DNA from: Ketobacter alkanivorans
GTDB lineage: Bacteria > Pseudomonadota > Gammaproteobacteria > Pseudomonadales > Ketobacteraceae
DNA length: 64,000 bases
Direction: 5' to 3'
NCBI RefSeq assembly: GCF_002863865.1
Contig: NZ_CP022684.1
Location: forward strand, 2,137,501 to 2,201,500
Shown here: positions 1-64,000 of the stretch, piece by piece
Layout: each line of letters opens with the position of its first letter
Numbering within the stretch: the stretch's first letter is position 1
Notes under the pieces: model-generated
Seen by the model: only the letters and a program-made list of their open reading frames with translations
Databases searched by the model: none
What the model was told of the DNA's origin: nothing
Translations under genes and position numbers: made by a program

Positions 1-732
1 GGCATCGATATAGACCGGGCCGTAGCCGTATTTGAACGGGCGGCGCAGCTACCGAACATTAAAGTCAGTGGTATCGATTGTCACATTGGCTCTCAGCTCA
101 CCACGGTAACCCCATTTATGGATGCCATGGATCGACTGCTGGAGCGAATTGATCAACTGGCCGCTCAGGGCATCCATATTGATCATGTGGATATTGGTGG
201 CGGCCTGGGCGTACGCTATCGGGATGAACAACCCCCAGCCCCCAGCGAGTACGTGAGTGCCCTGCTGAAGAAACTGGGCGATCGTAAATTGAAAATACTG
301 ATGGAACCCGGCCGCGCTATAGCCGCCAACGCCGGCATTCTGGTAACAGAAGTGCTGCTGCTGAAATCCACTGAAGTCAAAAACTTTGTGGTGGTGGACG
401 CTGCCATGAACGATCTGATTCGCCCATCCCTATACAGCGCCTGGCAAGATATCATCCCGGTCACACCCCGAGCGGGCCAAGGTTCAGCCTGCGACATTGT
501 TGGCCCTGTGTGTGAAACCGGCGATTTTCTGGGTAAGGATCGAGAGCTGTGCGTAGAACCCGGTGACCGGCTTGCTGTGTGTTCCGCTGGCGCCTATGGT
601 TTCGTTATGAGTTCCAACTACAACACCCGCAATCGAGTGGCAGAAGTCATGGCCGACGGTAATCAATTTCACATCATTCGCCGCCGCGAAACCTACGATG
701 ATCAATTTGCCTTGGAATCCCTGGTGCCCTGA
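1..732 (+). CDS. lysA: Diaminopimelate decarboxylase, C-terminal part (5' end outside window)
   Basis: The reading frame is open from base 1, so the N-terminal part, including the PLP-lysine region, lies upstream of the window. The 243 visible residues carry the family's substrate and cofactor motifs: GIDCHIGSQ near the start of the fragment, a GGGLG phosphate-binding loop, EPGRAI, and the CETGD motif whose cysteine sits in the active site of fold-III PLP decarboxylases. The enzyme converts meso-diaminopimelate to L-lysine in the cytoplasm, the last step of lysine synthesis. The stop codon overlaps the dapF start (TGATG), so the two are translationally coupled. Arginine or ornithine decarboxylase is unlikely given dapF next door. 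Confidence 0.95.
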   Translation, partial: GIDIDRAVAVFERAAQLPNIKVSGIDCHIGSQLTTVTPFMDAMDRLLERIDQLAAQGIHIDHVDIGGGLGVRYRDEQPPAPSEYVSALLKKLGDRKLKILMEPGRAIAANAGILVTEVLLLKSTEVKNFVVVDAAMNDLIRPSLYSAWQDIIPVTPRAGQGSACDIVGPVCETGDFLGKDRELCVEPGDRLAVCSAGAYGFVMSSNYNTRNRVAEVMADGNQFHIIRRRETYDDQFALESLVP

Positions 733-1562
733 TGAAAGTTGAATTCACCAAAATGCACGGGCTGGGCAACGATTTCATGGTGATAAACCAAGTCACCCAG
801 AACATCCAGCTTAACAGTGATCAAATCCGACGTCTTGCCGATCGCCATACTGGCGTAGGTTTTGATCAACTGTTAATGGTGTCGCCGCCAACCTCACCTG
901 ATGTGGATTTTAAATATCGTATTTTCAATGCCGATGGCAGCGAAGTTGAGCAGTGCGGCAACGGTGCCCGCTGTTTTGCTCGCTTCGTCAAAGAAAAAGG
1001 GCTTACCCATAAAGAGGTGATTCCAGTTGAAACCAACACCGGCAAAATAGAGCTGAAACTGGTGGGGCACGATCTGGTCACAGTCAACATGGGCGCCCCC
1101 ATTCTTGAACCACAAGACATTCCACTGCAGGCAGAAAGCCGACAGGCGCTGTATAAGTTCAACGTCGACAGCGACATTGTAGAGCTGGCCTGCGTCTCCA
1201 TGGGCAACCCTCACGGGGTGCTTCAAGTAAGCAATGTAGACACCGCGGCGGTGGAAAAGCTGGGCCCAAAACTGGAGGCTCACCCACGCTTCCCCAACAA
1301 AGCCAATATCGGTTTCTGCGAAATTGTGGATCGGCGCAACATCCGCCTGCGAGTGTATGAACGCGGCGTAGGGGAAACCCAAGCCTGCGGTACCGGTGCC
1401 TGCGCTGCAGCAGTTGCCTCAATTGCTGCTAATCTTGTGGATAACCAAGTCAACGTTTCCCTGCCCGGGGGCACACTGCAAATAGAGTGGCAGGGGGAAA
1501 ACCAACCGGTATTGATGACCGGTCCGGCTACCACCGTGTACGATGGGATTGTATACCTATGA
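732..1562 (+). CDS. dapF: Diaminopimelate epimerase
   Basis: This 276-residue protein has the family's usual length. It interconverts LL- and meso-diaminopimelate, the step before LysA, supplying both lysine and peptidoglycan precursor. The two catalytic cysteines of this PLP-independent racemase are present: Cys75 in QCGNGARC and Cys219 in ACGTGAC. The N-terminal FTKMHGLGNDF signature is intact. The ATG overlaps the lysA stop by one base, and the stop overlaps the next gene's ATG (ATGA), so lysA, dapF and the DUF484 gene form one coupled operon. Confidence 0.97.
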   Translation: MKVEFTKMHGLGNDFMVINQVTQNIQLNSDQIRRLADRHTGVGFDQLLMVSPPTSPDVDFKYRIFNADGSEVEQCGNGARCFARFVKEKGLTHKEVIPVETNTGKIELKLVGHDLVTVNMGAPILEPQDIPLQAESRQALYKFNVDSDIVELACVSMGNPHGVLQVSNVDTAAVEKLGPKLEAHPRFPNKANIGFCEIVDRRNIRLRVYERGVGETQACGTGACAAAVASIAANLVDNQVNVSLPGGTLQIEWQGENQPVLMTGPATTVYDGIVYL

Positions 1563-2251
1563 CCGAAACCACAGCTGAACGAAAACAAAAAGAAATCACG
1601 CTTACAGCAGCAGATGTTGCTAATTATCTGCGGCAGAACCCGGGGTTCTTTTCAAACCGGCCCGACATTCTCTACGACATGGAATTACCCCACGCTCAGG
1701 GCAGTGCCAGTTCGTTGCTGGAACGACAAGCCAACGTGCTACGCACACGCAACACCGAGCTGCGCCACAAGCTGAATGATTTTGTCAGCATCGCCCGTGA
1801 CAACGACCGTTTGTTTAATCAAATCAAAACCCTGGGCCTTTCGCTATTGGAAGCCAACAGCGTTGCTGAGATCAGCAGCCGCCTGCGCCAAATTCTTACT
1901 AAAGATTTTAAACTGGATGAAGCAACCCTGTTTCTATTCAAGCACAGCAACGAGAAAGGCCCATTTACGGTTACCACCCAAAGCAATGTGCAAGGCGCGC
2001 TGGGTGACCTGTTGCGAGGCGAACGCATTATCTGCACCACATTACGCCAGCGTGAAATGAAATTTCTGTTCCCCGGCTATGGGCGGAACGAGGGCTCGGC
2101 TGCACTGATACCACTGCACTTCAATGGTGATCTGGGCTTGCTTGCCGTCGGCAGCCATGACCCCAATCATTTCACCTCTAACATGGACACCCACTTCGCC
2201 CGCTATATAGGCGACATCCTCAGTCGACGCCTGTACCACTTCCTCAAGTAG
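1559..2251 (+). CDS. DUF484 family GAF-like protein
   Basis: The protein is about 230 residues. The ATG at 1559 is chosen because it overlaps the dapF stop and gives the expected family length; an upstream in-frame start lies inside dapF. The N-terminal part (around residues 15-60) has the DUF484 signature, with VANYLRQNPGFF and the helix around LLERQANVLR. The remainder looks like a GAF-type alpha/beta domain. Its biochemical role is not established. It is a constant member of the dapF-xerC operon in gammaproteobacteria, which is the main basis for the call. No catalytic motif is visible. Confidence 0.9.
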   Translation: MTETTAERKQKEITLTAADVANYLRQNPGFFSNRPDILYDMELPHAQGSASSLLERQANVLRTRNTELRHKLNDFVSIARDNDRLFNQIKTLGLSLLEANSVAEISSRLRQILTKDFKLDEATLFLFKHSNEKGPFTVTTQSNVQGALGDLLRGERIICTTLRQREMKFLFPGYGRNEGSAALIPLHFNGDLGLLAVGSHDPNHFTSNMDTHFARYIGDILSRRLYHFLK

Positions 2252-2264
2252 GCCGGACAGCCTG

Positions 2265-3176
2265 ATGCACGAAGAGGAAGATCTTACAGACAGTATCCTG
2301 CGCTATCTGGATCATCTCACCCAGAAGCGCATGCTGTCTGCCAACACAGTAGAAGGTTACCGCCGCGACCTGCGCCTGCTCACCGAGTACTGCGCCCAAA
2401 ACCAAATCCATTGCCACAACCAAATCCAACCCCACCACATTCGCGTGCTGATCGCCGAGCGCCATCGCAAAGGCAGTAAAAGCAAAACCCTGCAACGGCT
2501 ACTGGCCAGCGTACGCGGACTGTTCGGCTTTCTGATCCAGCAAGGACAAACGCAACACAACCCCGCTCACGGCATTCGCCCTCCCAAGGGAGAAAAAAAG
2601 CTGCCGCACACCCTGGATGTGGATCAAATGAATCAATTACTTAACATTGATGAAAGCGATCCACTGGCGGTACGGGATCTGGCTATCCTTGAGCTGTTTT
2701 ATTCCTCCGGTTTACGTCTTAGTGAACTGTTGAATATGCAACTAGCCGACTACGATCCCCATGAGCGCTCGGTTAAAGTTACCGGCAAGGGCAACAAACA
2801 AAGAGTGGTGCCGGTGGGGCGCAAAGCTCAACAAGCCATCGCTAACTGGCTACCCCTGCGGGATCAGTTCAACCCTGAAAGCAATGTGCTGTTTGTCAGT
2901 CAGCGGGGCACACGCTTACACCCCTCAACCGTGCAAAAACGTTTCAAGCAATGGGGCATCAAACAGGGGATCGATCGCAACGTTCACCCACACCTGCTGC
3001 GCCATTCTTTTGCCAGCCACATGCTTGAATCCAGCGGTGATTTGCGCAGCGTTCAAGAGCTGCTGGGGCACGCCGACATTTCCACTACTCAGATTTATAC
3101 CCATCTGGATTTTCAACACCTGGCCAAGGTTTACGACGAGGCCCACCCAAGGGCCAAGAAAAAGAAAGATTCCTGA
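2265..3176 (+). CDS. xerC: Tyrosine recombinase XerC
   Basis: The protein has 303 residues, normal for XerC. It acts with XerD at dif to resolve chromosome dimers at cell division. An N-terminal SAM-like core-binding domain (about residues 5-95) precedes the catalytic domain. The catalytic set is complete: Arg151 (GLRLSE), Lys175 (TGKGNKQR), His243 and Arg246 (HPHLLRH), His269 (LGHADIS) and the nucleophile Tyr278. Its position 13 bases after the DUF484 gene marks it as the housekeeping XerC rather than an integrase from a mobile element. It is the last gene of the lysA operon here. The HAD phosphatase that commonly follows it lies 7.3 kb further on. Confidence 0.95.
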   Translation: MHEEEDLTDSILRYLDHLTQKRMLSANTVEGYRRDLRLLTEYCAQNQIHCHNQIQPHHIRVLIAERHRKGSKSKTLQRLLASVRGLFGFLIQQGQTQHNPAHGIRPPKGEKKLPHTLDVDQMNQLLNIDESDPLAVRDLAILELFYSSGLRLSELLNMQLADYDPHERSVKVTGKGNKQRVVPVGRKAQQAIANWLPLRDQFNPESNVLFVSQRGTRLHPSTVQKRFKQWGIKQGIDRNVHPHLLRHSFASHMLESSGDLRSVQELLGHADISTTQIYTHLDFQHLAKVYDEAHPRAKKKKDS

Positions 3177-3244
3177 ACTCTCGCACTTATAAATCTATCC
3201 ACCACCCCTCACATCTCAGCATGAGACAAATTTAATATATTGTC

Positions 3245-3273
3245 TTGATGTATCGAAAACCCCATGCTAATTT
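3245..3273 (+). promoter_or_regulatory. Possible sigma-70 promoter for the RoxA-like gene
   Basis: TTGATG (3245-3250) and TAATTT (3268-3273) are 17 bases apart, within an AT-rich gap between xerC and the RoxA-like gene. The match to consensus is imperfect, especially at -35 positions 5-6, so this is only a candidate. A GAGG ribosome-binding site at 3344-3347 precedes the chosen start at 3356. Confidence 0.25.
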
Positions 3274-3355
3274 GAATATTGCAGTAGGTCGACCTGAACC
3301 AAAAACAAATAAAAACCGACTCGCCCGTCGTGAGGCAGGCACAGAGGACACCACA

Positions 3356-5431
3356 ATGCAAACACACACCAAACCGGTCAGGTCCATTGGGGCCATGATC
3401 ACGCTCAGCTATTGCCTGCTGTTTTGCAGCGCAACCACCAGTCAATTCGCACACGCTTTTGTTTACGACGATGATCCTGACGCCCTGCTTGGCAGTAGCC
3501 GCGGCGGCATGGCACTTTGGGATTTTTGTTACGACAAAGATGATTCAGAACCCCTGCCCGTCGATCCACGGACATTGCTACAGCCAGGAATAAGCGATGG
3601 CAAAGCCGTGCACTTCAACGTCAATTGGGCAGAATGCCATACCGACCCTGTCGCCGTACAAGAGGCAGGTCACCCCGAGACTTGTGGCGAGCTGCGAGAC
3701 ATTTTCTACCGGGGCGAAACGCTGATGGACACCGGCAGTGAAAATGTGGCCGCTCTGTTTGTCGGCAACCGTTATGGCTCGTTGGCCGCAGTGGGCGGCA
3801 TCGCCACATTTAATGCCGCTCAATACAACAAGTTATGGCAGATCTGGGGCGGGTATGACGAGCGCCCGGAGCAATTCGATCTATTGGTATCAAACCGCTA
3901 TGGATCGGGTATTGCCGAAGGTCGCAACCCCTACCCGCTGGTGGGTGAAGACCCTAATCGGACCAACGGCGGCAGTGGCCAACTGCCGGAAATGTTCACT
4001 CAAGTCCGCAACAGCGATGGTAGCTGGAGTGGACGCATTGGTGTGACCTGTCACGGCTGCCATAGCGGTGAAATAGGCACCAAAGAAGACGGCGAAGATC
4101 TGGGTTTCCAGTTCGGAGGCTCCAGTGCTACCGACCTGAATCTGTTCTTACGTGACATGCTGCCACTGGGCTATCTTGCGTCCGGTGTCACCCCTCTTAA
4201 TCTGACCCAAACCCGCGGCACCAACAACGCCAGCGCTGTAAACATTGCGTTCCTGTTTCCTGACAAAGGCTGGCCGTCTTTAACAGGCTTTTTAAGAATT
4301 CTTGGCTCCGGCTCCACCGGCAGCATGGATTCCCCCAACTGGTGGAACATGGGCCACCGCCCTGCAAAATTTGTCGATGGCCTGTTTCCGATGGATGCCC
4401 CACGAGTCGATGCCGTGTTCTATACGCCGATTCTTGGGCTGTTCGGTGGCGTCACGGCTGGCCTGGGTGAGCAAGGCCAAGACTGGATGCGCGAGCATGG
4501 CCCGGAAATGAATCTATGGATCGAAACTCTGAAAGCACCCAAATACCCTCTGCCTGTCGACGAAGAACTGGCCGAAACCGGTGCCGTATTGTTCCATGAA
4601 CTGGATATGTGGGATCAGACTCGCCGTAACCCTATCCGACGCCCGGAAGGTAATGGCTCCTGCGCCAGTTGTCACGGAGCTTACTCGCCGCGCTATGTGA
4701 ACAACACCGATTACCTCGAAAATCCTATGCTGGAAGGCATGGCCGGCTACATTGTGCCACTGGATATTATCGATACCGATAAACGCCGAGTGCTGACTAA
4801 CACCGAAGGCATGCAGGTAACCGGCGCAGATAATTTCTTCGGCTACCCGGCAACCAAGGGCACCGATAATGATTGCGGCCCACAGAATCAAAAGCGCCTG
4901 CGGGGTGACCGGGAAGTTGGCTATCTTGCACAACCTCTCTACGGCGTGTGGGCATCTGCACCGTATTTCCACAACGGTTCGGTACCCAACGTTTGGGAAG
5001 TGCTCAAACCCCAAGATCGCAAACCTATTTGGCGGCGGGTTTCAGCACCTGTACCGGAAGGCGTAGAAGGTACAGCAGTGATGGGCTTTGATACCAGTCT
5101 TCAGCGCGCATTCGATGCTGAAAAACTGGGCTGGAAATACGACGAAATCGCCTGTGTGAATTTACCCCCCATGGTCAAACCGGGGTTCAACTGCAGCACA
5201 CGCAATATCAATATCACGCCTTGGCCACAGCGTTTATTGGAATGGCTCTATGGCAGCATTACCGGTGCCTGGAACGTCGATTTTCCACCGATTGTCACAA
5301 CCGAAAACATGGAAAATCGCAAAATCTACAACACCCATATGTACAGTCAAGGCAACGAAGGGCATGAGTTTACGGCGGTGCTTACCGACGCTGAACGCAT
5401 TGCGATCATTGAATACCTAAAAACACTTTAA
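3356..5431 (+). CDS. RoxA/RoxB-like secreted di-heme c-type cytochrome (putative rubber/polyisoprenoid oxygenase)
   Basis: The start at 3356 is preferred over the in-frame ATG at 3245 because GAGG lies 8 bases upstream and a signal peptide follows at once (hydrophobic stretch, cleavage likely after AHA). This gives 691 residues. Two covalent heme motifs are present: CHGCH at residues 232-236 and CASCH at 436-440. The spacing of 204 residues is close to that known for RoxA of Xanthomonas sp. 35Y (about 199). The second motif lies in GSCASCHGAYSPRYV, which I recognise from the RoxA/RoxB/LatA rubber-oxygenase family. Those enzymes cleave cis-1,4-polyisoprene outside the cell or in the periplasm. 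A generic MauG/CcpA-like peroxidase is the alternative, but those are about half this size. Substrate is inferred only. Confidence 0.7.
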   Translation: MQTHTKPVRSIGAMITLSYCLLFCSATTSQFAHAFVYDDDPDALLGSSRGGMALWDFCYDKDDSEPLPVDPRTLLQPGISDGKAVHFNVNWAECHTDPVAVQEAGHPETCGELRDIFYRGETLMDTGSENVAALFVGNRYGSLAAVGGIATFNAAQYNKLWQIWGGYDERPEQFDLLVSNRYGSGIAEGRNPYPLVGEDPNRTNGGSGQLPEMFTQVRNSDGSWSGRIGVTCHGCHSGEIGTKEDGEDLGFQFGGSSATDLNLFLRDMLPLGYLASGVTPLNLTQTRGTNNASAVNIAFLFPDKGWPSLTGFLRILGSGSTGSMDSPNWWNMGHRPAKFVDGLFPMDAPRVDAVFYTPILGLFGGVTAGLGEQGQDWMREHGPEMNLWIETLKAPKYPLPVDEELAETGAVLFHELDMWDQTRRNPIRRPEGNGSCASCHGAYSPRYVNNTDYLENPMLEGMAGYIVPLDIIDTDKRRVLTNTEGMQVTGADNFFGYPATKGTDNDCGPQNQKRLRGDREVGYLAQPLYGVWASAPYFHNGSVPNVWEVLKPQDRKPIWRRVSAPVPEGVEGTAVMGFDTSLQRAFDAEKLGWKYDEIACVNLPPMVKPGFNCSTRNINITPWPQRLLEWLYGSITGAWNVDFPPIVTTENMENRKIYNTHMYSQGNEGHEFTAVLTDAERIAIIEYLKTL

Positions 5432-5446
5432 CCTGCTAACCAGAAA

Positions 5447-5470
5447 GAAGGGCCACCGTTGTGGCCCTTC
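5447..5470. terminator. Bidirectional intrinsic terminator between convergent heme-protein genes
   Basis: A perfect 10-bp stem (GAAGGGCCAC with GTGGCCCTTC) closes a CGTT loop. It lies 15 bases after the RoxA-like stop and 9 bases before the end of the convergent gene. Short T-rich or A-rich flanks on either side suit termination from both directions. Confidence 0.8.
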
Positions 5471-5479
5471 TGCTCTTCA

Positions 5480-8400
5480 CTAAAATGCCCAAAAATCTCT
5501 GAAGCTTGGAAAGTTTCCTCGGCGCAGCTGTGATTCCTCACGCTGATAACCGCCGGTTTCGGCATCAATCAGTTCATCTATTTCAGGCGCAGCGTTGGGG
5601 TCTGCAGGCTGCACATGGGTGTCGGCTTTACCCAAAAGCACGCCATCATGATCATTCAATATACCGTCCTCATCCCGATCCAGCGCCAACCGTCGACCAT
5701 TGCCCGGCGGCGCACACAGGTAAGTCAAGTTGTTACCCTCCTGTGCAGCGATTGAACGCAATTGAAGATCACTGATCGGCGCAGACAACATATTGCCTTC
5801 ATAGAACAAACCATCCTCCGCCATCAGCCAGGCTTTTGTGCTACCTGCAACCATGCCATGCACCACCAGATCACACTTGGGCTTTTGCTGACTGTTGCCA
5901 TCAAGATGGGCAAGGGCCTGCTCTATCATCATATCAACACGCTCGTGTGCACTTTGCTCCACATCTGTGTTAAGCGTTTGCTGTTGGCCCACTATGGGTG
6001 CCAGGCCGGTGGGAACAGCCATCACATAATTGATGGTGGCATCCAAACGATCGTCGGGCACATGAAATACATTCAGGGATAGGAATGATCTCAATGTATC
6101 GGCTGCTCCATCGTGAGAAAAACCATACCCGGTTACCTGATCCCCCATAAAGCGACTGGTTGGGGTAGTGTATCGGAAATGTTGACCAAACATGCCCACG
6201 CGGGTGTACACATTACGCAGATGAGCAACCTTCATATCCTGCGACGTTTCTGTACCCTCGAAACTCATCAACGTACCCGTACCAAACCGCTCAATTGATG
6301 GGTTGATCTCATGGCATTCATTACAGGTAACCATGGCTACATTGCCTGTCTGCGGGGCAGGAAAGCCAGTAGTTTTCACATTGAAGAAAGTATCCTCACC
6401 CAGCTGTTGCTCTGCCGTGAGCGAGTCATCAAGGTTGCGAATCGGGCTGGGCGGGTAACGCAACTGCAATACAAAATCAGCAAAGGCGTTCATTTGCTCT
6501 TCAGTGGGTTCACTGGCCCGGCCTAACAACTCAGGAAACGCGCCCCGAAATTCTTTAAATGCCGCTCGCTCTAAAGATTCACCGTTAAAGCGCTGGCTGC
6601 CAGTTCGATCACCTCGCCAATGTTGCGGCCCTTGAAACTCCATGCCACGCAAAGATTGTGTCAACATAGGCCCCTTAAGAGGATGATGTACACGTATTGC
6701 GTTCATACGTGCAAAGAAATTCACGTAATCACGGGGGTTATAGGTCCAGACTCCATCGGGGTTACCCAGGTTCCAGGCAATACCATCCATATCCCCGAAC
6801 AAATGACAGCTACCACAAGCTGAATCTCCACGGCCGGAACTGAAACGGGCGTCGTATAAAAATGGCCGCCCTTCAACGATAAAGTCAGGCTCCGGGTTAT
6901 ACATGGTTACATGACTGACTTCGGCATGACTTGTTGTATCAATAACCGAAATGCCGTTGTCAAAGCGGGTGAGCACAAACAATCGATTATTGGCTTCATC
7001 CAGCACCAGCCCACTGGGTCCGCCTCCGCTAACCTCAATGTGCGCATTTTGATCCGGCGTGAAGCGGTTCTCTTCCAATGCAGCCACATCGAACATTCCT
7101 ACTTTGGCAGAGCCAAAGGCTGCCACATAAAGCGTGTTTCCGCCGCTATCAATCTGCATTTGCAAAGGCAGCGCCAAGCTACGAGCGTTTTCGTCAGGGC
7201 TGCCATCTGGATTGGCATCCGAAAGATGAGTGTTCAACTCCCGAGGCAGCACCTCCCCTTCTTTGATGACCGTTATTCTGTTTTCAATAAACCGCCCGCG
7301 CAAGGTCTGCACATCACTTCGCTCACCACGCCCCTCAAACCGCAACTCATTACGCGCTTCAAGGTTGCTCACATAAAGTGCTCCGCTTTTTGGATTAACT
7401 GCAATATTAAAAAGAGCGTTCCCCACATGGGCATACTGTTGCGTCACCGCAGGTTGCGCCGCCATGGCATCAATTTCAAAAACATCGTAATCCGGCAAAT
7501 CAAAATGAATAAACCGGCTCCAGTCTGTGCCGTAGTAATCACGCCATCTACGCCCATCGTAACGGGCAATAACCCCTGTATTGGGGGCTCTGACACCGTT
7601 AGCATCCTCTTTGGGCCCTGGCTTTCCGTATGCGGTACTCAGCTTGCCAAACAAACGATAATTATGTGTAGCAATGCTGGATTGATTACCGGATTTGTAG
7701 ATACCCGCATAAACCCGAGCACCATCCGGGCTGACCGCCAACCCCCGCGGCGGCATACCAAACAGAGTAACTATATTAAGAGGCTCATCCGATGAACTTG
7801 TAGCATCAAATACCCACACATCCGCCCGCCCGATACCGGGCGTGAGCGGTGCAAAGTCCACTGGGGAATTTTGTCCGCGATGGGCGCTTGCGATAAACGC
7901 TCGTTGTTTTTCAGGGCCTGCAAACACTATATCCTGGGGCTCATCACCCACCTGAAGCACCCGTGTCACGTAAGGCTCCGCAGCAGCCACATTCACGATG
8001 GCCACATTATCTGACAAGGTATTGACCACCCAGGCCTCATTATCGTTGCGCAAGGCGATAGCAACAGGTTCCAACCCTACCGGCACACTGTGTACATGCT
8101 GAGGTTGCTGCTGTGACACATCGTATATTTCCAGCTTGCCATCCGGCGTGTTCAGCGCATACAAACGTGTAGCATCAGAGTTCAATGCCAACGGACGCAC
8201 CTGACCACTTTCAAACAAGGTATACGACCCCTCCACCTTGATATCGATAGTGGCTTCGGTTTCACCATCCACACCATCACTCACCCGAAAGCGGATTTCA
8301 TCAAAACCGGTGTAACCTGATTGCGGCGTGTAGGTCAGATTAGGTGCTGCGCCCTCTAGTGTCCCATGCAGTGGCCCGTGAAGAATGTCGAACTGAAGTG

Positions 8401-8680
8401 GCTGATCCAGCTCTCCTTCTGCCAGCTTATGGGTGGCCTGAAGTGTGATATCGATGCTGCGATCGCGCAGCGTCGTTACGCCATGTGATTTCGCCTGAGG
8501 TATGTAAAACGGCGAATCATTGGCTCCCACATCGATTCGCTCTGCTACCGCAGGAATGCTCAGCACTACCTGCAAAAAGCTTTGCCACAAGTCTCCAAAT
8601 AGTGTGCCTGGCCCACCAGCACTTGCCGCAAACGTTGACCCAGAGAAACTTAAAAGCAGCACCACACATATCTTTCTCAT
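5480..8680 (-). CDS. Secreted Ig-like/beta-propeller/di-heme cytochrome c peroxidase-like protein
   Basis: This 1066-residue protein starts with a signal peptide (MRKICVVLLLSFSGSTFAAS). Domains in order: a cadherin/Ig-like repeat (about residues 75-150, with LTYTPQSGYTGFDEIRFRVSDG), a YVTN-type beta-propeller (about 155-600, with repeated GLEPVAIA- and GDEPQDIVF-like blades), then a cytochrome domain with heme motifs CGSCH (622-626) and CNECH (786-790). Near the C-terminus a DRDEDGILNDHD segment resembles a calcium-binding thrombospondin type-3 repeat. The di-heme part resembles the MauG/CcpA superfamily. It is convergent with the RoxA-like gene and shares a terminator with it. Peroxidase, amine- or polymer-oxidising activity are all possible; the substrate is unknown. 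Confidence 0.75.
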   Translation of the reverse strand: MRKICVVLLLSFSGSTFAASAGGPGTLFGDLWQSFLQVVLSIPAVAERIDVGANDSPFYIPQAKSHGVTTLRDRSIDITLQATHKLAEGELDQPLQFDILHGPLHGTLEGAAPNLTYTPQSGYTGFDEIRFRVSDGVDGETEATIDIKVEGSYTLFESGQVRPLALNSDATRLYALNTPDGKLEIYDVSQQQPQHVHSVPVGLEPVAIALRNDNEAWVVNTLSDNVAIVNVAAAEPYVTRVLQVGDEPQDIVFAGPEKQRAFIASAHRGQNSPVDFAPLTPGIGRADVWVFDATSSSDEPLNIVTLFGMPPRGLAVSPDGARVYAGIYKSGNQSSIATHNYRLFGKLSTAYGKPGPKEDANGVRAPNTGVIARYDGRRWRDYYGTDWSRFIHFDLPDYDVFEIDAMAAQPAVTQQYAHVGNALFNIAVNPKSGALYVSNLEARNELRFEGRGERSDVQTLRGRFIENRITVIKEGEVLPRELNTHLSDANPDGSPDENARSLALPLQMQIDSGGNTLYVAAFGSAKVGMFDVAALEENRFTPDQNAHIEVSGGGPSGLVLDEANNRLFVLTRFDNGISVIDTTSHAEVSHVTMYNPEPDFIVEGRPFLYDARFSSGRGDSACGSCHLFGDMDGIAWNLGNPDGVWTYNPRDYVNFFARMNAIRVHHPLKGPMLTQSLRGMEFQGPQHWRGDRTGSQRFNGESLERAAFKEFRGAFPELLGRASEPTEEQMNAFADFVLQLRYPPSPIRNLDDSLTAEQQLGEDTFFNVKTTGFPAPQTGNVAMVTCNECHEINPSIERFGTGTLMSFEGTETSQDMKVAHLRNVYTRVGMFGQHFRYTTPTSRFMGDQVTGYGFSHDGAADTLRSFLSLNVFHVPDDRLDATINYVMAVPTGLAPIVGQQQTLNTDVEQSAHERVDMMIEQALAHLDGNSQQKPKCDLVVHGMVAGSTKAWLMAEDGLFYEGNMLSAPISDLQLRSIAAQEGNNLTYLCAPPGNGRRLALDRDEDGILNDHDGVLLGKADTHVQPADPNAAPEIDELIDAETGGYQREESQLRRGNFPSFRDFWAF

Positions 8681-8976
8681 GGCAAATTTCCTTTCTTGTT
8701 TTTATAGATTGATAATTTTTTAACCACTAATCCCATCATGACCATTGAACTGGGTTGCGCGACGCAGCGCTTGTGAAATAAGGCCAAACAGAAGGGCGCC
8801 CTCCTATCATTATCGATATTTTCCATCCCACCCATGACAACGGCCACTTCACCCCGCCAATTTCGCCGCGAATCAGGTTGGCATTCAAAGACAACAAAGA
8901 GGATTGTACGGTCATTGTGGGTAGACGATTGCCACCAGACAATAATGTTCGAAATGCTCAGCAAGGGAATACGGAC

Positions 8977-10347
8977 ATGAATAAAATAATAAAACGAGGA
9001 TTGATCTATTCCGGCTTAGCTACAATCGCATTAGCGTGCGGAGCCGCTGCGCTTACCCCCGCCTGGGAAAGGCATTATGACCATCACACCACCATTACAA
9101 TGACCCCCTCTATAGATCATCAATCGGTGTATGTTCTACAAAGTACCGCCTCTGACCACCCCAACCATCTTGAACAGATTGATTTAAGTGGCAACGTCAC
9201 GAGAACATTCGAGGTTCCCGGAGTAGGCAGTACACTAAAGCCTATCGCACTTTCGGAACGCACTCTTTTTCTGAAAAGTGCATCGCCTATCGCTACAGCC
9301 AGTATGTACATCGACCTGGAATCTTCCACCACGCGGCCAGCCTTTCCCGCGGAGTTTACTTCCTCACTGCAAAGCTTAAACATTAAATCAACATTCGTTC
9401 AGGATGATGGTGATCTGGTGTTTCACGCCGCCGCAATATACCGAGATGAATACCGAGAAACGCAATTGTTAGGGCATCTGCACGAGTCAGGCTCATTCAC
9501 CTACACAGCGTTACCAGAACAGGTTGCAAGCATCAGCTTCATCAGAATGGGCAACACGACGGGCTACATCACCAGAGGCACTTACCGTGCCGACTATACA
9601 GAAAGTTCGGGCTTGCGAAGTTTTATTCAGTTTCTTGATGCAGACTTAAATACCACTACTGAGATAAACCTGAGTCAACTTTTCATCATGAAAGCAGGCT
9701 TTAATGATCGCGCCTATGGTTATTTCAGCAACAGAGGGCAGAGCCCCACTTATGTTTTCATTGATATCGATGGCAACGAGCTACCTGACCATTCGAGTTT
9801 CTCAAATCGAGAGTTTCTGAATGGTGAACGCTATTTCTATACCTATCCGGCGCATGCCTACGCAGACATGGAATTCTGTCGCCACGATTATACTTTACAA
9901 CTGATTAATTGCTTTACTATCCCCACACTGGGCACCATTGCAATGCTTGATGTTACGACTGATGACAGCATCGGCATAAGCCAATATCGTACCGGTGAGC
10001 AGATCCTTGGGCTGAATATTTCCTTTGCCGAGTTTGATGGTAGCTTGCTGGGGTCTGGCAACTTTCCTGGCATCTACGACATTCGCTATTATCACCGCAC
10101 TTATTCTCCTCAAGGAAAGTTGATACTCAATGGCCGAGCGGAGCCCTATATTGAGAAAGGCAACATGAAGTGGTGTGATGGCTGGCATGGCGAATCCTAT
10201 CCCTGCCTTGCCCCCGACACCTATACAGCAGGGGTCTGTAATCTATATGGCGCGACATACCTGAACCAATCACAATTAATCAGCGCCCAGCGTTGGTGTG
10301 ACCCCAACACCGAAAACACAACCCAAATCTCAATGTGGCAGCAGTAA
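8977..10347 (+). CDS. Unknown secreted protein beside the di-heme genes
   Basis: I do not recognise this family. The ATG at 8977 is chosen because a purine-rich AAGGGAA lies 9 bases upstream and a hydrophobic signal segment follows directly (IYSGLATIALACGAAAL); the longer in-frame start at 8878 would bury that segment. This gives 456 residues. After the signal the protein is rich in short beta-strand patterns and aromatic residues, resembling a degenerate beta-propeller, and it ends in a cysteine-containing tail (six cysteines in the last 70 residues or so). It is divergent from the propeller/di-heme gene. No heme motif, catalytic triad or membrane anchor is seen; the ALAC segment is a poor lipobox. 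Confidence 0.6.
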   Translation: MNKIIKRGLIYSGLATIALACGAAALTPAWERHYDHHTTITMTPSIDHQSVYVLQSTASDHPNHLEQIDLSGNVTRTFEVPGVGSTLKPIALSERTLFLKSASPIATASMYIDLESSTTRPAFPAEFTSSLQSLNIKSTFVQDDGDLVFHAAAIYRDEYRETQLLGHLHESGSFTYTALPEQVASISFIRMGNTTGYITRGTYRADYTESSGLRSFIQFLDADLNTTTEINLSQLFIMKAGFNDRAYGYFSNRGQSPTYVFIDIDGNELPDHSSFSNREFLNGERYFYTYPAHAYADMEFCRHDYTLQLINCFTIPTLGTIAMLDVTTDDSIGISQYRTGEQILGLNISFAEFDGSLLGSGNFPGIYDIRYYHRTYSPQGKLILNGRAEPYIEKGNMKWCDGWHGESYPCLAPDTYTAGVCNLYGATYLNQSQLISAQRWCDPNTENTTQISMWQQ

Positions 10348-10449
10348 TAGAGCGTTCCTGGCACCAATTTTTTGCAGCGGTGTCAGGAATGCAGTACCCT
10401 CCTCCGGACGTTGAATTTAACTCACCGCCTGCGTGCCGGACACAACCCC

Positions 10450-11154
10450 ATGATCAAATTAATAACCTTTGATTTAGACAACACCCTCTGGGATATCGAC
10501 CCGGTCATTATTGAGGCCGAAAAAGCCATGCGCCTATGGGTGGCAGAGCATGTGCCAGAAGCCGTTGCCCAGCTGGAAATGGATCAACTCAAGCAAACCT
10601 ACAGGCATATCTTGAACCAACACCCGGAAGTGGCTCACCACCCCACCAATTTCCGTAAAAAATTGTTGTATCAGGTATTCACTCAAGTCAGCCTTTCCCA
10701 TGACCACGCCACTGAAATGAGCGAAAAAGCATTCGAGGTGTTCTACCGAGGGCGCAACAAAATCACGCTGTTCCATCAGGCCGAAGACATCCTGCAGGCC
10801 CTCAGCAAACAGTATCCGTTGATCGCTCTTACCAATGGCAATGCCAACCTCAGCATGATCGGAATAGATGGGTATTTTCAGGCGCACTTTTCTTCTGAAA
10901 CCGAGGGCAAACCCAAACCCCACCAAGCCATGTTTGAGCGAGCACTGTCATTTGGAAAGGTTACCGCCAATGAGACCATACACATCGGCGATCACCCAAA
11001 GGAGGATATAGAAGCAGCAAGCAAGCTTGGATTTAACACAATATGGTTTAATGAAAATGGTCGACAGGATCCCGGCCTGTGCAGCCCCACGGCTGAAATT
11101 CATTCGCTACATCAATTAACCGCAGCGGTAGCAAACATAGCAACGGCTACTTAG
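10450..11154 (+). CDS. HAD-family phosphatase (YigB-like)
   Basis: The ATG at 10450 puts the catalytic motif at the very N-terminus, as usual for this family, giving 234 residues. HAD motif I is FDLDNTLW (nucleophile Asp plus general acid Asp), motif II is the Thr in ALTNGNA, motif III is the Lys in EGKPKPH, and motif IV is HIGDHPKEDIEAA. YigB of E. coli hydrolyses FMN and other phosphates. The gene commonly sits immediately after xerC, so its displacement to 7.3 kb downstream marks the intervening block as an insertion. The exact substrate cannot be read from sequence. Confidence 0.85.
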   Translation: MIKLITFDLDNTLWDIDPVIIEAEKAMRLWVAEHVPEAVAQLEMDQLKQTYRHILNQHPEVAHHPTNFRKKLLYQVFTQVSLSHDHATEMSEKAFEVFYRGRNKITLFHQAEDILQALSKQYPLIALTNGNANLSMIGIDGYFQAHFSSETEGKPKPHQAMFERALSFGKVTANETIHIGDHPKEDIEAASKLGFNTIWFNENGRQDPGLCSPTAEIHSLHQLTAAVANIATAT

Positions 11155-11389
11155 AATATTTTAGAATATAAAGTACACCCCCACAGTACGCACATAGCCT
11201 CCCCATTACCAACAACCTTACCTTTCTTTTTTATCCTATTGAAATATCTATAGTTTAGGCTCCTTTGGGGAGCGTTCTGCTTGTTTATCATATTCAGTTA
11301 ATTCAATCAGTTAGCCCTGAGCAACATTTGCTCTTTAACGGTGCTTGTCTAGTCTCAATTATGCGCACAAAAATAAAGGGATACTGGAT

Positions 11390-12568
11390 ATGAATAAAGG
11401 AATGATTAGATTAGGCCTTCCGTGCCTGCTCACCGCCCTGTCGCTCCCAACCTACGCAAACGAAATAGACGACCTGAAGCAACGCATCAGCGACTTGGAA
11501 GCGAAGGTGGAGAAATCCGACAAAAAGAATAAACGCAAAATTGATTCACTGAAAGATGACTTCAAAGAGAGCAAACAGCAGCTTCGTGTCAGTGGTTTTG
11601 GCACCGCCGGAGTCACCAAGTCAGACTCAACCTTCAGCACATCCGATCGAGAATTTACCGAGGAATTCAACTACAGTACTGACACCAAAGCAGCGGTTCA
11701 GCTTGACTACCGAATGGATGAAAACTGGTCTGCCACTATTCAGCTTATGGGGCGTGCATTTAATGAATGGGATACCAAAACCGAATGGGCATTCATTAAA
11801 TATAAGTACAACGAGCAACTTGCATTCCGTGCTGGCCGCCTGAGATTACCCTTCTATTACTATTCAGAATCTCTGGATGTAGGCTTTGTCTATCCCTGGG
11901 CACGGCCACCGATGCCTTATTACGTTACTTCGATTTCAAACTATGAAGGGTTCGATGCCAACTACCGTTTTGCCACTGGCGATGTCACACATGAAGCGAG
12001 TTTGCTAGTCGGCGCTACCAAAGGAACCCTACCCAATGGACTTTCCATTAGCTTAGAAGACATGTGGGGTGGCAGCTATCAGGCAAATTATATGGGCTTT
12101 GGCATTCGCCTGTTTGGCATGAATGCAGATGCCGATCTCGACTTCGGTGGCGCATTCGGCCTGAATGAAGAAGCGGATCGTGTTGGCTATTACTCCATCG
12201 CCGTAAGCTATACCGGTGAAAACCTGTTTGCACTGGTCGAAGGGAGCCGTTCTGACACTGAAATGGTTTTAGTTCGAACCGCCGAATCAGCTCAAGCCAC
12301 TGTAGGTTATAAATGGGGCCGCTGGACGCCCTATGGAAGTTACTCCTACAGCCTTTCTTTAGCTGACGGCAAGCTATTGGGCGGTGCGGTCTTACCCCCT
12401 GCAAAACTGGACAACTCAACATTTGGGCTAGTCTTTGAGGCTTCCACTCAGGTGAACATCAAATTTCAGTATGATCACCTCTACAACATCGGAGGGTCCA
12501 ATCCAAACTTCAGTGGGCTCAAGGAAGGAACCGACGTCTACACCATCAACGTAAATGCGATTTTCTAG
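11390..12568 (+). CDS. Outer-membrane porin with N-terminal coiled coil (copy 1)
   Basis: The ATG at 11390 follows AAAGGG by 9 bases and gives 392 residues. A signal peptide (cleavage near TYANEI) is followed by a charged heptad-like coiled coil (about residues 22-65, DDLKQRISDLEAKV) and then a 16- or 18-strand-type beta barrel ending in a C-terminal Phe (NVNAIF), the usual outer-membrane assembly signal. Coiled coils at this position trimerise DcaP- and OprP-like porins. The barrel contains SESLDVGFVYPWARPPM, closely matched by a second porin at 39683. A short PstS-like gene follows after 13 bases. Phosphate or another anion is a plausible substrate. Confidence 0.75.
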   Translation: MNKGMIRLGLPCLLTALSLPTYANEIDDLKQRISDLEAKVEKSDKKNKRKIDSLKDDFKESKQQLRVSGFGTAGVTKSDSTFSTSDREFTEEFNYSTDTKAAVQLDYRMDENWSATIQLMGRAFNEWDTKTEWAFIKYKYNEQLAFRAGRLRLPFYYYSESLDVGFVYPWARPPMPYYVTSISNYEGFDANYRFATGDVTHEASLLVGATKGTLPNGLSISLEDMWGGSYQANYMGFGIRLFGMNADADLDFGGAFGLNEEADRVGYYSIAVSYTGENLFALVEGSRSDTEMVLVRTAESAQATVGYKWGRWTPYGSYSYSLSLADGKLLGGAVLPPAKLDNSTFGLVFEASTQVNIKFQYDHLYNIGGSNPNFSGLKEGTDVYTINVNAIF

Positions 12569-12581
12569 GGAGGGATTCGTC

Positions 12582-13007
12582 ATGATTAAATCATTTATTT
12601 CCGCTGGTCTTATCAGCATGATTCTCTCCACTGTCGCTAACGCTGAAGTGGTTTTGATCGCCAACAGCAACCTGCCAACCAACAGCATTGATAAAACCCT
12701 GGCCGGTAACGTGTTTCTTGGCAAAGCCTTTGCCTTACCGGACGGCACTCGGCTGATTCCTCTGGAGCGCCCCAAGGATGAACCCATCAAGGCGGCCTTC
12801 CATGAAAGTGTCACCGGCAAATCAATTGGCCAACTCAACGCTTATTGGTCACGGTTGATATTTACCGGTAAGAACGCTCCACCCAATGAGGTAGACGATG
12901 ATGAAGAGGTGATTGAGCTGATCCTGGCCAATCAGAATCTGATCGGCTATATCGATAGCGCGTCACTGAGTGACGGTGTCAAAGTGGTACTCACCGTCGG
13001 CAACTGA
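12582..13007 (+). CDS. Short PstS-like periplasmic substrate-binding protein (copy 1)
   Basis: The protein has 141 residues from the ATG at 12582, preceded by AGGGAGG. It has a signal peptide (cleavage after VANA) and one alpha/beta lobe. The pattern VLIANSNLP, then FLGKAFALPDGTRLIPLE, then AAFHESVTGKS..QLNAYWSRLIFTG, and finally NQNLIGYID, is that of the PBP_like_2/PstS-like family. Full PstS proteins are about twice as long, so this is a one-lobe form with no ABC permease nearby. It is coupled to the porin just upstream. The same pair recurs at 39683-41370. Substrate unproven. Confidence 0.75.
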   Translation: MIKSFISAGLISMILSTVANAEVVLIANSNLPTNSIDKTLAGNVFLGKAFALPDGTRLIPLERPKDEPIKAAFHESVTGKSIGQLNAYWSRLIFTGKNAPPNEVDDDEEVIELILANQNLIGYIDSASLSDGVKVVLTVGN

Positions 13008-13051
13008 ATATAACTTACCAAACAGGTGCAATTAAACTGCAGGCAAAAAAA

Positions 13052-13071
13052 GCCCCGGAATCTTCCGGGGC
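13052..13071 (-). terminator. Intrinsic terminator of the sutA-like gene
   Basis: GCCCCGGA and TCCGGGGC form an 8-bp stem with a short loop. On the minus strand the stem is followed by seven T (complement of 13045-13051), a textbook terminator for the gene ending at 13129. It may also stop transcripts arriving from the porin operon on the plus strand, though without a T-tract there. Confidence 0.75.
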
Positions 13072-13128
13072 AATTCAATCTCAAATACTGCAATCAACAA
13101 GAGTGTTAAGGCTGAAACCTTGCCGTCG

Positions 13129-13365
13129 TTAGATGGGGCGGCTGCCATAATTGGATTCGGGCTTGCGAGGGGGGTCGGTTCGCAAATCTTTTTCGATCTG
13201 CTTAATCTCACCACCACCACTTAAAAACTGCTTCATGTCCTCTTCCAGCCTGCGGCGCTCTGTTTCGCGGGAGCTCAGGGAACGATCACGGCCATCATCA
13301 AAGGTAATGACGTTGCTGGAATCATCGTTACTGTTGTCTGTATCGGTATGGTTGTTATAGCTCAT
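13129..13365 (-). CDS. sutA: SutA-like RNA polymerase-associated regulator
   Basis: The ATG at 13365 is preceded by GAGGA 8 bases away; an upstream in-frame start at 13419 has none. The product has 78 residues: an acidic, disordered N-terminus (DTDNSNDDSSN), a basic/acidic helix (about residues 30-50, ETERRRLEEDMKQFL), and a conserved tail with GGGEIKQIE and PESNYGSRPI. The tail and the helix match what I recall of SutA of Pseudomonas aeruginosa, which binds RNA polymerase and supports transcription during slow growth. SutA lies in the same lysA-comM neighbourhood there. The assignment rests on this motif similarity and context. Confidence 0.7.
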   Translation of the reverse strand: MSYNNHTDTDNSNDDSSNVITFDDGRDRSLSSRETERRRLEEDMKQFLSGGGEIKQIEKDLRTDPPRKPESNYGSRPI

Positions 13366-13618
13366 GTCTCTGTCCTCAAAATCGACTAACCCCAAGAGGT
13401 AAAGATATTTATAGTCCACCTAGAGAACTTTGCTAACTTATTTATGAAAATATCCATCTTAAATTTTTCTATAAAATCAGGAATCTATGACCAATATTTC
13501 TAAAAGGTATTAAGATCAAACCTTTGGCTATGGATAAGGTGCTTTTTATATCCCGGAGCCGGAAAACTGGTTAAAAATCAACCTTATAGATCTATCCATG
13601 CCCCGTTTCGGGTCATGG
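13366..13618. other. AT-rich intergenic region between sutA-like and AraC genes
   Basis: No open reading frame is convincing here. The stretch is clearly more AT-rich than its surroundings and presumably holds the sutA-like promoter. The AraC-family gene ends at 13619 reading toward this region, and no strong hairpin terminator was found for it. Confidence 0.4.
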
Positions 13619-14623
13619 CTACTGCCGCCACTGGCTGGGGCTCATGCCGCAATGCTGGCGAAAAGCACGGGCAAAATTGGCGCTATCCTGATAGCCCAGA
13701 CGCAAGGCTATTGAGGTAATACTGTCATTTCCGGACACTAAATACTGTTTCGCCAACGACATTTTTACCTCAGTCACTAAATCCCGCCAACGCACACCTT
13801 CCTGCAACAGATGTCGCCGTAAAGTGCGCTCAGACACATGACGCTGTTGCGCTAACTGCTCCAGTGAGGGCAAGGGCGGGCCAGCCTGCAGCAGCGATTG
13901 CCGCAGCTCCTCAGGCATCCCTCCAGGGCGAGGAATCGCCGTCATCAGCGCCTCGCACTGGCGAATGGCATGTTGAAACGCTTGCTCATTGGCCAGGGCC
14001 AAGGGGTAACTCAACAGTTTGGTCGGAATCGTCAGAAGCAGCTCCCCACCACCATAGTGAATACTTACATCCCGGAAAGCGCTTAAAGAGTCTACATCGT
14101 AACGGGTTATGTCATAAGGCAAGTGGGCGCTCACCTCCTGCCACGGCTCTGGATAGAGAAAGCGCCCCTGTATATAAATAGAAGATACCGTAGCATCCAG
14201 AATGAATTGGCGGGTGGGTTCCTGCATCGACTGTGTCGGCACAATGCGCAGATGACTGTAATCAGGGTGCTCCTCCACCCACAGATCCGTAAGCGGCATG
14301 ACCAGCGGCTGAAAGCGTTGAGCCACCCGTAAAGCCTCCCCCAAAGTGCTGGCACACAACCCTGCATAACCGGTCACACCATGGGCTGACAGGTTCAATC
14401 GCTGCCCCAGCAACATGCCTAACGAACGATCCCCCGTGGCGTTCACTGCCCAATTCACCAGCGCCTCCACCTGCGACAGGGTAAGAAAATCGTCCTGCTG
14501 AGACACTGCAAATTCTTTGGGCAAGCCCGCCACAACAAGCGGCTGGCACAGATCCAGCCCCCGCTCACTTAACAGGCTTAATAGAATTCGAAAATAGCGG
14601 GCTGGAATATAGGCGGTAGACAT
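13619..14623 (-). CDS. AraC-family transcriptional regulator (OruR/ArgR-type N-terminal domain)
   Basis: The ATG at 14623 (334 residues) is preferred because it begins STAYIPARYFRILLSLLSERGLDL, typical of the PF12625 arabinose-binding-like domain that fills the first two thirds. The last 100 residues form the double helix-turn-helix, with HVSERTLRRHLLQEGVRWRDLV and the hallmark IALRLGYQDSANFARAFRQHCGMSPSQWR. It is divergent from the hydrolase-SDR-PF10118 operon across a 117-base gap, so it probably activates that operon in response to a pathway ligand. The ligand is unknown. Confidence 0.88.
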   Translation of the reverse strand: MSTAYIPARYFRILLSLLSERGLDLCQPLVVAGLPKEFAVSQQDDFLTLSQVEALVNWAVNATGDRSLGMLLGQRLNLSAHGVTGYAGLCASTLGEALRVAQRFQPLVMPLTDLWVEEHPDYSHLRIVPTQSMQEPTRQFILDATVSSIYIQGRFLYPEPWQEVSAHLPYDITRYDVDSLSAFRDVSIHYGGGELLLTIPTKLLSYPLALANEQAFQHAIRQCEALMTAIPRPGGMPEELRQSLLQAGPPLPSLEQLAQQRHVSERTLRRHLLQEGVRWRDLVTEVKMSLAKQYLVSGNDSITSIALRLGYQDSANFARAFRQHCGMSPSQWRQ

Positions 14624-14740
14624 GGCGAATACTGTCCGATAATGACTGATGATTGTCAATCGGGCACAGGCGCGAACGGATTGAACGGCGCTAGTCTTGA
14701 TTAGTTACTAAAATCATAACAAGACTACAGAGGGAAACCC

Positions 14741-15646
14741 ATGAAGCAGTACTTCGTTCCAGCCGGTGAAGCCGCCATCTGGGTGAGCGAATGGGGTCAC
14801 CGGGATAACCCAACCTTGCTGTTCGTGCATGGTTTTCCAGATGATCACAAAGTCTGGTCTGCCGTTATTGAACAACTGGAAGACCGCTACCACATACTGG
14901 CGCTGGATTTGAGAGGTGCCGGAAGCAGCACACGGCCAGAAGGTCGCGATGCCTATAAGATCAATCGGGTAATTCCTGACTTCGCCGCCGTCATCGACCA
15001 CGTTGTACCTGGCAAACCCGTGCACCTGATCGGCCACGACTGGGGTAGCTCCCTGTGCTGGTCGTTCGTGGCTAACCGGAAATTTTCAGAGCGCCTTGCC
15101 AGTTACACGAGCCTGTCCGGCCCTCACGTGGGCCTGTTATGGCAATGGATCAACCAGCAGCTGCGTTCCGGTCGCCCGTCTGCTATTCGTAAAGCCATCG
15201 GCCAGCTCTCCCATTCCTGGTATATCTTTGCGTTTCACATTCCCAAATTACCGGAAACCTTGTTCAGTCAATTGGGCACCTGGATCTGGCCGCTGACCAT
15301 GAAACAAGGAGGCGTGCCGGAGAACGACGAGTACCTGGAACACAGTGCGGCAGAAATCAAAAGCGTGTCGGTCAACACCATTGAGCTGTATCGACAAAAC
15401 GCCTTTGCTCCGCCTGAAGTGCCCGATGCAGGCAGTATTACTGTACCGATTCAACTGATTCTGCTGCAGAACGATCCATTTATCCGCCCCTATATCTTCG
15501 ATGATATCGAGCGTTACGCCCCCAACCTGACACGACGCACACTGGATTCCAATCATTGGGCGCCACGCTCTCACCCTCAGCAACTTGCGCAACTGGTGGA
15601 TACCTATGTGCAATCCATCATCACTCAACAGGAACGCGCAGCATGA
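14741..15646 (+). CDS. Alpha/beta hydrolase, epoxide hydrolase/haloalkane dehalogenase-like
   Basis: The protein has 301 residues and no signal peptide. The oxyanion-hole motif HGFPDD lies at residues 30-35 and the nucleophile elbow is GHDWGS with Asp100. An Asp nucleophile in this context points to epoxide hydrolases or haloalkane dehalogenases rather than Ser esterases. Asp245 (LLQNDPF) and His272 (NHWAPRSHP) complete a likely triad. The stop overlaps the next gene's ATG, so it is co-translated with an SDR. The neighbours (AraC regulator, SDR, PF10118 protein) suggest catabolism of an oxygenated hydrocarbon. The physiological substrate is unknown. Confidence 0.8.
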   Translation: MKQYFVPAGEAAIWVSEWGHRDNPTLLFVHGFPDDHKVWSAVIEQLEDRYHILALDLRGAGSSTRPEGRDAYKINRVIPDFAAVIDHVVPGKPVHLIGHDWGSSLCWSFVANRKFSERLASYTSLSGPHVGLLWQWINQQLRSGRPSAIRKAIGQLSHSWYIFAFHIPKLPETLFSQLGTWIWPLTMKQGGVPENDEYLEHSAAEIKSVSVNTIELYRQNAFAPPEVPDAGSITVPIQLILLQNDPFIRPYIFDDIERYAPNLTRRTLDSNHWAPRSHPQQLAQLVDTYVQSIITQQERAA

Positions 15647-16488
15647 CCCATTTCAAAGGTAAAGATGGCTTTAAAAACAAAGTAGCACTGATCACCGGTG
15701 CTGGCTCTGGCATCGGCCAGGCTACCGCATTGGAGCTGGCTCGCCGCGGAGCGCAGCTGTGGCTTACCGATATCAACGCAACCGGACTGGAACAAACCGC
15801 CGAGCAGGTAAAGGCGCTGGGAGCCCAGTGCCAAACCTTTGTGGGCAATGTCAGCTCCAGTACCGACATGAAAAAACTGGCCAAGGCCGTACACGAACAG
15901 CACCCCGCCCTGGATATCCTGATTAACAATGCCGGTATCGGTGTGGCCGGGCGTTTTGTGGATACCACCTTAAAGACCTGGAACAAAGTTCTGGATGTGA
16001 ATGTGAAAGGCGTAATGCTGGGTTGCCATGTGTTTGCTCCCAATATGATCAGCCAGGGCGGAGGCCATATCGTTAATGTGGCCAGCGCCGCCGCCTTCAT
16101 TGCAGCCAAAGATATGCCCGTTTATGCCATGTCCAAATACGCCGTACTGGGCTTCAGCGAAGCCCTGCGAGCCGACTTGTATGATCATGGTATTGGTGTT
16201 TCTGCGGTGTGCCCCGGCGTCATCAACACCGCCATTGTTGCCAACACCTTATTCGAAGGCAGCGTTGGCAACAACGACACCGTCAAGAACAAGGTGGTGG
16301 AGTTCTACAAAAAGCGCAACTACACCGCAGACAAAGTTGCCCTGGGTATCATCGACGCGATAGAACACAATTTAGCGGTGCGGCCTATATCACCGGAAGC
16401 CTGGGCGATGTATTTGGCCAAGCGCTGGTTGCCCGGCGTGGTGGACTGGGTGGGCCGCCGCGATCTGCCGTTCATGGCTGCAGATTAG
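15643..16488 (+). CDS. Short-chain dehydrogenase/reductase
   Basis: The start is the ATG at 15643, overlapping the hydrolase stop; the longer reading frame lies inside the hydrolase gene. The product has 281 residues. The Rossmann motif TGAGSGIG (residues 18-25), the NNAG motif and the catalytic Tyr-Lys pair (YAMSK) with an upstream Ser (VASAAAF) are all present, as in classical NAD(P)-dependent SDRs. The C-terminal extension (AMYLAKRWLPGVVDWVGRRD) resembles SDRs found next to alpha/beta hydrolases and monooxygenases. It probably oxidises or reduces the product of the neighbouring hydrolase. Confidence 0.85.
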   Translation: MTHFKGKDGFKNKVALITGAGSGIGQATALELARRGAQLWLTDINATGLEQTAEQVKALGAQCQTFVGNVSSSTDMKKLAKAVHEQHPALDILINNAGIGVAGRFVDTTLKTWNKVLDVNVKGVMLGCHVFAPNMISQGGGHIVNVASAAAFIAAKDMPVYAMSKYAVLGFSEALRADLYDHGIGVSAVCPGVINTAIVANTLFEGSVGNNDTVKNKVVEFYKKRNYTADKVALGIIDAIEHNLAVRPISPEAWAMYLAKRWLPGVVDWVGRRDLPFMAAD

Positions 16489-16492
16489 CACC

Positions 16493-17464
16493 ATGAGGGT
16501 CAGCAACGCACTGAAGCGCCACTGGCATGCCCTGCGCCATCCGGATCAGGGCAGCCGCACGCCTGTGGGCATCAACATTCGCCCTCGCCAAATGGGGTTC
16601 ACTCTGGAATCAGGCTATCGTAATAACTGGGCCAAGGGCGACCCCATAAAAACCAGTTTTTTAAACGCAGTGTCCTGCATTCTGCCTATGGGCGAAGATT
16701 TTTTTCTTAAAACCATGCGCAACTATCGCAGCATGATTCGTGATGATCGATTACAAAAAGACGCTCGTCATTTTTGTGGGCAAGAAGGTCACCATGCTTT
16801 TGAGCATCGCAAATTCAACCAGCTCCTCGCAGACACCTATCCACGCCTCGAATCACTGGATAGAGCGTACCAGCGGATCAACGACTGGATTCTGTCTAAG
16901 TCCAGCCCGGCACTGCAGTTCAGCTATACCACAGGTGCCGAGCATCTGACCTCTATCTTATCTCACGCCTTCTTAAGTGATGCAGAACGCTGGATAGATG
17001 ATTACGACGAGATCGCCGCCATGCTGATCTGGCATACCGTAGAAGAAATCGAGCATAAATCAGTCTGCTTTGATGTATTCCAGCACGTGGATGGACATTA
17101 CGGGCGACGTCTATTCGGATTTGCCGTGTTGAACTTATGGTTAAGCAGCGCGGTGGTTTCACGCCAACTTTATATGTTGCAGGTAGAGGGCCTGCTTACC
17201 AAGCCAGAAACATGGCGACACCTGCTGAGCTTCTATCTGGGCATTTATAAAGACAACAAACCAGGCATTGTGCCCATGCTGATAAATGACTGGCTGCAAT
17301 ATTTTCGACCCGACTTTCACCCCTGGGAAGTGGATGATCGCCACCTTATCCAGCACTGGCTGACCTACGTCGATACCAGAAATGATCCTCGCAGCGTGCC
17401 CCTGCAAGGTACAACACAGCAAAATACCCCACCGCGTTACGCCACTGTTGCCCTGGCTGGCTAA
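16493..17464 (+). CDS. PF10118-type predicted metal-dependent hydrolase
   Basis: The protein has 323 residues and starts 4 bases after the SDR stop, so it is in the same operon. Two metal-ligand motifs are visible: GQEGHHAFEH (about residues 98-107) and WHTVEEIEHKSVCFDVF (about 180-196). Such E/H patterns in a mostly helical protein fit a ferritin-like di-iron or di-metal site, the hallmark of the PF10118 family. The family name says hydrolase, but the chemistry is not established and oxidative chemistry is equally possible. Members often accompany SDR and hydrolase genes, as here. Confidence 0.75.
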   Translation: MRVSNALKRHWHALRHPDQGSRTPVGINIRPRQMGFTLESGYRNNWAKGDPIKTSFLNAVSCILPMGEDFFLKTMRNYRSMIRDDRLQKDARHFCGQEGHHAFEHRKFNQLLADTYPRLESLDRAYQRINDWILSKSSPALQFSYTTGAEHLTSILSHAFLSDAERWIDDYDEIAAMLIWHTVEEIEHKSVCFDVFQHVDGHYGRRLFGFAVLNLWLSSAVVSRQLYMLQVEGLLTKPETWRHLLSFYLGIYKDNKPGIVPMLINDWLQYFRPDFHPWEVDDRHLIQHWLTYVDTRNDPRSVPLQGTTQQNTPPRYATVALAG

Positions 17465-17482
17465 GTCTTTCTACAATGGGCT

Positions 17483-18058
17483 ATGGACAGCCCCGAACCA
17501 ACATCAACTGACACAGCGTTACCGACGCCACAACAAACCTTGCCCTTGGTCGGCATCAGCAGCTGCCTGCTGGGAATGCGAGTGCGTTACGATGGCCAGC
17601 ACCGACTGCAAACCGGCATACAAGCCCATGTATCCCCTTATGTGACCCTGCTACCTCTGTGCCCGGAGAGCATGGCTGGAATGGGAATCCCCCGCAGACC
17701 GGTTAACCTGATTGAAGTAAACGGGCAGATCAAAGCCGTGGGCCGAGATGATCCTGAACGGGATGTAACAGAACGGCTAAAGACCATGGGTAGGATCATC
17801 GCCACCACCTATCCTCATCTGAGCGGCTATATTCTGCAAAGCCGCTCACCCAGCTGTGGATTCCACACCACGCCAATTCACAATGAAGACCAATCCGTTG
17901 TTCTACGCACAAACGGCCATGGCCTGTTTGTTGAAACCCTGTTACACGCCATCCCCGACTTACCCATCCTTGATGACACCCAGCTCACCCCCACGACAAT
18001 TCAGGAATTCTTGGACAAGGTTACCGCCCGAGCCCTGGCGTTCGCCAATCAAGACTAA
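17483..18058 (+). CDS. DUF523 family protein
   Basis: The protein has 191 residues, with a Pro/Thr-rich N-terminal extension before the domain. Conserved DUF523 features are visible: SSCLLGMRVRYDG, LPLCPES with a glycine-rich GMGIPRRPV, and QSRSPSCG. The three cysteine motifs suggest a metal- or cluster-binding site, but no function is established. It lies 18 bases after the PF10118 gene and may be the last gene of that operon. The coupling may be positional only. Confidence 0.8.
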   Translation: MDSPEPTSTDTALPTPQQTLPLVGISSCLLGMRVRYDGQHRLQTGIQAHVSPYVTLLPLCPESMAGMGIPRRPVNLIEVNGQIKAVGRDDPERDVTERLKTMGRIIATTYPHLSGYILQSRSPSCGFHTTPIHNEDQSVVLRTNGHGLFVETLLHAIPDLPILDDTQLTPTTIQEFLDKVTARALAFANQD

Positions 18059-18110
18059 ACAACCTATACTGAAGCCTTGTATTACCACCACCGTTCAGGG
18101 AGAGAACAGG

Positions 18111-20132
18111 GTGAAACCCCGCGCCATACCACTTGCCTGCTTATTCGCTTATGCTCTCACCGTTGCAGAGCCAAGCCAGGCGAGCAATCTCTTTGAGCTG
18201 GATCTGGAGGAACTGTTACAGATCAGCGTCACCGGCGCGACCCTGACCGACTCTAACTCGCTTCAAGCACCCGCAGCCATCACCCTGTTCAGCCGAGCGG
18301 ACATCGCCACCATGCCGATCAGCACGCTGGATGAATTGATGAATTATGTTCCGGGCGGGCAAGCCTACCGCACCACAGACATGAGCAATCACCAACCTTT
18401 TTCACTTCGCAGCAAGCGCTCTGGAAGCAGCACATCAGAGCTACTGATTCTGGTGAATGGTGCACGCATAGACAATCCATTCTCTGGCGGCATCACCATA
18501 CCCTATCCAGCCATACCACTGGCCAACATCGACCGAGTAGAAATTATCCGTGGCCCGACTTCATCGCTTCATGGATCAAATGCCTATAGCGGCGTAATCA
18601 ACATCATCACTGTACAGAACGAAAACCGCAGCTACGGCGAAGCAGGTACAGATGATCACTACAGGCTCGGCTCCATTAACACCTTTAGCAGCAGCACACT
18701 CAAAGGCTCGCTGTTTTTGGAAGCCCAAAAGGATAACGGGCAAGCGTTTTCGGTTATGGATCAATTTGGTGACGGGCAGAGAAACACTCGCGACCAATAC
18801 TCAACACTGGACGCAAATCTGAGCCTAACACTCGCAGAACGCACCCGCGTGCAGGTATTGGCAAACGAACGCGAAGTGGATGGATTTTATCTTTTGGGGA
18901 CCGTAGACGATCAGTACAACCAATGGGAAACCCATTACTACAATATCATGCTGGAACATAAAGCCACGTTTCTAGACCAAGTGGAGACCACATTGCAACT
19001 GGGCTATGTGCGCAACGAATACGAAGCAACCAGCAGAGCCATCACCCCAATAGAAATAGGCACCATAAGCACGCCCACCAGCGATGCGCCACTGTTAATT
19101 CACCCCACAATAGACACCCAGGAAACCTGGGCACGGCTTTTTAACAATTGGACACTGGACGAACAGCGTAGCATTCAGGTGGGGCTTGAGTATCAGAACA
19201 CCGATGTGATGAAAGCATTTACCGCCAGCAATTATGATCTGGGTGCGCTCGCAAGCTTCACCTTGCCCATAGCCTACTTTGATAATATGGACTATCGCAT
19301 CGACGCAGTGTCGCGCTTTGAAAAAGAGCGCAACTATGGTGCCCTTTTGCAATGGCAGGAAACATTCTCAGATCAACTGCAACTTACCACAGGAATACGT
19401 TACGACTCGTACTCTCTATCAGACGAGCAAGTCAGCCCCCGACTGGGGCTCGTCTACCACCAAAATGAAAACAACACCTTCAAACTACTGTACGGCAGGG
19501 CGTTCCGCGCACCGAAATATACAGAATTACTGACTGCAAATAACGGCATCATAGAAGGCAACGAAGATCTCAAGTCAGAAACGGTTGACACCTTAGAGGC
19601 GATCTGGCTCAATCACTGGCAGTTCTCCACCTTGGCAGTCAGCCTGTTCCACAACACATTCCAAGATCCTATCATTCAAATAGTAGAGGACAACATACGC
19701 AAGGTTGTGAATGCAGAAAATACGTCAAGCGATGGCGCAGAACTCGAGCTGCTATGGAAGGCCAACGCTTCACTGGCAATTCGGGCAAACGCTGCGATCG
19801 TGTTTAATCAGCCCGACATTGATCGCAAAGAAGCAAACCGTTTGTTTTCAATAATCGTGGATTACAAGATATTTGATTGGAATCTGAACCTATCGTCGCA
19901 CTATGCTGATCAACGCGAAACTCGATACGATGATGAAGTTAAGCCTTACGACAGCTACTGGCTAGCAAATATAAAAGCGATGCGATCAATGCCAAATGGG
20001 CTATCACCCTATATTGAAATACGTAATCTGGCGGACGTGACTTACTCTACACCGGCATCCTCCTCAGCCCCACAGCAGGGAACGCCGAATCGGGGCAGAG
20101 AGTTGAGACTTGGATGCCAATGGAACTACTAA
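18111..20132 (+). CDS. TonB-dependent outer-membrane receptor, substrate unknown
   Basis: The start is taken as GTG at 18111, with GGGAGAG about 8 bases upstream and a signal peptide immediately after (cleavage near SQASNL); the longer frame overlaps DUF523. This gives 673 residues. The plug domain is visible at about residues 50-160 (PAAITLFSRADIATMPISTLDELMNYVPGG, then ILVNGARIDNP and RVEIIRGPTSSLHG), followed by a 22-strand barrel. The C-terminus ends LGCQWNY. The N-terminal LELDLEELLQISVTGA-like segment is shared with many receptors of unassigned specificity. No siderophore or vitamin genes are adjacent, so the ligand cannot be named. Confidence 0.85.
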   Translation: MKPRAIPLACLFAYALTVAEPSQASNLFELDLEELLQISVTGATLTDSNSLQAPAAITLFSRADIATMPISTLDELMNYVPGGQAYRTTDMSNHQPFSLRSKRSGSSTSELLILVNGARIDNPFSGGITIPYPAIPLANIDRVEIIRGPTSSLHGSNAYSGVINIITVQNENRSYGEAGTDDHYRLGSINTFSSSTLKGSLFLEAQKDNGQAFSVMDQFGDGQRNTRDQYSTLDANLSLTLAERTRVQVLANEREVDGFYLLGTVDDQYNQWETHYYNIMLEHKATFLDQVETTLQLGYVRNEYEATSRAITPIEIGTISTPTSDAPLLIHPTIDTQETWARLFNNWTLDEQRSIQVGLEYQNTDVMKAFTASNYDLGALASFTLPIAYFDNMDYRIDAVSRFEKERNYGALLQWQETFSDQLQLTTGIRYDSYSLSDEQVSPRLGLVYHQNENNTFKLLYGRAFRAPKYTELLTANNGIIEGNEDLKSETVDTLEAIWLNHWQFSTLAVSLFHNTFQDPIIQIVEDNIRKVVNAENTSSDGAELELLWKANASLAIRANAAIVFNQPDIDRKEANRLFSIIVDYKIFDWNLNLSSHYADQRETRYDDEVKPYDSYWLANIKAMRSMPNGLSPYIEIRNLADVTYSTPASSSAPQQGTPNRGRELRLGCQWNY

Positions 20133-20136
20133 CAGA

Positions 20137-21309
20137 TCATAGGCTTCCAGAAACTGCGCGAGTAAACAGGTCACGGTATTGCTCCGCACTGAAGGCAATA
20201 GGATTCCCTCCGGCTGCGGCATCCGCCACAGACATCTCGCCAACTTTCCGTGCCTGACTGTCATCGATATTCAGCGCATTCAGGCTATGGGGTATACCTA
20301 CCTCAAGGCGCAGTTGCAACACCCAGTTTAGGAAGCCATCAAAGCTCGGTTGCGATAGATCCAGATAGCGAGCCAAGCGCTCTAGACGATGTTCAATTAC
20401 CGATTGATTGGCTTTCAGTACGTAGGGCATCAGTATAGCGTTCAACATGCCGTGATGAGCATCGTACAAAGCCCCCAAACTGTGAGCAATGGCATGCATG
20501 GCACCCAGCCCCCGCTGAAACGCCGTTGCCCCCATGGCAGACGCCACCAGCATATTCGTACGCGCCTCCAGATCATGGCCATCTGCAACCGCTCGTGGTA
20601 AAAATTCTTTTACCAAACGAATACCCTCAAGGGCGATACCTTCTGCCATAGGATGATAAAAATTAGAGCAGTAGGCCTCCAAGCTATGGGATAACGCATC
20701 CATTCCGGTAGCGGCGGTCAGAGGCGCAGGCAACCCCGTGCTTAAAGAGGGATCCAGGATCACCTTGGCAGGCAGCATGTCAGGATGAAAAATGATTTTC
20801 TTCACCTTATTGGCCGCGTCAGTAATCACTGAAGATCGCCCGACTTCCGAGCCGGTTCCAGCCGTGGTAGGTATAGCAACCACCGGCACCATGCCATCTA
20901 CATTTACCCGTAGCCAATTATCACCCACATCTTCAAATGCCCATATGGGCTGGCTCTGACCCACCATTAGGGCGATAGCCTTGCCTGCATCCAAAGCCGA
21001 GCCCCCTCCCAACGCAATCACACCATCATGATGGCCCTGATGAAACACGCTGACACCAGCATCAACGTTGGCGGAAGTTGGATTGCCTTTCACCTGAGAA
21101 AACACGGCAAGCTGTAACCCCTGCTCAACGCAGTGCTCCGTTATCTGCTTTGTCATTGGCAATGCAGCAAGACCAGGGTCGGTCACCAACAACGGGGCCG
21201 TAACGCCCAGTTGCTGGCAGCACTGCACAACCTCGCGCCAACGGCCATCGCCAACCAGCACCGAAGTGGGATAATTCCAATTCACATGAAAGGACTGCAT
21301 CGAATTCAT
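20137..21309 (-). CDS. Iron-containing alcohol dehydrogenase
   Basis: The protein has 390 residues and is a group III (iron-activated) alcohol dehydrogenase. It shows the NAD-binding GGGSALDAGKAI, the family motif PTTAGTGSE, and metal ligands in GMDALSHSLEAY, GAMHAIAHSLG and DAHHGMLNA. The ATG at 21309 overlaps the upstream aldehyde dehydrogenase stop (ATGA), so the two are coupled; a second Met is three codons later. With the ligase and aldehyde dehydrogenase upstream it could oxidise a terminal hydroxyl of a gamma-glutamylated amino alcohol. The gene converges with the TonB receptor across 4 bases. Confidence 0.9.
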   Translation of the reverse strand: MNSMQSFHVNWNYPTSVLVGDGRWREVVQCCQQLGVTAPLLVTDPGLAALPMTKQITEHCVEQGLQLAVFSQVKGNPTSANVDAGVSVFHQGHHDGVIALGGGSALDAGKAIALMVGQSQPIWAFEDVGDNWLRVNVDGMVPVVAIPTTAGTGSEVGRSSVITDAANKVKKIIFHPDMLPAKVILDPSLSTGLPAPLTAATGMDALSHSLEAYCSNFYHPMAEGIALEGIRLVKEFLPRAVADGHDLEARTNMLVASAMGATAFQRGLGAMHAIAHSLGALYDAHHGMLNAILMPYVLKANQSVIEHRLERLARYLDLSQPSFDGFLNWVLQLRLEVGIPHSLNALNIDDSQARKVGEMSVADAAAGGNPIAFSAEQYRDLFTRAVSGSL

Positions 21310-22691
21310 ACTCGCTTTAGATGAAAAGACTTTGGCCGCGTTACGCTTTCAAACCCTACCACCGACAAGGTGCAACCTCGCCCTGACTGTTTAACGCCTG
21401 TCCATGCCAATGCTGGATCCAAATAATCACAACGATTAATAAAAAAGGTTCCTGTCTGCACCTGCTCGCCGATGGCAATGCCTGCACTTTCATCGGCAGT
21501 GAATACGGCTGCAGTCAACCCAAAATCAGAATCATTCATCAGGCGCACGGCCTCCTCATCATTCGCCACCTTTTGCACACCGACTACAGGGCCAAATGAT
21601 TCTTCTGTCATCACGCGCATACTGTGGTTTACATGGGTAAGCAGCTGTGGCGCCAAATAGGGTGTGCCTGCCTGACTCATTGCAAACCGGGATTCATCAA
21701 TACACCCACGGGCACCTTGGCTGATGGCTTCTTGAATCTGCTGCCTGACAAAATCGGCTGCACTGGTTTTCACCATCGGGCCTAACGTGGTGTCCGGTTC
21801 ATCGGAACGCCCCAGGACATATTGATTGACCAATGCCACTGCCTGCTCAACAAATTCATCGTGCACTGCTTGATGCACATAGATCCGCTCAATACCACAA
21901 CAACTTTGACCTGAGTTGAAAAACGCACCATCGACCAATGTTGCCACCGCATAGGGAATGTCCGCGTCGGCGCGCACATAGGCCGGATCTTTACCTCCCA
22001 ACTCCAGGCCCACCTGCTTGAAGTGACCCGCTGCAACCCGCTCCACCATTGCACCACCGCTGACAGAGCCGGTAAAGGCGATCTGATTGACCGCAGGATG
22101 TGCAATCATGGTTTCTGTATCGGCATGGGATAAATGCAGAAATTGGAACACCCCGGCTGGAAACCCGGCGCTGACAAACGCACTGTGCAATTGCTCGGCA
22201 CATAATGGTGTCTGCGCGGAATGTTTCAGAATCACCACGTTCCCTGCCAACAAGGCAGGAATAATGCTGTTGATCGCCGTAAGGTAGGGGTAGTTCCAGG
22301 GCGCAATCACCAATACCAACCCCAGCGGCTCGCGCTTGATGTAGCGGGTGAAGCCAGGCTTATCCTTAACGGTGATATTTTGCAGAGCACCCGGAGCCGC
22401 TTCAATCATATAGCGGGCACGCTCGGCCAATCCACTGACCTCGCCTTTGGCATACCGCATCGGGCGACCCATTTGCCAGCATATTTGATGGGCAATCTCA
22501 TCAGCATTGGCCTCAAAGGCGTCCACCATGGCGGCACATAATGATTGTCGCTGAGCCAGCGGTGTGCGCTGCCAACCAACCTGTGCCAACTCTGCCCGCG
22601 CCAGCGCATCATTGATCTCATGCTGACTGGCATGATGGCGAGTGGCGTAGACACTGCCATCAATCGGTGAGATCACATCAAATTCGCTCAT
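21306..22691 (-). CDS. Aldehyde dehydrogenase (NAD(P)+)
   Basis: The ATG at 22691 has AGAGG 7 bases upstream and avoids overlapping the ligase gene, giving 461 residues. The catalytic Cys lies in FNSGQSCCGIERI, the general base Glu in LELGGKDPAYV, and the cofactor-binding APWNYPYLT and AFTGSVSGG motifs are intact. It belongs to the large ALDH superfamily, with a succinate-semialdehyde/betaine-aldehyde-like look. It sits between the glutamine-synthetase-like gene and the alcohol dehydrogenase, consistent with a three-enzyme route from amine or alcohol to acid. The exact substrate is inferred from context. Confidence 0.9.
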   Translation of the reverse strand: MSEFDVISPIDGSVYATRHHASQHEINDALARAELAQVGWQRTPLAQRQSLCAAMVDAFEANADEIAHQICWQMGRPMRYAKGEVSGLAERARYMIEAAPGALQNITVKDKPGFTRYIKREPLGLVLVIAPWNYPYLTAINSIIPALLAGNVVILKHSAQTPLCAEQLHSAFVSAGFPAGVFQFLHLSHADTETMIAHPAVNQIAFTGSVSGGAMVERVAAGHFKQVGLELGGKDPAYVRADADIPYAVATLVDGAFFNSGQSCCGIERIYVHQAVHDEFVEQAVALVNQYVLGRSDEPDTTLGPMVKTSAADFVRQQIQEAISQGARGCIDESRFAMSQAGTPYLAPQLLTHVNHSMRVMTEESFGPVVGVQKVANDEEAVRLMNDSDFGLTAAVFTADESAGIAIGEQVQTGTFFINRCDYLDPALAWTGVKQSGRGCTLSVVGFESVTRPKSFHLKRV

Positions 22692-22707
22692 GGCTTGCCT
22701 CTGCTGG

Positions 22708-24117
22708 TTAGATGATTTCAAAATAACGTTTCAGCTCCCAATCCGTGATATGTTTGCGGAACTCCTGCGCTTCCCATAGGCGCGTAGCAGCGTAATGCTC
22801 CACGAACGGCGCACCGAATAACGCCTTCGCCACTGCCGAACCGGCCAGTTTTTCTGCTGCCCGATCCAAGGTTACCGGTAATGCCAGATAGTCGGGGAAT
22901 GTCTGCTCGTAGGCGTTGCCTTTCACCTGAGGCTCCGGTTGCAATTGTTGTTCAATGCCCATCAAGCCAGAACCCAGCGCGGCAGCCAATGCGATATAAG
23001 GGTTGGCATCCGCCGAACCAAACCGAAACTCCACCCGCTGGGATTTCTGGGAGCCTGGAATAACCCGTAATGAGGTTGTGCGGTTCTCCACTCCCCAAGT
23101 GGCGTGAGTGGGTGCCCAAAAACCGGGGATCATGCGGCTATATGCGTTTACGGTTTGTGCATACATCGCAGTAAGCTCCGCCATGTACTTCTGCTGGCCG
23201 GCCACAAACTGGCGCTGCAGCTCACTCATATTGTGCTCGGCACCGGCCTGATGAAACACTGACTGGTGGCTCTTATCCTGCAACGAGATATGAATGTGGC
23301 CGCTTTGACCTGGATAATCGTTGGACCACTTCGCCATAAACGTGGCCATCATCTCATTGCGCTGCGCCCACACCTTGGTGAACGTTTTGAACAGCAGGGC
23401 CTTATCTGCCGCATTCAATGCCTCATCTACGGCGATGGCCGCTTCCAGCACACCGGGGCCGGTTTCTGTGTGCAGGCCTTCAATCGGAATATCCATGATC
23501 TCACCCAGCTCCAACAGATCCTGGTATAGCTCAGCATGCACGGAATTACGCAGGGTGGAGTAGCCAAAAAAACCGGGGGTCAGGGTATTTAGATTCTGGT
23601 AATGCTTTTCACGTACAGATTCGGGGGTTTCGTTAAACAGAAAGAATTCGTATTCGAATGCAGCCTTAACATCAAACCCCATGGCACAGGCCTTGGCCAA
23701 GACTCGTTTCAGCACGCCACGGGGGCAAAGTTGTTCGGCTTCGGCGGTGAATTCTGCCAGAAAGAACAACATACCCGGCTCATCATATAGATCTCGACAG
23801 GTGGAAGGCACAACCCGCACCGGCGCATCCGGATAGCCGGTTTGCCAACCGGTATACTGAATACCCACTCCCTCATACAGCTGATCATTGGAATCCCAAC
23901 CCAACACCACATCGCAAAAACCGAAACCGTTATCCAGGGCGGAAAAGAACTTTTCCCGACTCATGTACTTCCCGCGGATCACGCCATCCAGGTCGGCCAC
24001 CCCGACTTTGACATGGGTCAGCTCACGATCCTGAACAATGGCTTTGGCCTGCTCGATGGTCTGCACGGTACGCGGATCGATCGACGGGCCTCCAGCGGAA
24101 CGGGTGGGCTGGGTCAT
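22708..24117 (-). CDS. Glutamine synthetase family gamma-glutamyl-amine ligase
   Basis: The ATG at 24117 is chosen because AAGGAG sits 8 bases upstream; the Met two codons earlier is too close to that site. The product has 469 residues. GS-fold motifs are present: AFEYEFFLFNE (metal ligands), ETGPGVLEAAI, the ATP/NH-site GQSGHIHISL, and RVEFRFGSADANPYIALAA. The sequence resembles PuuA/PauA/IpuC-type ligases that join glutamate to an amine rather than housekeeping GlnA. It lies upstream of aldehyde and alcohol dehydrogenases and beside speA. Polyamine catabolism is possible, but an amino-alcohol substrate fits the neighbours better. Confidence 0.85.
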   Translation of the reverse strand: MTQPTRSAGGPSIDPRTVQTIEQAKAIVQDRELTHVKVGVADLDGVIRGKYMSREKFFSALDNGFGFCDVVLGWDSNDQLYEGVGIQYTGWQTGYPDAPVRVVPSTCRDLYDEPGMLFFLAEFTAEAEQLCPRGVLKRVLAKACAMGFDVKAAFEYEFFLFNETPESVREKHYQNLNTLTPGFFGYSTLRNSVHAELYQDLLELGEIMDIPIEGLHTETGPGVLEAAIAVDEALNAADKALLFKTFTKVWAQRNEMMATFMAKWSNDYPGQSGHIHISLQDKSHQSVFHQAGAEHNMSELQRQFVAGQQKYMAELTAMYAQTVNAYSRMIPGFWAPTHATWGVENRTTSLRVIPGSQKSQRVEFRFGSADANPYIALAAALGSGLMGIEQQLQPEPQVKGNAYEQTFPDYLALPVTLDRAAEKLAGSAVAKALFGAPFVEHYAATRLWEAQEFRKHITDWELKRYFEII

Positions 24118-24159
24118 GTGCATTCTCCTTAAAGCCGTTGACGGGTGCCCCCGATTATC

Positions 24160-26052
24160 TTATTCCAGATAAGTGTAGCCTGTTAAACCTTCCCGCAACT
24201 CTTTCAGGAACACAGCCTGTTCGGATCGGCTCAGATCGGTTAATACCAGCTGCTCATGAATCTGTTGTTGCAGCAACATGGTATCGAACTGCACATAACG
24301 CAGGATGTGATCTACCGTGTCGCCTTTTAACGTGTTGAGGAACTGAAAACCGCCCTTTCCATCCAGGGCAATATCCACCGCATCGGTGTCACCAAACAGG
24401 TTGTGCATGTCACCAAGGATTTCCTGATAGGCTCCCACCATAAAAATGGCCAAAGACATTCCCTGCTGATCATTCCATTCCGGCAACGGCAGGCTGCTCG
24501 CCAAATCGTGGGTATCCACATACTGATCAATGCGGCCATCGGAATCACAGGTGATATCCTGCACGACACCGCGGCGACTGAGGGGCTGATCCAACCCGGT
24601 TATGGGTAGCACAGGAAACACCTGATCAATGCCCCAGGCATCGGGAATGGACTGAAACAGGGAAAAGTTCAGGAACACCTTATCGGCGAGTTTTTCATTC
24701 AGCTCGTTGAGGATATCCTGATGAGCACGGGAGGACAGATCCAGCTTGCCCCGCAATACTTGGCAGGCCGCCCCGTAAATCTGCTCGGCCTGTGCTTTGT
24801 CCTGCAGGCTGAACACGCCGTGAGTGTACATGTCCTGGGCCTCACCCAACCGGTACAACACTTCGTGGTACAACTCGGATATTGAACTGCTGCGGGTGGC
24901 TGCCTCGATTTCGTGGTAGCAACGGGCCAGCTCCTGCAGCACCACCGGCGAATCCTCCCGGGGCTCTTGAGGGCGATTGGCCGCAGGGCTTTCCACGCCG
25001 ATGACGTTGCTCACCAGCACAGCATGGTGGGCGGTCAGCGCACGGCCTGATTCAGAAATCACATCCGGCAAGGGCAGGTCATCCTGAGAGCACACCTCAC
25101 GCAGCGCCAACAGGATGGTGTAGGCGTATTCCTCCATGGAATAGTTCATGGAGCAGAAACTGCGGGAACGGGTACCTTCGTAATCCACCCCCAAACCACC
25201 CCCTACATCCACCACGTTGACATGGCAACCGGCCTGACGCAGCGCAGAATAATAACGGGCGGCCTCTTTCATGCCTCGCTGAATATCACGGATATTGGAG
25301 ATCTGAGAGCCCAGATGAAAGTGCAACAATTGCAGGCGATCCAACGCATTGTGTTGTTTAAGGGTATCGATCACGTCCAGGATCTGGGTAGCAGACAGGC
25401 CGAATTTGGATTTTTCACCTCCGGTATTCTGCCAGTTGCCTTTACCGATGGAGCTAAGCCGGGTGCGCAACCCGATACGAGGCTGCACTTGCATGGCTTT
25501 GGCTTCATCCAGCACCAGCTTCAACTCGGTCATTTTTTCCACCACAATGTAGACCCGACGGCCCATTTTTTCGCCAATCAGGGCCAGGCGGACAAACTCC
25601 CGATCTTTATAGCCATTGCACACAATCACGGAATTGCCGCGACTCATGGCCAACACGGCCATCAATTCAGGCTTGCTGCCTGCCTCCAGGCCTACACCAC
25701 AGCGCGCATCGTCCACGCCGCCGTTGTAGATTTCCTCCACCACCCGGCGCTGCTGGTTCACTTTAATCGGATATACCGCAGTGTAGTGACCGGTATATTG
25801 CAGCGTATCCATGGCTTTAGAAAAAGCACCACTGAGTTTGGCCACGCGATCTCGCAGAATGTCCACAAAACGCATCAACACCGGGGTACGCATACCCACT
25901 TCCTGTGCAGCAGCCAGAATCTCCTGTAACGGGACGCGCGCATCGCCAGTGCCCACATCCACTAAACCCTGCTCGTTGATATCAAAATAGCCATCGCTCC
26001 AGTTATCAATGCTGTAAGTTTCGCGGGCGGTGTCGATTGTGGTGTTGGACAT
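24160..26052 (-). CDS. speA: Biosynthetic arginine decarboxylase
   Basis: The protein has 630 residues, the usual SpeA length. It makes agmatine from arginine, the first step of putrescine synthesis by this route. The PLP-binding lysine is Lys97 in YPIKVNQQ. The fold-III motifs HFHLGSQI, VDVGGGLGVDY and SESGRALTAHH are present, and the sequence ends with the SpeA-specific tail around REGLTGYTYLE. It is divergent from speE across 298 bases. The agmatine-to-putrescine enzymes are not in the window. Confidence 0.95.
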   Translation of the reverse strand: MSNTTIDTARETYSIDNWSDGYFDINEQGLVDVGTGDARVPLQEILAAAQEVGMRTPVLMRFVDILRDRVAKLSGAFSKAMDTLQYTGHYTAVYPIKVNQQRRVVEEIYNGGVDDARCGVGLEAGSKPELMAVLAMSRGNSVIVCNGYKDREFVRLALIGEKMGRRVYIVVEKMTELKLVLDEAKAMQVQPRIGLRTRLSSIGKGNWQNTGGEKSKFGLSATQILDVIDTLKQHNALDRLQLLHFHLGSQISNIRDIQRGMKEAARYYSALRQAGCHVNVVDVGGGLGVDYEGTRSRSFCSMNYSMEEYAYTILLALREVCSQDDLPLPDVISESGRALTAHHAVLVSNVIGVESPAANRPQEPREDSPVVLQELARCYHEIEAATRSSSISELYHEVLYRLGEAQDMYTHGVFSLQDKAQAEQIYGAACQVLRGKLDLSSRAHQDILNELNEKLADKVFLNFSLFQSIPDAWGIDQVFPVLPITGLDQPLSRRGVVQDITCDSDGRIDQYVDTHDLASSLPLPEWNDQQGMSLAIFMVGAYQEILGDMHNLFGDTDAVDIALDGKGGFQFLNTLKGDTVDHILRYVQFDTMLLQQQIHEQLVLTDLSRSEQAVFLKELREGLTGYTYLE

Positions 26053-26350
26053 GGGGAATCGGTTCCAGAATTGCTAATGTGAAATGAGTGATGGTGGGCT
26101 ATGGGGCTATTGTAGACCCAACTGCCCCACGCCTGAAGCGTTGTCTTTAGAATGGACAGCCAATACCACACTGCTCGTTATCATAGCCTGCAGCGGGCCA
26201 TGAAATTTTCATCTGGAATCGGCATAATAGGGCGCTGCGATGAACGGCTGTATTCAGCACATAAAAGCGCTTGGTTATAGCGGGTTTTTGGGTTATTTTC
26301 CTCGCCGCGCACCACCCTCTAAACAGCCCAACCACCGGGAGCTAAACAGC

Positions 26351-27214
26351 ATGACTGATCCGTCCAAACAGACCTGGTTCACCGAAATTTTTGGCGATGA
26401 AGGCACCTCTTTCGGCCTCGAAATCACCGAAAAATTGCACGAGGAACAAACCCAGTACCAGTTCCTGGAAGTGTATGACACCAAAACGTTTGGCAAGCTG
26501 ATGGTTTTGGATGGCTGTGTAATGCTCACCAGCCGTGACAACTTCCTCTACCATGAGATGATGTCCCACCCGGCCCTGTTTACTCATCCCAACCCGAAAA
26601 AGGTCGCCATCATTGGCGGTGGCGACTGTGGCACGCTGCGCGAGGTGTTGAAACACCCCGGTGTGGAGCGATGCACTCAGATCGACATCGATGAAAAAGT
26701 AACCTGGGCATCCCAGCAATGGTTCCCGGAGCTGTGCGATGCCAACGATGATCCCCGCGCTGAACTGCTGTTTGATGATGGCATTGCCTGGGTTAAGAAC
26801 TGTGCTCCCGGCTCCATGGACGTGATCATCATCGACAGCACCGACCCAGTGGGCCCGGCAGAGGGGTTATTTGCCGTGGATTTTTACAAAGACTGTCTGA
26901 AGGCGTTAAAACCAGAGGGCCTGCTGGTACAGCAAAGTGAATCACCACTGCTGCACAGCGACAGCATCATCAAGAAGATCCATCTGGACATGGCCGATGC
27001 GGGCTTCCAGCAGTGTCATACACTGCCCTTCCCTCAGCCGGTATACCCTACCGGGTGGTGGTCGTGCACGATGGCCAGCCCCCACGGCTCTGTCACGCAT
27101 TTTCGCGAATCCGATGCCGCTGCCAAGGCCTTTGAAACCCAGTATTACAACCTGGAAATCCATCGCGGCGCGCTGGCCATGCCTGAGTTTATGAAACGGG
27201 CTCTGAGCAAGTAA
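26351..27214 (+). CDS. speE: Polyamine aminopropyltransferase (spermidine synthase)
   Basis: The ATG at 26351 has GGGAG 8 bases upstream and gives 287 residues; the longer frame from 26240 lacks a site. SpeE transfers aminopropyl from decarboxylated SAM to putrescine. The SAM-binding GGGDCGTLREVLKH, the acidic TQIDIDE and the catalytic-loop DSTDPVGPAEGLF motifs are intact. The substrate-binding YHEMMSHPALF is also present. It is divergent from speA, pairing the start and end of spermidine synthesis. speD, needed for decarboxylated SAM, was not seen in the window. Confidence 0.95.
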   Translation: MTDPSKQTWFTEIFGDEGTSFGLEITEKLHEEQTQYQFLEVYDTKTFGKLMVLDGCVMLTSRDNFLYHEMMSHPALFTHPNPKKVAIIGGGDCGTLREVLKHPGVERCTQIDIDEKVTWASQQWFPELCDANDDPRAELLFDDGIAWVKNCAPGSMDVIIIDSTDPVGPAEGLFAVDFYKDCLKALKPEGLLVQQSESPLLHSDSIIKKIHLDMADAGFQQCHTLPFPQPVYPTGWWSCTMASPHGSVTHFRESDAAAKAFETQYYNLEIHRGALAMPEFMKRALSK

Positions 27215-27225
27215 GACGGTGGGGC

Positions 27226-27705
27226 TCAAGCCCCGCCACATTCCTCTTTATACTGCTGCTTAAGACGAACACGATAGGCATCTGCTTCCTGATCGGACAT
27301 GTACTGCCGGGTGCCATCTTCCTTTTCATCGTAAAAATGCGTGTATTGGTCAACGTAGCTGAGGCGGTTTTTAAAACGGGTGCAATATTGCTCGCGCTCC
27401 TTGGCTTCAAGGGCTAACTGGGCTTTTTCCTCTTGCTTGGCCAGACGCTCCTCTTCAAGCATCTTTACCAGTTTTTTCTGCCTTGCCATACGCTCGGCAT
27501 CAGACAGCTCCGGTGTGGCCGAACGCTCCTCCACCACGGGCAGCGCCAATGTTTGCACTTCTGCATTCACCGGAGCCTTATCTGAAAACTGCACTCGCCC
27601 CTGCTCATCCACCCAGCGGTAAACTTCGGCGTTGCTGTTACTGGCCATCATCACAGTCCAGCCTGTGAGCGCCAGACTGATGGCTAATTGACGGTATCCT
27701 TTCAT
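27226..27705 (-). CDS. DUF4124 domain secreted protein
   Basis: The ATG at 27705 is preceded by AAGGAAG 6 bases upstream; an earlier in-frame start has no such site. The product has 159 residues with a signal peptide (cleavage after SNA). The N-terminal domain EVYRWVDEQGRVQFSDKAP is the DUF4124 signature, a small beta-fold found in many periplasmic proteins. It is followed by a long charged helix (about residues 60-105) and a tail with two cysteines. No function is known. The stop codon lies inside a GGGGC/GCCCC hairpin facing speE, which may act as a weak shared terminator. Confidence 0.8.
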   Translation of the reverse strand: MKGYRQLAISLALTGWTVMMASNSNAEVYRWVDEQGRVQFSDKAPVNAEVQTLALPVVEERSATPELSDAERMARQKKLVKMLEEERLAKQEEKAQLALEAKEREQYCTRFKNRLSYVDQYTHFYDEKEDGTRQYMSDQEADAYRVRLKQQYKEECGGA

Positions 27706-27878
27706 ACTGCTTCCTTTTAACACCACTATATAAGGCCGCTTACTGCGCCCCCAATCACCCAAGCATTATAAGGACGATGGAAACCTAAAGGTATTTAGCG
27801 CCGTAGTAAAATTCGCAGCAATGCGTAACGATTTACTACAGGGTGTAAACCTATTTCAGGACGGGACACCAACAACAA

Positions 27879-27902
27879 AAAAGGCTCCCGAAGGAGCCTT
27901 TT
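27879..27902 (-). terminator. Intrinsic terminator of glnK-amtB
   Basis: AAAAGGCTCC and GGAGCCTTTT form a 10-bp stem around a CGAA loop, 26 bases after the amtB stop. On the minus strand the T-rich arm runs on into further T, a clear intrinsic terminator. Confidence 0.85.
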
Positions 27903-27928
27903 CATCATCAAGTCATTAGATTGACTGA

Positions 27929-29197
27929 TTATTTACCGTTGGTGAACTCTGGATAAGCTTCCATTCCACACTCGGCCAGATCAACACCTTCGAACTCTTC
28001 TTCTTCGGATACCCGGATACCCAGTACCGCTTTGAGGATGCCCCAAACTACCAGAGAGGCTACAAATACCCAGATGAAGATGGTCAGAGCGCCGATGATT
28101 TGACCGCTGAAGGACACGTCACCGTTAGTGATTGGCACCAACAACAGACCCAGCAAGCCACAGGTACCGTGAACCGAGATGGCACCTACAGGATCGTCGA
28201 TTTTCAGTTTGTCCAAAGCCAGGATGCTGAACACTACCAATACACCACCGATGGCACCGAACAGAGTAGCCTGCAGAGCAGTAGGCGTAGAAGGCTCAGC
28301 TGTGATTGCAACCAAACCTGCCAGAGCGCCGTTCAACAGCATGGTGAGATCCGCTTTGCCAAACAGCATGCGTGCAGTGACCAGAGCCGCTACCGCACCA
28401 CCGGCAGCTGCGGTGTTAGTGTTCAGGAACACCATGGCAACCGCATTGGCGTTACCGATATCACCCAGCTTCAACACAGAACCACCGTTGAATCCGAACC
28501 AGCCCATCCACAGAATGAATGTACCCAGCGTCGCCAGAGGCAGGTTTGCACCGGGGAACGCGTTTACCTGTCCATTCGCGCCGTACTTGCCCTTACGAGC
28601 ACCCAGCAACAACACACCAGCCAGAGCAGCAGCAGCACCGGCCATATGCACGATACCGGAACCAGCGAAGTCGGAGAAGCCCAGATCACCCAGTGTGTAC
28701 ATGCCAAATACTGACGCGCCACCCCAAGTCCAGCTGCCTTCAAGAGGATAGATAACGCCGGTCATAACCACCGCAAAAGCCAGGAATGCCCACAGCTTCA
28801 TACGCTCGGCCACCGCACCGGACACGATGGACATTGCGGTAGCAACAAACACCACCTGGAAGAAGAAGTCAGACGCGCCGGAATAAATTGATCCACCGGT
28901 AAAGCCATCTTCGCGGGCAGCAAAATCGCCCAACACAGCGTCGACGTCAACGTCAGCGATACCAGAAAGGAACACGCTGCCGTCGTACATGATGTAGTAA
29001 CCACACACCAAATACATGATGCAGGAAATGGCAAACAGGGCCACGTTTTTAGTCAGAATTTCGGTTGTGTTCTTGGATCGAACCAAACCGGCTTCGAGCA
29101 TGGCGAAACCTGCCGCCATCCACATTACGAGCGCGCCGCACACCAAAAAGTAAAAGGTGTCCATCGCGTATTGCAGGTGAAAAATATTGTTTTCCAC
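27929..29197 (-). CDS. amtB: Ammonium transporter AmtB
   Basis: The start codon is GTG at 29197, with GGAGG 8 bases upstream. The 422-residue product has about eleven hydrophobic segments and the Amt signatures: DFAGSGIVHMAGAAAALAG, NAFPGANLPLATLGTFILWMGWFGFNGGS, and AVSVHGTCG-like pore residues near residue 340 (ISVHGTCGLLG). The pore histidines of the twin-His motif are present. AmtB conducts ammonium across the inner membrane and is blocked by non-uridylylated GlnK. The cytoplasmic tail EEEEFEGVDLAECGMEAYPEF is typical. It follows glnK in the same operon. Confidence 0.96.
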   Translation of the reverse strand: MENNIFHLQYAMDTFYFLVCGALVMWMAAGFAMLEAGLVRSKNTTEILTKNVALFAISCIMYLVCGYYIMYDGSVFLSGIADVDVDAVLGDFAAREDGFTGGSIYSGASDFFFQVVFVATAMSIVSGAVAERMKLWAFLAFAVVMTGVIYPLEGSWTWGGASVFGMYTLGDLGFSDFAGSGIVHMAGAAAALAGVLLLGARKGKYGANGQVNAFPGANLPLATLGTFILWMGWFGFNGGSVLKLGDIGNANAVAMVFLNTNTAAAGGAVAALVTARMLFGKADLTMLLNGALAGLVAITAEPSTPTALQATLFGAIGGVLVVFSILALDKLKIDDPVGAISVHGTCGLLGLLLVPITNGDVSFSGQIIGALTIFIWVFVASLVVWGILKAVLGIRVSEEEEFEGVDLAECGMEAYPEFTNGK

Positions 29198-29252
29198 GGT
29201 CTTGCCTCCGCAAAATTAAAAAGAAATAGGCATGGATTTAAAAGTAAAACGT

Positions 29253-29923
<671 letters not shown>

Positions 29924-30181
29924 ATGAACCGTCAGGAAAACTTAGTAAACCGCATTCTGGAACTGGTGCAGGATCGTCTGCCGCAGGATATCGGTGAACT
30001 GGGCCAGGATTTGCGCCACAACCTCTCCTCTGTCATCAAGGAATCCTTGTCCCGCATGGATTTGGTGACCCGTGAAGAATTCGATATCCAGACCAAAGTG
30101 CTGGCCCGCACGCGACAGCGATTGGAGGATCTGGAAAAACAAGTATCCGAACTGGAACAAAGCAGCACCGATCAAGCTTGA
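29924..30181 (+). CDS. ubiK: Ubiquinone biosynthesis accessory factor UbiK
   Basis: The ATG at 29924 follows GGAGG by 7 bases and gives 85 residues. The N-terminal helix (RQENLVNRILELVQDRLP) and the C-terminal coiled coil (about residues 45-78, with LTRTRQRLEDLEKQVSELE-like heptads) are the layout of the YqiC/UbiK family, which trimerises and binds membranes and UbiJ to aid ubiquinone synthesis under aerobic conditions. In Pseudomonas this gene lies between glnK and comM, as here apart from the extra genes. It is divergent from glnK. Confidence 0.9.
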   Translation: MNRQENLVNRILELVQDRLPQDIGELGQDLRHNLSSVIKESLSRMDLVTREEFDIQTKVLARTRQRLEDLEKQVSELEQSSTDQA

Positions 30182-30279
30182 GTTCGGCATGTTGAATAAA
30201 AGTAACCGATTGAAGCTATCATCTATATAATCAGCTTCTAAAATACACCAACCTCTTTACCGATATAAGGGAGATCCAT

Positions 30280-30690
30280 GTGAGCCGATTCACCGCACTC
30301 CAACGCACGACTGCCCGCCTGCTGGCGGTCACCATGATGATAACCGGGCTGCTAAGTGCAACTGCGCAAGCTGCTATGGTATCCACCCATGAGCTGGTTA
30401 ACAGCGAAGCACAACAAATGACCCGCACCCAGGTGCTGTCAATTCTCGACAAAGAAGAAGCACGCAGCACCCTGCTTAACTTGGGCGTAAACCCGGCTGA
30501 AGTGGAAGCCCGTATCGACAACATGAGCGCCGAAGAACTGCAGGCCTTCAGTGAGCAGGTAAATACCATGCAAGCCGGTGGCGGTGTGGTCGGTGTCGTC
30601 GTGCTGGTATTCGTGATCCTGATCGTGCTGGATCTGTTAGGTACCACGAACATATTCCCCGCGATCAAACCCATCAACACCGGCGGATGA
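30280..30690 (+). CDS. PA2779 family membrane protein
   Basis: The start is GTG at 30280 with AAGGGA about 8 bases upstream. An ATG two bases earlier is followed at once by TGA and cannot be used. The product has 136 residues: a signal-like N-terminus (cleavage near AQAA), a soluble helical part with TRTQVLSILDKEEARSTLLNLGVNPAEVEARIDNMS, and a C-terminal membrane helix (VVGVVVLVFVILIVLDLLG). This is the PA2779-family layout. The stop overlaps the start of the PA2778-family peptidase gene, and the two are a recurring pair. Function unknown. Confidence 0.85.
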   Translation: MSRFTALQRTTARLLAVTMMITGLLSATAQAAMVSTHELVNSEAQQMTRTQVLSILDKEEARSTLLNLGVNPAEVEARIDNMSAEELQAFSEQVNTMQAGGGVVGVVVLVFVILIVLDLLGTTNIFPAIKPINTGG

Positions 30691-31655
30691 AACCGTTTGT
30701 TTTAGGGCTCAGCTTGCTGCTGGCGGGCTGCGCCCTGAACTCCAAACTATTGCTCTCCCCTGCCGTTCAACAACAGATCACGCCAAAGACCGAGATCACG
30801 GCCACTCCGTTTATTCGACAAGCAGACTTTCAATGCGGCCCCGCCTCTCTGGCAATGGTGCTGAACCTGTACGGCATGACAGTCACACCGGAGCAACTGG
30901 CCGCCCATGCGTTCACCCCTAAGGCAGAGGGCAGCTTTCCGGTAGAACTGGATATGGCAGCACGTCGCCAGGGCTTCGTCAGCTATCCGGTCCGCTCCAT
31001 CGATGGGCTATTGCAGGAGGTGAATGCCGGACATCCGGTGTTGATACTGCAGAATCTGGGGGTAAGCTGGTATCCTCAGTGGCACTTTGCTGTTGTGATC
31101 GGTTATGACCTTGAACAGCAACTCGTGATTCTGCGCTCTGGCGACCAGCCCAGACGCCAGACTCCCCTGCGCCTGTTCGACACTACCTGGCAACGCAGTG
31201 AGCGCTGGGGCAGAGTCGTGCTGCCACCACGGACTCTACCTGCCACCGCACAACCTCTGAACTACATACAGGCCATTACCCGCCTCGAGAGCGCCAAACA
31301 GCTTACCGCAGCACAACAGGCTTACAGAACAGCAGTGAGCCGCTGGCCCGAAGAGCCTTTGGCCAGATTTGGCTTGGCCAATGCGCTGCTGCAGGATGCG
31401 CAGGCTCAAGCTGCCATTACCGAGTACTCCATCCTGCTTCAACAACAGCCCACCATGGCAGAGGCCTGGAACAACTACGCTTACGCGCTGCATGCTTACA
31501 ATTGCGTGCAAGAAGCCCAGCGCGCCGTGCAGTGTGCTCTGCACTTGCAGCCCAATAACACTGCGTTTAAAGACACAGCCACCGAACTCGAACACACCAA
31601 TCCGCCTACCCACGCAAACTGCCCCAGCTTGCATTGCGCGCAGCCTTCATTGTAA
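30687..31655 (+). CDS. PA2778 family lipoprotein C39-like cysteine peptidase with TPR repeats
   Basis: The protein has 322 residues and starts inside the stop region of the PA2779-family gene. A lipobox (LLAGC, Cys15) anchors it to a membrane. A C39-like papain-fold domain follows, with catalytic Cys50 (QCGPASLAM) and His133 (QWHFAVVIGYD). The C-terminal 120 residues hold two or three TPR-like helices (EEPLARFGLANALLQDA and AEAWNNYAYALHAYN). It may process or bind the small membrane partner encoded upstream, but that is inference. The tail is short and Cys/Pro-rich. Confidence 0.85.
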   Translation: MKPFVLGLSLLLAGCALNSKLLLSPAVQQQITPKTEITATPFIRQADFQCGPASLAMVLNLYGMTVTPEQLAAHAFTPKAEGSFPVELDMAARRQGFVSYPVRSIDGLLQEVNAGHPVLILQNLGVSWYPQWHFAVVIGYDLEQQLVILRSGDQPRRQTPLRLFDTTWQRSERWGRVVLPPRTLPATAQPLNYIQAITRLESAKQLTAAQQAYRTAVSRWPEEPLARFGLANALLQDAQAQAAITEYSILLQQQPTMAEAWNNYAYALHAYNCVQEAQRAVQCALHLQPNNTAFKDTATELEHTNPPTHANCPSLHCAQPSL

Positions 31656-31725
31656 CTGGTGCTTCACCATCTCTAGAGGCTATAGTTAAAGGCAGTGTAT
31701 TACATAAAACAACTGGATTGCTGCC

Positions 31726-33537
31726 TTGCACCTAAGATTACCCACATCGATATGGAGCCTGCTGGTCTGGCTACTTTGTCTGCTCACCGGTTCCGCGCTG
31801 GCAGCGCCTTATGAGACCTCGGTCGCACTGGGCCGAATCCAACTGGACAAAGGCGTTCTGTATTTGGAAGACGTCAGCACCAAGCTGACACTGGATGAAG
31901 TGCGCCAACGCCAGGACTGGAAAACCAGCAACAGCAGCACATTCTCGCAAGGCTACAACTCATCGGCATGGTGGCTGAAGCTGACCGTTCACAATCGAGA
32001 GCAGCGAGAAAACTGGTTATTGGAAGTATCCTACCCGGTGCTGGACCACATCGATATTTATGTGCTGCAGGAAGACGGCCTTCAACAATTTCTGCTTGGA
32101 GACAAGCAGCCATTTTGGTCTCGCCCGCTTCAACATCACAACTTCCTGGCTCCACTGAAACTGCCTGAAAATACAAGCGCCGAGATCTACCTGCGGGTAC
32201 AATCCACAAGCTCCGTGCAAGTACCCATGACCCTGTGGGATGAACAATCGTTTCACACCATGCAAATTGCCCCCACCATCATGCACGGGATCTACTACGG
32301 CGGCTTACTGATTATTGCACTCTACAATCTGCTGATTTATTTCGTTCTGGGGGAGCGCGCTTATCTTTATTACGTAAGCTATATCGTCAGCCTGGCGCTT
32401 TTTGTCAGCGGCCTGCATGGCTGGAGCTTCATGTTTCTATGGCCTAATGCAACGCAGTGGAATGATCAATCTGTTTTGGTGTTCCTCGCCTGTTGCATTC
32501 TTTTCGCAGTATTGTTCACCCGCCGCTTTCTGGCCAGTGAAAAACCATTTCAAACCTGGGCAAGCCTGTTGTTTTATGTCTTCATCGCCATTTGCACAGG
32601 CGCCATAGTCGCCGCCTTTCTAACCAGCTATGCCCATGTGATTTCGGTATTGGTGCCACTGGCGGTGGCCGCTTGCCTGCTCGGCCTCACCGTTGGCATT
32701 GTGGCGTGCTTTGAAAAACGTGCGTCAGCTCCATACTACACCCTGGCCTGGACCATGTTATTTATGGGCGGCATTGTTATTGCCTTTAACAAAGCCAATA
32801 TATTGCCCTCCAACCTTTTCACAGAATATGCGTTATTGATTGGCTCATTGCTGGAAGTATTATTGCTGTCATTTGCGTTGGCTGAACGCATCAACCAAGA
32901 GCGCTCCTTACGGATCCAAGCGCAAAGCATCGCGCTGGACACTCAAAAACAAGCCAATGATGCACTGGAACAACGCGTGGCAGAACGCACACGAGAACTG
33001 GAGTATGCCAACAAAAAACTGCAGGAACAGAGCGATACGGATCAATTAACCGGGCTTAAGAACCGTCGTTACCTGAATCAGTTTCTGGAAAGTGAATTCG
33101 CCCGTTCCAATCGCTATCAACACAGCATCGCCATCCTGATGATTGATATAGACCACTTCAAATCCGTGAATGACAACTATGGCCACCTGGCCGGTGATCT
33201 GTGTTTGAAAACAGTGGCTGAACAAATCAGTCAGTGTAACCGCGAACCCACCGATCTGGTTGCGCGTTATGGTGGCGAGGAGTTCTGCTTTGTATTACCG
33301 GAAACCACCGCCACAGGAGCACAGGTGGTGGCAGAGCGTATTCTGCGACAGATAGAAAACACCGCCGTAACGCTCAAATCCGGCTCACTCAGAGTCACCT
33401 GCAGTATCGGCTTCTACGCATCAATTCCTACCTCGGCAAAAGAAGTGAACACCTTCATTGATCGTGCCGATGCAGCTCTGTATCACTCCAAACAAAACGG
33501 CCGGAATTGCCTAACCAACTTCACCGACATCGCCTGA
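31726..33537 (+). CDS. 7TMR-DISM diguanylate cyclase
   Basis: The only plausible start is TTG at 31726; no ATG or GTG in frame precedes the signal peptide, so the start is somewhat uncertain. The product has 603 residues: signal peptide (cleavage after ALA), a 7TMR-DISMED2 periplasmic jelly-roll (about 30-175), seven membrane helices (about 180-390), a coiled linker and a GGDEF domain. The active site is GGEEF at residues 516-520, with DIDHFKSVNDNYGH upstream, so it should make cyclic di-GMP. No RxxD product-inhibition motif was clearly seen. Its sensor closely resembles that of the hybrid kinase just downstream. Confidence 0.88.
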   Translation: MHLRLPTSIWSLLVWLLCLLTGSALAAPYETSVALGRIQLDKGVLYLEDVSTKLTLDEVRQRQDWKTSNSSTFSQGYNSSAWWLKLTVHNREQRENWLLEVSYPVLDHIDIYVLQEDGLQQFLLGDKQPFWSRPLQHHNFLAPLKLPENTSAEIYLRVQSTSSVQVPMTLWDEQSFHTMQIAPTIMHGIYYGGLLIIALYNLLIYFVLGERAYLYYVSYIVSLALFVSGLHGWSFMFLWPNATQWNDQSVLVFLACCILFAVLFTRRFLASEKPFQTWASLLFYVFIAICTGAIVAAFLTSYAHVISVLVPLAVAACLLGLTVGIVACFEKRASAPYYTLAWTMLFMGGIVIAFNKANILPSNLFTEYALLIGSLLEVLLLSFALAERINQERSLRIQAQSIALDTQKQANDALEQRVAERTRELEYANKKLQEQSDTDQLTGLKNRRYLNQFLESEFARSNRYQHSIAILMIDIDHFKSVNDNYGHLAGDLCLKTVAEQISQCNREPTDLVARYGGEEFCFVLPETTATGAQVVAERILRQIENTAVTLKSGSLRVTCSIGFYASIPTSAKEVNTFIDRADAALYHSKQNGRNCLTNFTDIA

Positions 33538-33550
33538 AAAAAATCATCTC

Positions 33551-33600
33551 TCACACTTTTCAATCACTTAGGCTGATTGTTCGACAAATTCAAAGTGTGA
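33551..33600. repeat. 9-bp inverted repeat between the two 7TMR-DISM genes
   Basis: TCACACTTT (33551-33559) and AAAGTGTGA (33592-33600) are exact inverted copies separated by 32 bases. The arms start 13 bases after the diguanylate cyclase stop and end 64 bases before the hybrid kinase start. This could be an operator pair or part of a long-loop hairpin. There is no T-tract to make it an obvious terminator. Confidence 0.4.
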
Positions 33601-33664
33601 CGTGGTCAGCACTTTGTTCATGATCTATATTTAGCTTAATTATTAATCAGCAAAGACCCCCTAA

Positions 33665-36604
33665 ATGATTTTTGCTTGCCCCCAAGCCTCTTCGCGACAT
33701 GGTGTACGATGGCTGCATACTCTGCTGCTTGTACTCTGGATGGCACCTGCTGTTACCTGGGGGCAATCAGCTATCGAGTTAAGCACCGCGTTTCGCCATC
33801 AAAACATCGGCCTGCACTCCCTTCATTACCTGGACAAAAAAGGCGAGCTGGATGTCACCGATATCCGCAACCTAAAAGACGAATACTGGCAAACCCCTGC
33901 CGCAGAAACACCATCTTATGGCTTTGGTTCAGACGTGCTCTGGATCAAGTTTGTCGTTCACAACGCTTCGCCAAAAGATATGGAGTTGGTGTTGAATCTG
34001 GCGTATGCCGCGTTGGACGAAGTCGATGTATTCGTTGAAAGTTACGGCAAATTTACTAATTACTATCGTACCGGGGACAAGTTTCCTTTCGCCTATCGGC
34101 CGATTAATATTCATCAGTTCGCCTTTCCCTTTGTTGCCTTCGAAGGCGAACAGCGCACCGTTTACCTGCGCATACAAACACAGGGCACGCTGCAAGCCCC
34201 CATTAGTTTGTGGAAACGTAATCATTACTTTGAAGATCAGCAACCATTATGGGCTGCGGAAAGCATCTATTATGGCGTGATGATCGTAATGATCATTTAT
34301 AACCTGTTTATCTTCAGCATCGTTCGCCATTCCAGTTACCTGCTGTACGCAGTAACGGCGTTCAGTAGTTTTACATTTAACTCTGCCATTCAGGGCGTTG
34401 GGTTTCAGTACCTGTGGCCCTCGATACCCTGGGTCAACGAATGGGCAATCCCCGCCAGCATAGCGCTGTTTGGATGCGCCAGTATGTTATTTGCGATCTC
34501 GCTTCTGGATATTAAAGCCAGAGCGCCGCGCCTGTATTGGGCCAAAGTCCTTTTCTTTGTGATCTGGCTTAGCATGCTGGTGTCGAGTCCGCTTATACCG
34601 TACTCAAACTCCATAACTTTAACATCATCGTTTGGTGTGATAAGTGCGCTGCTCAGCGTGTATACCGGCTTCTACATGTTATACCGGGGCCAAAGAGTAG
34701 CGCGCTACTACTGCCTGGCTTTCACCTGCCTGATATCGTCCTGGATGATAACCGCGCTGTCTAAATTCGGCGTCATTCCAAGCACCCCCTGGATCGAGCA
34801 CGCCATTCAGATTGGATCTGCACTGGAAGTCATTCTGCTTTCCTTCGCCCTGGCCGATCGCATCAACATGGAACGCATCGGCAAGGAAGTAGCTCAGAAA
34901 CAAGCGCTGGAAAGCGAGCGCAGAGCCGCACAGGAACAGGCTCGCTATCTGGAGTTGAAACTAAACTCCGAGATCGAGGAGATGCAAGCAAAAGAGAAAG
35001 TGATTCGAGCTGAAGAAACCAGCAAAGCCAAAAGCGAGTTCCTGGCCACCATGAGCCATGAAATCCGCACCCCCATGAACGGGGTATTAGGCATGGCCGC
35101 ATTGCTGCAGGACGCGGATCTTGCACCGGCTCACCGCCACTATGTGGATGTGATTACCAGCTCTGGCAAAGCCCTGCTCAACATCATTAATGATATTCTG
35201 GATTACTCCAAAATTGAGGCAGGTAAACTCGATATTGAAAACGTCGATTTCGATCTGGATCAGCTGTGCTTGGAATGTGCATCGGTGTTTTCTGTCACCG
35301 CAGAAGAGAAAGGGCTTGAACTTTTGTGCTCACTGGCACCCAGCACTCCGAACTTTATAAAAAGCGACCCGACCCGCCTGCGCCAGATCATACTCAACCT
35401 GATGGGCAATGCATTTAAATTCACCAATAGCGGCCGAGTCAGTCTAAGGGTTAGCGAGATCCGCGAAAAACGTCATGGCAAACAGCACAGCCTGCGTTTC
35501 GAGATAACCGATACCGGTATTGGTATCAACGAGGAAAACCAGAAGAGATTATTTGAAGCCTTCGCTCAGGCTGACAGCAGCGTTACCCGGCAGTATGGCG
35601 GCACGGGCTTGGGCCTCAGTATTTCCCGAAAGCTGGCGAGCTTGATGGGTGGGGAAATCGGCGTGACCAGCGAGGAAGGTGTTGGCAGTTGCTTCTGGTT
35701 TACTATCGATTGTGAATTGGCCGAAGCCTCTTTCACCCGTGAGAACATTGTTTCCCTTACCTCACTCAAGGGCAAGAAAATACTGATCGTGGACGACTCG
35801 CCGGATTTTGCCAAAGTCATCAAAGAACAGACCGAATCCTGGGGTATGCGGCCAGCCGTTGCCTATTACGGTGAGAAAGCCATACAGATGATGCGTGCAG
35901 CCAATGAGGCTGGTGATCCGTTCGAATTGGTCACGCTGGACATGAATATGCCAGGCATGACGGGTATAGAGTGCTCCAACCTGATCAAGGAAGCCGCTGA
36001 CATTCCGAACTGTCAGCGCATATTGCTTACCGCCATGCGCAACACCCCAGCCAAAGAAGAACTGAAAGCCAGTGGTATTGCGCTGGCCATGCAAAAGCCC
36101 GCGTCGGTTCGGGCCCTGCGCCAGGCGATCATGGGGTTAATACAAGGCAATCGCAACGAACTGAAAAAGGCAGAGCCTGATTCATTCCAGCCCTTGAGCG
36201 ATAAACGGGTTCTGGTGGTCGAGGACAATACGGTAAACCAGATGGTGGTGTGCGGTATGCTGAAAAAACTGGGCATGGCCACCACGATCGCTAACAATGG
36301 CGATGAAGCCGTGAACTTGTATCAAATCCGACACAGTGAGTATGATCTGATTTTGATGGACTGCGAAATGCCTGTCATGGATGGCTACGAAGCTACCCGT
36401 AAAATGCGCGCCTTTGAAATAGAGCACCACCTAAAGGCCAAACCGATTATCGCACTGACCGCCCACGCACTGCCTGAACATGCCGCTAAGGCCTCAAAGT
36501 CTGGCATGAACAGTCACATCGCCAAACCGGTGGACTTCACCACACTGCAAGAAAAACTGATGGAACATCTGCTTAACGCCCACTCCGAACAAGCCCGCGG
36601 CTAA
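33665..36604 (+). CDS. 7TMR-DISM hybrid sensor histidine kinase with two receiver domains
   Basis: The protein has 979 residues. Signal peptide, a 7TMR-DISMED2 periplasmic domain (about 30-190) and seven membrane helices are followed by a coiled linker. HisKA has His465 ([10 protein letters not shown]). The HATPase has an N-box ([10 protein letters not shown]), DTGIG and GTGLGLS. Two receivers follow, with phosphorylatable Asp759 (TLDMNMPG) and Asp899 ([11 protein letters not shown]), both with the conserved Thr/Ser and Lys. No Hpt domain is present, so output needs a separate phosphotransfer protein or a partner regulator. No response regulator gene lies nearby. The sensor pairs with the upstream diguanylate cyclase, suggesting a shared extracellular cue. 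Confidence 0.9.
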
Positions 36605-36694
36605 CGTCTTTTTCGACTTCTTTTCCCCTGCCACTGTCTATATACGGATAGAACTGACTAAACATGTAGGTTTCCATCTGGAAAGGAGTCCATT

Positions 36695-38194
36695 GTGGCA
36701 TTGGCAATTGTAAACACACGCGCCCGCGTGGGCATGAACGCACCTCTGGTCACCGTGGAAGTACATCTTTCCAACGGTCTGCCTGCATTCAACATTGTTG
36801 GATTACCCGATGCCGCCGTACGTGAGAGCAAAGAACGGGTGCGCAGCGCCATCCTGAATTCAGAGTTTGATTTCCCTCAGCGACGTATCACCATCAACCT
36901 GGCCCCTGCGGATCTACCTAAAGATGGCGGGCGCTTTGATCTGCCCATCGCCATTGGCATTCTGGCGGCCTCCGAACAAATTCCAGCGGGCGCTCTGGAG
37001 CATTTAGAGTTCGTGGGTGAACTGGCTCTGTCTGGTGAGCTGAGGCCAGTGGAGGGTGTGCTTACCGCCGCCATCGCCACCTGCGATGCCCAGCGCAGCT
37101 TGTTTGTTCCCCAGGCCAATGCCGAGGAGGCCGCGGTTCCCCGTAACAGTCGAGTGTTTGCCTGTGGCCATTTACTGCAGGTGTGTGGGCAACTGAAGCA
37201 ACCCACCTCTGGTGAGGCCTATCAACCCACACTACTGCCTGACACCGCGCAACTGGATGAATATCCCGATCTGGCCGATGTTAAAGGGCAACATCAAGCC
37301 AAGCGAGCGTTGGAAGTGGCTGCGGCCGGAAAACATAACCTGCTGATGATGGGGCCACCCGGTGCAGGCAAGTCCATGCTGGCAGCACGCCTGCCGGGCA
37401 TCCTCCCTCCTATGACCGACCAGGAGATGATTGAAACCGCTGCCATCCATTCCGTATCCCAGATCAACCAGCGCCCACTGTTCCAGCGCCCGATTCGCGC
37501 ACCCCATCACACAGCGTCGGGAGTCGCTCTGGCAGGCGGTGGCAGCAACCCCAAACCTGGCGAGATCTCACTGGCTCATAACGGTATTCTATTTTTGGAT
37601 GAGCTGCCGGAGTTCCCCCGCAAAGTGCTGGAGGTATTGCGAGAGCCATTGGAAACCGGTGAAATCGCGATCTCCCGCGCTGCACAACAAGTCACTTACC
37701 CCGCCAATTTCCAACTGATTGCCGCCCTCAACCCCTGCCCATGCGGACACCCGGAGCAACCGCCAGAAGGCTGCAACAACCCTCAACTGTGCTGCAATAA
37801 ATATCAAAGCAAACTATCCGGCCCGCTGCTGGATCGCATCGACATGCACGTGCGAGTGGATGCCATGCCCATCAGCGAATTGCAAAAACAAAATGGCGGA
37901 GAACCCAGCGCCAGTGTTCGGGATCGAGTCACCTGCGCTCGTCGGATACAGCTGCAACGGCAGGGCTGCGCTAATCACGATCTGACCTCCAAGCAACTGG
38001 AGCAGGTGTGTAAGCTTAACGAGAAGGATACTTTGTTTTTGCAACAGGCAGTGGAACGGCTGGGGCTATCTGCACGCGGTTACCATCGAATATTGAAAGT
38101 GGCGCGTACCTTGGCCGATCTTGAGCAAGCGGAGCATATCAGCAAGCGCAATCTTACGGAGGCTTTGTCTTACCGGGCATTGTTCTCTGTGTAA
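36695..38194 (+). CDS. comM: YifB/ComM family Mg-chelatase-like AAA+ ATPase
   Basis: The start is GTG at 36695 with AAAGGAG about 6 bases upstream. The 499-residue product has an N-terminal Lon-protease-like domain (about 1-170) and an AAA+ domain with Walker A GPPGAGKS (220-227) and a Walker B-like ILFLDELPEF. A cysteine-rich segment (CPCGH ... CNNPQLCC) and a C-terminal Mg-chelatase domain (ARGYHRILKVARTLADLE) complete the family layout. ComM is a branch-migration helicase that aids natural transformation in Vibrio and Acinetobacter. The 3' end overlaps the convergent kinase gene by 25 bases. Confidence 0.93.
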   Translation: MALAIVNTRARVGMNAPLVTVEVHLSNGLPAFNIVGLPDAAVRESKERVRSAILNSEFDFPQRRITINLAPADLPKDGGRFDLPIAIGILAASEQIPAGALEHLEFVGELALSGELRPVEGVLTAAIATCDAQRSLFVPQANAEEAAVPRNSRVFACGHLLQVCGQLKQPTSGEAYQPTLLPDTAQLDEYPDLADVKGQHQAKRALEVAAAGKHNLLMMGPPGAGKSMLAARLPGILPPMTDQEMIETAAIHSVSQINQRPLFQRPIRAPHHTASGVALAGGGSNPKPGEISLAHNGILFLDELPEFPRKVLEVLREPLETGEIAISRAAQQVTYPANFQLIAALNPCPCGHPEQPPEGCNNPQLCCNKYQSKLSGPLLDRIDMHVRVDAMPISELQKQNGGEPSASVRDRVTCARRIQLQRQGCANHDLTSKQLEQVCKLNEKDTLFLQQAVERLGLSARGYHRILKVARTLADLEQAEHISKRNLTEALSYRALFSV

Positions 38195-39531
38195 GGCAGC
38201 TCAACAGGAAAACAGAAATCCGCGGTTACACCGCCCTGCGGGCCATTTTGCAGGCTGAGGCTGCCACCCAGCAGATTGGCCACCCCCATGCAGGTGGCAA
38301 GGCCGATGCCCATACCCTGATGACGGCGGGAAAAAGAGCCATCCAGCTGATTAAACGGTTGCTGCAACCGAGCCAGGTGTTGCAACGGAATACCGGGGCC
38401 GGTATCTTCAACACGCACTCTAACCATAGATTGATCAGCTCGATCGCAGTCAACCTCAACCCTCAGTTGCACCCCGCCGCGCTCCGTGAACTTCAATCCG
38501 TTACTGATCAGCTGCCGAATCACATACAACACACGCACCTCATCCCCCAGCAGAGGCTGGTGCATTATGTCTCCTGTGATGCAGTCAAAGGCCAGGCCTC
38601 GCTCTGCAAAGCCCTGACGAAACCCCCGCTGCAATTCTGCCAATCCATTTTGCAGCGTAAACGGCTTTCGTATTGGCTGAGCTTTGCCCGCAGCAATTTC
38701 GCTGTACTGCAGCACGGCCTCAATGGTATTCATCATATTATCGGCCGACGATTGGGCTATATCTAACCACTCTCTCTGATCATCAGTCAGCGCCATATCC
38801 TGAAGCATACTGTGTGCGCCCACTACTCCGTTCATGGGCGTGCACAACTCATGACTGATTGTTGCTAAAAACTCATCCTTGAGACGGTCACTTTCGTTTA
38901 TATCGGCCAACACCCGACGCGAAACCAGATACGCCAACCCCAACAACAGTGCAATCACCAACGCCCCAAGAAAGGCGGCCCACACATTGGCTCTGTCGGC
39001 TGCCTGCCTGGTTTCAACCAACAAGGCCTGATACAGCGCTTGTCTTTGCGATAACAAGTCATCCAGATCTGCCATCGCAGCATCAAATTCCTGCAACGAG
39101 CCTTCCATCGCCGCCTGATAGACCGGTATCTGTTCAGGGTCATGCAACAAGGTGGAAGCCAGGCGGGTGCTGGTTTGCAGATAGATAGACACACTGTCAA
39201 AAACCGGCTGGACTTGTGTCTGCAGTTGTTTGCGTTGTTGAATCGAGGTTATTCGTTGCAGAATGTCTGCACCCAATTGCATGCTTTCTTGCAACAACAG
39301 TTGATCCCCCAACCCCACTGCCGCTGCAAAGCCTTCCCGCACGGATACCAGATCCTGCCTTAGCGCCCTTATATCTTCGATAAGCGGGTAATGATGTTGC
39401 TGAAGCTCATCCAAACGATTGGCATTAGCGACGGTCAAAAACAGATTGAGCACCAAGTACAATACCAACGCCAAACCGCCAATTAAGGCAATGAGCATAA
39501 TCTGCAAGCGAACTTTGTCGTTTCTATTCAT
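38170..39531 (-). CDS. Sensor histidine kinase with four-helix periplasmic domain, orphan
   Basis: The protein has 453 residues. Two membrane helices (about 11-35 and 184-204) flank a helical periplasmic region of about 150 residues, like 4HB sensors. HisKA has His227 in ISHELCTPMNG, where the usual Arg after Leu is Cys. The HATPase is complete, with an N-box (RQLISNGLKFT), VEDTGPGIP and GMGIGLATC. There is no receiver domain and no response regulator gene nearby, so it is an orphan kinase. It is divergent from the second porin/PstS-like pair across 151 bases, which may be its regulatory target or input. It overlaps comM at its 3' end. Confidence 0.85.
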   Translation of the reverse strand: MNRNDKVRLQIMLIALIGGLALVLYLVLNLFLTVANANRLDELQQHHYPLIEDIRALRQDLVSVREGFAAAVGLGDQLLLQESMQLGADILQRITSIQQRKQLQTQVQPVFDSVSIYLQTSTRLASTLLHDPEQIPVYQAAMEGSLQEFDAAMADLDDLLSQRQALYQALLVETRQAADRANVWAAFLGALVIALLLGLAYLVSRRVLADINESDRLKDEFLATISHELCTPMNGVVGAHSMLQDMALTDDQREWLDIAQSSADNMMNTIEAVLQYSEIAAGKAQPIRKPFTLQNGLAELQRGFRQGFAERGLAFDCITGDIMHQPLLGDEVRVLYVIRQLISNGLKFTERGGVQLRVEVDCDRADQSMVRVRVEDTGPGIPLQHLARLQQPFNQLDGSFSRRHQGMGIGLATCMGVANLLGGSLSLQNGPQGGVTADFCFPVELPYTENNAR

Positions 39532-39682
39532 GAGATCAAGGTAAAAATAACGTTATAATTATTCGTCCGTTGCTGAGAACGTCTGTTTTCCAACAATTGA
39601 GCGTGGTCTGCATTTTATACTGATATAAACAGAGCAAATGTAGTGAATATTTATGATTATGTTACGCGGTATAAGTTAGCTT

Positions 39683-40930
39683 ATGTTTCGATTCCGATGT
39701 CTAGCCTTTTTCAGCTTATTGTGGCCTATCTTAACCACTGCCGCCATGAGCAGCGAAGATTGGCAAGTATCTGGCTTTACATCGCTGGGCCTGGGCCGCA
39801 TGCAGGAGCCCGGCCTGGAGTTTTTGGGCTACGATAACGAAAAGTGGCGCGCCAAGGGTGACAGCGTTTTAGGCTTGCAGCTAAATGCCGACATGGCAGA
39901 ACGGCTGTCAATGACACTGCAAGTGGTCAGCCGGGGCTACAATCAGGATGACACCAACAGCTTTGAACCCGAACTGGATTGGTTGTTTTTAAGTTACCAC
40001 CTGAACAGCGCCTGGCGAATTCGCATCGGCCGTATGCGCACACCACACTATCTGTACTCCGAAACTGTGGATGTGGGTTACTCCTATGTCTGGGCCCGCC
40101 CTCCCATCGACGTGTATTCCACCATCCTCTCAACTTTTAGCTATTTTGATGGCGCTGATATTCGCTATCTCACCCACAGCAACAATGTCGACATTGATCT
40201 GCAATTGTTCTCCGGCTATATGAAACGCTCCCGTGACAACCTTGAGATCAAAGTAGAGCCCATGATTGGCGGCAACATCAGCCTGCAGTGGGAGCAATGG
40301 AAGCTGCGTTATGGGCTCATTTACGATCGCACCGACATTCGGCTACAACCAACAGCAAACTTTGAAAGCAATCTGGAAGCAGTGATTGCATTCGATTCTA
40401 GCTATCAATCAGTGAAGGACGCGTTAAACGCCGATGACGCTTGGTATCGCTACCAAACATTGGGGCTGCACTGGGATGGAGAGCCTGTTGCCATCATCAG
40501 CGAAGTATTCGACATCAAAAACACCGATGACGGTTTTCAAAACGATGCCCATGGCTGGTACCTGTCTGCGCATATGCCACTGGGGAAGTTCACCCCCTAC
40601 CTGGTACGGGGTGCTTTCACCAACGAATACAACCTGGATGCCTTCGCCACAGTAAACAACAGCCTGCAATCTTTCCCAACCGGGCAACCGGGCTACGAGG
40701 GCTTTGATGCCTTTCGTCTGCAAGCGCTCAATCGCCTGGAGCTGAACAACTACGATCAAAGCACCTGGACACTGGGCTTACGCTATGACTTGATGTCTAA
40801 CGTAGCCCTGAAAGCCGAGTGGCAACGCTTCGATTTCCATAGCAATTCCAGCGGGCAGATTACACGGAACGCTCAAGATACTTCCAGCCATGCGGCACTC
40901 ACAACGCTTATAATCGATGTGGTGTTTTAA
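39683..40930 (+). CDS. Outer-membrane porin (copy 2)
   Basis: The protein has 415 residues with a signal peptide (cleavage near TTAAMS) and a beta-barrel pattern ending in a C-terminal Phe (LIIDVVF). Unlike the copy at 11390 it lacks the coiled coil after the signal. The shared block SETVDVGYSYVWARPPIDV is nearly the same as in copy 1, as is the preceding RIGRMRTPHYLY. Its stop codon overlaps the start of the PstS-like gene (TAATG). The pair probably acts together in uptake or sensing of an anion. Start support is only moderate, since no strong ribosome-binding site precedes it. Confidence 0.75.
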   Translation: MFRFRCLAFFSLLWPILTTAAMSSEDWQVSGFTSLGLGRMQEPGLEFLGYDNEKWRAKGDSVLGLQLNADMAERLSMTLQVVSRGYNQDDTNSFEPELDWLFLSYHLNSAWRIRIGRMRTPHYLYSETVDVGYSYVWARPPIDVYSTILSTFSYFDGADIRYLTHSNNVDIDLQLFSGYMKRSRDNLEIKVEPMIGGNISLQWEQWKLRYGLIYDRTDIRLQPTANFESNLEAVIAFDSSYQSVKDALNADDAWYRYQTLGLHWDGEPVAIISEVFDIKNTDDGFQNDAHGWYLSAHMPLGKFTPYLVRGAFTNEYNLDAFATVNNSLQSFPTGQPGYEGFDAFRLQALNRLELNNYDQSTWTLGLRYDLMSNVALKAEWQRFDFHSNSSGQITRNAQDTSSHAALTTLIIDVVF

Positions 40931-41370
40931 TGTCAGGAAGAGGCTTTTCCCGCGCTATCACATTATTAGCCAGCCTGCTGTTCATACCGTGGGCATGGGC
41001 TGATCTCGCCATCATTGTGCACCCGGACAACCCGCAGCAAAGTATCAGCAAGCACGAGTTGCGACTGATCTTTCTTGGCCGCATGCCGCTTTTTCCTACC
41101 AGCGGAGAGGAGATCATTGCTTTTGACTTACCCGAATCCGATTCCGGCTATGAAACCTTTTACCGTAATGTGGTTGAGCTGGAGGGCACCCGACTAAAAC
41201 GCTATCGCGCTTATTACTTGTTCAGCGGCCGGGGTAAACTGCCACGACCAACGGATTCGAATGCAACCATTTTGCAGCAGGTGGCCGACAATGAACGGGC
41301 CATTGGTTACGTCGACAGCCGGTTAGTGAATGAGAAAGTAAAGGTCCTGCTGACTCTGCCAGAGCGCTAG
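40930..41370 (+). CDS. Short PstS-like periplasmic substrate-binding protein (copy 2)
   Basis: The protein has 146 residues, with a signal peptide (cleavage near AWA) and the same one-lobe plan as the copy at 12582: IIVHPDNP, then LIFLGRMPLFPTSGEEIIAFDLPE, RYRAYYLFSGRG and NERAIGYVDS. It is translated from an ATG overlapping the porin stop, so it is tightly coupled to it. No ABC transporter genes accompany it, so a sensing or scavenging role with the porin or the adjacent kinase is possible. Sequence drift from copy 1 suggests an old duplication or independent acquisition. Confidence 0.72.
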   Translation: MSGRGFSRAITLLASLLFIPWAWADLAIIVHPDNPQQSISKHELRLIFLGRMPLFPTSGEEIIAFDLPESDSGYETFYRNVVELEGTRLKRYRAYYLFSGRGKLPRPTDSNATILQQVADNERAIGYVDSRLVNEKVKVLLTLPER

Positions 41371-41386
41371 TATCCCACCCCATTAT

Positions 41387-41403
41387 TGAGCATGTGCTTA
41401 ATT
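41387..41403 (+). promoter_or_regulatory. 17-base element shared with the fadL upstream region (candidate operator)
   Basis: TGAGCATGTGCTTAATT lies 86 bases before the DUF7064 start. The same 17 bases occur on the opposite strand 35 bases before the fadL-like start. The core AGCA-TG-TGCT is an inverted repeat that extends with 7 of 8 matches (ATTGAGCA against TGCTTAAT), as expected for a dimeric repressor site. The TetR-family gene between the two targets is the obvious candidate binder. Confidence 0.6.
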
Positions 41404-41488
41404 TATTTTATGCTCCCCCTTGCCATCGGATTTCCGAATAGGCAAACTGACCAATTAGTCACGCTTGTGGTATCAAAGGGGAATTCTT

Positions 41489-42535
41489 ATGGACTTGGGC
41501 AAAAACGCCACGATCCGCTTACGGCCTGAAGACGAATACATGCATCCCATTGAGGCGGCGCATAATTTCAACGAAAGCATGTACATTAACCTGTTTGATC
41601 ACCGGCAACGCTGCGGTGGTTGGTTTCGGGTGGGCAATCGCCCCAACGAAGGGTACGCTGAGATGTCATTCTGCTTCTACCTGCCCAATGGCAAAGTGGC
41701 TTTCATGTTCCAGCGCCCCCAAATCCAGAACAATGATGCTCTGGATGCCGGTGGCATGGCATTCAACATCTTAGAACCCCTGAAATCCCTGCGCCTCACC
41801 TACTCGGGGGAGGCTGTTCTGCTGGATAACCCCCAGCAGATGGACAACCCTAAAGCGGCCTTTACCAACAACCCCAAAGTCAGCGCCAGTGCAGAGATCA
41901 CCTTTACCGGCTTTACCCCGGTTTATGGCGGTGAGGCTCTGGATGAGAACGGTAACCCCATTGAAGAAGATCCGGACGAATCGTTCGCCCGCGCGCACTA
42001 CGAACAACACATGCGCGGCATCGGTACGGTCACCATCGGCGAGGAACGTTTCGAACTCAGCGGGCTGGGCCTGCGGGATCACTCCTGGGGCCCGCGCTAC
42101 TGGCAGAATCTGTACTGGTATCGCTGGCTGCCCATGGTGTTCAGCGAGCAACTGGCCATTAATATCTCCATCGTACAAATGGCCAGTGGTCGCCAGCACA
42201 TCTGGGGCATGGTGTATGACTCACGCGACGGCGGGCCTGCCGAGTACGATCTGATCGAAAGCGCAGAACTCAGCTCAGTTCTGGACGCACATCATCAGGC
42301 TCAGTCCCAGCAAGCCAGCATCTGCACCGTGAGCGGCCGCCGCTATCAGATTAAAGGTGAATCACTGTCTCTGATACCCCTGCGCAATCGCCGTCAGACC
42401 GACAGCGGAGAATGGCGCAACACCCGAATCACCGAAGCCATGTCACGCTTTGAATGCGACGGGCTGGTGGGCTATGGCATGTCGGAATACCTGGATCAGA
42501 TGATTGATGGGAAACCCGTAGGCATTGCCTGTTGA
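41489..42535 (+). CDS. DUF7064/CrtC-like lipocalin-fold protein
   Basis: The ATG at 41489 follows AAAGGGG by 7 bases and gives 348 residues; an earlier start at 41465 lacks a site. There is no signal peptide. Patterns such as DHRQRCGGWFRVGNRPNEGYAEMSF, GLRDHSWGPRYW and SRFECDGLVGYGMSEYLDQM recall proteins annotated as hydroxyneurosporene synthase-like/DUF7064. These have two lipocalin-like halves and no firmly known chemistry, and often sit beside APH-fold phosphotransferases. Here the next gene is exactly that, 7 bases after the stop. A role in binding or modifying a hydrophobic terpenoid or fatty acid is inferred. Confidence 0.65.
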   Translation: MDLGKNATIRLRPEDEYMHPIEAAHNFNESMYINLFDHRQRCGGWFRVGNRPNEGYAEMSFCFYLPNGKVAFMFQRPQIQNNDALDAGGMAFNILEPLKSLRLTYSGEAVLLDNPQQMDNPKAAFTNNPKVSASAEITFTGFTPVYGGEALDENGNPIEEDPDESFARAHYEQHMRGIGTVTIGEERFELSGLGLRDHSWGPRYWQNLYWYRWLPMVFSEQLAINISIVQMASGRQHIWGMVYDSRDGGPAEYDLIESAELSSVLDAHHQAQSQQASICTVSGRRYQIKGESLSLIPLRNRRQTDSGEWRNTRITEAMSRFECDGLVGYGMSEYLDQMIDGKPVGIAC

Positions 42536-42542
42536 GGCCGCT

Positions 42543-43529
42543 ATGACCCCGGACATCGTGCAACAAGCGCTGCAGCCCATCGTAACCCGAACCCTGGGCA
42601 AGCAGTGGAACATCACCCAATGTCGCCGCCTTACAGCCGGAGCCTCCGCCGCCACCTGGCTGATCGAAACCAACGTTGAGGATCTGATTCTACGGTTGGA
42701 GTCAGGTGCCGAGCAGTTTGGCACCGGCGTCGGTAAAACGGTGGAAGCAAAAACCCAACAGGCAGCAGGCAAAGCCGGTGCTCCTGTGGCACAGGTTTAC
42801 CATATTCTGGAAGCGCACCCGCAGCTGGGCAACGGCTACCTGATGGCCAAGCTGACCGGAGAATCACTGGCACCCAAAATATTAAAAGATCCCCAGCTGG
42901 AATCAGCTCGCCTGCGGCTCACCGCCCAATGCGCTCAAGCACTGGCGACTATTCATAGTGTCCCCGCCGCACAAACGGCGTTTTTGCCACTGCAAGACGC
43001 AACCACACAGTTAAGCAGTTTGAAATCAATCCATGAAGGTTTTGGCGAAACCTTGCCGGTGTTCACCCTGGCGCTGCGCTGGCTGCAGGACAACATTCCA
43101 CACTGCCCCAACACGGCATTGGTACACGGCGATTTTCGTCTGGGCAATTTTCTGGTAAATGAAAACGGCCTCAACGGCATTCTGGATTGGGAGCTGACTC
43201 ATCTGGGTGACCCCATGGAAGATTTGGGCTGGCTTTGTGTGCGTGCCTGGCGCTTCAGCCGCCCCGATCTGGCAGTGGGTGGCTTTGGCCATCGCTCAGA
43301 ATTGTTCGCCGCCTACGAAGCAGCCAGCGGTGTTACCATCAACCCTGACAGCGTCCGCTACTGGGAGCTGTTCGGCACCCTCAAATGGGGTGTCATCTGC
43401 CAATATCAGGCCTACAGCTTTCTCAACGGCCAGGTGCGCTCGGTCGAACGCGCTGCCATCGGCCGCCGAGTCGCAGAAACCGAATACGACATGATGCAAT
43501 TGTTGCACGACATTGTGGAGGGACGCTGA
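42543..43529 (+). CDS. APH-fold phosphotransferase, LvaA/ACAD10-like
   Basis: The ATG at 42543 has GAGG 5 bases upstream and gives 328 residues. The aminoglycoside-phosphotransferase fold is clear: ATP-binding LTAGASAATWLI, Brenner motif LVHGDFRLGNFLV with catalytic Asp, and GILDWELTHLGDPMEDLGWL with metal-binding Asp. Such kinases, when next to a DUF6285 gene, phosphorylate the 4-hydroxyl of 4-hydroxyacyl-CoA, as LvaA does in P. putida levulinate catabolism and the kinase domain does in ACAD10/11. Its stop overlaps the DUF6285 start. Antibiotic resistance is unlikely in this context. The exact acyl substrate is unknown. Confidence 0.8.
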   Translation: MTPDIVQQALQPIVTRTLGKQWNITQCRRLTAGASAATWLIETNVEDLILRLESGAEQFGTGVGKTVEAKTQQAAGKAGAPVAQVYHILEAHPQLGNGYLMAKLTGESLAPKILKDPQLESARLRLTAQCAQALATIHSVPAAQTAFLPLQDATTQLSSLKSIHEGFGETLPVFTLALRWLQDNIPHCPNTALVHGDFRLGNFLVNENGLNGILDWELTHLGDPMEDLGWLCVRAWRFSRPDLAVGGFGHRSELFAAYEAASGVTINPDSVRYWELFGTLKWGVICQYQAYSFLNGQVRSVERAAIGRRVAETEYDMMQLLHDIVEGR

Positions 43530-43876
43530 TGCCACTGAACCGCCCCAATAAAATCGAACTGCTTGAAGCCGTTAGAGAATATCTGCAACAGACCCCAGAA
43601 GACCCCAAGGTTGATCAATTTTTTCGACGGGTCGCGAGCAATGTATTGGCCATCGTGCAGCGGGAAGAGCACCTGCACGATCAATATATTCAGCAGGAAA
43701 TCATCGCCCTGCAAGCATGCCTGCAAAGTACTGAAACGAATTTATCGACACTGAACCAACAACTGGCGCACGCCATCGAAAGTGGGGATCTGGCAATCAC
43801 GCCCGCACTCACTCACAAGCTGCTTGAATTAGCCCAAGCCAAACTGAATATAGACAACCCAAAATACAAAGGTTAA
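43529..43876 (+). CDS. DUF6285 (LvaB-like) kinase partner
   Basis: The protein has 115 residues, all helical, starting at an ATG that overlaps the kinase stop (TGATG). The pattern RPNKIELLEAVREYL, then FFRRVASNVLAIVQRE, IESGDLAI and the ending KLNIDNPKYKG is what I recall of DUF6285 proteins. These small proteins always accompany an LvaA-like phosphotransferase; LvaB is required for LvaA activity on 4-hydroxyvaleryl-CoA. The call rests on the pattern, the size and the tight coupling. Its role is presumably to complete or stabilise the kinase. Confidence 0.75.
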   Translation: MPLNRPNKIELLEAVREYLQQTPEDPKVDQFFRRVASNVLAIVQREEHLHDQYIQQEIIALQACLQSTETNLSTLNQQLAHAIESGDLAITPALTHKLLELAQAKLNIDNPKYKG

Positions 43877-43951
43877 ACCCAGGCCCTTGTGCGTGCTACC
43901 ATAAAGCCTACAACCCACCCACGCCAAATCGCACCCGATACGGATCAAGCC

Positions 43952-44575
43952 ATGGGACGCACACCGGGCAGGCCCGCTGCCAATGCCAACACCCTTTCAC
44001 GGGATGCGCTACTGGAACATGCCTTCGAGGAGTTCTCCAGCAAGAGCTTCAATGACGTTTCCCTGCGGGCACTGGCTAAAAAACTGAACGTCAGCGATTC
44101 GCTTTTCAATCATCATTTCGGCTCCAAGAACAAGCTCTGGAACGAAGTGGTGGACACGATTATTGAACGTGAATTCCGCCTGCTGATTTCAGAGCTGGAA
44201 CTGGATATCGCATTGGACAATCCGCTTTCCATGCTGCGCAATTATATTGTGGTGATGCTGGAAGTCGCCAAGCGCAAACCGGCCATGTTCAAACTGATTT
44301 TCAGTGGCCTGAATGATGATCACGAGCGCGCCCACTACCTGCGGGACAAGTACATCAAACCCTATCTTAAAACCGTCGATAAAGCGCTTAACCTGTGCAT
44401 TGAGCGCAGTGAGATCCGTAATGTCAGCAATGTTACTCTGCACACCCTGATCTTAGGCTCCGTTGATATGCTTATTCGCCCTGAGTTTGCCCTGCAAGGT
44501 GTCGACGACACCAACAATCAGGGCATTCAGGTTGACGCGCTGGTGGATGTCATCATGCACGGACTGATACCGTAA
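43952..44575 (+). CDS. TetR-family transcriptional regulator
   Basis: The ATG at 43952 gives 207 residues and starts with MGRTPGRPAAN, a basic arm typical of TetR proteins; a GTG at 43889 would add non-conserved residues. The helix-turn-helix is SFNDVSLRALAKKLNVSDSLFNHHFGSKNKLW (about residues 35-66). The ligand domain has the usual all-helical pattern. It is transcribed with the LvaAB-like genes and converges with the FadL-like gene across 3 bases. It most likely controls both, via the shared 17-base element. The ligand may be an acyl-CoA, but this is inferred. Confidence 0.88.
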   Translation: MGRTPGRPAANANTLSRDALLEHAFEEFSSKSFNDVSLRALAKKLNVSDSLFNHHFGSKNKLWNEVVDTIIEREFRLLISELELDIALDNPLSMLRNYIVVMLEVAKRKPAMFKLIFSGLNDDHERAHYLRDKYIKPYLKTVDKALNLCIERSEIRNVSNVTLHTLILGSVDMLIRPEFALQGVDDTNNQGIQVDALVDVIMHGLIP

Positions 44576-44578
44576 TGT

Positions 44579-46228
44579 TTAGAAGCTAGCGGTGTAACTC
44601 AACTCCAGTAGATACGCGGTGGCCTCGCTCGAGAACTCGGTACCCGCGTAGGGATTATAAATAAAGTTATTGAAGTGATCAGAACTGTTGGCATTGGTGC
44701 TGCCTCCGGCAGGCACATGGGCGCTGGCAGTCATATAACCCATACCCACCTCCAACACCTGACTGCCCTGCAACAACCACTCGAAACCCAATGTGTAAAG
44801 CTTGGCATCACCCAACGGCAATAACACATCCTGCTTGTCATTAGGAATCGAGGATTTACGCGGCTCATAACCTGCGCGTAAAGCCAGCCGATCACTGTAA
44901 CGATACTCCACGCCAAAAGCCCAGTTCCAAACGCTCTCATAGTGACGCGGAATCGTCAGCTCGGTTAATTCGGAATAAGGCGACACCAACGTGGCCAACT
45001 TGGTAAAATCCAGCGGCTGATCAAACTCGACTTTCAAACCATCCCAGGCGGCCCAATCGGTCCACTTGGCATCAATATTCAACTGCCATCGAGAAGTGAG
45101 CTGCAGCGCAACGCCGGTGGCAAAATGGGCAGGCGTAATAATCTCCAGCTTTGCATCCCCATATTCAATACCGCGACCATGGGGCGAATCCGCCTGCCCG
45201 GTGGGAAACGCAATGAGCGTATTGATCGCTGAATACAAACCGGAGTTATAAATGCCATCAAAGAAATTCACCCATTCCTCGTTGTATTCCAAACGATAGT
45301 AGCCATCCAGATCCGCAGCACTTTCAAATTGATAAACCATGCCCCAAGTGAGCCAATCCGTAACCTCCCACAACATACCCACATTGAAATTGGGCACCAC
45401 GGCCGTTTCTGCATCGAACTCCAGGCTGGTCACATCGGTGAAAGGCCCAAGCCTGGCACCACCGGGGTCCTGTCCGCAGAAATTGATATAGGGATCAGGA
45501 TCACCAGGGGCCGGACACACCCCCTGATTCTGCAAATCACGGGTCAGGTTCTCACCGAACGCCAACGCCATGTTCGGCACCCGAATTTGAGTCTGGGCGG
45601 TTACCCCCTGCCAGGAGAACCCGAGCGAAGCCCCTACGGATAAACGATCAGTCAGTTCAACAGCAAAAGACGGAGAAAAGTACGTGATCTTCGCCAGGGA
45701 CATGTGCTGCCCCATAAACCGGGCCGGGTCATCTTCATCGCGAATGTAGCCCGCTGCCATGGGCGCATAAACTGCCGTGGCATAAGTCACATCCGTCCCC
45801 ACCGGGTTATAGGAAGCGCCCCCCAACGGCAGAATCAAAACCGGCAGCGGCCACTCGGTGATGCCCTCGGTAAAAGGAATCCGCAAGCCGATGGTGGAGG
45901 TCTCGCTGGTGTTATAGGCCGCTTCATCCACATAACCATTGTTGTCGATGATCGCCTGAGTGGTCTCGTCGTAACCGCCGAATTCAACCGAAAACCCCAT
46001 GGACGCCGCCAGCACTTTGAGATTGAGCTGACGCCCCTTCAAACGAGTCAGGCCTGCCGGGTTGTAATGGATCGAGTCCACGCCAGGTGGGTCGGCTGTC
46101 ACCGCGTTGCCCAACGCTAGCGCCTTGGCGTTGCCCATGGTGAGGTTTTCAACCAGTGCCGCCTGGGTGACAGAGTAAGCAGCCAGACACGCCAGTCCGG
46201 CGAATGTTCGAAATAATCCCTGTTTCAT
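44579..46228 (-). CDS. FadL/OmpP1-type long-chain fatty acid outer-membrane transporter
   Basis: The protein has 549 residues, somewhat longer than E. coli FadL. A signal peptide (cleavage after TQA) is followed by the hallmark plug ALVENLTMGNAKALALGNAVTA, then HYNPAGLTRLKG containing the NPA motif. A 14-strand barrel follows, ending YLLELSYTASF with a C-terminal Phe. FadL proteins let hydrophobic compounds such as fatty acids or aromatic hydrocarbons across the outer membrane. It converges with the TetR gene, and the shared 17-base element lies 35 bases upstream, linking it to the LvaAB-like genes. The ligand may be a hydroxy fatty acid or terpenoid. Confidence 0.88.
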   Translation of the reverse strand: MKQGLFRTFAGLACLAAYSVTQAALVENLTMGNAKALALGNAVTADPPGVDSIHYNPAGLTRLKGRQLNLKVLAASMGFSVEFGGYDETTQAIIDNNGYVDEAAYNTSETSTIGLRIPFTEGITEWPLPVLILPLGGASYNPVGTDVTYATAVYAPMAAGYIRDEDDPARFMGQHMSLAKITYFSPSFAVELTDRLSVGASLGFSWQGVTAQTQIRVPNMALAFGENLTRDLQNQGVCPAPGDPDPYINFCGQDPGGARLGPFTDVTSLEFDAETAVVPNFNVGMLWEVTDWLTWGMVYQFESAADLDGYYRLEYNEEWVNFFDGIYNSGLYSAINTLIAFPTGQADSPHGRGIEYGDAKLEIITPAHFATGVALQLTSRWQLNIDAKWTDWAAWDGLKVEFDQPLDFTKLATLVSPYSELTELTIPRHYESVWNWAFGVEYRYSDRLALRAGYEPRKSSIPNDKQDVLLPLGDAKLYTLGFEWLLQGSQVLEVGMGYMTASAHVPAGGSTNANSSDHFNNFIYNPYAGTEFSSEATAYLLELSYTASF

Positions 46229-46262
46229 AGAACCTGCGCTTGTGTGGTTATTTATTGTTTTT

Positions 46263-46279
46263 AATTAAGCACATGCTCA
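46263..46279 (-). promoter_or_regulatory. 17-base element upstream of the FadL-like gene (candidate operator)
   Basis: On the minus strand this reads TGAGCATGTGCTTAATT, identical to the site at 41387-41403. It ends 35 bases before the FadL-like start, where it would overlap or follow the promoter. The flanking bases differ between the two sites, so the match is confined to the element itself. It is the best evidence that the two transcription units form one regulon. Confidence 0.6.
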
Positions 46280-46352
46280 GTTTATGGGGATTGAATGAGG
46301 AGGACAGGTCGGAACGGGCCAAAATGACTTGCTGGTCACGATCGCAATCAAA

Positions 46353-46376
46353 AAGAGCCGGAATATACCGGCTCTT
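46353..46376 (-). terminator. Intrinsic terminator of btuB
   Basis: AAGAGCCGG and CCGGCTCTT form a 9-bp stem with a 6-base loop, 25 bases after the btuB stop. On the minus strand it is followed by TTTG, giving a short T-tract. Confidence 0.75.
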
Positions 46377-46401
46377 CATCTTTCGGAGAAATCAGATTGG
46401 G

Positions 46402-48243
46402 TTATCTGGGGCTGTAATCCACATAGAACATAGCAAACAACCCTTCTGAATTGTAATTCGTGATCTCTATGTAGTCTTTGTCCAACAGATTATCGATACG
46501 GGTGCGAATGGTCCACTCATCGGTGACATCAAATGAACCACGTAATGCCAATAGGCCATAGCCTGGCAAACGTTCACCTGCATTGTCATATTGCTTGCCT
46601 TGAACATACCAGGAAAATCCGAGCGACCATTTGTCGGTCGATTTGTCCACCTCCAGAGATCCAACCTGACGAGGAGTTAACTGTAAGTCATTATTCGTGA
46701 GCTCGTTAATTGGACGCTGATAAGTCAACGCTACCCCAATATCCAGATCCAATAGGCGTGTACCGTACTGAAACTCCGCGCCTTTAATGCTTACCTGATT
46801 AATGTTTTCAGGGCCGTATATGGCGGGGTTGTAGGCAATCAGATCATCCGCTTTGGTATGGTACACATGAAACGATGCCATTGCAGAATCAAAGAAAGTA
46901 TCCACACCCAATTCAACTGTTCTGGAGTTTTCAGGCTTCAAATTCGGATTGCCATAACCGGGATAGTACAAATCATTATTGGAAGGCGCCTTAAACGCCT
47001 CACCATAGGTTAGTGACATTTTAGTGTCTTCACTAAACCGAAAGGCGACACCGCCATCACCGGTCAGTTCGCTGCCAAACACCTCATCATCATCGTGCCT
47101 CACGCCGCCTTCCAAAGTGAACACGCCAAGGGTAGAGCTTGCGTTCAGATAACCGGAGAACCGGTCTCGATCAGTGCGATCGTAATCAGCGTACCCCAGG
47201 TCGTAACTGGCATCTTCAACGTCGTAATCAACGCCAAAGCTCACTCGATTGGAATCATCAACTTGATAGGTATTTTCCCAGCTCGCCTGATCTCTGATCA
47301 CCTTGCCATGACCATAGTTATACACATTAAACGGGTCATCGCTGATGTATTCTTCGTTGAAGCGGCCGTATTGCAACTTACTGATCAAGTGGTCTAAGTT
47401 GAGTTCAGCGCCGACGGTTGCAAGTAAAGAATCAGACTCAGTGGATGGATAACCGTAATAACCATCCCAATCAAGGGCAGATTCATTTCGCACCAACGAA
47501 ACAAAACCATCGATTTGGTCAGAAAAACTGGCTACGCCCTTGTACGAAAGGTTCGACTTGCGATATCCATCGTCATCATAGTCAATCCAATCCAGCCCCA
47601 TATAGTGGTCATCTGAATACTGATTATCGAAGCCATCGGATTCTACGTGAGACAAGGAAAGGCTATAGGTTGAACTATCGGTAGAACCCGTGGCCGTCAC
47701 TGAGCCTTCGCGGGTGTTATCACTGCCGTAACCCGCACTATAACGTACACCATCTTTTTTCCCTGAGCGGGTAAATATCTGGATGACACCCCCCAAAGCT
47801 GCTGAGCCATACAAGCTGGATTTGGGGCCCCGTACGATTTCAATACGCTCAATCTGGTCAACCGGAATTTGCTGAATATCCACGTCACCGCTGGTGCCGC
47901 TCTCGATACGCACACCGTCCACCAAGACCAGCGTTCCAGAAGCACCCATTCCGCGCAGGCTCACACTGCTGTTGGCACCACGACCACCACGCCGACGCAC
48001 ATTTACGCCAGGAACCGTCTTTAAAACCTGATACAGGTTTCTAGCCTGAGTACGTTGAATATCTTCTTCCGTAATTACGGTGGTGGAGGCCAACGTATCT
48101 TTTAACGCAACCGGGGCGCGTGATGCAGTCACCACCACCTCATCCCCCATCATGGGCGTATAGGCCGCCATCTGAAGGTTTTCTTCTGCATAGGAATGTG
48201 AAACAACAACACCGAAACCGGCAACGAACAATCGCAACTTCAT
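46402..48243 (-). CDS. btuB: TonB-dependent vitamin B12 receptor BtuB
   Basis: The protein has 613 residues, the usual BtuB length. Signal peptide (cleavage near SYA), a TonB-box-like GDEVVVTASRAP, and a plug domain with VLKTVPGVNVRRRGGRGANSSVSLRGMGASGTLVLVDGVRI and IERIEIVRGPKSSLYGSAALGGVIQI precede the barrel. The C-terminus ends FAMFYVDYSPR, without the usual terminal aromatic. The cobalamin riboswitch immediately upstream confirms B12 as substrate. It takes cobalamin into the periplasm using TonB energy. No BtuCDF transporter genes adjoin it. Confidence 0.93.
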   Translation of the reverse strand: MKLRLFVAGFGVVVSHSYAEENLQMAAYTPMMGDEVVVTASRAPVALKDTLASTTVITEEDIQRTQARNLYQVLKTVPGVNVRRRGGRGANSSVSLRGMGASGTLVLVDGVRIESGTSGDVDIQQIPVDQIERIEIVRGPKSSLYGSAALGGVIQIFTRSGKKDGVRYSAGYGSDNTREGSVTATGSTDSSTYSLSLSHVESDGFDNQYSDDHYMGLDWIDYDDDGYRKSNLSYKGVASFSDQIDGFVSLVRNESALDWDGYYGYPSTESDSLLATVGAELNLDHLISKLQYGRFNEEYISDDPFNVYNYGHGKVIRDQASWENTYQVDDSNRVSFGVDYDVEDASYDLGYADYDRTDRDRFSGYLNASSTLGVFTLEGGVRHDDDEVFGSELTGDGGVAFRFSEDTKMSLTYGEAFKAPSNNDLYYPGYGNPNLKPENSRTVELGVDTFFDSAMASFHVYHTKADDLIAYNPAIYGPENINQVSIKGAEFQYGTRLLDLDIGVALTYQRPINELTNNDLQLTPRQVGSLEVDKSTDKWSLGFSWYVQGKQYDNAGERLPGYGLLALRGSFDVTDEWTIRTRIDNLLDKDYIEITNYNSEGLFAMFYVDYSPR

Positions 48244-48429
48244 GCAATACCCCTAAATGTAAAAAACAAAGGACAACGTGAGTCCCGAAGGGCTGCAATC
48301 AGCACAAAAAGGTAAGCACAACAGAGCCTATCCGCCTTCGGAAACCACACTGGGTATCGTCACCGTGACGGTATACGCACCAATAAAAACCCGTTACTGG
48401 TAGGTGACGAGCACGCATCACTGCACAGG
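48244..48429. other. btuB leader between riboswitch and start codon
   Basis: No gene is visible here. The stretch contains inverted repeats such as the GTCACCGTGAC palindrome near 48359-48369, likely the expression platform (terminator or RBS-sequestering hairpin) of the riboswitch. Confidence 0.5.
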
Positions 48430-48625
48430 CAGTTTGATCCGTGTGATGGCAGGTCTCCTGGCTTGCGTGTCATCGCGTTTTTCGGCCTTCCCAGTTTCCC
48501 AGTGGCCGTGGGTGAAAAACGCTCTTCGCTTACAGTTGCGGGGACAGCCGCGGACTCCACATCCCGAGTTATATCGGGGTAGTTTCACCGCGTTCCCATT
48601 TAATCCTTCGCAGGAACCATCGGCG
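48430..48625 (-). ncRNA. Cobalamin riboswitch controlling btuB
   Basis: On the minus strand the leader contains the core elements in order: GGGAACGCGGTGAAA, then GGCTGTCCCCGCAACTGTAA-like sequence in the 48530s, then a CCACTGGG-type arm, then the B12 box AGCCAGGAGACCTGCC at 48463-48448. This order and sequence are those of cobalamin (AdoCbl) riboswitches. About 205 bases separate the B12 box from the btuB ATG. When B12 is abundant, binding should repress btuB. The exact 5' and 3' limits are estimates. Confidence 0.93.
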
Positions 48626-48706
48626 GCCTAGTCTAGGGATTGCGACGCATTAGTCAAGGAATTCAGTGCTAAACTGATTAGCAGCAATCCACTTTTGAGG
48701 TGAATT

Positions 48707-48964
48707 ATGGGCCGCCCCACGAAACAAGAACTGACCGAAGCACTGGCCGAAGCAGCACGTATGCGGGAACAAGGACAAGACCCAAACCACATAGCCAAGT
48801 CATTGTTAAATCACGATTATCGTCTGAAACTGCTGGAACAACTGTACGATCAGGTGGAGCATTATCTGCGCTCAGGTCAGAGCAGCACAGAACACAGCAA
48901 ACTCACCCGGCTGATGGAAAAGGTCCGCAGCGAAGAGCGCCACCCAGGGCTGGACTCGCACTAG
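48707..48964 (+). CDS. Small conserved-looking protein of unknown function
   Basis: The ATG at 48707 has GAGGTG 6 bases upstream and gives 85 residues. I do not recognise the family with certainty. It begins GRPTKQELTEALAEAARMREQG and has a helical, charged pattern throughout, without signal peptide or membrane helix. The overlapping reading frame at 48700-49005 lacks a supported start and has a low-complexity, Arg/Pro/Thr-rich translation, so it was discarded. The gene lies between the divergent btuB leader and the convergent cmoB. Confidence 0.65.
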   Translation: MGRPTKQELTEALAEAARMREQGQDPNHIAKSLLNHDYRLKLLEQLYDQVEHYLRSGQSSTEHSKLTRLMEKVRSEERHPGLDSH

Positions 48965-48985
48965 GCTTTGCATCATTACAGCGAT

Positions 48986-49951
48986 TTAGGCCTCTGCCAG
49001 AATGATCGCCCGCCGCGGCCCCGGATAACCTTCGATGGTGCGCTGGGGGTCGGAGGGGTCCAGAAAGTCTGGCAGGGATTGAAAGGTCATCCAGTCCGTT
49101 GAGCGCTGTTCTTGCACGCTGGTGGCGGTCACATCCACACAGCGCACGTTCTTGAAGCGAACCTTCTGCAGCCACTGAATCAAGGTCGGCACCGAAGGCA
49201 AAAACCACACATTACCCATCCGAGCGTAACGCCCGTCGGGCACCAGCACCTGGCCCTGCTCTGCCTCGATAATCAAGGTTTCCAGCACCAGCTGCCCACC
49301 GGGGCGCAGTAGATCCCGTAACTCGATCAAATGATCGAAAGGGGAGCGGCGGTGGTACAGCACCCCCATAGAAAACACGGTATCAAAAGCACGCATTTCC
49401 GCCGGCAGATGCTCTATACCCAACGGCAAATGGTATACCGGCTGGGGCCCGGTGAAATGCTCGATGGCACGAAACTGCATCTGAAACAACAAAGAAGGGT
49501 CGACACCGATGGTCATGGCAGCACCCGCCCCCAGCATACGCCACAGGTGGTAACCACTGCCGCAGCCGATATCCAACACAGTGCGCCCGTGCAAGGGGTC
49601 AATATGGGGTGCTAGCCGATCCCATTTCCAGTCCGAGCGCCACTCTGTATCGACATGAACACCGCAAAGCTCGAAAGGCCCCTTACGCCAGGGGTGCAGG
49701 CCTCGCAGACATTGCTCAATTTGCTGGCGGACAGACGCATCACAATCATCGACCTGCCCGACTCGCACGGCGGACGCATCAAAGGCCATGGATGACACCG
49801 CCACTTGGGGCAGCCCGTTCAGCGCCTGCTGCCACCGCTCATAGTCACCGTGCTTGTCGGGCTCAACTGCTGCCAGCATTCGGCTTAGATGATCAGCAAA
49901 AGGGGCCAGTCCGGTTTGGGAGATATGCTTAAAAAATCGTGAATAATCCAT
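48986..49951 (-). CDS. cmoB: tRNA U34 carboxymethyltransferase CmoB
   Basis: The protein has 321 residues, as in E. coli. It transfers the carboxymethyl group of carboxy-SAM to 5-hydroxyuridine at the tRNA wobble position. The N-terminal WQQALNGLP region and PWRKGPFELCGVHVDTEWRSDWKWDRL are family signatures. The SAM-site motif is VLDIGCGSGYHLWRM. It is 17 bases downstream of cmoA and clearly co-transcribed. The C-terminal DFLDPSDPQRTIEGYPGPRRAI tail is typical. Confidence 0.96.
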   Translation of the reverse strand: MDYSRFFKHISQTGLAPFADHLSRMLAAVEPDKHGDYERWQQALNGLPQVAVSSMAFDASAVRVGQVDDCDASVRQQIEQCLRGLHPWRKGPFELCGVHVDTEWRSDWKWDRLAPHIDPLHGRTVLDIGCGSGYHLWRMLGAGAAMTIGVDPSLLFQMQFRAIEHFTGPQPVYHLPLGIEHLPAEMRAFDTVFSMGVLYHRRSPFDHLIELRDLLRPGGQLVLETLIIEAEQGQVLVPDGRYARMGNVWFLPSVPTLIQWLQKVRFKNVRCVDVTATSVQEQRSTDWMTFQSLPDFLDPSDPQRTIEGYPGPRRAIILAEA

Positions 49952-49968
49952 GAATTAACTACATCAGG

Positions 49969-50706
49969 CTATTTAATGGCGATGAATGAGGCAAAGTTAA
50001 AGCACTGAAACCAGCAATATACCTGCTGAAAACCCGCCCTTTGCAGACGCTGAATGTGATCCTGCGCCGATTCAGGTATCAACACATTTTCAATGGCCTG
50101 CCGCTTCTGGCTGATTTCCAGATCGCTGTAGCCGTTAAGGCGTTTGAACTCGTGATGCCAATCGGTAAAACACTCTTGCTGTACTGCCGCAGGCAAGCGA
50201 ACTTTCTCGGATAAAATCAAGCCGCCACCGGGGTTCATGCCGCAGTACAGACGCGCCAGCAAATCTTCGCGCTGGTCTAACGGCACAAACTGCAGGGTGT
50301 AGTTCAAGGCAATAAGCGAGGCATTTTCGATGGGGGTGGACTGAATGTCCTCGCAGCGCAGTTGCACCGGGCTGGGGGACAGATCCGATGCGATATTGCT
50401 GCGACAACGCTCAATCATGGGCTCGGCATTATCCACAGCTACGATGGTAACATCCGGCTGCTGAATATGTCGGCGCAACGCCAAGGTGGCAGCGCCTTGG
50501 GAACAACCCAGATCGTAAACACGGGAGCCTTGCGTGACCAGCTTACTGGCAAAGACTCCCAGCATGGCGATGACCGTTTCATAACCCGGCACCGAACGCC
50601 GAATCATATCCGGAAACACGCTGGCCACCTGCTCATCAAAGGCAAAGTCCACCAGATGAGGCTGGGGTTTGGCAAACAGGGTGTCTTGGGAGGGTTTATC
50701 ACTCAT
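49969..50706 (-). CDS. cmoA: Carboxy-S-adenosyl-L-methionine synthase CmoA
   Basis: The ATG at 50706 gives 245 residues and begins MSDKPSQDTLF, matching the family's N-terminus; a GTG at 50730 would add eight residues. CmoA makes carboxy-SAM from SAM and prephenate for CmoB. FDEQVASVFPDMIRRSVPGYE and VYDLGCSQGAATLALRR are diagnostic, followed by VDNAEPMIERCR. It is followed by cmoB in the same operon. The gene upstream ends 80 bases before it, so it may have its own promoter. Confidence 0.95.
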   Translation of the reverse strand: MSDKPSQDTLFAKPQPHLVDFAFDEQVASVFPDMIRRSVPGYETVIAMLGVFASKLVTQGSRVYDLGCSQGAATLALRRHIQQPDVTIVAVDNAEPMIERCRSNIASDLSPSPVQLRCEDIQSTPIENASLIALNYTLQFVPLDQREDLLARLYCGMNPGGGLILSEKVRLPAAVQQECFTDWHHEFKRLNGYSDLEISQKRQAIENVLIPESAQDHIQRLQRAGFQQVYCWFQCFNFASFIAIK

Positions 50707-50785
50707 GGTAGGCTTCGATACCGGTATCACCTGGGCAGAATGGGTGCATTCTAGCCCGAGGCAACACCAATGCCAAACCGCTTAA

Positions 50786-51475
50786 TCAGCGCTCGGCGGT
50801 GACGATCAGGGTCTCGAAGTAGTTGGCCAAATGCAGCATCTGCTCGTCATCGAGCTTTTTGAACACTTTATTGACCACGCCATGTCCAGCAGCCTGACAG
50901 GTAGCGATCGCGCCATCGGCAATTTTACGCACCACAAAACCGTGCTTGAGCAAGCCAATGGCGCGTTTCATAAGGCCTTCCAGCAACAGATCCACCGTCA
51001 GTGACATCAGCTCGGACAGCTCATCCCGATTGCCCGCCACATCACCGGCCTGGATACCACCAACTACTCGCTTCATGCGGTCGTAAGTCGCTTTATCCAT
51101 CTCGCAACCGGTGCCAGCCTTGCCGTTGTCTGCCTGCTGGGGCCGAATGTAGATTTCATCCACAAAGCTTATCATCGGATCCAGCTCCTGGTTGCTGCGC
51201 TTTTTAAGCAGGTGAGGCATCAACATCTTGGAGGTTTTACCGATCACATCAGCGGTGGAGTGCACCACCTTGGTGGACATATTGCTAAGGCCGATTGCAT
51301 CCACGGTTCCCACCAGAAAGGCATGCAGCATTTCCGGTATGAAATAATCCATGGTGCTTTCCATCAAAGGAACGTGGCTTTCTTTCACGCCCCGCGCGCG
51401 ACGATCCAGCAGTTCAATCGCTGCGCCTTCCAGCTCCTTGGAGGAGGCAAACGCCAGGTAATATTTAGTTGGCAT
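50786..51475 (-). CDS. Unknown protein downstream of acyl-CoA dehydrogenase
   Basis: I do not recognise this 229-residue protein. It has no signal peptide and no obvious catalytic motif. It appears mostly helical, with amphipathic segments such as EMLHAFLVGTVDAIGLSNM and LMSLTVDLLLEGLMKRAIGLLKHGF that could associate with membranes or lipids. It lies 30 bases after the acyl-CoA dehydrogenase gene and is probably in that operon, which suggests a role in acyl-CoA or lipid handling. The start at 51475 is the only good Met. Confidence 0.6.
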   Translation of the reverse strand: MPTKYYLAFASSKELEGAAIELLDRRARGVKESHVPLMESTMDYFIPEMLHAFLVGTVDAIGLSNMSTKVVHSTADVIGKTSKMLMPHLLKKRSNQELDPMISFVDEIYIRPQQADNGKAGTGCEMDKATYDRMKRVVGGIQAGDVAGNRDELSELMSLTVDLLLEGLMKRAIGLLKHGFVVRKIADGAIATCQAAGHGVVNKVFKKLDDEQMLHLANYFETLIVTAER

Positions 51476-51505
51476 GGTGTCTAATCCTGTTTCTTGTTTT
51501 GGTTC

Positions 51506-52708
51506 TTACAAACCCCATTTGAAGAAGTCATGCTTCTCGGACAGATAGTATTTTGACAATACCATCTTGTGGATCTCAGAAGCGCCATCCACCAAACGTG
51601 CCTGTCGGGCGTAGCGGTAGATCCACTCGATTATCGTGTCCTTAGAATAGCCACGGGCACCACACAATTGAATGGCGGTATCGGCAGCCTTGTGCAGCGT
51701 ATCGGCCACTTGAATTTTGGCAATGGATATTTCCTTGCGGGCAAAATCGCCCTGATCCAGTTTCCAGGCAGCATTCATCGTTAACAAGCGGCCAATATGG
51801 ATCTCTTTGGCCACATCCCCCATCATCCACTGCACCCCTTCATGGCCAGACAGGGTGGTGCCGAAGCTCATGCGGTTCTCTACATAACCACCGGCAATTT
51901 CCATGCAGCGTTTGGCCAACCCCAGCCAGCGCATGCAGTGGGTCAGGCGCGCCGTACCCAGTCGGATCTGGGTCACCTTGAGGCCATCGCCTACTTCCAG
52001 CAGGCGGTTTTCATCGGGAATTTCCAGGCCGTCGAATCTCAGTTCACAGTGGCCACCGTGCTCTTCCGGCCCCATGATGGGGATGCGACGCACGATTTCC
52101 CAACCGGGCTGATCCTTATCGAACAGAAAAGCAGTGAGCCCCTTGCGCTCATCATCCGAAGTTTTGGCAACCAGGATAAACGTCTGCGCACCTTCGGCAC
52201 CGGTAATAAACCATTTGCGACCATTCACAATCCACTTGTCGCCCACTTTTTCTGCGCGGGTGTAGGTGAGGCTGGGATCGGAACCGCAGCCGCCATCAGG
52301 CTCGGTCATGGCAAAAGCAGAACGCACCTTGCCATCTATGATGGGCTGCAACCAACGATCTTTCAGTGCGTCGGTTTTCAGGATTTTGTTGAGCACGATC
52401 ATGTTGCCGTCGTCCGGTGGCGCACAGTTAAACGCCACTGGCCCAAAAGGCGAACGGGCGGCTTCTTCATACAGCGCAGCCATGCCCACAATGCCCAAAT
52501 CACGGCCACCGCGCTCTTTCGGTAACTGAAACCCCCACAAACCCTGGGCTTTCGCCTTCTCACGCACGGCCGCCACCACACTTTCTTTCAGGTTTTCATG
52601 CGCATCAAAATTAGCCTTGTCGGATTCCAGTGGAATCACTTCTTTTTCAACAAAATCACGCACCTGCAAACGGGTGGTTTCAATCTCTTGCGGTAAAGTA
52701 AAATCCAT
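51506..52708 (-). CDS. Acyl-CoA dehydrogenase, ACAD10/11 (LvaC)-like
   Basis: The protein has 400 residues with the full acyl-CoA dehydrogenase plan: N-terminal helical domain, FAMTEPDGGCGSDPSLTYTRA (FAD/substrate loop), WIVNGRKWFITGA, and C-terminal QLCGARGYSKDTIIEWIYRYARQARLVDGASEIHKMVL. The DGASEIHK motif and the overall look resemble ACAD10/11 and LvaC, which remove phosphate from 4-phosphoacyl-CoA to give an enoyl-CoA. It is followed by an unknown gene and preceded by an SDR (LvaD-like). Ordinary beta-oxidation of a branched acid is the alternative. Confidence 0.82.
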   Translation of the reverse strand: MDFTLPQEIETTRLQVRDFVEKEVIPLESDKANFDAHENLKESVVAAVREKAKAQGLWGFQLPKERGGRDLGIVGMAALYEEAARSPFGPVAFNCAPPDDGNMIVLNKILKTDALKDRWLQPIIDGKVRSAFAMTEPDGGCGSDPSLTYTRAEKVGDKWIVNGRKWFITGAEGAQTFILVAKTSDDERKGLTAFLFDKDQPGWEIVRRIPIMGPEEHGGHCELRFDGLEIPDENRLLEVGDGLKVTQIRLGTARLTHCMRWLGLAKRCMEIAGGYVENRMSFGTTLSGHEGVQWMMGDVAKEIHIGRLLTMNAAWKLDQGDFARKEISIAKIQVADTLHKAADTAIQLCGARGYSKDTIIEWIYRYARQARLVDGASEIHKMVLSKYYLSEKHDFFKWGL

Positions 52709-52749
52709 AACGCCCTCTGTAAAAAATCAAAATAAAAAGTCGAACCAAT

Positions 52750-53520
52750 TTAGAGCTTGCTGACCGCGTGCCCACCATCCACGGAGATAACGGAGCCGGT
52801 CATATATTTGGAGGCATCCGACGCGAGCAGCAACAGCGGCCCTAACAAATCGTCGATTTCCCCCAGTTGCTTTTGTGGAATACGCTGGATCATGCGCTTG
52901 CCACCATCGGTTTCAAAATAATCACGATTGATATCGGTGAGGATGTAACCGGGGCAGATGGCATTCACTCGAATACCGTAATCCGCCAACTCCAGCGCCA
53001 TTGCCTTGGTCAACTGGATCAGACCCGCCTTGGACGCGCTGTAATGAGCCAGATAACTGGTAACCCGCAACCCCAGCACCGAGGCGATATTGATGATGGA
53101 GCCATGCTTGCCCTGCTCATTCATGCGCCGGGCACCCTCTTGCGCCACCAGAAACGCCCCCTTCAGGTTGGTATCCAATACCTTGTCCCATTCCTCTTCG
53201 GTGATGCCCAACACGGGGTTGCTAAGGCCGATGCCTGCGTTATTCACCACCACATCCACACAGCCAAAAGCGGCTTCCGCCTGGTTGTAGGCCTCCACGA
53301 TGGAATGACGATCCGCCACATCCATGGTCACCGCCAAACAGCGGCCACCATCGCTCTCAATCTCTTCCTCCAACGCCAGCAAAGGGTCTCGACGCCGGGC
53401 CGCCACCACCAACTTGGCCCCCTGCCGGGCCAGCACTGGCGCAAACCGCTGCCCAAAGCCGCTGGAAGCACCGGTAACCAACACCACTTTGCCTGCAAGG
53501 CTGAAATTCACATCACTCAT
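52750..53520 (-). CDS. Short-chain dehydrogenase/reductase (LvaD/FabG-like)
   Basis: The ATG at 53520 has AAGGAT about 10 bases upstream and gives 256 residues. TGASSGFG (residues 16-23), NNAGIG, the Ser in NIASVLG and the YSASK pair are intact. The C-terminal ASKYMTGSVISVDGGH is typical of FabG-like SDRs. It lies 41 bases upstream of the acyl-CoA dehydrogenase and is probably co-transcribed. In the lva pathway the equivalent SDR acts on the hydroxyacyl-CoA with LvaC; that role is inferred here. Confidence 0.82.
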   Translation of the reverse strand: MSDVNFSLAGKVVLVTGASSGFGQRFAPVLARQGAKLVVAARRRDPLLALEEEIESDGGRCLAVTMDVADRHSIVEAYNQAEAAFGCVDVVVNNAGIGLSNPVLGITEEEWDKVLDTNLKGAFLVAQEGARRMNEQGKHGSIINIASVLGLRVTSYLAHYSASKAGLIQLTKAMALELADYGIRVNAICPGYILTDINRDYFETDGGKRMIQRIPQKQLGEIDDLLGPLLLLASDASKYMTGSVISVDGGHAVSKL

Positions 53521-53545
53521 GGCTAAATCCTTATTTTTATAGCTG

Positions 53546-53579
53546 GAATCGGGTTTGAGCATACGGCAAAGCCCGATTC
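53546..53579. promoter_or_regulatory. Imperfect inverted repeat upstream of the SDR-acyl-CoA dehydrogenase operon
   Basis: GAATCGGGTTTG (53546-53557) and CAAAGCCCGATTC (53567-53579) are inverted copies apart from a single extra base, separated by 9 bases. It lies 26 bases upstream of the SDR start. The size and position suit an operator or a 5' hairpin. The spacer contains a TTGAGCAT run matching one half of the 17-base element at 41387, which may be chance. Confidence 0.4.
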
Positions 53580-53727
53580 AAGCCAATTGACCGAGCGGAC
53601 AGATTAGTATCCGAAACTGACAAGCTGCCCCCTCTGCAGCCATTCACCGCACGGGTAATCCTGTTCATACCCCATCGCCTGCGTGTAAAATGCGTGGCCC
53701 GGTGAGACCCCCATTTGAGTGCAGTCC

Positions 53728-55734
53728 GTGAGCCAGTTAAACCCCCGCCAATCAGAAGCAGTTCACTACATTGACGGCCCATTGCTGGTGCTGGCCGGTG
53801 CCGGCTCTGGTAAAACCAGTGTAATCACGCGCAAAATCGCCCATCTGATCCAAAAGTGCGAGATCCCTGCTCATCGTATCGTTGCGGTCACCTTCACCAA
53901 TAAAGCCGCCCGCGAGATGAAAGAACGGGTCGGCCAACTGGTAAAAGGCAAACAGGCAAGAGGCCTGACCGTATCCACATTCCACAACCTGGGCCTCAAC
54001 ATTATCCGCAAAGAACACCAGCGCTTGGGGCTGAAAAACGGCTTTTCGATCTTTGACGATCAAGACAGCCGCACCCTGCTGACCGAGCTGCTGCACCGAG
54101 AGAGTGATGTGGGGGCCGACGAAGTGGACATCATCCGTCACAGCATCAGCAACTGGAAAAATGACCTGATATCCCCCTCCCAGGCTATTTCCCGCGCCAA
54201 CGATGAAGACGAGGTGCGAGCGGCCCAGACCTACGCCCAATACGACCGCATGTTGCGCGCCTACAATGCTGTGGACTTTGATGACCTGATTCTGCTGCCC
54301 ACCGTGCTGCTGCGGGACAACGAAGACGTACTGGAAAAATGGCGGAACCGTATTTACTACATGCTGGTGGACGAATATCAGGACACCAATATCTCTCAAT
54401 ATTTGTTGGTACGGTTACTGGTCGGCAACCGCGCCCGCTTTACCGTGGTAGGTGATGACGACCAATCCATCTACGCCTGGCGCGGTGCCCGCCCAGAGAA
54501 CCTGGCCCAGTTGGCAGAGGATTATCCCGCGCTGAAAGTGATCAAGCTGGAACAGAACTATCGCTCCTCGGGCCGCATCCTGAAATGCGCCAACAAAGTC
54601 ATCGCCAACAACCCCCACGTGTTTGAAAAACAACTGTGGAGCGAGCACGGTTACGGCGACCCTATCCGCATCATTCGCTGCCGCAGCGAGGATCACGAGG
54701 CAGAAAAAATCGCCAGTGAGATTCTCAATCAGCACCTGCAGAAAAAACGCCCGTTCAAGGATTTTGCGGTACTGTACCGGGGCAACCATCAGTCCCGCAT
54801 CATCGAACTGAAACTGCAACAGTTTCAGGTACCCTATAAAGTCAGTGGTGGCAGCTCGTTCTTTTCCAAGGCAGAAATCAAAGACGTCATGGCCTACCTG
54901 CGCTTGATCATGAACAGCGACGACGACAATGCTTTTTTACGCATCGTCAACACACCACGGCGGGAGCTGGGCCCCACCACGTTGGAAAAACTGGGGCAGT
55001 ACGCTCAAAATCGCGAACGCAGCCTGTTTTCGGTGTGCTGTGAAATGGGCTTGGCCGAAACGTTAAAAGCCAAACAGTATTCTATGCTGAAACGTTTTCA
55101 CGACTGGATCGAAGAAACCCGCGAGAACATCCAGCGTGGCCATGCCGTGGGTGCCATCAAACAAATGATTCGCGACATCGACTACGAAAACTGGTTGGTG
55201 GAACAGTCCTCCAGCCCCAAGATGGCAGAAAAGCGCATGGAGAACGTATGGCAGCTCATCGCCTCCATCGAACGCATGCTGGAAAAGGCTGACGACGAAA
55301 ACGATGTGGAATCCGTCATCGGCAAACTGATCCTGCTGGATATTCTGGAACAACAAAAAGAAGAAGACGATTCCGATCGGGTACAACTGATGACCCTGCA
55401 CGCCTCCAAAGGATTGGAGTTTCCATACGTGTTTCTAATGGGCATGGAAGAGGAACTGCTGCCCCACCGCACCAGCATCGAAGAGGACAACATCGAAGAG
55501 GAGCGTCGCTTAATGTACGTGGGCATCACCCGCGCCAAGCGCGAACTCACCATGACCTATACCGCCAAGCGCAAACAGTATGGCGAGGAATTCGAACCCA
55601 CCCCGAGCCGCTTTCTGGATGAAATGCCACAGGACGATCTGGCCTGGGAAGGTCGGGGCTTTCAAAAATCAAAAGAAGAGAAACAGGAAATCGGCAACGC
55701 TCATTTGGCCAATCTGAAAAATCTGTTTGATTGA
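53728..55734 (+). CDS. rep: ATP-dependent DNA helicase Rep
   Basis: The start is taken as GTG at 53728 because SQLNPRQSEAV then aligns with the usual N-terminus; GTG at 53719 is the alternative. The product has 668 residues. It is a superfamily 1A 3'-5' helicase acting at replication forks. Walker A is LAGAGSGKT, Walker B/motif II is YMLVDEYQDTN, motif III is VVGDDDQSIYAWRGA, motif IV is LEQNYRSS, and motifs V/VI are MTLHASKGLEFPYVFLMG and YVGITRAKREL. Length and motif spacing fit Rep better than UvrD or PcrA. Confidence 0.92.
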   Translation: MSQLNPRQSEAVHYIDGPLLVLAGAGSGKTSVITRKIAHLIQKCEIPAHRIVAVTFTNKAAREMKERVGQLVKGKQARGLTVSTFHNLGLNIIRKEHQRLGLKNGFSIFDDQDSRTLLTELLHRESDVGADEVDIIRHSISNWKNDLISPSQAISRANDEDEVRAAQTYAQYDRMLRAYNAVDFDDLILLPTVLLRDNEDVLEKWRNRIYYMLVDEYQDTNISQYLLVRLLVGNRARFTVVGDDDQSIYAWRGARPENLAQLAEDYPALKVIKLEQNYRSSGRILKCANKVIANNPHVFEKQLWSEHGYGDPIRIIRCRSEDHEAEKIASEILNQHLQKKRPFKDFAVLYRGNHQSRIIELKLQQFQVPYKVSGGSSFFSKAEIKDVMAYLRLIMNSDDDNAFLRIVNTPRRELGPTTLEKLGQYAQNRERSLFSVCCEMGLAETLKAKQYSMLKRFHDWIEETRENIQRGHAVGAIKQMIRDIDYENWLVEQSSSPKMAEKRMENVWQLIASIERMLEKADDENDVESVIGKLILLDILEQQKEEDDSDRVQLMTLHASKGLEFPYVFLMGMEEELLPHRTSIEEDNIEEERRLMYVGITRAKRELTMTYTAKRKQYGEEFEPTPSRFLDEMPQDDLAWEGRGFQKSKEEKQEIGNAHLANLKNLFD

Positions 55735-55752
55735 ATCTTCAGGCACAAAAAA

Positions 55753-55774
55753 GGGCCGGTACGAATACCGGCCC
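55753..55774 (-). terminator. Intrinsic terminator of the TorF-type porin gene
   Basis: GGGCCGGTA and TACCGGCCC form a 9-bp stem around a CGAA loop, 28 bases past the end of the porin gene. On the minus strand six T follow. It also lies 19 bases after rep on the plus strand. Confidence 0.8.
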
Positions 55775-55801
55775 AATCGGAGAGAAATCTATCTCTGGAT
55801 C

Positions 55802-56467
55802 TTATTCGCCTATAGGCAGGCTATAAGATACAACCCATTTGGGCTTGCCGTTATCCAGAATGTTGTCAATCTGCTGGCTCAGAGTGAACGACAGGTTGTC
55901 GTTGTAGGCATAAGACAGATCAACGTGAACCATATTAGCTGACTCAACGCCATTAGCATCGTGCTTACCTACAAGAATGGAGTAAGCGTCATAGCCATAA
56001 CCCAATGTATAGTAGGCTGTACCTTCAACATCATCCCCGCCAGCAATGTTATCGTATGCGGTAACGCTGAGCCCAGCAAAACCCAACGATAACACGGCGT
56101 CTGACAGCTCACCCGGATCATTGTAAGTCACGTCATTCGCATAAGTGTAAGTCCAAACGCTCAGATCTACGCTCACTCCACCGAATTCCGCACCATAGCC
56201 TGCATACAGGTCATATTCTGATCCAGCGTTGGTATCACCTGAAGAGGCCCAGATACCGGTGTAGAAACCGCTGTTAGAATAGCTCAGATCACCAGAAACA
56301 GCTGCATCGCCATTACCCAGCTCCACACCACGCCACAAGTACATGTTAGCTACACCAACAGACGCAGAAACTTCAGCGTTAGCAGCAGTAGGTGCGATGG
56401 CCATGGCACCGGCAACAGCCAGAGAAAGAGCAGTCAAGCGAAGCATTTTAGTTTGTTTGTTCAACAT
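55802..56467 (-). CDS. TorF family putative porin
   Basis: The ATG at 56467 is followed by a clear signal peptide (MLNKQTKMLRLTALSLAVAGAMAI, cleavage after ANA); an earlier frame start at 56560 lacks one. The product has 221 residues. The mature protein starts EVSASVGVANMYLWRGVELGNG, the hallmark of the TorF/PF09694 family, and shows amphipathic strands such as SNSGFYTGIWASSGD. It ends WVVSYSLPIGE. Members are predicted outer-membrane barrels of unknown substrate, often in marine gammaproteobacteria. It converges with rep. Confidence 0.85.
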   Translation of the reverse strand: MLNKQTKMLRLTALSLAVAGAMAIAPTAANAEVSASVGVANMYLWRGVELGNGDAAVSGDLSYSNSGFYTGIWASSGDTNAGSEYDLYAGYGAEFGGVSVDLSVWTYTYANDVTYNDPGELSDAVLSLGFAGLSVTAYDNIAGGDDVEGTAYYTLGYGYDAYSILVGKHDANGVESANMVHVDLSYAYNDNLSFTLSQQIDNILDNGKPKWVVSYSLPIGE

Positions 56468-56652
56468 AAAAAGTAACCCCCAGAGGTTAGACGATATAAG
56501 GTTTGCACCTTGGTTAACGAACTCACCACAGTAAAAGCAACGAGTGTGCCAAAATTGCAATGCCTTGGATTTGCGGGCTTTTCTGGTCAGTTCGCTGGGT
56601 CATCATGTCATAAAACTGCAACAGGAGCACCAAATCTGTGCGCGCACCAAAA

Positions 56653-56675
56653 GCGGGCGCACCAAAAGCGCCCGC
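56653..56675 (-). terminator. Intrinsic terminator beyond the duplicated 3' end of the collagen-like gene
   Basis: GCGGGCGC and GCGCCCGC form a perfect 8-bp stem with a 7-base loop; on the minus strand TTTT follows. The 173-bp duplication begins inside this loop, so the gene-proximal copy carries only the right arm. Transcripts of the collagen-like gene should therefore read through the extra copy to this terminator. Confidence 0.7.
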
Positions 56676-57010
56676 AAACTCATTATTGGCTAGTTTCTGT
56701 ACTGGGTAATTCATCAAATCGCTTATTCAACCCCTTCACCTCATCAGCGAGGGTATCCATGCGCGCATCCATTACCTGCATGGCTTGCTCTAACTTTGCG
56801 CTCAGCTCGTCTATTCTGGCACTTTGCTGTTGCAGCGAAAGCGCCCGCAAACTCATTATTGGCTAGTTTCTGTACTGGGTAATTCATCAAATCGCTTATT
56901 CAACCCCTTCACCTCATCAGCGAGGGTATCCATGCGCGCATCCATTACCTGCATGGCTTGCTCTAACTTTGCGCTCAGCTCGTCTATTCTGGCACTTTGC
57001 TGTTGCAGCG
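56665..57010. repeat. Exact 173-bp tandem duplication
   Basis: Bases 56665-56837 and 56838-57010 read as identical. Each unit starts AAAGCGCCCGCAAACTC and ends GCTGTTGCAGCG. The unit spans the last 51 codons or so and the stop of the collagen-like gene plus 18 bases of downstream sequence. The junction lies in the loop of the terminator hairpin at 56653-56675. The identity implies a recent event or an assembly artefact. Confidence 0.9.
56683..56837 (-). pseudogene. Duplicated 3' fragment of the collagen-like gene
   Basis: This is the extra copy of the end of the neighbouring gene: it encodes about 51 C-terminal residues (ending STETSQ) and the same TAA, with no start codon or ribosome-binding site of its own. 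Because 173 is not a multiple of three and the upstream copy ends in a stop, it is not translated as part of the parent protein. Confidence 0.75.
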
Positions 57011-58040
57011 TTTGCTGCATGCTCGTAATACTTTCATCGACACTAGATTGATTGGCTGTGCCTTCCATGTTGGTTTTCAACGCCGTGACCTGCAACTCCA
57101 ACGCCGATATTGCCTGGGCTGCTGCGGCCTCAACCTGACGCTTCTCCTCTGCCAATCGTGTGACCAACTGATCTTTCAAAGCCGCCACCTGAGCTGACTG
57201 AGTCTGAATCATTGCATCCATCCGATCCCGCAGATCCTGCTGAATCAGGGCTTGCCCTTTCACCCCATCGCGCCCGGGCTTGCCTGCAGAGCCTGGCTGC
57301 CCCGCCTGGCCACCGGCCATCCATTTTCTATTGCCGGTTAAGGTACGCATATTGATGTACTTGCCTTCGGTTCCCGCACCACCAGCCCCGGCCGCTCCAG
57401 CATCGCCACCTTTGCCACCGCCATTCTGAATGGTGATCAGGTTGTTCACCGGCCCGGCTACGGTATTGCCACTCAACAAACGATACACGATGCTGATCTG
57501 CCCGCCATTACCTCCGTCACCGCCATCGCCGCCAGCACCACCATCACCGCCAGCAGGCGCATTACATTTATCGAAGCTTCCCCCTTGCTGACCGGTGCCA
57601 CCCGCGCCGCCACTGCCACCGACCCCACCTCGGCTATTCACCACCAGCGATCCCAACTTGGCCAACCCCAGTGTCATGGTGATGGATGTGCCCTCCTGAC
57701 CCTGACCACCGTGCCCCGCATCACCTCCGCGCACGCCATCTTTACACTCTTCCGCCTGCCCTTGCGCATCCTTGCCTTTAGCGCCATCACTACCGTCGGG
57801 GCCTTTTGCCATGATAGTCACGCCCTGGCCGATTTCAGCCCAGGCTGCATCCAGCTGCACCTGCTCCAGCCCGTTCGGAATCATCAACACAGCGCCGTCT
57901 TCCAAAATCAGTTTGTCGTAGGCAATCACCGATTGAGCATCCGCTAATTCATGGGTTTCACCGGCTTTCACATGCAAGACATTTTCGGCGTGTACAGTAA
58001 CGCTCACCAGCAACAGCAGGCTTACCAGCATTCGATTCAT
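56856..58040 (-). CDS. Secreted glycine-rich collagen-like/coiled-coil protein
   Basis: The protein has 394 residues with a signal peptide (cleavage after VHA). A short beta-domain (about 20-75) precedes a glycine-rich region (about 78-270) with runs such as GGVGGSGGAGGTG and GGDGGAGGDGGDGGNGG and collagen-like GxyGxy patches (GQPGSAGKPGRDG). Two cysteines (ECKDG and DKCNAP) lie in it. The C-terminal 120 residues form a long coiled coil (DELSAKLEQAMQVMDARMDTLADEVKGLN), which would oligomerise it. No family was recognised; a surface or matrix structural role is a guess. Its 3' end has been tandemly duplicated. Confidence 0.7.
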   Translation of the reverse strand: MNRMLVSLLLLVSVTVHAENVLHVKAGETHELADAQSVIAYDKLILEDGAVLMIPNGLEQVQLDAAWAEIGQGVTIMAKGPDGSDGAKGKDAQGQAEECKDGVRGGDAGHGGQGQEGTSITMTLGLAKLGSLVVNSRGGVGGSGGAGGTGQQGGSFDKCNAPAGGDGGAGGDGGDGGNGGQISIVYRLLSGNTVAGPVNNLITIQNGGGKGGDAGAAGAGGAGTEGKYINMRTLTGNRKWMAGGQAGQPGSAGKPGRDGVKGQALIQQDLRDRMDAMIQTQSAQVAALKDQLVTRLAEEKRQVEAAAAQAISALELQVTALKTNMEGTANQSSVDESITSMQQTLQQQSARIDELSAKLEQAMQVMDARMDTLADEVKGLNKRFDELPSTETSQ

Positions 58041-58206
58041 GATGTTTCCTTAATAATCTTTAGGGAATTTAAACAGGGTACTGAGAGTAATCTTAGCCTG
58101 AATGAGGGCTGATAAAAAACCCAACCCTGTGATTGGGTCGGGAAAGCATGCTACAGTCCGACTGACTGCAGTCACAAAAAAGAGCATCCAGGACAGGGAG
58201 CGCACC

Positions 58207-59460
58207 ATGGACTCCAAGCACCAGCAGTTATTTACACGTTACCAGCATACCCGCAAGCTGTCGCGGGACATCGTCGAACCGTTGCAGCCAGAAGATCTGG
58301 TCATTCAGTCCATGCCTGATGCCAGCCCCATTAAATGGCATCTGGCCCATACCAGCTGGTTTTTCGAAACCTTTCTTCTTAAGCCTTTTTTGACAGGGTA
58401 TCGGCCTTTTCAAAGCCAGTTCGAGTATCTGTTCAATTCCTACTATAACCATGTGGGGCCTCAGTATCTGCGTAAAAATCGTGGTCTGATTTCACGGCCG
58501 ACTGTGACAGAGGTGCAGGAATATCGGCAGTATGTAGACGATAACATCGCCACCTTGCTGACCCGGCCTCTCTCTGAGGCAACGCTAAACCTGCTGGAGC
58601 TGGGCATCAATCATGAACAGCAGCATCAGGAGTTGATGCTCACCGATATCAAACACGCCTTTTCATTCAACCCTTTGTTTCCAGCACTCGCCGACCACCA
58701 ACCACAACCGCAACCGATAGCAGCTTTGAACTGGCAGGAATACGCTGGCGGTGAGCAGATGATTGGTTACCGCGGCACCGGCTTTCATTTTGACAACGAG
58801 GGCCCGGCACACCCGGTGTTGCTGCCCCCCTTCAAGCTGGCCACTCGGCTGATCACCAATGGCGAGTTGCAAGACTTTGTCGATGATGGCGGCTATAAAA
58901 ATCCGCTGCTGTGGTTATCCGATGGCTGGGCGTGGCTGCAGGGCAATGCCATCGCACAACCACTGTACTGGCAGCAAATGGAAGGTCAATGGCACCACTA
59001 CACCCTGTCGGGCCTGCGCCCTTTGCTGCAGCATGAGCCTGCCTGCCACCTCAGTTATTACGAGGCCGATGCCTATGCCCAATGGTGCGGCAAGCGACTT
59101 CCCACAGAGTGTGAGTGGGAAGTCGCCGCCCAGCAACAACCGTTGGACAATTCAGGCTTGCATCTGGGCAGGCTTCACCCCCACTGCGGAACCGACCCTG
59201 CCTCTGCCCAAGCAACATTGCAACAGCTCTACGGTAGCTGCTGGCAGTGGACCCAAAGTGCCTACAGCCCCTACCCAGGATTCAAACCCGCAACCGGCGC
59301 AGTGGGGGAATACAACGGAAAATTCATGTGTAACCAACAGGTATTGAAAGGCAGCTCCTGCGTCACACCGCAAGGCCACAGCCGTGCCAGCTATCGCAAC
59401 TTTTTCCCCGCCCACGCCCAGTGGCAATTCACCGGCATAAGGATGGCCGACGATGTCTAA
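58207..59460 (+). CDS. egtB: Ergothioneine sulfoxide synthase EgtB
   Basis: The ATG at 58207 with GGGAG upstream gives 417 residues; the longer frame from 58102 has no site. EgtB joins the Cys (or gamma-Glu-Cys) sulfur to hercynine using iron and oxygen. The iron-binding triad is present as His48 (WHLAHTS), His136 and His140 (NHEQQHQE) in a DinB-like domain. The C-terminal FGE-sulfatase domain shows KRLPTECEWEVAA and CVTPQGHSRASYRNFFPAHAQWQFTGIRMA. It overlaps egtD by 8 bases. Substrate preference for Cys versus gamma-Glu-Cys cannot be read. Confidence 0.93.
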   Translation: MDSKHQQLFTRYQHTRKLSRDIVEPLQPEDLVIQSMPDASPIKWHLAHTSWFFETFLLKPFLTGYRPFQSQFEYLFNSYYNHVGPQYLRKNRGLISRPTVTEVQEYRQYVDDNIATLLTRPLSEATLNLLELGINHEQQHQELMLTDIKHAFSFNPLFPALADHQPQPQPIAALNWQEYAGGEQMIGYRGTGFHFDNEGPAHPVLLPPFKLATRLITNGELQDFVDDGGYKNPLLWLSDGWAWLQGNAIAQPLYWQQMEGQWHHYTLSGLRPLLQHEPACHLSYYEADAYAQWCGKRLPTECEWEVAAQQQPLDNSGLHLGRLHPHCGTDPASAQATLQQLYGSCWQWTQSAYSPYPGFKPATGAVGEYNGKFMCNQQVLKGSSCVTPQGHSRASYRNFFPAHAQWQFTGIRMADDV

Positions 59461-60439
59461 GCAAAATGTTAATGCAGCGCTTTCAATGGTGGATGAAAGC
59501 ACCCCCCAGAATGAGGAATTTCTTGCAGATGTGTTACAGGGGCTTAGCCAAAGAAACAAAACCCTGCCCTGTAAATATTTTTATGACGAGAAAGGTTCGC
59601 AATTGTTTGAAGCCATTTGCGATACCCCCGAGTACTACATCACTCGCACCGAAATCGGCATTCTGCAGCACAATATGGCGCAAATTGCTGATCTGGTAGG
59701 CCCCAGTTGCGACATACTGGAATTCGGTGCTGGCGCTGGCGTAAAGATCCAGTTGCTATTGGATGGTCTAAAGGCTCCCCGCAGCTATATCCCTATTGAT
59801 ATATCCATGGAGATTCTGGAAAGCTCCGCTCAAAAACTGGCCCGCCGCTTCCCTCATGTCGACATTGTGCCCATTGTTGGGGATTACCATAAAGACATTG
59901 AATTGCCTGAAGGATTCTTAAAACAAACACCTCATAAAAAGCTGGTGTTTTTTCCTGGCTCTACCATCAGTAACTTCACCCCGGAGGAAGCCCTTGGGTT
60001 TCTAGCCAGGATTCGCAAGCTGTTGGCAGAAGGCGACGTGCTGTTGATCGGCGTGGACTGCATCAAGCCAACCCACCTGTTGAATGCAGCCTACAACGAC
60101 AAGGCGGGGGTCACTGCAGCGTTCAATTTGAATTTATTGGATCGCATCGCCGACACCTTTGATACCAACCTGGCAAGCCGACATTTTTTGCATCACGCCT
60201 ACTTCAACAGCCAGCAGTCACGCATCGAAATGCACCTGGTCAGCAAGCGCGATCAGATTATCCGTATCGAAGACAAGACCGTTCGGTTCGCACGAGGGGA
60301 AACCATCCATACGGAGAATTCCTACAAGTATTCATTACATGGTTTCAAAGCCATGGCAGAAGAGGCTGCCTTTGAAACCAACACTGTTTGGCAGGATGAG
60401 GACAAACTGTTCAGCCTGCACTATTTGACCGCCACCTGA
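59453..60439 (+). CDS. egtD: L-histidine N-alpha-methyltransferase EgtD
   Basis: The protein has 328 residues and starts inside egtB, so the two are coupled. EgtD trimethylates histidine to hercynine, the substrate of EgtB. KYFYDEKGSQLFEAICDTPEYYITRTE is a diagnostic block, followed by the SAM-site ILEFGAGAGVKIQLLLDGL, FFPGSTISNFTPEEALGFL, and the C-terminal ENSYKYSLHGF substrate loop. With EgtB this makes the core of the pathway; egtA, egtC and the C-S lyase EgtE are not adjacent. Ergothioneine is an antioxidant thiol. Confidence 0.95.
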   Translation: MSKQNVNAALSMVDESTPQNEEFLADVLQGLSQRNKTLPCKYFYDEKGSQLFEAICDTPEYYITRTEIGILQHNMAQIADLVGPSCDILEFGAGAGVKIQLLLDGLKAPRSYIPIDISMEILESSAQKLARRFPHVDIVPIVGDYHKDIELPEGFLKQTPHKKLVFFPGSTISNFTPEEALGFLARIRKLLAEGDVLLIGVDCIKPTHLLNAAYNDKAGVTAAFNLNLLDRIADTFDTNLASRHFLHHAYFNSQQSRIEMHLVSKRDQIIRIEDKTVRFARGETIHTENSYKYSLHGFKAMAEEAAFETNTVWQDEDKLFSLHYLTAT

Positions 60440-60487
60440 TATAGCGCCACGGCTGACAAGCAAGGATTTGAGCCCAACAAACATAAA

Positions 60488-60546
60488 AAACCCGGCATCA
60501 ACAATGAATACGACCAACGCAGGGTCACATTGTGGATGCCGGGTTT
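60488..60546 (-). terminator. Long hairpin terminator of the urt operon
   Basis: AAACCCGGCATC (60488-60499) pairs with GATGCCGGGTTT (60535-60546). After a one-base mismatch ACAATG (60501-60506) pairs with CATTGT (60528-60533), leaving a 21-base loop. On the minus strand a run of six T begins within the left arm. The 18-bp two-part stem is longer than usual for a simple terminator. It also lies 48 bases after egtD, so it may serve both sides. Confidence 0.7.
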
Positions 60547-60566
60547 CGCCTCCCAAGCCTGACAAA

Positions 60567-61262
60567 CTATACCGCGATATAACGCCTTACGGTATCTTCT
60601 TCCATGTCTTTTCCCAAGCCTGCCAGTACAACCTCACCCCGATCCATCACCGCGTAGTTGTCAGCCAACTCCCGCGCGAAATCGAAATACTGCTCAACCA
60701 ACAATATCGCCATCTCACCCCGATCCCGCAACAAAGAAATAACTTTCTGTATGTCCTTGATAATAGAGGGCTGTATGCCTTCTGTGGGTTCATCCAGAAT
60801 CAATAACTTGGGCTTGGTAACCAGCGCACGAGCAATCGCCAGCTGCTGTTGCTGGCCACCGGAAAGATCCCCACCCCGCCGTTTTAGCATTTTATAAAGC
60901 ACAGGAAATAGCTCGTATATCTCGTCCGAGATTTTACGCTCTGCCCGTGGCAATACAGAAAACCCGGTTTTAAGGTTTTCCAATACCGTAAGCTGGGAAA
61001 ACACATCCCGCCCCTGGGGCACATAGGCAATGCCATTCTTGGCCCGCTCATGGGGCGCCTGCCCACTGATGTCTTTGCCTTCCCACAGTATCTGGCCGCT
61101 TTTAATAGGGTGCTGACCGGCAACGGCGCGCATCAGCGAGGTTTTACCCACACCGTTGCGCCCCATCACACAGGCCACCTGGCCTTTATCTGCCTCAAAG
61201 CTGACTTTTTTCAGCGCCTGACTGGCACCGTAATACAAATCAATGTTGTCTATTTTTAACAT
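60567..61262 (-). CDS. urtE: Urea ABC transporter ATP-binding subunit UrtE
   Basis: The ATG at 61262 gives 231 residues and the UrtE N-terminus MLKIDNIDLYYGASQALKKVSF. Walker A is GRNGVGKTS, the ABC signature is LSGGQQQQLAIARAL, Walker B is LLILDEPTEGIQP. It is a LivF-type subunit of a branched-chain amino acid/amide family importer. YGASQAL and the GQHPIKSGQILWEGKDISG stretch are closer to UrtE than to LivF as I recall them. Together with UrtD it powers import through UrtBC. It follows urtD by 31 bases. Confidence 0.88.
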   Translation of the reverse strand: MLKIDNIDLYYGASQALKKVSFEADKGQVACVMGRNGVGKTSLMRAVAGQHPIKSGQILWEGKDISGQAPHERAKNGIAYVPQGRDVFSQLTVLENLKTGFSVLPRAERKISDEIYELFPVLYKMLKRRGGDLSGGQQQQLAIARALVTKPKLLILDEPTEGIQPSIIKDIQKVISLLRDRGEMAILLVEQYFDFARELADNYAVMDRGEVVLAGLGKDMEEDTVRRYIAV

Positions 61263-61293
61263 GATGAAATCCTGTTTGAATGTCCGGGCCCCA

Positions 61294-62055
61294 TCAGCGG
61301 CCCAGATACACCTCAATGACCTGCTCGTTGGCCTGCACCTGCTCCAGGGTACCTTCCGCCAGAACATGACCTTCGTGTAGCACCGTCACCGGACAATCCA
61401 GCGCCTTGATGAACTCCATATCGTGCTCCACCACCACCACAGAACGTTTGCCACTGATCTCTTTCAGCAGCTTCGCGGTCAGTTCCGTTTCATGGTCGGT
61501 CATACCAGCGGCTGGCTCATCCACCAGCAGCAGATCCGGCTCCTGATTCAGCAGCATGCCGATCTCCAGCCACTGCTTCTGGCCATGGGAAAGCGCACCA
61601 CCCAGCTCATGCCGCTTTTCCGCCAAACCTACCAGCTCAATCACCTCGTCAATGCGGCGGTTCTGCTCACCAGAGAGCTTATGGAACAGCGCTTTGAATA
61701 CGCCCCGGTTGCCCGCCAAGGCCAATTCCAGGTTTTCAAACACGGTCAGGCTTTCAATCACGGTCGGCTTCTGAAACTTGCGGCCGATCCCCATATTGGC
61801 AATGTCAGCCTCATCGTGTTTGGTGAGATCCACGCTGTCGCGAAAGAACACATCACCCACATCAGGCTTCAGTTTGCCGGTGATAACGTCCATCATCGTG
61901 GTCTTGCCCGCACCATTAGGGCCAATGATGGCGCGCAACTCACCGGGCTTCACCACAAACGAAAGGTCGTTCAACGCCTTAAAACCATCAAAGGATTTCG
62001 TCACGCCATCCACATACAGAATGTGCTGCGGAATGTGCTTGGTCATTATTTTCAT
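61294..62055 (-). CDS. urtD: Urea ABC transporter ATP-binding subunit UrtD
   Basis: The protein has 253 residues; its ATG overlaps the urtC stop (ATGA), with a second Met three codons in. Walker A is GPNGAGKTTMMD, the signature is ALSHGQKQWLEIGM, and Walker B is LLLVDEPAAGMTDHE. The block DVFFRDSVDLTKHDEADIANMGIGRKFQKPTVIESLTV is typical of UrtD and separates it from LivG. It acts at the inner face of the cytoplasmic membrane. The H-loop His lies in VVVEHDMEFI. Confidence 0.9.
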   Translation of the reverse strand: MKIMTKHIPQHILYVDGVTKSFDGFKALNDLSFVVKPGELRAIIGPNGAGKTTMMDVITGKLKPDVGDVFFRDSVDLTKHDEADIANMGIGRKFQKPTVIESLTVFENLELALAGNRGVFKALFHKLSGEQNRRIDEVIELVGLAEKRHELGGALSHGQKQWLEIGMLLNQEPDLLLVDEPAAGMTDHETELTAKLLKEISGKRSVVVVEHDMEFIKALDCPVTVLHEGHVLAEGTLEQVQANEQVIEVYLGR

Positions 62056-63197
62056 GACAGTGCCTCCCCGGCATCACCGGCCGCCAGCGCTTTCTTCTCA
62101 GCCCGTTTATCTTTCCACTGCTGCACCACACCCACCACACCTTGGGGCAGGAACAGCGTAGACACCACAAACAAGCCTCCCAGCATGAACAACCACACCT
62201 CAGGGAATGCGCCAGTGAAGAAGGTCTTGCCGTAATTCACCAGCACCGCACCGATCACCGCACCATAGAGGAATCCACGGCCACCCACAGCCACCCAGAT
62301 AATAATCTCGATAGAGTTGATCGGCGAAAACTCACCGGGGTTAATGATGCCAACTTGAGGCACATACAAGGCACCGGCAATACCCGCCAGAATCGCACTT
62401 AACACAAACACGAACAGCTTGTAGTGCTCCACCCGATAACCGATAAATCGGGTACGGCTCTCGGCGTCGCGAATCGATACCAGCACCCGCCCCAACTTCG
62501 ACGACACCACAAAGCGACACAGCAGATACCCCAGTATCAAGGCAATACCCGAGCACACAAACAAAGCCACCTTGGTGCTATCCGCCTGCAGACTGAACCC
62601 CAGCAGATCCTTGAAATCAGTCAGCCCGTTATTACCACCAAAGCCCATATCGTTACGGAAAAAGGCCAACATCAGAGCGTAGGTCATGGCCTGCGTAATG
62701 ATGGACAAGTACACCCCCGTAACACGGGAACGGAAAGCCAACCAGCCAAACACAAACGCAAGGATAGCGGGGGCAATAGCAACCATGGCCATGGCAAAGA
62801 AGAAATTGTCAAAACCAAACCAATACCAAGGTAGCTCCTGCCAGTTCAAAAACACCATAAAATCGGGCAACAGCGGATTACCGTACACGCCGCGATCACC
62901 GATCTGACGCATCATATACATACCCATGGCGTATCCACCCAGCGCAAAGAATGCACCGTGACCCAAACTGAGAATACCGCAGTACCCCCAGATCAAATCC
63001 ACCGCCAAAGCTAACAAGGCGTAACACAAGTACTTGCCCAGTAACCCAATGGTGTAAGAGGACACGTGGAACACGGAACTTTCCGGCACCAGCATATTCA
63101 ACATGGGCAGTACGATAATGGCTGTCAGAATCACCGCCAACAAACGCTTCCCGGCCACATCGTTCATGAGCCAGGCCAATCTGGATTGTGATGTCAT
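62052..63197 (-). CDS. urtC: Urea ABC transporter permease UrtC
   Basis: The protein has 381 residues with about ten membrane helices. The family block DLIWGYCGILSLGHGAFFALGGYAMGMYMMRQIG is clear, and the insertion GVYGNPLLPDFMVFLNWQELPWYW is characteristic of UrtC rather than LivM. It pairs with UrtB to form the translocation channel. It follows urtB by 3 bases and overlaps urtD. The start ATG at 63197 is the only good Met. Confidence 0.9.
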   Translation of the reverse strand: MTSQSRLAWLMNDVAGKRLLAVILTAIIVLPMLNMLVPESSVFHVSSYTIGLLGKYLCYALLALAVDLIWGYCGILSLGHGAFFALGGYAMGMYMMRQIGDRGVYGNPLLPDFMVFLNWQELPWYWFGFDNFFFAMAMVAIAPAILAFVFGWLAFRSRVTGVYLSIITQAMTYALMLAFFRNDMGFGGNNGLTDFKDLLGFSLQADSTKVALFVCSGIALILGYLLCRFVVSSKLGRVLVSIRDAESRTRFIGYRVEHYKLFVFVLSAILAGIAGALYVPQVGIINPGEFSPINSIEIIIWVAVGGRGFLYGAVIGAVLVNYGKTFFTGAFPEVWLFMLGGLFVVSTLFLPQGVVGVVQQWKDKRAEKKALAAGDAGEALS

Positions 63198-63200
63198 GGC

Positions 63201-64000
63201 TTAACCCTCCACAAACCGGCCTTTCAGGGCAAACAAACCCCTGGGCCGACGCTGAATAAACAGAATGATGAACACCAGAATCAGGATCTTGGCCAACACC
63301 GCCCCTGCCACCGGTTCTACAAATTTGTTGGCAACACCCAAACTGATGGCTGCCACAAAGGTGCCCCACAGATTACCCACACCACCAAACACCACCACCA
63401 GGAACGAATCAATGATGTAGGACTGCCCCAGGTTAGGGCCGACATTGGTAAGCTGACTTAACGCCACCCCCGCGATACCGGCAATACCGGAACCTAAACC
63501 GAAGGTCATGGCATCCACCCAACCTGTGCGAATGCCCATGGAGCTGGCCATGGAACGGTTCTGCGTAACTGCCCGCATCTGCAGCCCGAAGAAACTCTTC
63601 TTCAGCAACAACATCAATCCAAACAGCACTACCAACGCAAAAACGATGATATATAAACGGTTATAAGTGAGGGAAAGGAACCCATTTAAGTGCAGGGATC
63701 CACTCATCCATTCCGGCGTAATCACAGAACGATTGAGTGGCGAAAAGACCGAACGCACCAACTGCTGTAGAATCAGGCTGATACCAAAGGTCGCCAGCAA
63801 GGTTTCCAAGGGGCGGCCGTACAAATGCCGAATCACCGTACGTTCAATCACAATCCCCATCAAACCCGACACCATAAATGCGGCTGGAACTGCCACGATT
63901 AACGATGCCTCAATATAATTTGGCATCAATAACTGCACCACGTATGTGGTGTATGCGCCCAACATAATCATTTCGCCGTGGGCCATATTGATCACCCCCA
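63201..64000 (-). CDS. urtB: Urea ABC transporter permease UrtB, C-terminal part (5' end outside window)
   Basis: The frame stays open to the right edge, so the N-terminal part lies beyond base 64000. The visible 266 residues begin in GVINMAHGEMIMLGAYTTYV, a block shared by UrtB/LivH permeases, and continue with AVTQNRSMASSMGIRTGWVDAMTFGLGSGIAGIAGVALSQLTNVGPNLGQSYIID, which contains the UrtB-specific pattern of the last third. About seven membrane helices are visible. It is the first visible gene of the urtBCDE order; urtA should lie further upstream. Confidence 0.88.
   Translation of the reverse strand, partial: GVINMAHGEMIMLGAYTTYVVQLLMPNYIEASLIVAVPAAFMVSGLMGIVIERTVIRHLYGRPLETLLATFGISLILQQLVRSVFSPLNRSVITPEWMSGSLHLNGFLSLTYNRLYIIVFALVVLFGLMLLLKKSFFGLQMRAVTQNRSMASSMGIRTGWVDAMTFGLGSGIAGIAGVALSQLTNVGPNLGQSYIIDSFLVVVFGGVGNLWGTFVAAISLGVANKFVEPVAGAVLAKILILVFIILFIQRRPRGLFALKGRFVEG

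What the first reader, a model, noticed from the sequence alone, without database searches (positions are those of the whole stretch)
41387..53520. Split Lva-like pathway: kinase pair, FadL and TetR in one unit, ACAD10/11-like dehydrogenase and SDR in another
LvaA, B, C and D equivalents (APH kinase, DUF6285, ACAD10/11-like dehydrogenase, SDR) all lie within 12 kb, separated by btuB and cmoAB. Together with a FadL porin they could form uptake, phosphorylation, elimination and rehydration of 4-hydroxy fatty acids or terpenoid acids. The DUF7064 protein and the unknown 229-residue protein would be new parts.
Basis: inference. Interest (0 to 1): 0.75.

Follow-up and report, generated by a model that had tools for sequence, protein, structure and literature searches.

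The report
Kinase-lyase dehydration module beside orphaned dehydrogenase
Two neighbouring gene groups that looked like one split pathway are likely separate: one encodes a kinase beside a protein of unknown function that is predicted to be a phosphate lyase, so that together they would strip a hydroxyl group from some lipid-like molecule at the cost of ATP, and the other encodes a relative of the enzyme ACAD11 without the kinase genes that stand beside it in many other bacteria.

Summary
All named genes are present, but they likely do not form one split Lva pathway. Unit A (DUF7064, APH kinase, DUF6285, TetR) is most likely a self-contained ATP-dependent dehydration module. By sequence profile DUF7064 matches one enzyme in the PDB, 25-phosphosteroid lyase (E 1e-7); it shares that fold and the Arg-Asp-x-Ser-Trp-Gly motif. 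In related genomes the same kinase-DUF6285 pair sits beside an ACAD10/11-like dehydrogenase instead of DUF7064, and orthologues of that dehydrogenase were found in 0 of 15 DUF7064 genomes searched. Two otherwise similar gene clusters differ in which of the two they carry. Unit B (SDR, ACAD) keeps the ACAD10/11 signature residues, but lacks the kinase-DUF6285 pair that 16 of 32 order genomes with this ACAD have next to it. The genome has a closer LvaC-type cluster elsewhere. The 229-residue protein tracks cmoAB, not the ACAD. FadL is convergent, on the other strand. Kinase sharing between the units remains possible (10 of 16 genomes lacking the pair carry unit A, against 1 of 16 with it), but six do without it. 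No activity was tested; the substrate is unknown.

The parts
41489..42535 (+). DUF7065-DUF7064 protein (348 aa), predicted phosphate lyase of the 25-PSL kind; Asp197 in RDHSWGPR is the candidate catalytic residue
   Evidence: PF23212 80.3 bits, PF23213 63.2 bits; profile match to 25-phosphosteroid lyase E 1.1e-7; fold match E 5.6e-15; 18 of 38 covered invariant columns identical
42543..43529 (+). APH-family small-molecule kinase (328 aa) with HGDFRLGN and DWE motifs
   Evidence: PF01636 109.8 bits; profile matches to 3dxp, 9o56, the ACAD11 chains (kinase part) and 3ats in the PDB; conserved motifs
43529..43876 (+). DUF6285 protein (115 aa), likely kinase partner; start codon overlaps the kinase stop
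   Evidence: PF19802 76 bits; overlap read; the one DUF6285 match in the genome
43889..44575 (+). TetR-family regulator, last gene of unit A
   Evidence: PF00440 40.5 bits; kept beside unit A in G010, G012, G014
44579..46228 (-). FadL/TodX outer-membrane channel, convergent with unit A; likely uptake
   Evidence: PF03349 212.8 bits; beside unit A also in G001 and G005 (44-45%)
46402..48243 (-). btuB-like B12 receptor, likely not part of either module
   Evidence: TIGR01779 436.7 bits, below its cut-off of 599.7; cobalamin riboswitch upstream
   Evidence: neighbourhood conservation with the 229-aa protein; no family search was run on them
50786..51475 (-). 229-aa mostly helical protein of unknown function that tracks cmoAB
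   Evidence: no Pfam or NCBIfam match at E <= 0.001; model pLDDT 93.4 without a PDB match at E <= 0.001; kept with cmoAB where the ACAD was not found
51506..52708 (-). ACAD10/11-like acyl-CoA dehydrogenase (400 aa), predicted phosphate-eliminating enzyme
52750..53562 (-). SDR oxidoreductase, first gene of unit B; likely keto/hydroxy interconversion like LvaD
   Evidence: PF00106 202.4 bits; an SDR beside this ACAD in 70 of 80 named loci

Best explanation
The window likely holds two separate modules: unit A (DUF7064, APH kinase, DUF6285, TetR, facing a convergent FadL gene) likely works as an ATP-dependent dehydratase in which the kinase would phosphorylate a hydroxyl group and DUF7064 is predicted to eliminate the phosphate, leaving a C=C bond, while unit B (SDR and an ACAD10/11-like dehydrogenase) is likely the remainder of an Lva-type operon whose kinase-DUF6285 pair is missing here. 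In unit A, DUF6285 would act as the kinase's partner as reported for LvaB with LvaA (that LvaB belongs to DUF6285 is recalled), TetR would control the operon and FadL would admit the hydrophobic substrate. Shown: gene content, the sequence and fold relation of DUF7064 to 25-phosphosteroid lyase, conservation of its motif Asp, the presence of DUF7064 or an ACAD10/11-like enzyme beside kinases of one group, and the missing pair in unit B. Inferred: the catalysis, the roles of DUF6285, TetR and FadL, that the substrate is probably an acyl-CoA thioester or terpenoid-like acid, and that unit B's dehydrogenase now uses a phosphorylated substrate made by another kinase of the cell.
For: The DUF7064 profile finds only 25-PSL in the PDB up to E 1 (1.1e-7 and 5.7e-7); the fold search ranks 25-PSL first (5.6e-15). 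Asp197 is invariant in the 43 homologues aligned and aligns with Asp176 of 25-PSL; the sequence of the product-complex entry 9g4c carries Asn there. A kinase lies next to DUF7064 in 14 of 17 order genomes with a match at E <= 1e-40. Of 32 loci examined beside the window with a window-type kinase, 13 have DUF7064, 13 an ACADx with the HCMR (HAMR in two) and Asp residues, 6 neither arrangement. ACADx orthologues (>=73%) in 0 of 15 DUF7064 genomes. The G001/G005 cluster shares a P450, hydrolase, VOC protein, CoA-transferase, MarR and a membrane protein with the ACADx locus of G276 (L120), and the hydrolase with 10 of 13 ACADx loci. Unit B: the kinase pair is adjacent in 16 of 32 order genomes and a kinase lies within 4 kb in 61 of 80 named loci; R/HCMR/D is kept in all 16 genomes where the pair is missing.
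Confidence: 0.62

Rival explanations
1. One split Lva-like pathway: the kinase-DUF6285 pair of unit A phosphorylates the substrate on which the ACAD10/11-like dehydrogenase of unit B acts, and DUF7064 does something else.
For: Unit A occurs in 10 of 16 order genomes in which the dehydrogenase operon lacks its kinase pair and in 1 of 16 that keep it (Fisher p 0.002, not corrected for kinship). 11 of 15 unit-A genomes have this dehydrogenase. The dehydrogenase keeps its signature residues where the pair is missing. Both units lie within 12-15 kb in four genomes of the genus, the window's included.
Against: Six of 16 genomes without the pair lack unit A and four of 15 unit-A genomes lack this dehydrogenase. 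The units are about 141 and 549 kb apart in G169 and G248. Kinases of the unit-A group stand elsewhere beside another dehydrogenase, ACADx, and none of the loci examined has one beside this one. Unit A has its own predicted lyase.
Confidence: 0.2
2. DUF7064 is a hydratase of the kievitone hydratase/AttH fold class that adds water to a C=C bond and so makes the hydroxyl group which the kinase then phosphorylates; the eliminase lies elsewhere.
Against: By sequence profile only 25-PSL is found in the PDB, and its %identity in the structural alignments is higher (19-20 against 9-13). DUF7064 takes the place of an ACAD10/11-like enzyme in related clusters.
Confidence: 0.12
3. The unit-B dehydrogenase no longer needs a kinase and works on an unphosphorylated substrate; its retained residues are inherited.
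For: Its kinase pair is missing in 16 of 32 order genomes, with no copy of that kinase type at 41% or more elsewhere in them.
Against: Arg, HCMR and Asp are unchanged in all 16 of these genomes. All 16 have a second, LvaC-type dehydrogenase (58% or more to the one at 1.269 Mb), and in the five of them where I looked an APH kinase stands in its cluster (G000, G011, G112, G285, G385) that could supply phosphorylated substrate.
Confidence: 0.15

Closest known systems
25-hydroxysteroid kinase and 25-phosphosteroid lyase of Sterolibacterium denitrificans (25-HSK, 25-PSL)
   Same: A kinase plus a separate lyase carry out ATP-dependent dehydration there (PMC8449060 passages); DUF7064 is related to 25-PSL in sequence and fold and keeps the motif Asp
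   Different: In S. denitrificans the authors found no lyase candidate near the kinase gene; here kinase and lyase genes are neighbours and a DUF6285 gene follows, identity is 20% or less, and several gene contexts point to acyl-CoA metabolism rather than steroids
LvaABCDE levulinic acid pathway of Pseudomonas putida
   Same: APH kinase, small partner protein, ACAD with the phosphate-site residues and SDR are all present in the window
   Different: Two units instead of one operon, no acyl-CoA ligase in them, the dehydrogenase belongs to a different subfamily, and the genome has a closer LvaC-type cluster elsewhere
ACAD10/ACAD11
   Same: Equivalents of Arg626, HCMR and Asp753 in the unit-B dehydrogenase (residues from PMC12440821 passages; alignments)
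   Different: Stand-alone dehydrogenase without a kinase domain or a neighbouring kinase of its usual clade
Rv3167c-Rv3168-Rv3169 of Mycobacterium tuberculosis
   Same: TetR regulator beside a two-gene operon (PMC5340868 passages) whose Rv3169 is related to our DUF7064 (NF053593 match 1.3e-13); that Rv3168 is an APH-fold protein is recalled
   Different: The passages mention no DUF6285 gene, the TetR gene is divergent there, and our DUF7064 scores 50.7 bits against the family cut-off of 150

Membership tests
25-PSL-type phosphate lyase (for DUF7064) | sequence homology to 25-PSL | tested here: met
   profile of 43 homologues against the PDB: 9fzn 1.1e-7, 9g4c 5.7e-7, nothing else up to E 1
25-PSL-type phosphate lyase (for DUF7064) | same fold | tested here: met
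25-PSL-type phosphate lyase (for DUF7064) | conserved motif Asp that is Asn in the product-complex entry | tested here: met
   Asp197 = Asp176, invariant in 43 of 43; its catalytic role is inferred
25-PSL-type phosphate lyase (for DUF7064) | elimination of phosphate from a phosphorylated alcohol | not testable with these tools
   needs an enzyme assay
Lva pathway | APH kinase with catalytic HxD and DWE motifs | tested here: met
   His195, Asp197, Asn202 and Asp215-Trp-Glu invariant in 10 orthologues
Lva pathway | LvaB-like partner | tested here: inconclusive
   DUF6285 present; that LvaB is a DUF6285 protein is recalled, LvaB was not fetched
Lva pathway | dehydrogenase orthologous to LvaC | tested here: not met
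   LvaC itself was not fetched; the window's ACAD is 33% identical to the genome's own LvaC-type ACAD, and its ACAD11 match is 6.7e-60 against 4.3e-138 for that one, while LvaC is reported at 56-62% to ACAD11/10 (PMC11342911 passages)
Lva pathway | kinase, dehydrogenase and SDR in one operon | tested here: not met
   two units on opposite strands with btuB and cmoAB between
ACAD10/11-like dehydrogenase | Arg, HCMR and catalytic Asp | tested here: met
ACAD10/11-like dehydrogenase | use of a 4-phosphoacyl-CoA | not testable with these tools
   needs an enzyme assay
Rv3169 family (NCBIfam NF053593) | score above the curated cut-off | tested here: not met
   50.7 bits against 150
DUF7064 (PF23212) | score above gathering threshold | tested here: met
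   80.3 bits against 24.7

The most novel reading that the evidence does not exclude
DUF7064/DUF7065 is a large family of flavin-free phosphate lyases that work with APH-like kinases, often with DUF6285, as general ATP-dependent dehydratases in acyl-CoA and terpenoid catabolism; they and ACAD10/11-type flavoenzymes are interchangeable eliminases for one kinase module, and the Rv3168-Rv3169 operon is a member of the same kind.
Probability: 0.5. Interest if true: 0.8.

Novelty: new variant of a known kind. Interest (0 to 1): 0.66.

Why it matters
The search with the window's DUF7064 protein found 5844 relatives at E <= 0.001. No paper of the held library contains the terms DUF7064, DUF7065 or DUF6285 (the library lacks most subscription papers), and the three papers listed for Rv3167c-Rv3169 were seen as listings, one in passages, without an enzymatic role for Rv3169. 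A testable assignment as a phosphate lyase would explain why DUF7064 often keeps company with APH-like kinases, would give 25-PSL a wide family, and would show two unrelated chemistries, a flavoenzyme and a flavin-free lyase, exchanging places behind one kinase. It would also turn a poorly understood mycobacterial operon into a concrete biochemical question.

Tried and rejected

Limits: the Fisher values ignore kinship. The 13 ACADx genomes were chosen because the enzyme sits beside their kinase, so only the 0 of 15 is informative; the cut there was E 1e-75, and G005 is 84% complete. Of the 69 kinase places, 53 score above the unit-B type; I looked at 33 of these (the window and 32 loci), not at the other 20. 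Of the 32 order genomes with the window-type dehydrogenase I fetched loci of 28 besides the window itself; G073, G325 and G341 were judged by coordinates only. The kinase tree has only moderate support for the unit-A group (85/80); one DUF7064-linked kinase, L122, falls outside it, and 4 of the 26 unit-B loci sampled (L170, L191, L196, L201) have a kinase of another type. In some searches tblastn thresholds decide presence; short DUF6285 genes are easily missed. Some family genomes without the dehydrogenase are incomplete (G003 87%, G008 54%). Papers were seen as search listings and matched passages only, none in full; Rand et al. 2017 was not held and is cited only through other papers.
Full report
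Setting. The genome is one contig of 4.91 Mb. Contigs of its genus mate G013 have the lengths 629699 and 77942 of contigs under proteins named Ketobacter sp. MCCC 1A13808, so the window most likely comes from Ketobacter. By the same matching, family f43 includes Alcanivorax (42518 bases, A. jadensis T9) and genus g24 is Marinobacter (929368 bases, M. pelagius). This is inference from contig lengths.

Anatomy. On the plus strand DUF7064 (41489-42535), an APH kinase (42543-43529), DUF6285 (43529-43876, start overlapping the kinase stop) and TetR (43889-44575) are spaced by -1 to 12 bases; FadL follows on the minus strand, convergent, 3 bases on. On the minus strand SDR, ACAD, a 229-aa protein, cmoA and cmoB run together with gaps of 17-55 bases; btuB lies beyond a 742-base gap that holds a cobalamin riboswitch.

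The dehydrogenase. Its best PDB matches are ACAD11 structures, ahead of the other ACADs. Passages of PMC12440821 name Arg626, His634 and Arg637 (HCMR) and the catalytic Asp753 of ACAD11; the alignment gives Arg249, HCMR and Asp374 here. In the order sample (390 genomes) orthologues of at least 61% occur in 32, with a gap to 43%. I fetched loci of 28 of these besides the window: the Arg-HCMR-Asp pattern is present in the 25 loci with 67% or more and in the three 61-62% loci when aligned. The genome also has a 404-aa ACAD at 1.269 Mb that is far closer to ACAD11 (4.3e-138) and that lies with an SDR, an APH kinase and a histidine phosphatase, a content like that described for Pseudomonas citronellolis (PMC6692424 passages). 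A relative of it (49% or more) was found in 27 of 29 genomes searched; in the other two, G049 and G184, the only match is the window-type enzyme.

Unit B is a truncated operon. In G002 and G009 of the same family the order is SDR-ACAD-kinase-DUF6285-229aa-cmoA-cmoB. That kinase type (41% or more to the G002 kinase) occurs in 16 of the 32 genomes, each time beside the dehydrogenase and a DUF6285 gene, and in none of the other 16. In G005 and G004 only DUF6285 matches of 60 and 34 residues remain between SDR and the 229-aa gene, and ACAD and kinase are gone. In a scan of named genomes (best 80 of 580 confirmed loci) a kinase lies within 4 kb of the dehydrogenase in 61 of 80, an SDR in 70, DUF6285 within 5 kb in 37 and an acyl-CoA ligase within 8 kb in 36. 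In many Marinobacter loci the set goes on with a ligase and a branched-chain-type ABC transporter. The usual operon is thus an Lva-like set, and the window lacks its kinase pair; that it was lost is inferred from the relatives.

The 229-aa protein. It has no family match and no clear fold match. All 15 genomes of the family searched have relatives of it, paralogues included. In five family members in which the dehydrogenase was not found it still stands beside cmoA and cmoB, and it is near the dehydrogenase in 1 of 80 named loci. It belongs with cmoAB.

Kinase and lyase go together. Among 17 order genomes with a DUF7064 match at E <= 1e-40, 14 have the kinase next to it; G259, G052 and G349 do not. 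On plasmids, of six loci inspected, a kinase is directly beside DUF7064 in Pseudonocardia and, by tblastn, in Cupriavidus, some 3-5 kb away in Variovorax and Sulfitobacter, and not seen in Embleya (unannotated) or Rhodococcus.

Exchange of the eliminase. I examined 32 loci with a window-type kinase besides the window; 20 further places were not looked at. Thirteen have DUF7064 (53% or more), thirteen have instead a third ACAD10/11-like enzyme, here ACADx, with HCMR (HAMR in two) and Asp, and six have neither: four with an ACAD lacking the motif, one with such an ACAD and a 26% DUF7064 relative, one with an LvaC-type ACAD farther off on the other strand. ACADx orthologues of 73% or more are in none of 15 DUF7064 genomes. 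The clusters of G001 and G005 with DUF7064 share with ACADx loci, over and above kinase and DUF6285, a hydrolase (65-69%, 10 of 13 loci), MarR (32-42%, 10 of 13), a VOC protein (48-52%, 9 of 13), P450 (42-45%) and a membrane protein (42-48%, 4 of 13 each) and a CoA-transferase (54-55%, 3 of 13); L120 has all six, L206 and L214 none. In the kinase tree the ACADx-linked kinases form a clade (99/94) beside the DUF7064-linked ones (85/80, L122 outside), and most kinases of unit B's usual operon are apart (99/98). The simplest reading is that DUF7064 does the job of the eliminating ACAD. Against a strict exchange, Sulfitobacter has both side by side.

A linked hydrolase. In the family, this hydrolase is found at 72% or more in all 9 unit-A genomes and in none of the 6 others searched (G009 has a 40% match), although in the window's genome it lies 0.54 Mb away with the VOC and CoA-transferase genes and a gene that looks like HMG-CoA lyase (the last name is my reading of its sequence). 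Outside the family it also occurs without unit A (G285, G303, G352, G229) and is missing or only 39% in the unit-A genomes G259 and G300. This hints at a methyl-branched or ester-linked substrate and is only a hint.

Could the units share the kinase? Unit A is in 10 of 16 genomes whose dehydrogenase operon lacks the pair and 1 of 16 with the full one. Within genus g96 three of five such genomes have unit A and two do not. G011, of the window's genus, has unit B and no unit A. I therefore keep sharing as a rival at 0.2.

Verdict. Unit A: a kinase-lyase module for ATP-dependent dehydration, a variant of the 25-HSK/25-PSL kind with a DUF6285 partner, probability about 0.62. Unit B: an orphaned ACAD10/11-like dehydrogenase with its SDR. 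The substrate is unknown.

Noticed in passing
window 48431-48636 (-): Cobalamin riboswitch upstream of btuB (114.7 bits), so btuB looks like an ordinary B12-controlled receptor gene.
   Followed up: yes
L240 5166-9809: A closer LvaC-type cluster of the same genome at 1.269 Mb: ACAD, SDR, APH kinase, histidine phosphatase, SDR; the genome's one DUF6285 match lies elsewhere, in the window.
   Followed up: partly
L230 1982-2161 and L231 6850-6951: DUF6285 matches of 60 and 34 residues left between SDR and the 229-aa gene where ACAD and kinase are gone.
   Followed up: partly
L109 10566-12026 and its counterparts in L108 and L110: Kinase and DUF6285 lie in one 485-487-aa frame, an apparent natural fusion; many other kinase-DUF6285 matches lie in open frames of 460-505 aa.
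   Followed up: no
L204 9511-10035: A 174-aa probable membrane protein without a Pfam match recurs near unit A in G001, G005 and three Alcanivoracaceae loci and in four ACADx loci.
   Followed up: no
L225 4775-7005: Sulfitobacter alexandrii plasmid with an LvaC-type HCMR dehydrogenase directly upstream of DUF7064, with kinase and ligase in the same cluster.
   Followed up: partly
L135, L138, L141: Corallococcus species carry the window-type dehydrogenase at 79-80% identity with kinase and DUF6285, which suggests horizontal transfer.
   Followed up: no
L241 9548-16134: Hydrolase, VOC protein, CoA-transferase and an HMG-CoA-lyase-like gene of the own genome; the hydrolase co-occurs with unit A in the family.
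   Followed up: partly
window 39683-41370 (+): A 415-aa protein without an NCBIfam match and a 146-aa protein with a weak PBP-like match stand just upstream of unit A; weak relatives (26-29%) occur together near the unit A of G039.
   Followed up: no
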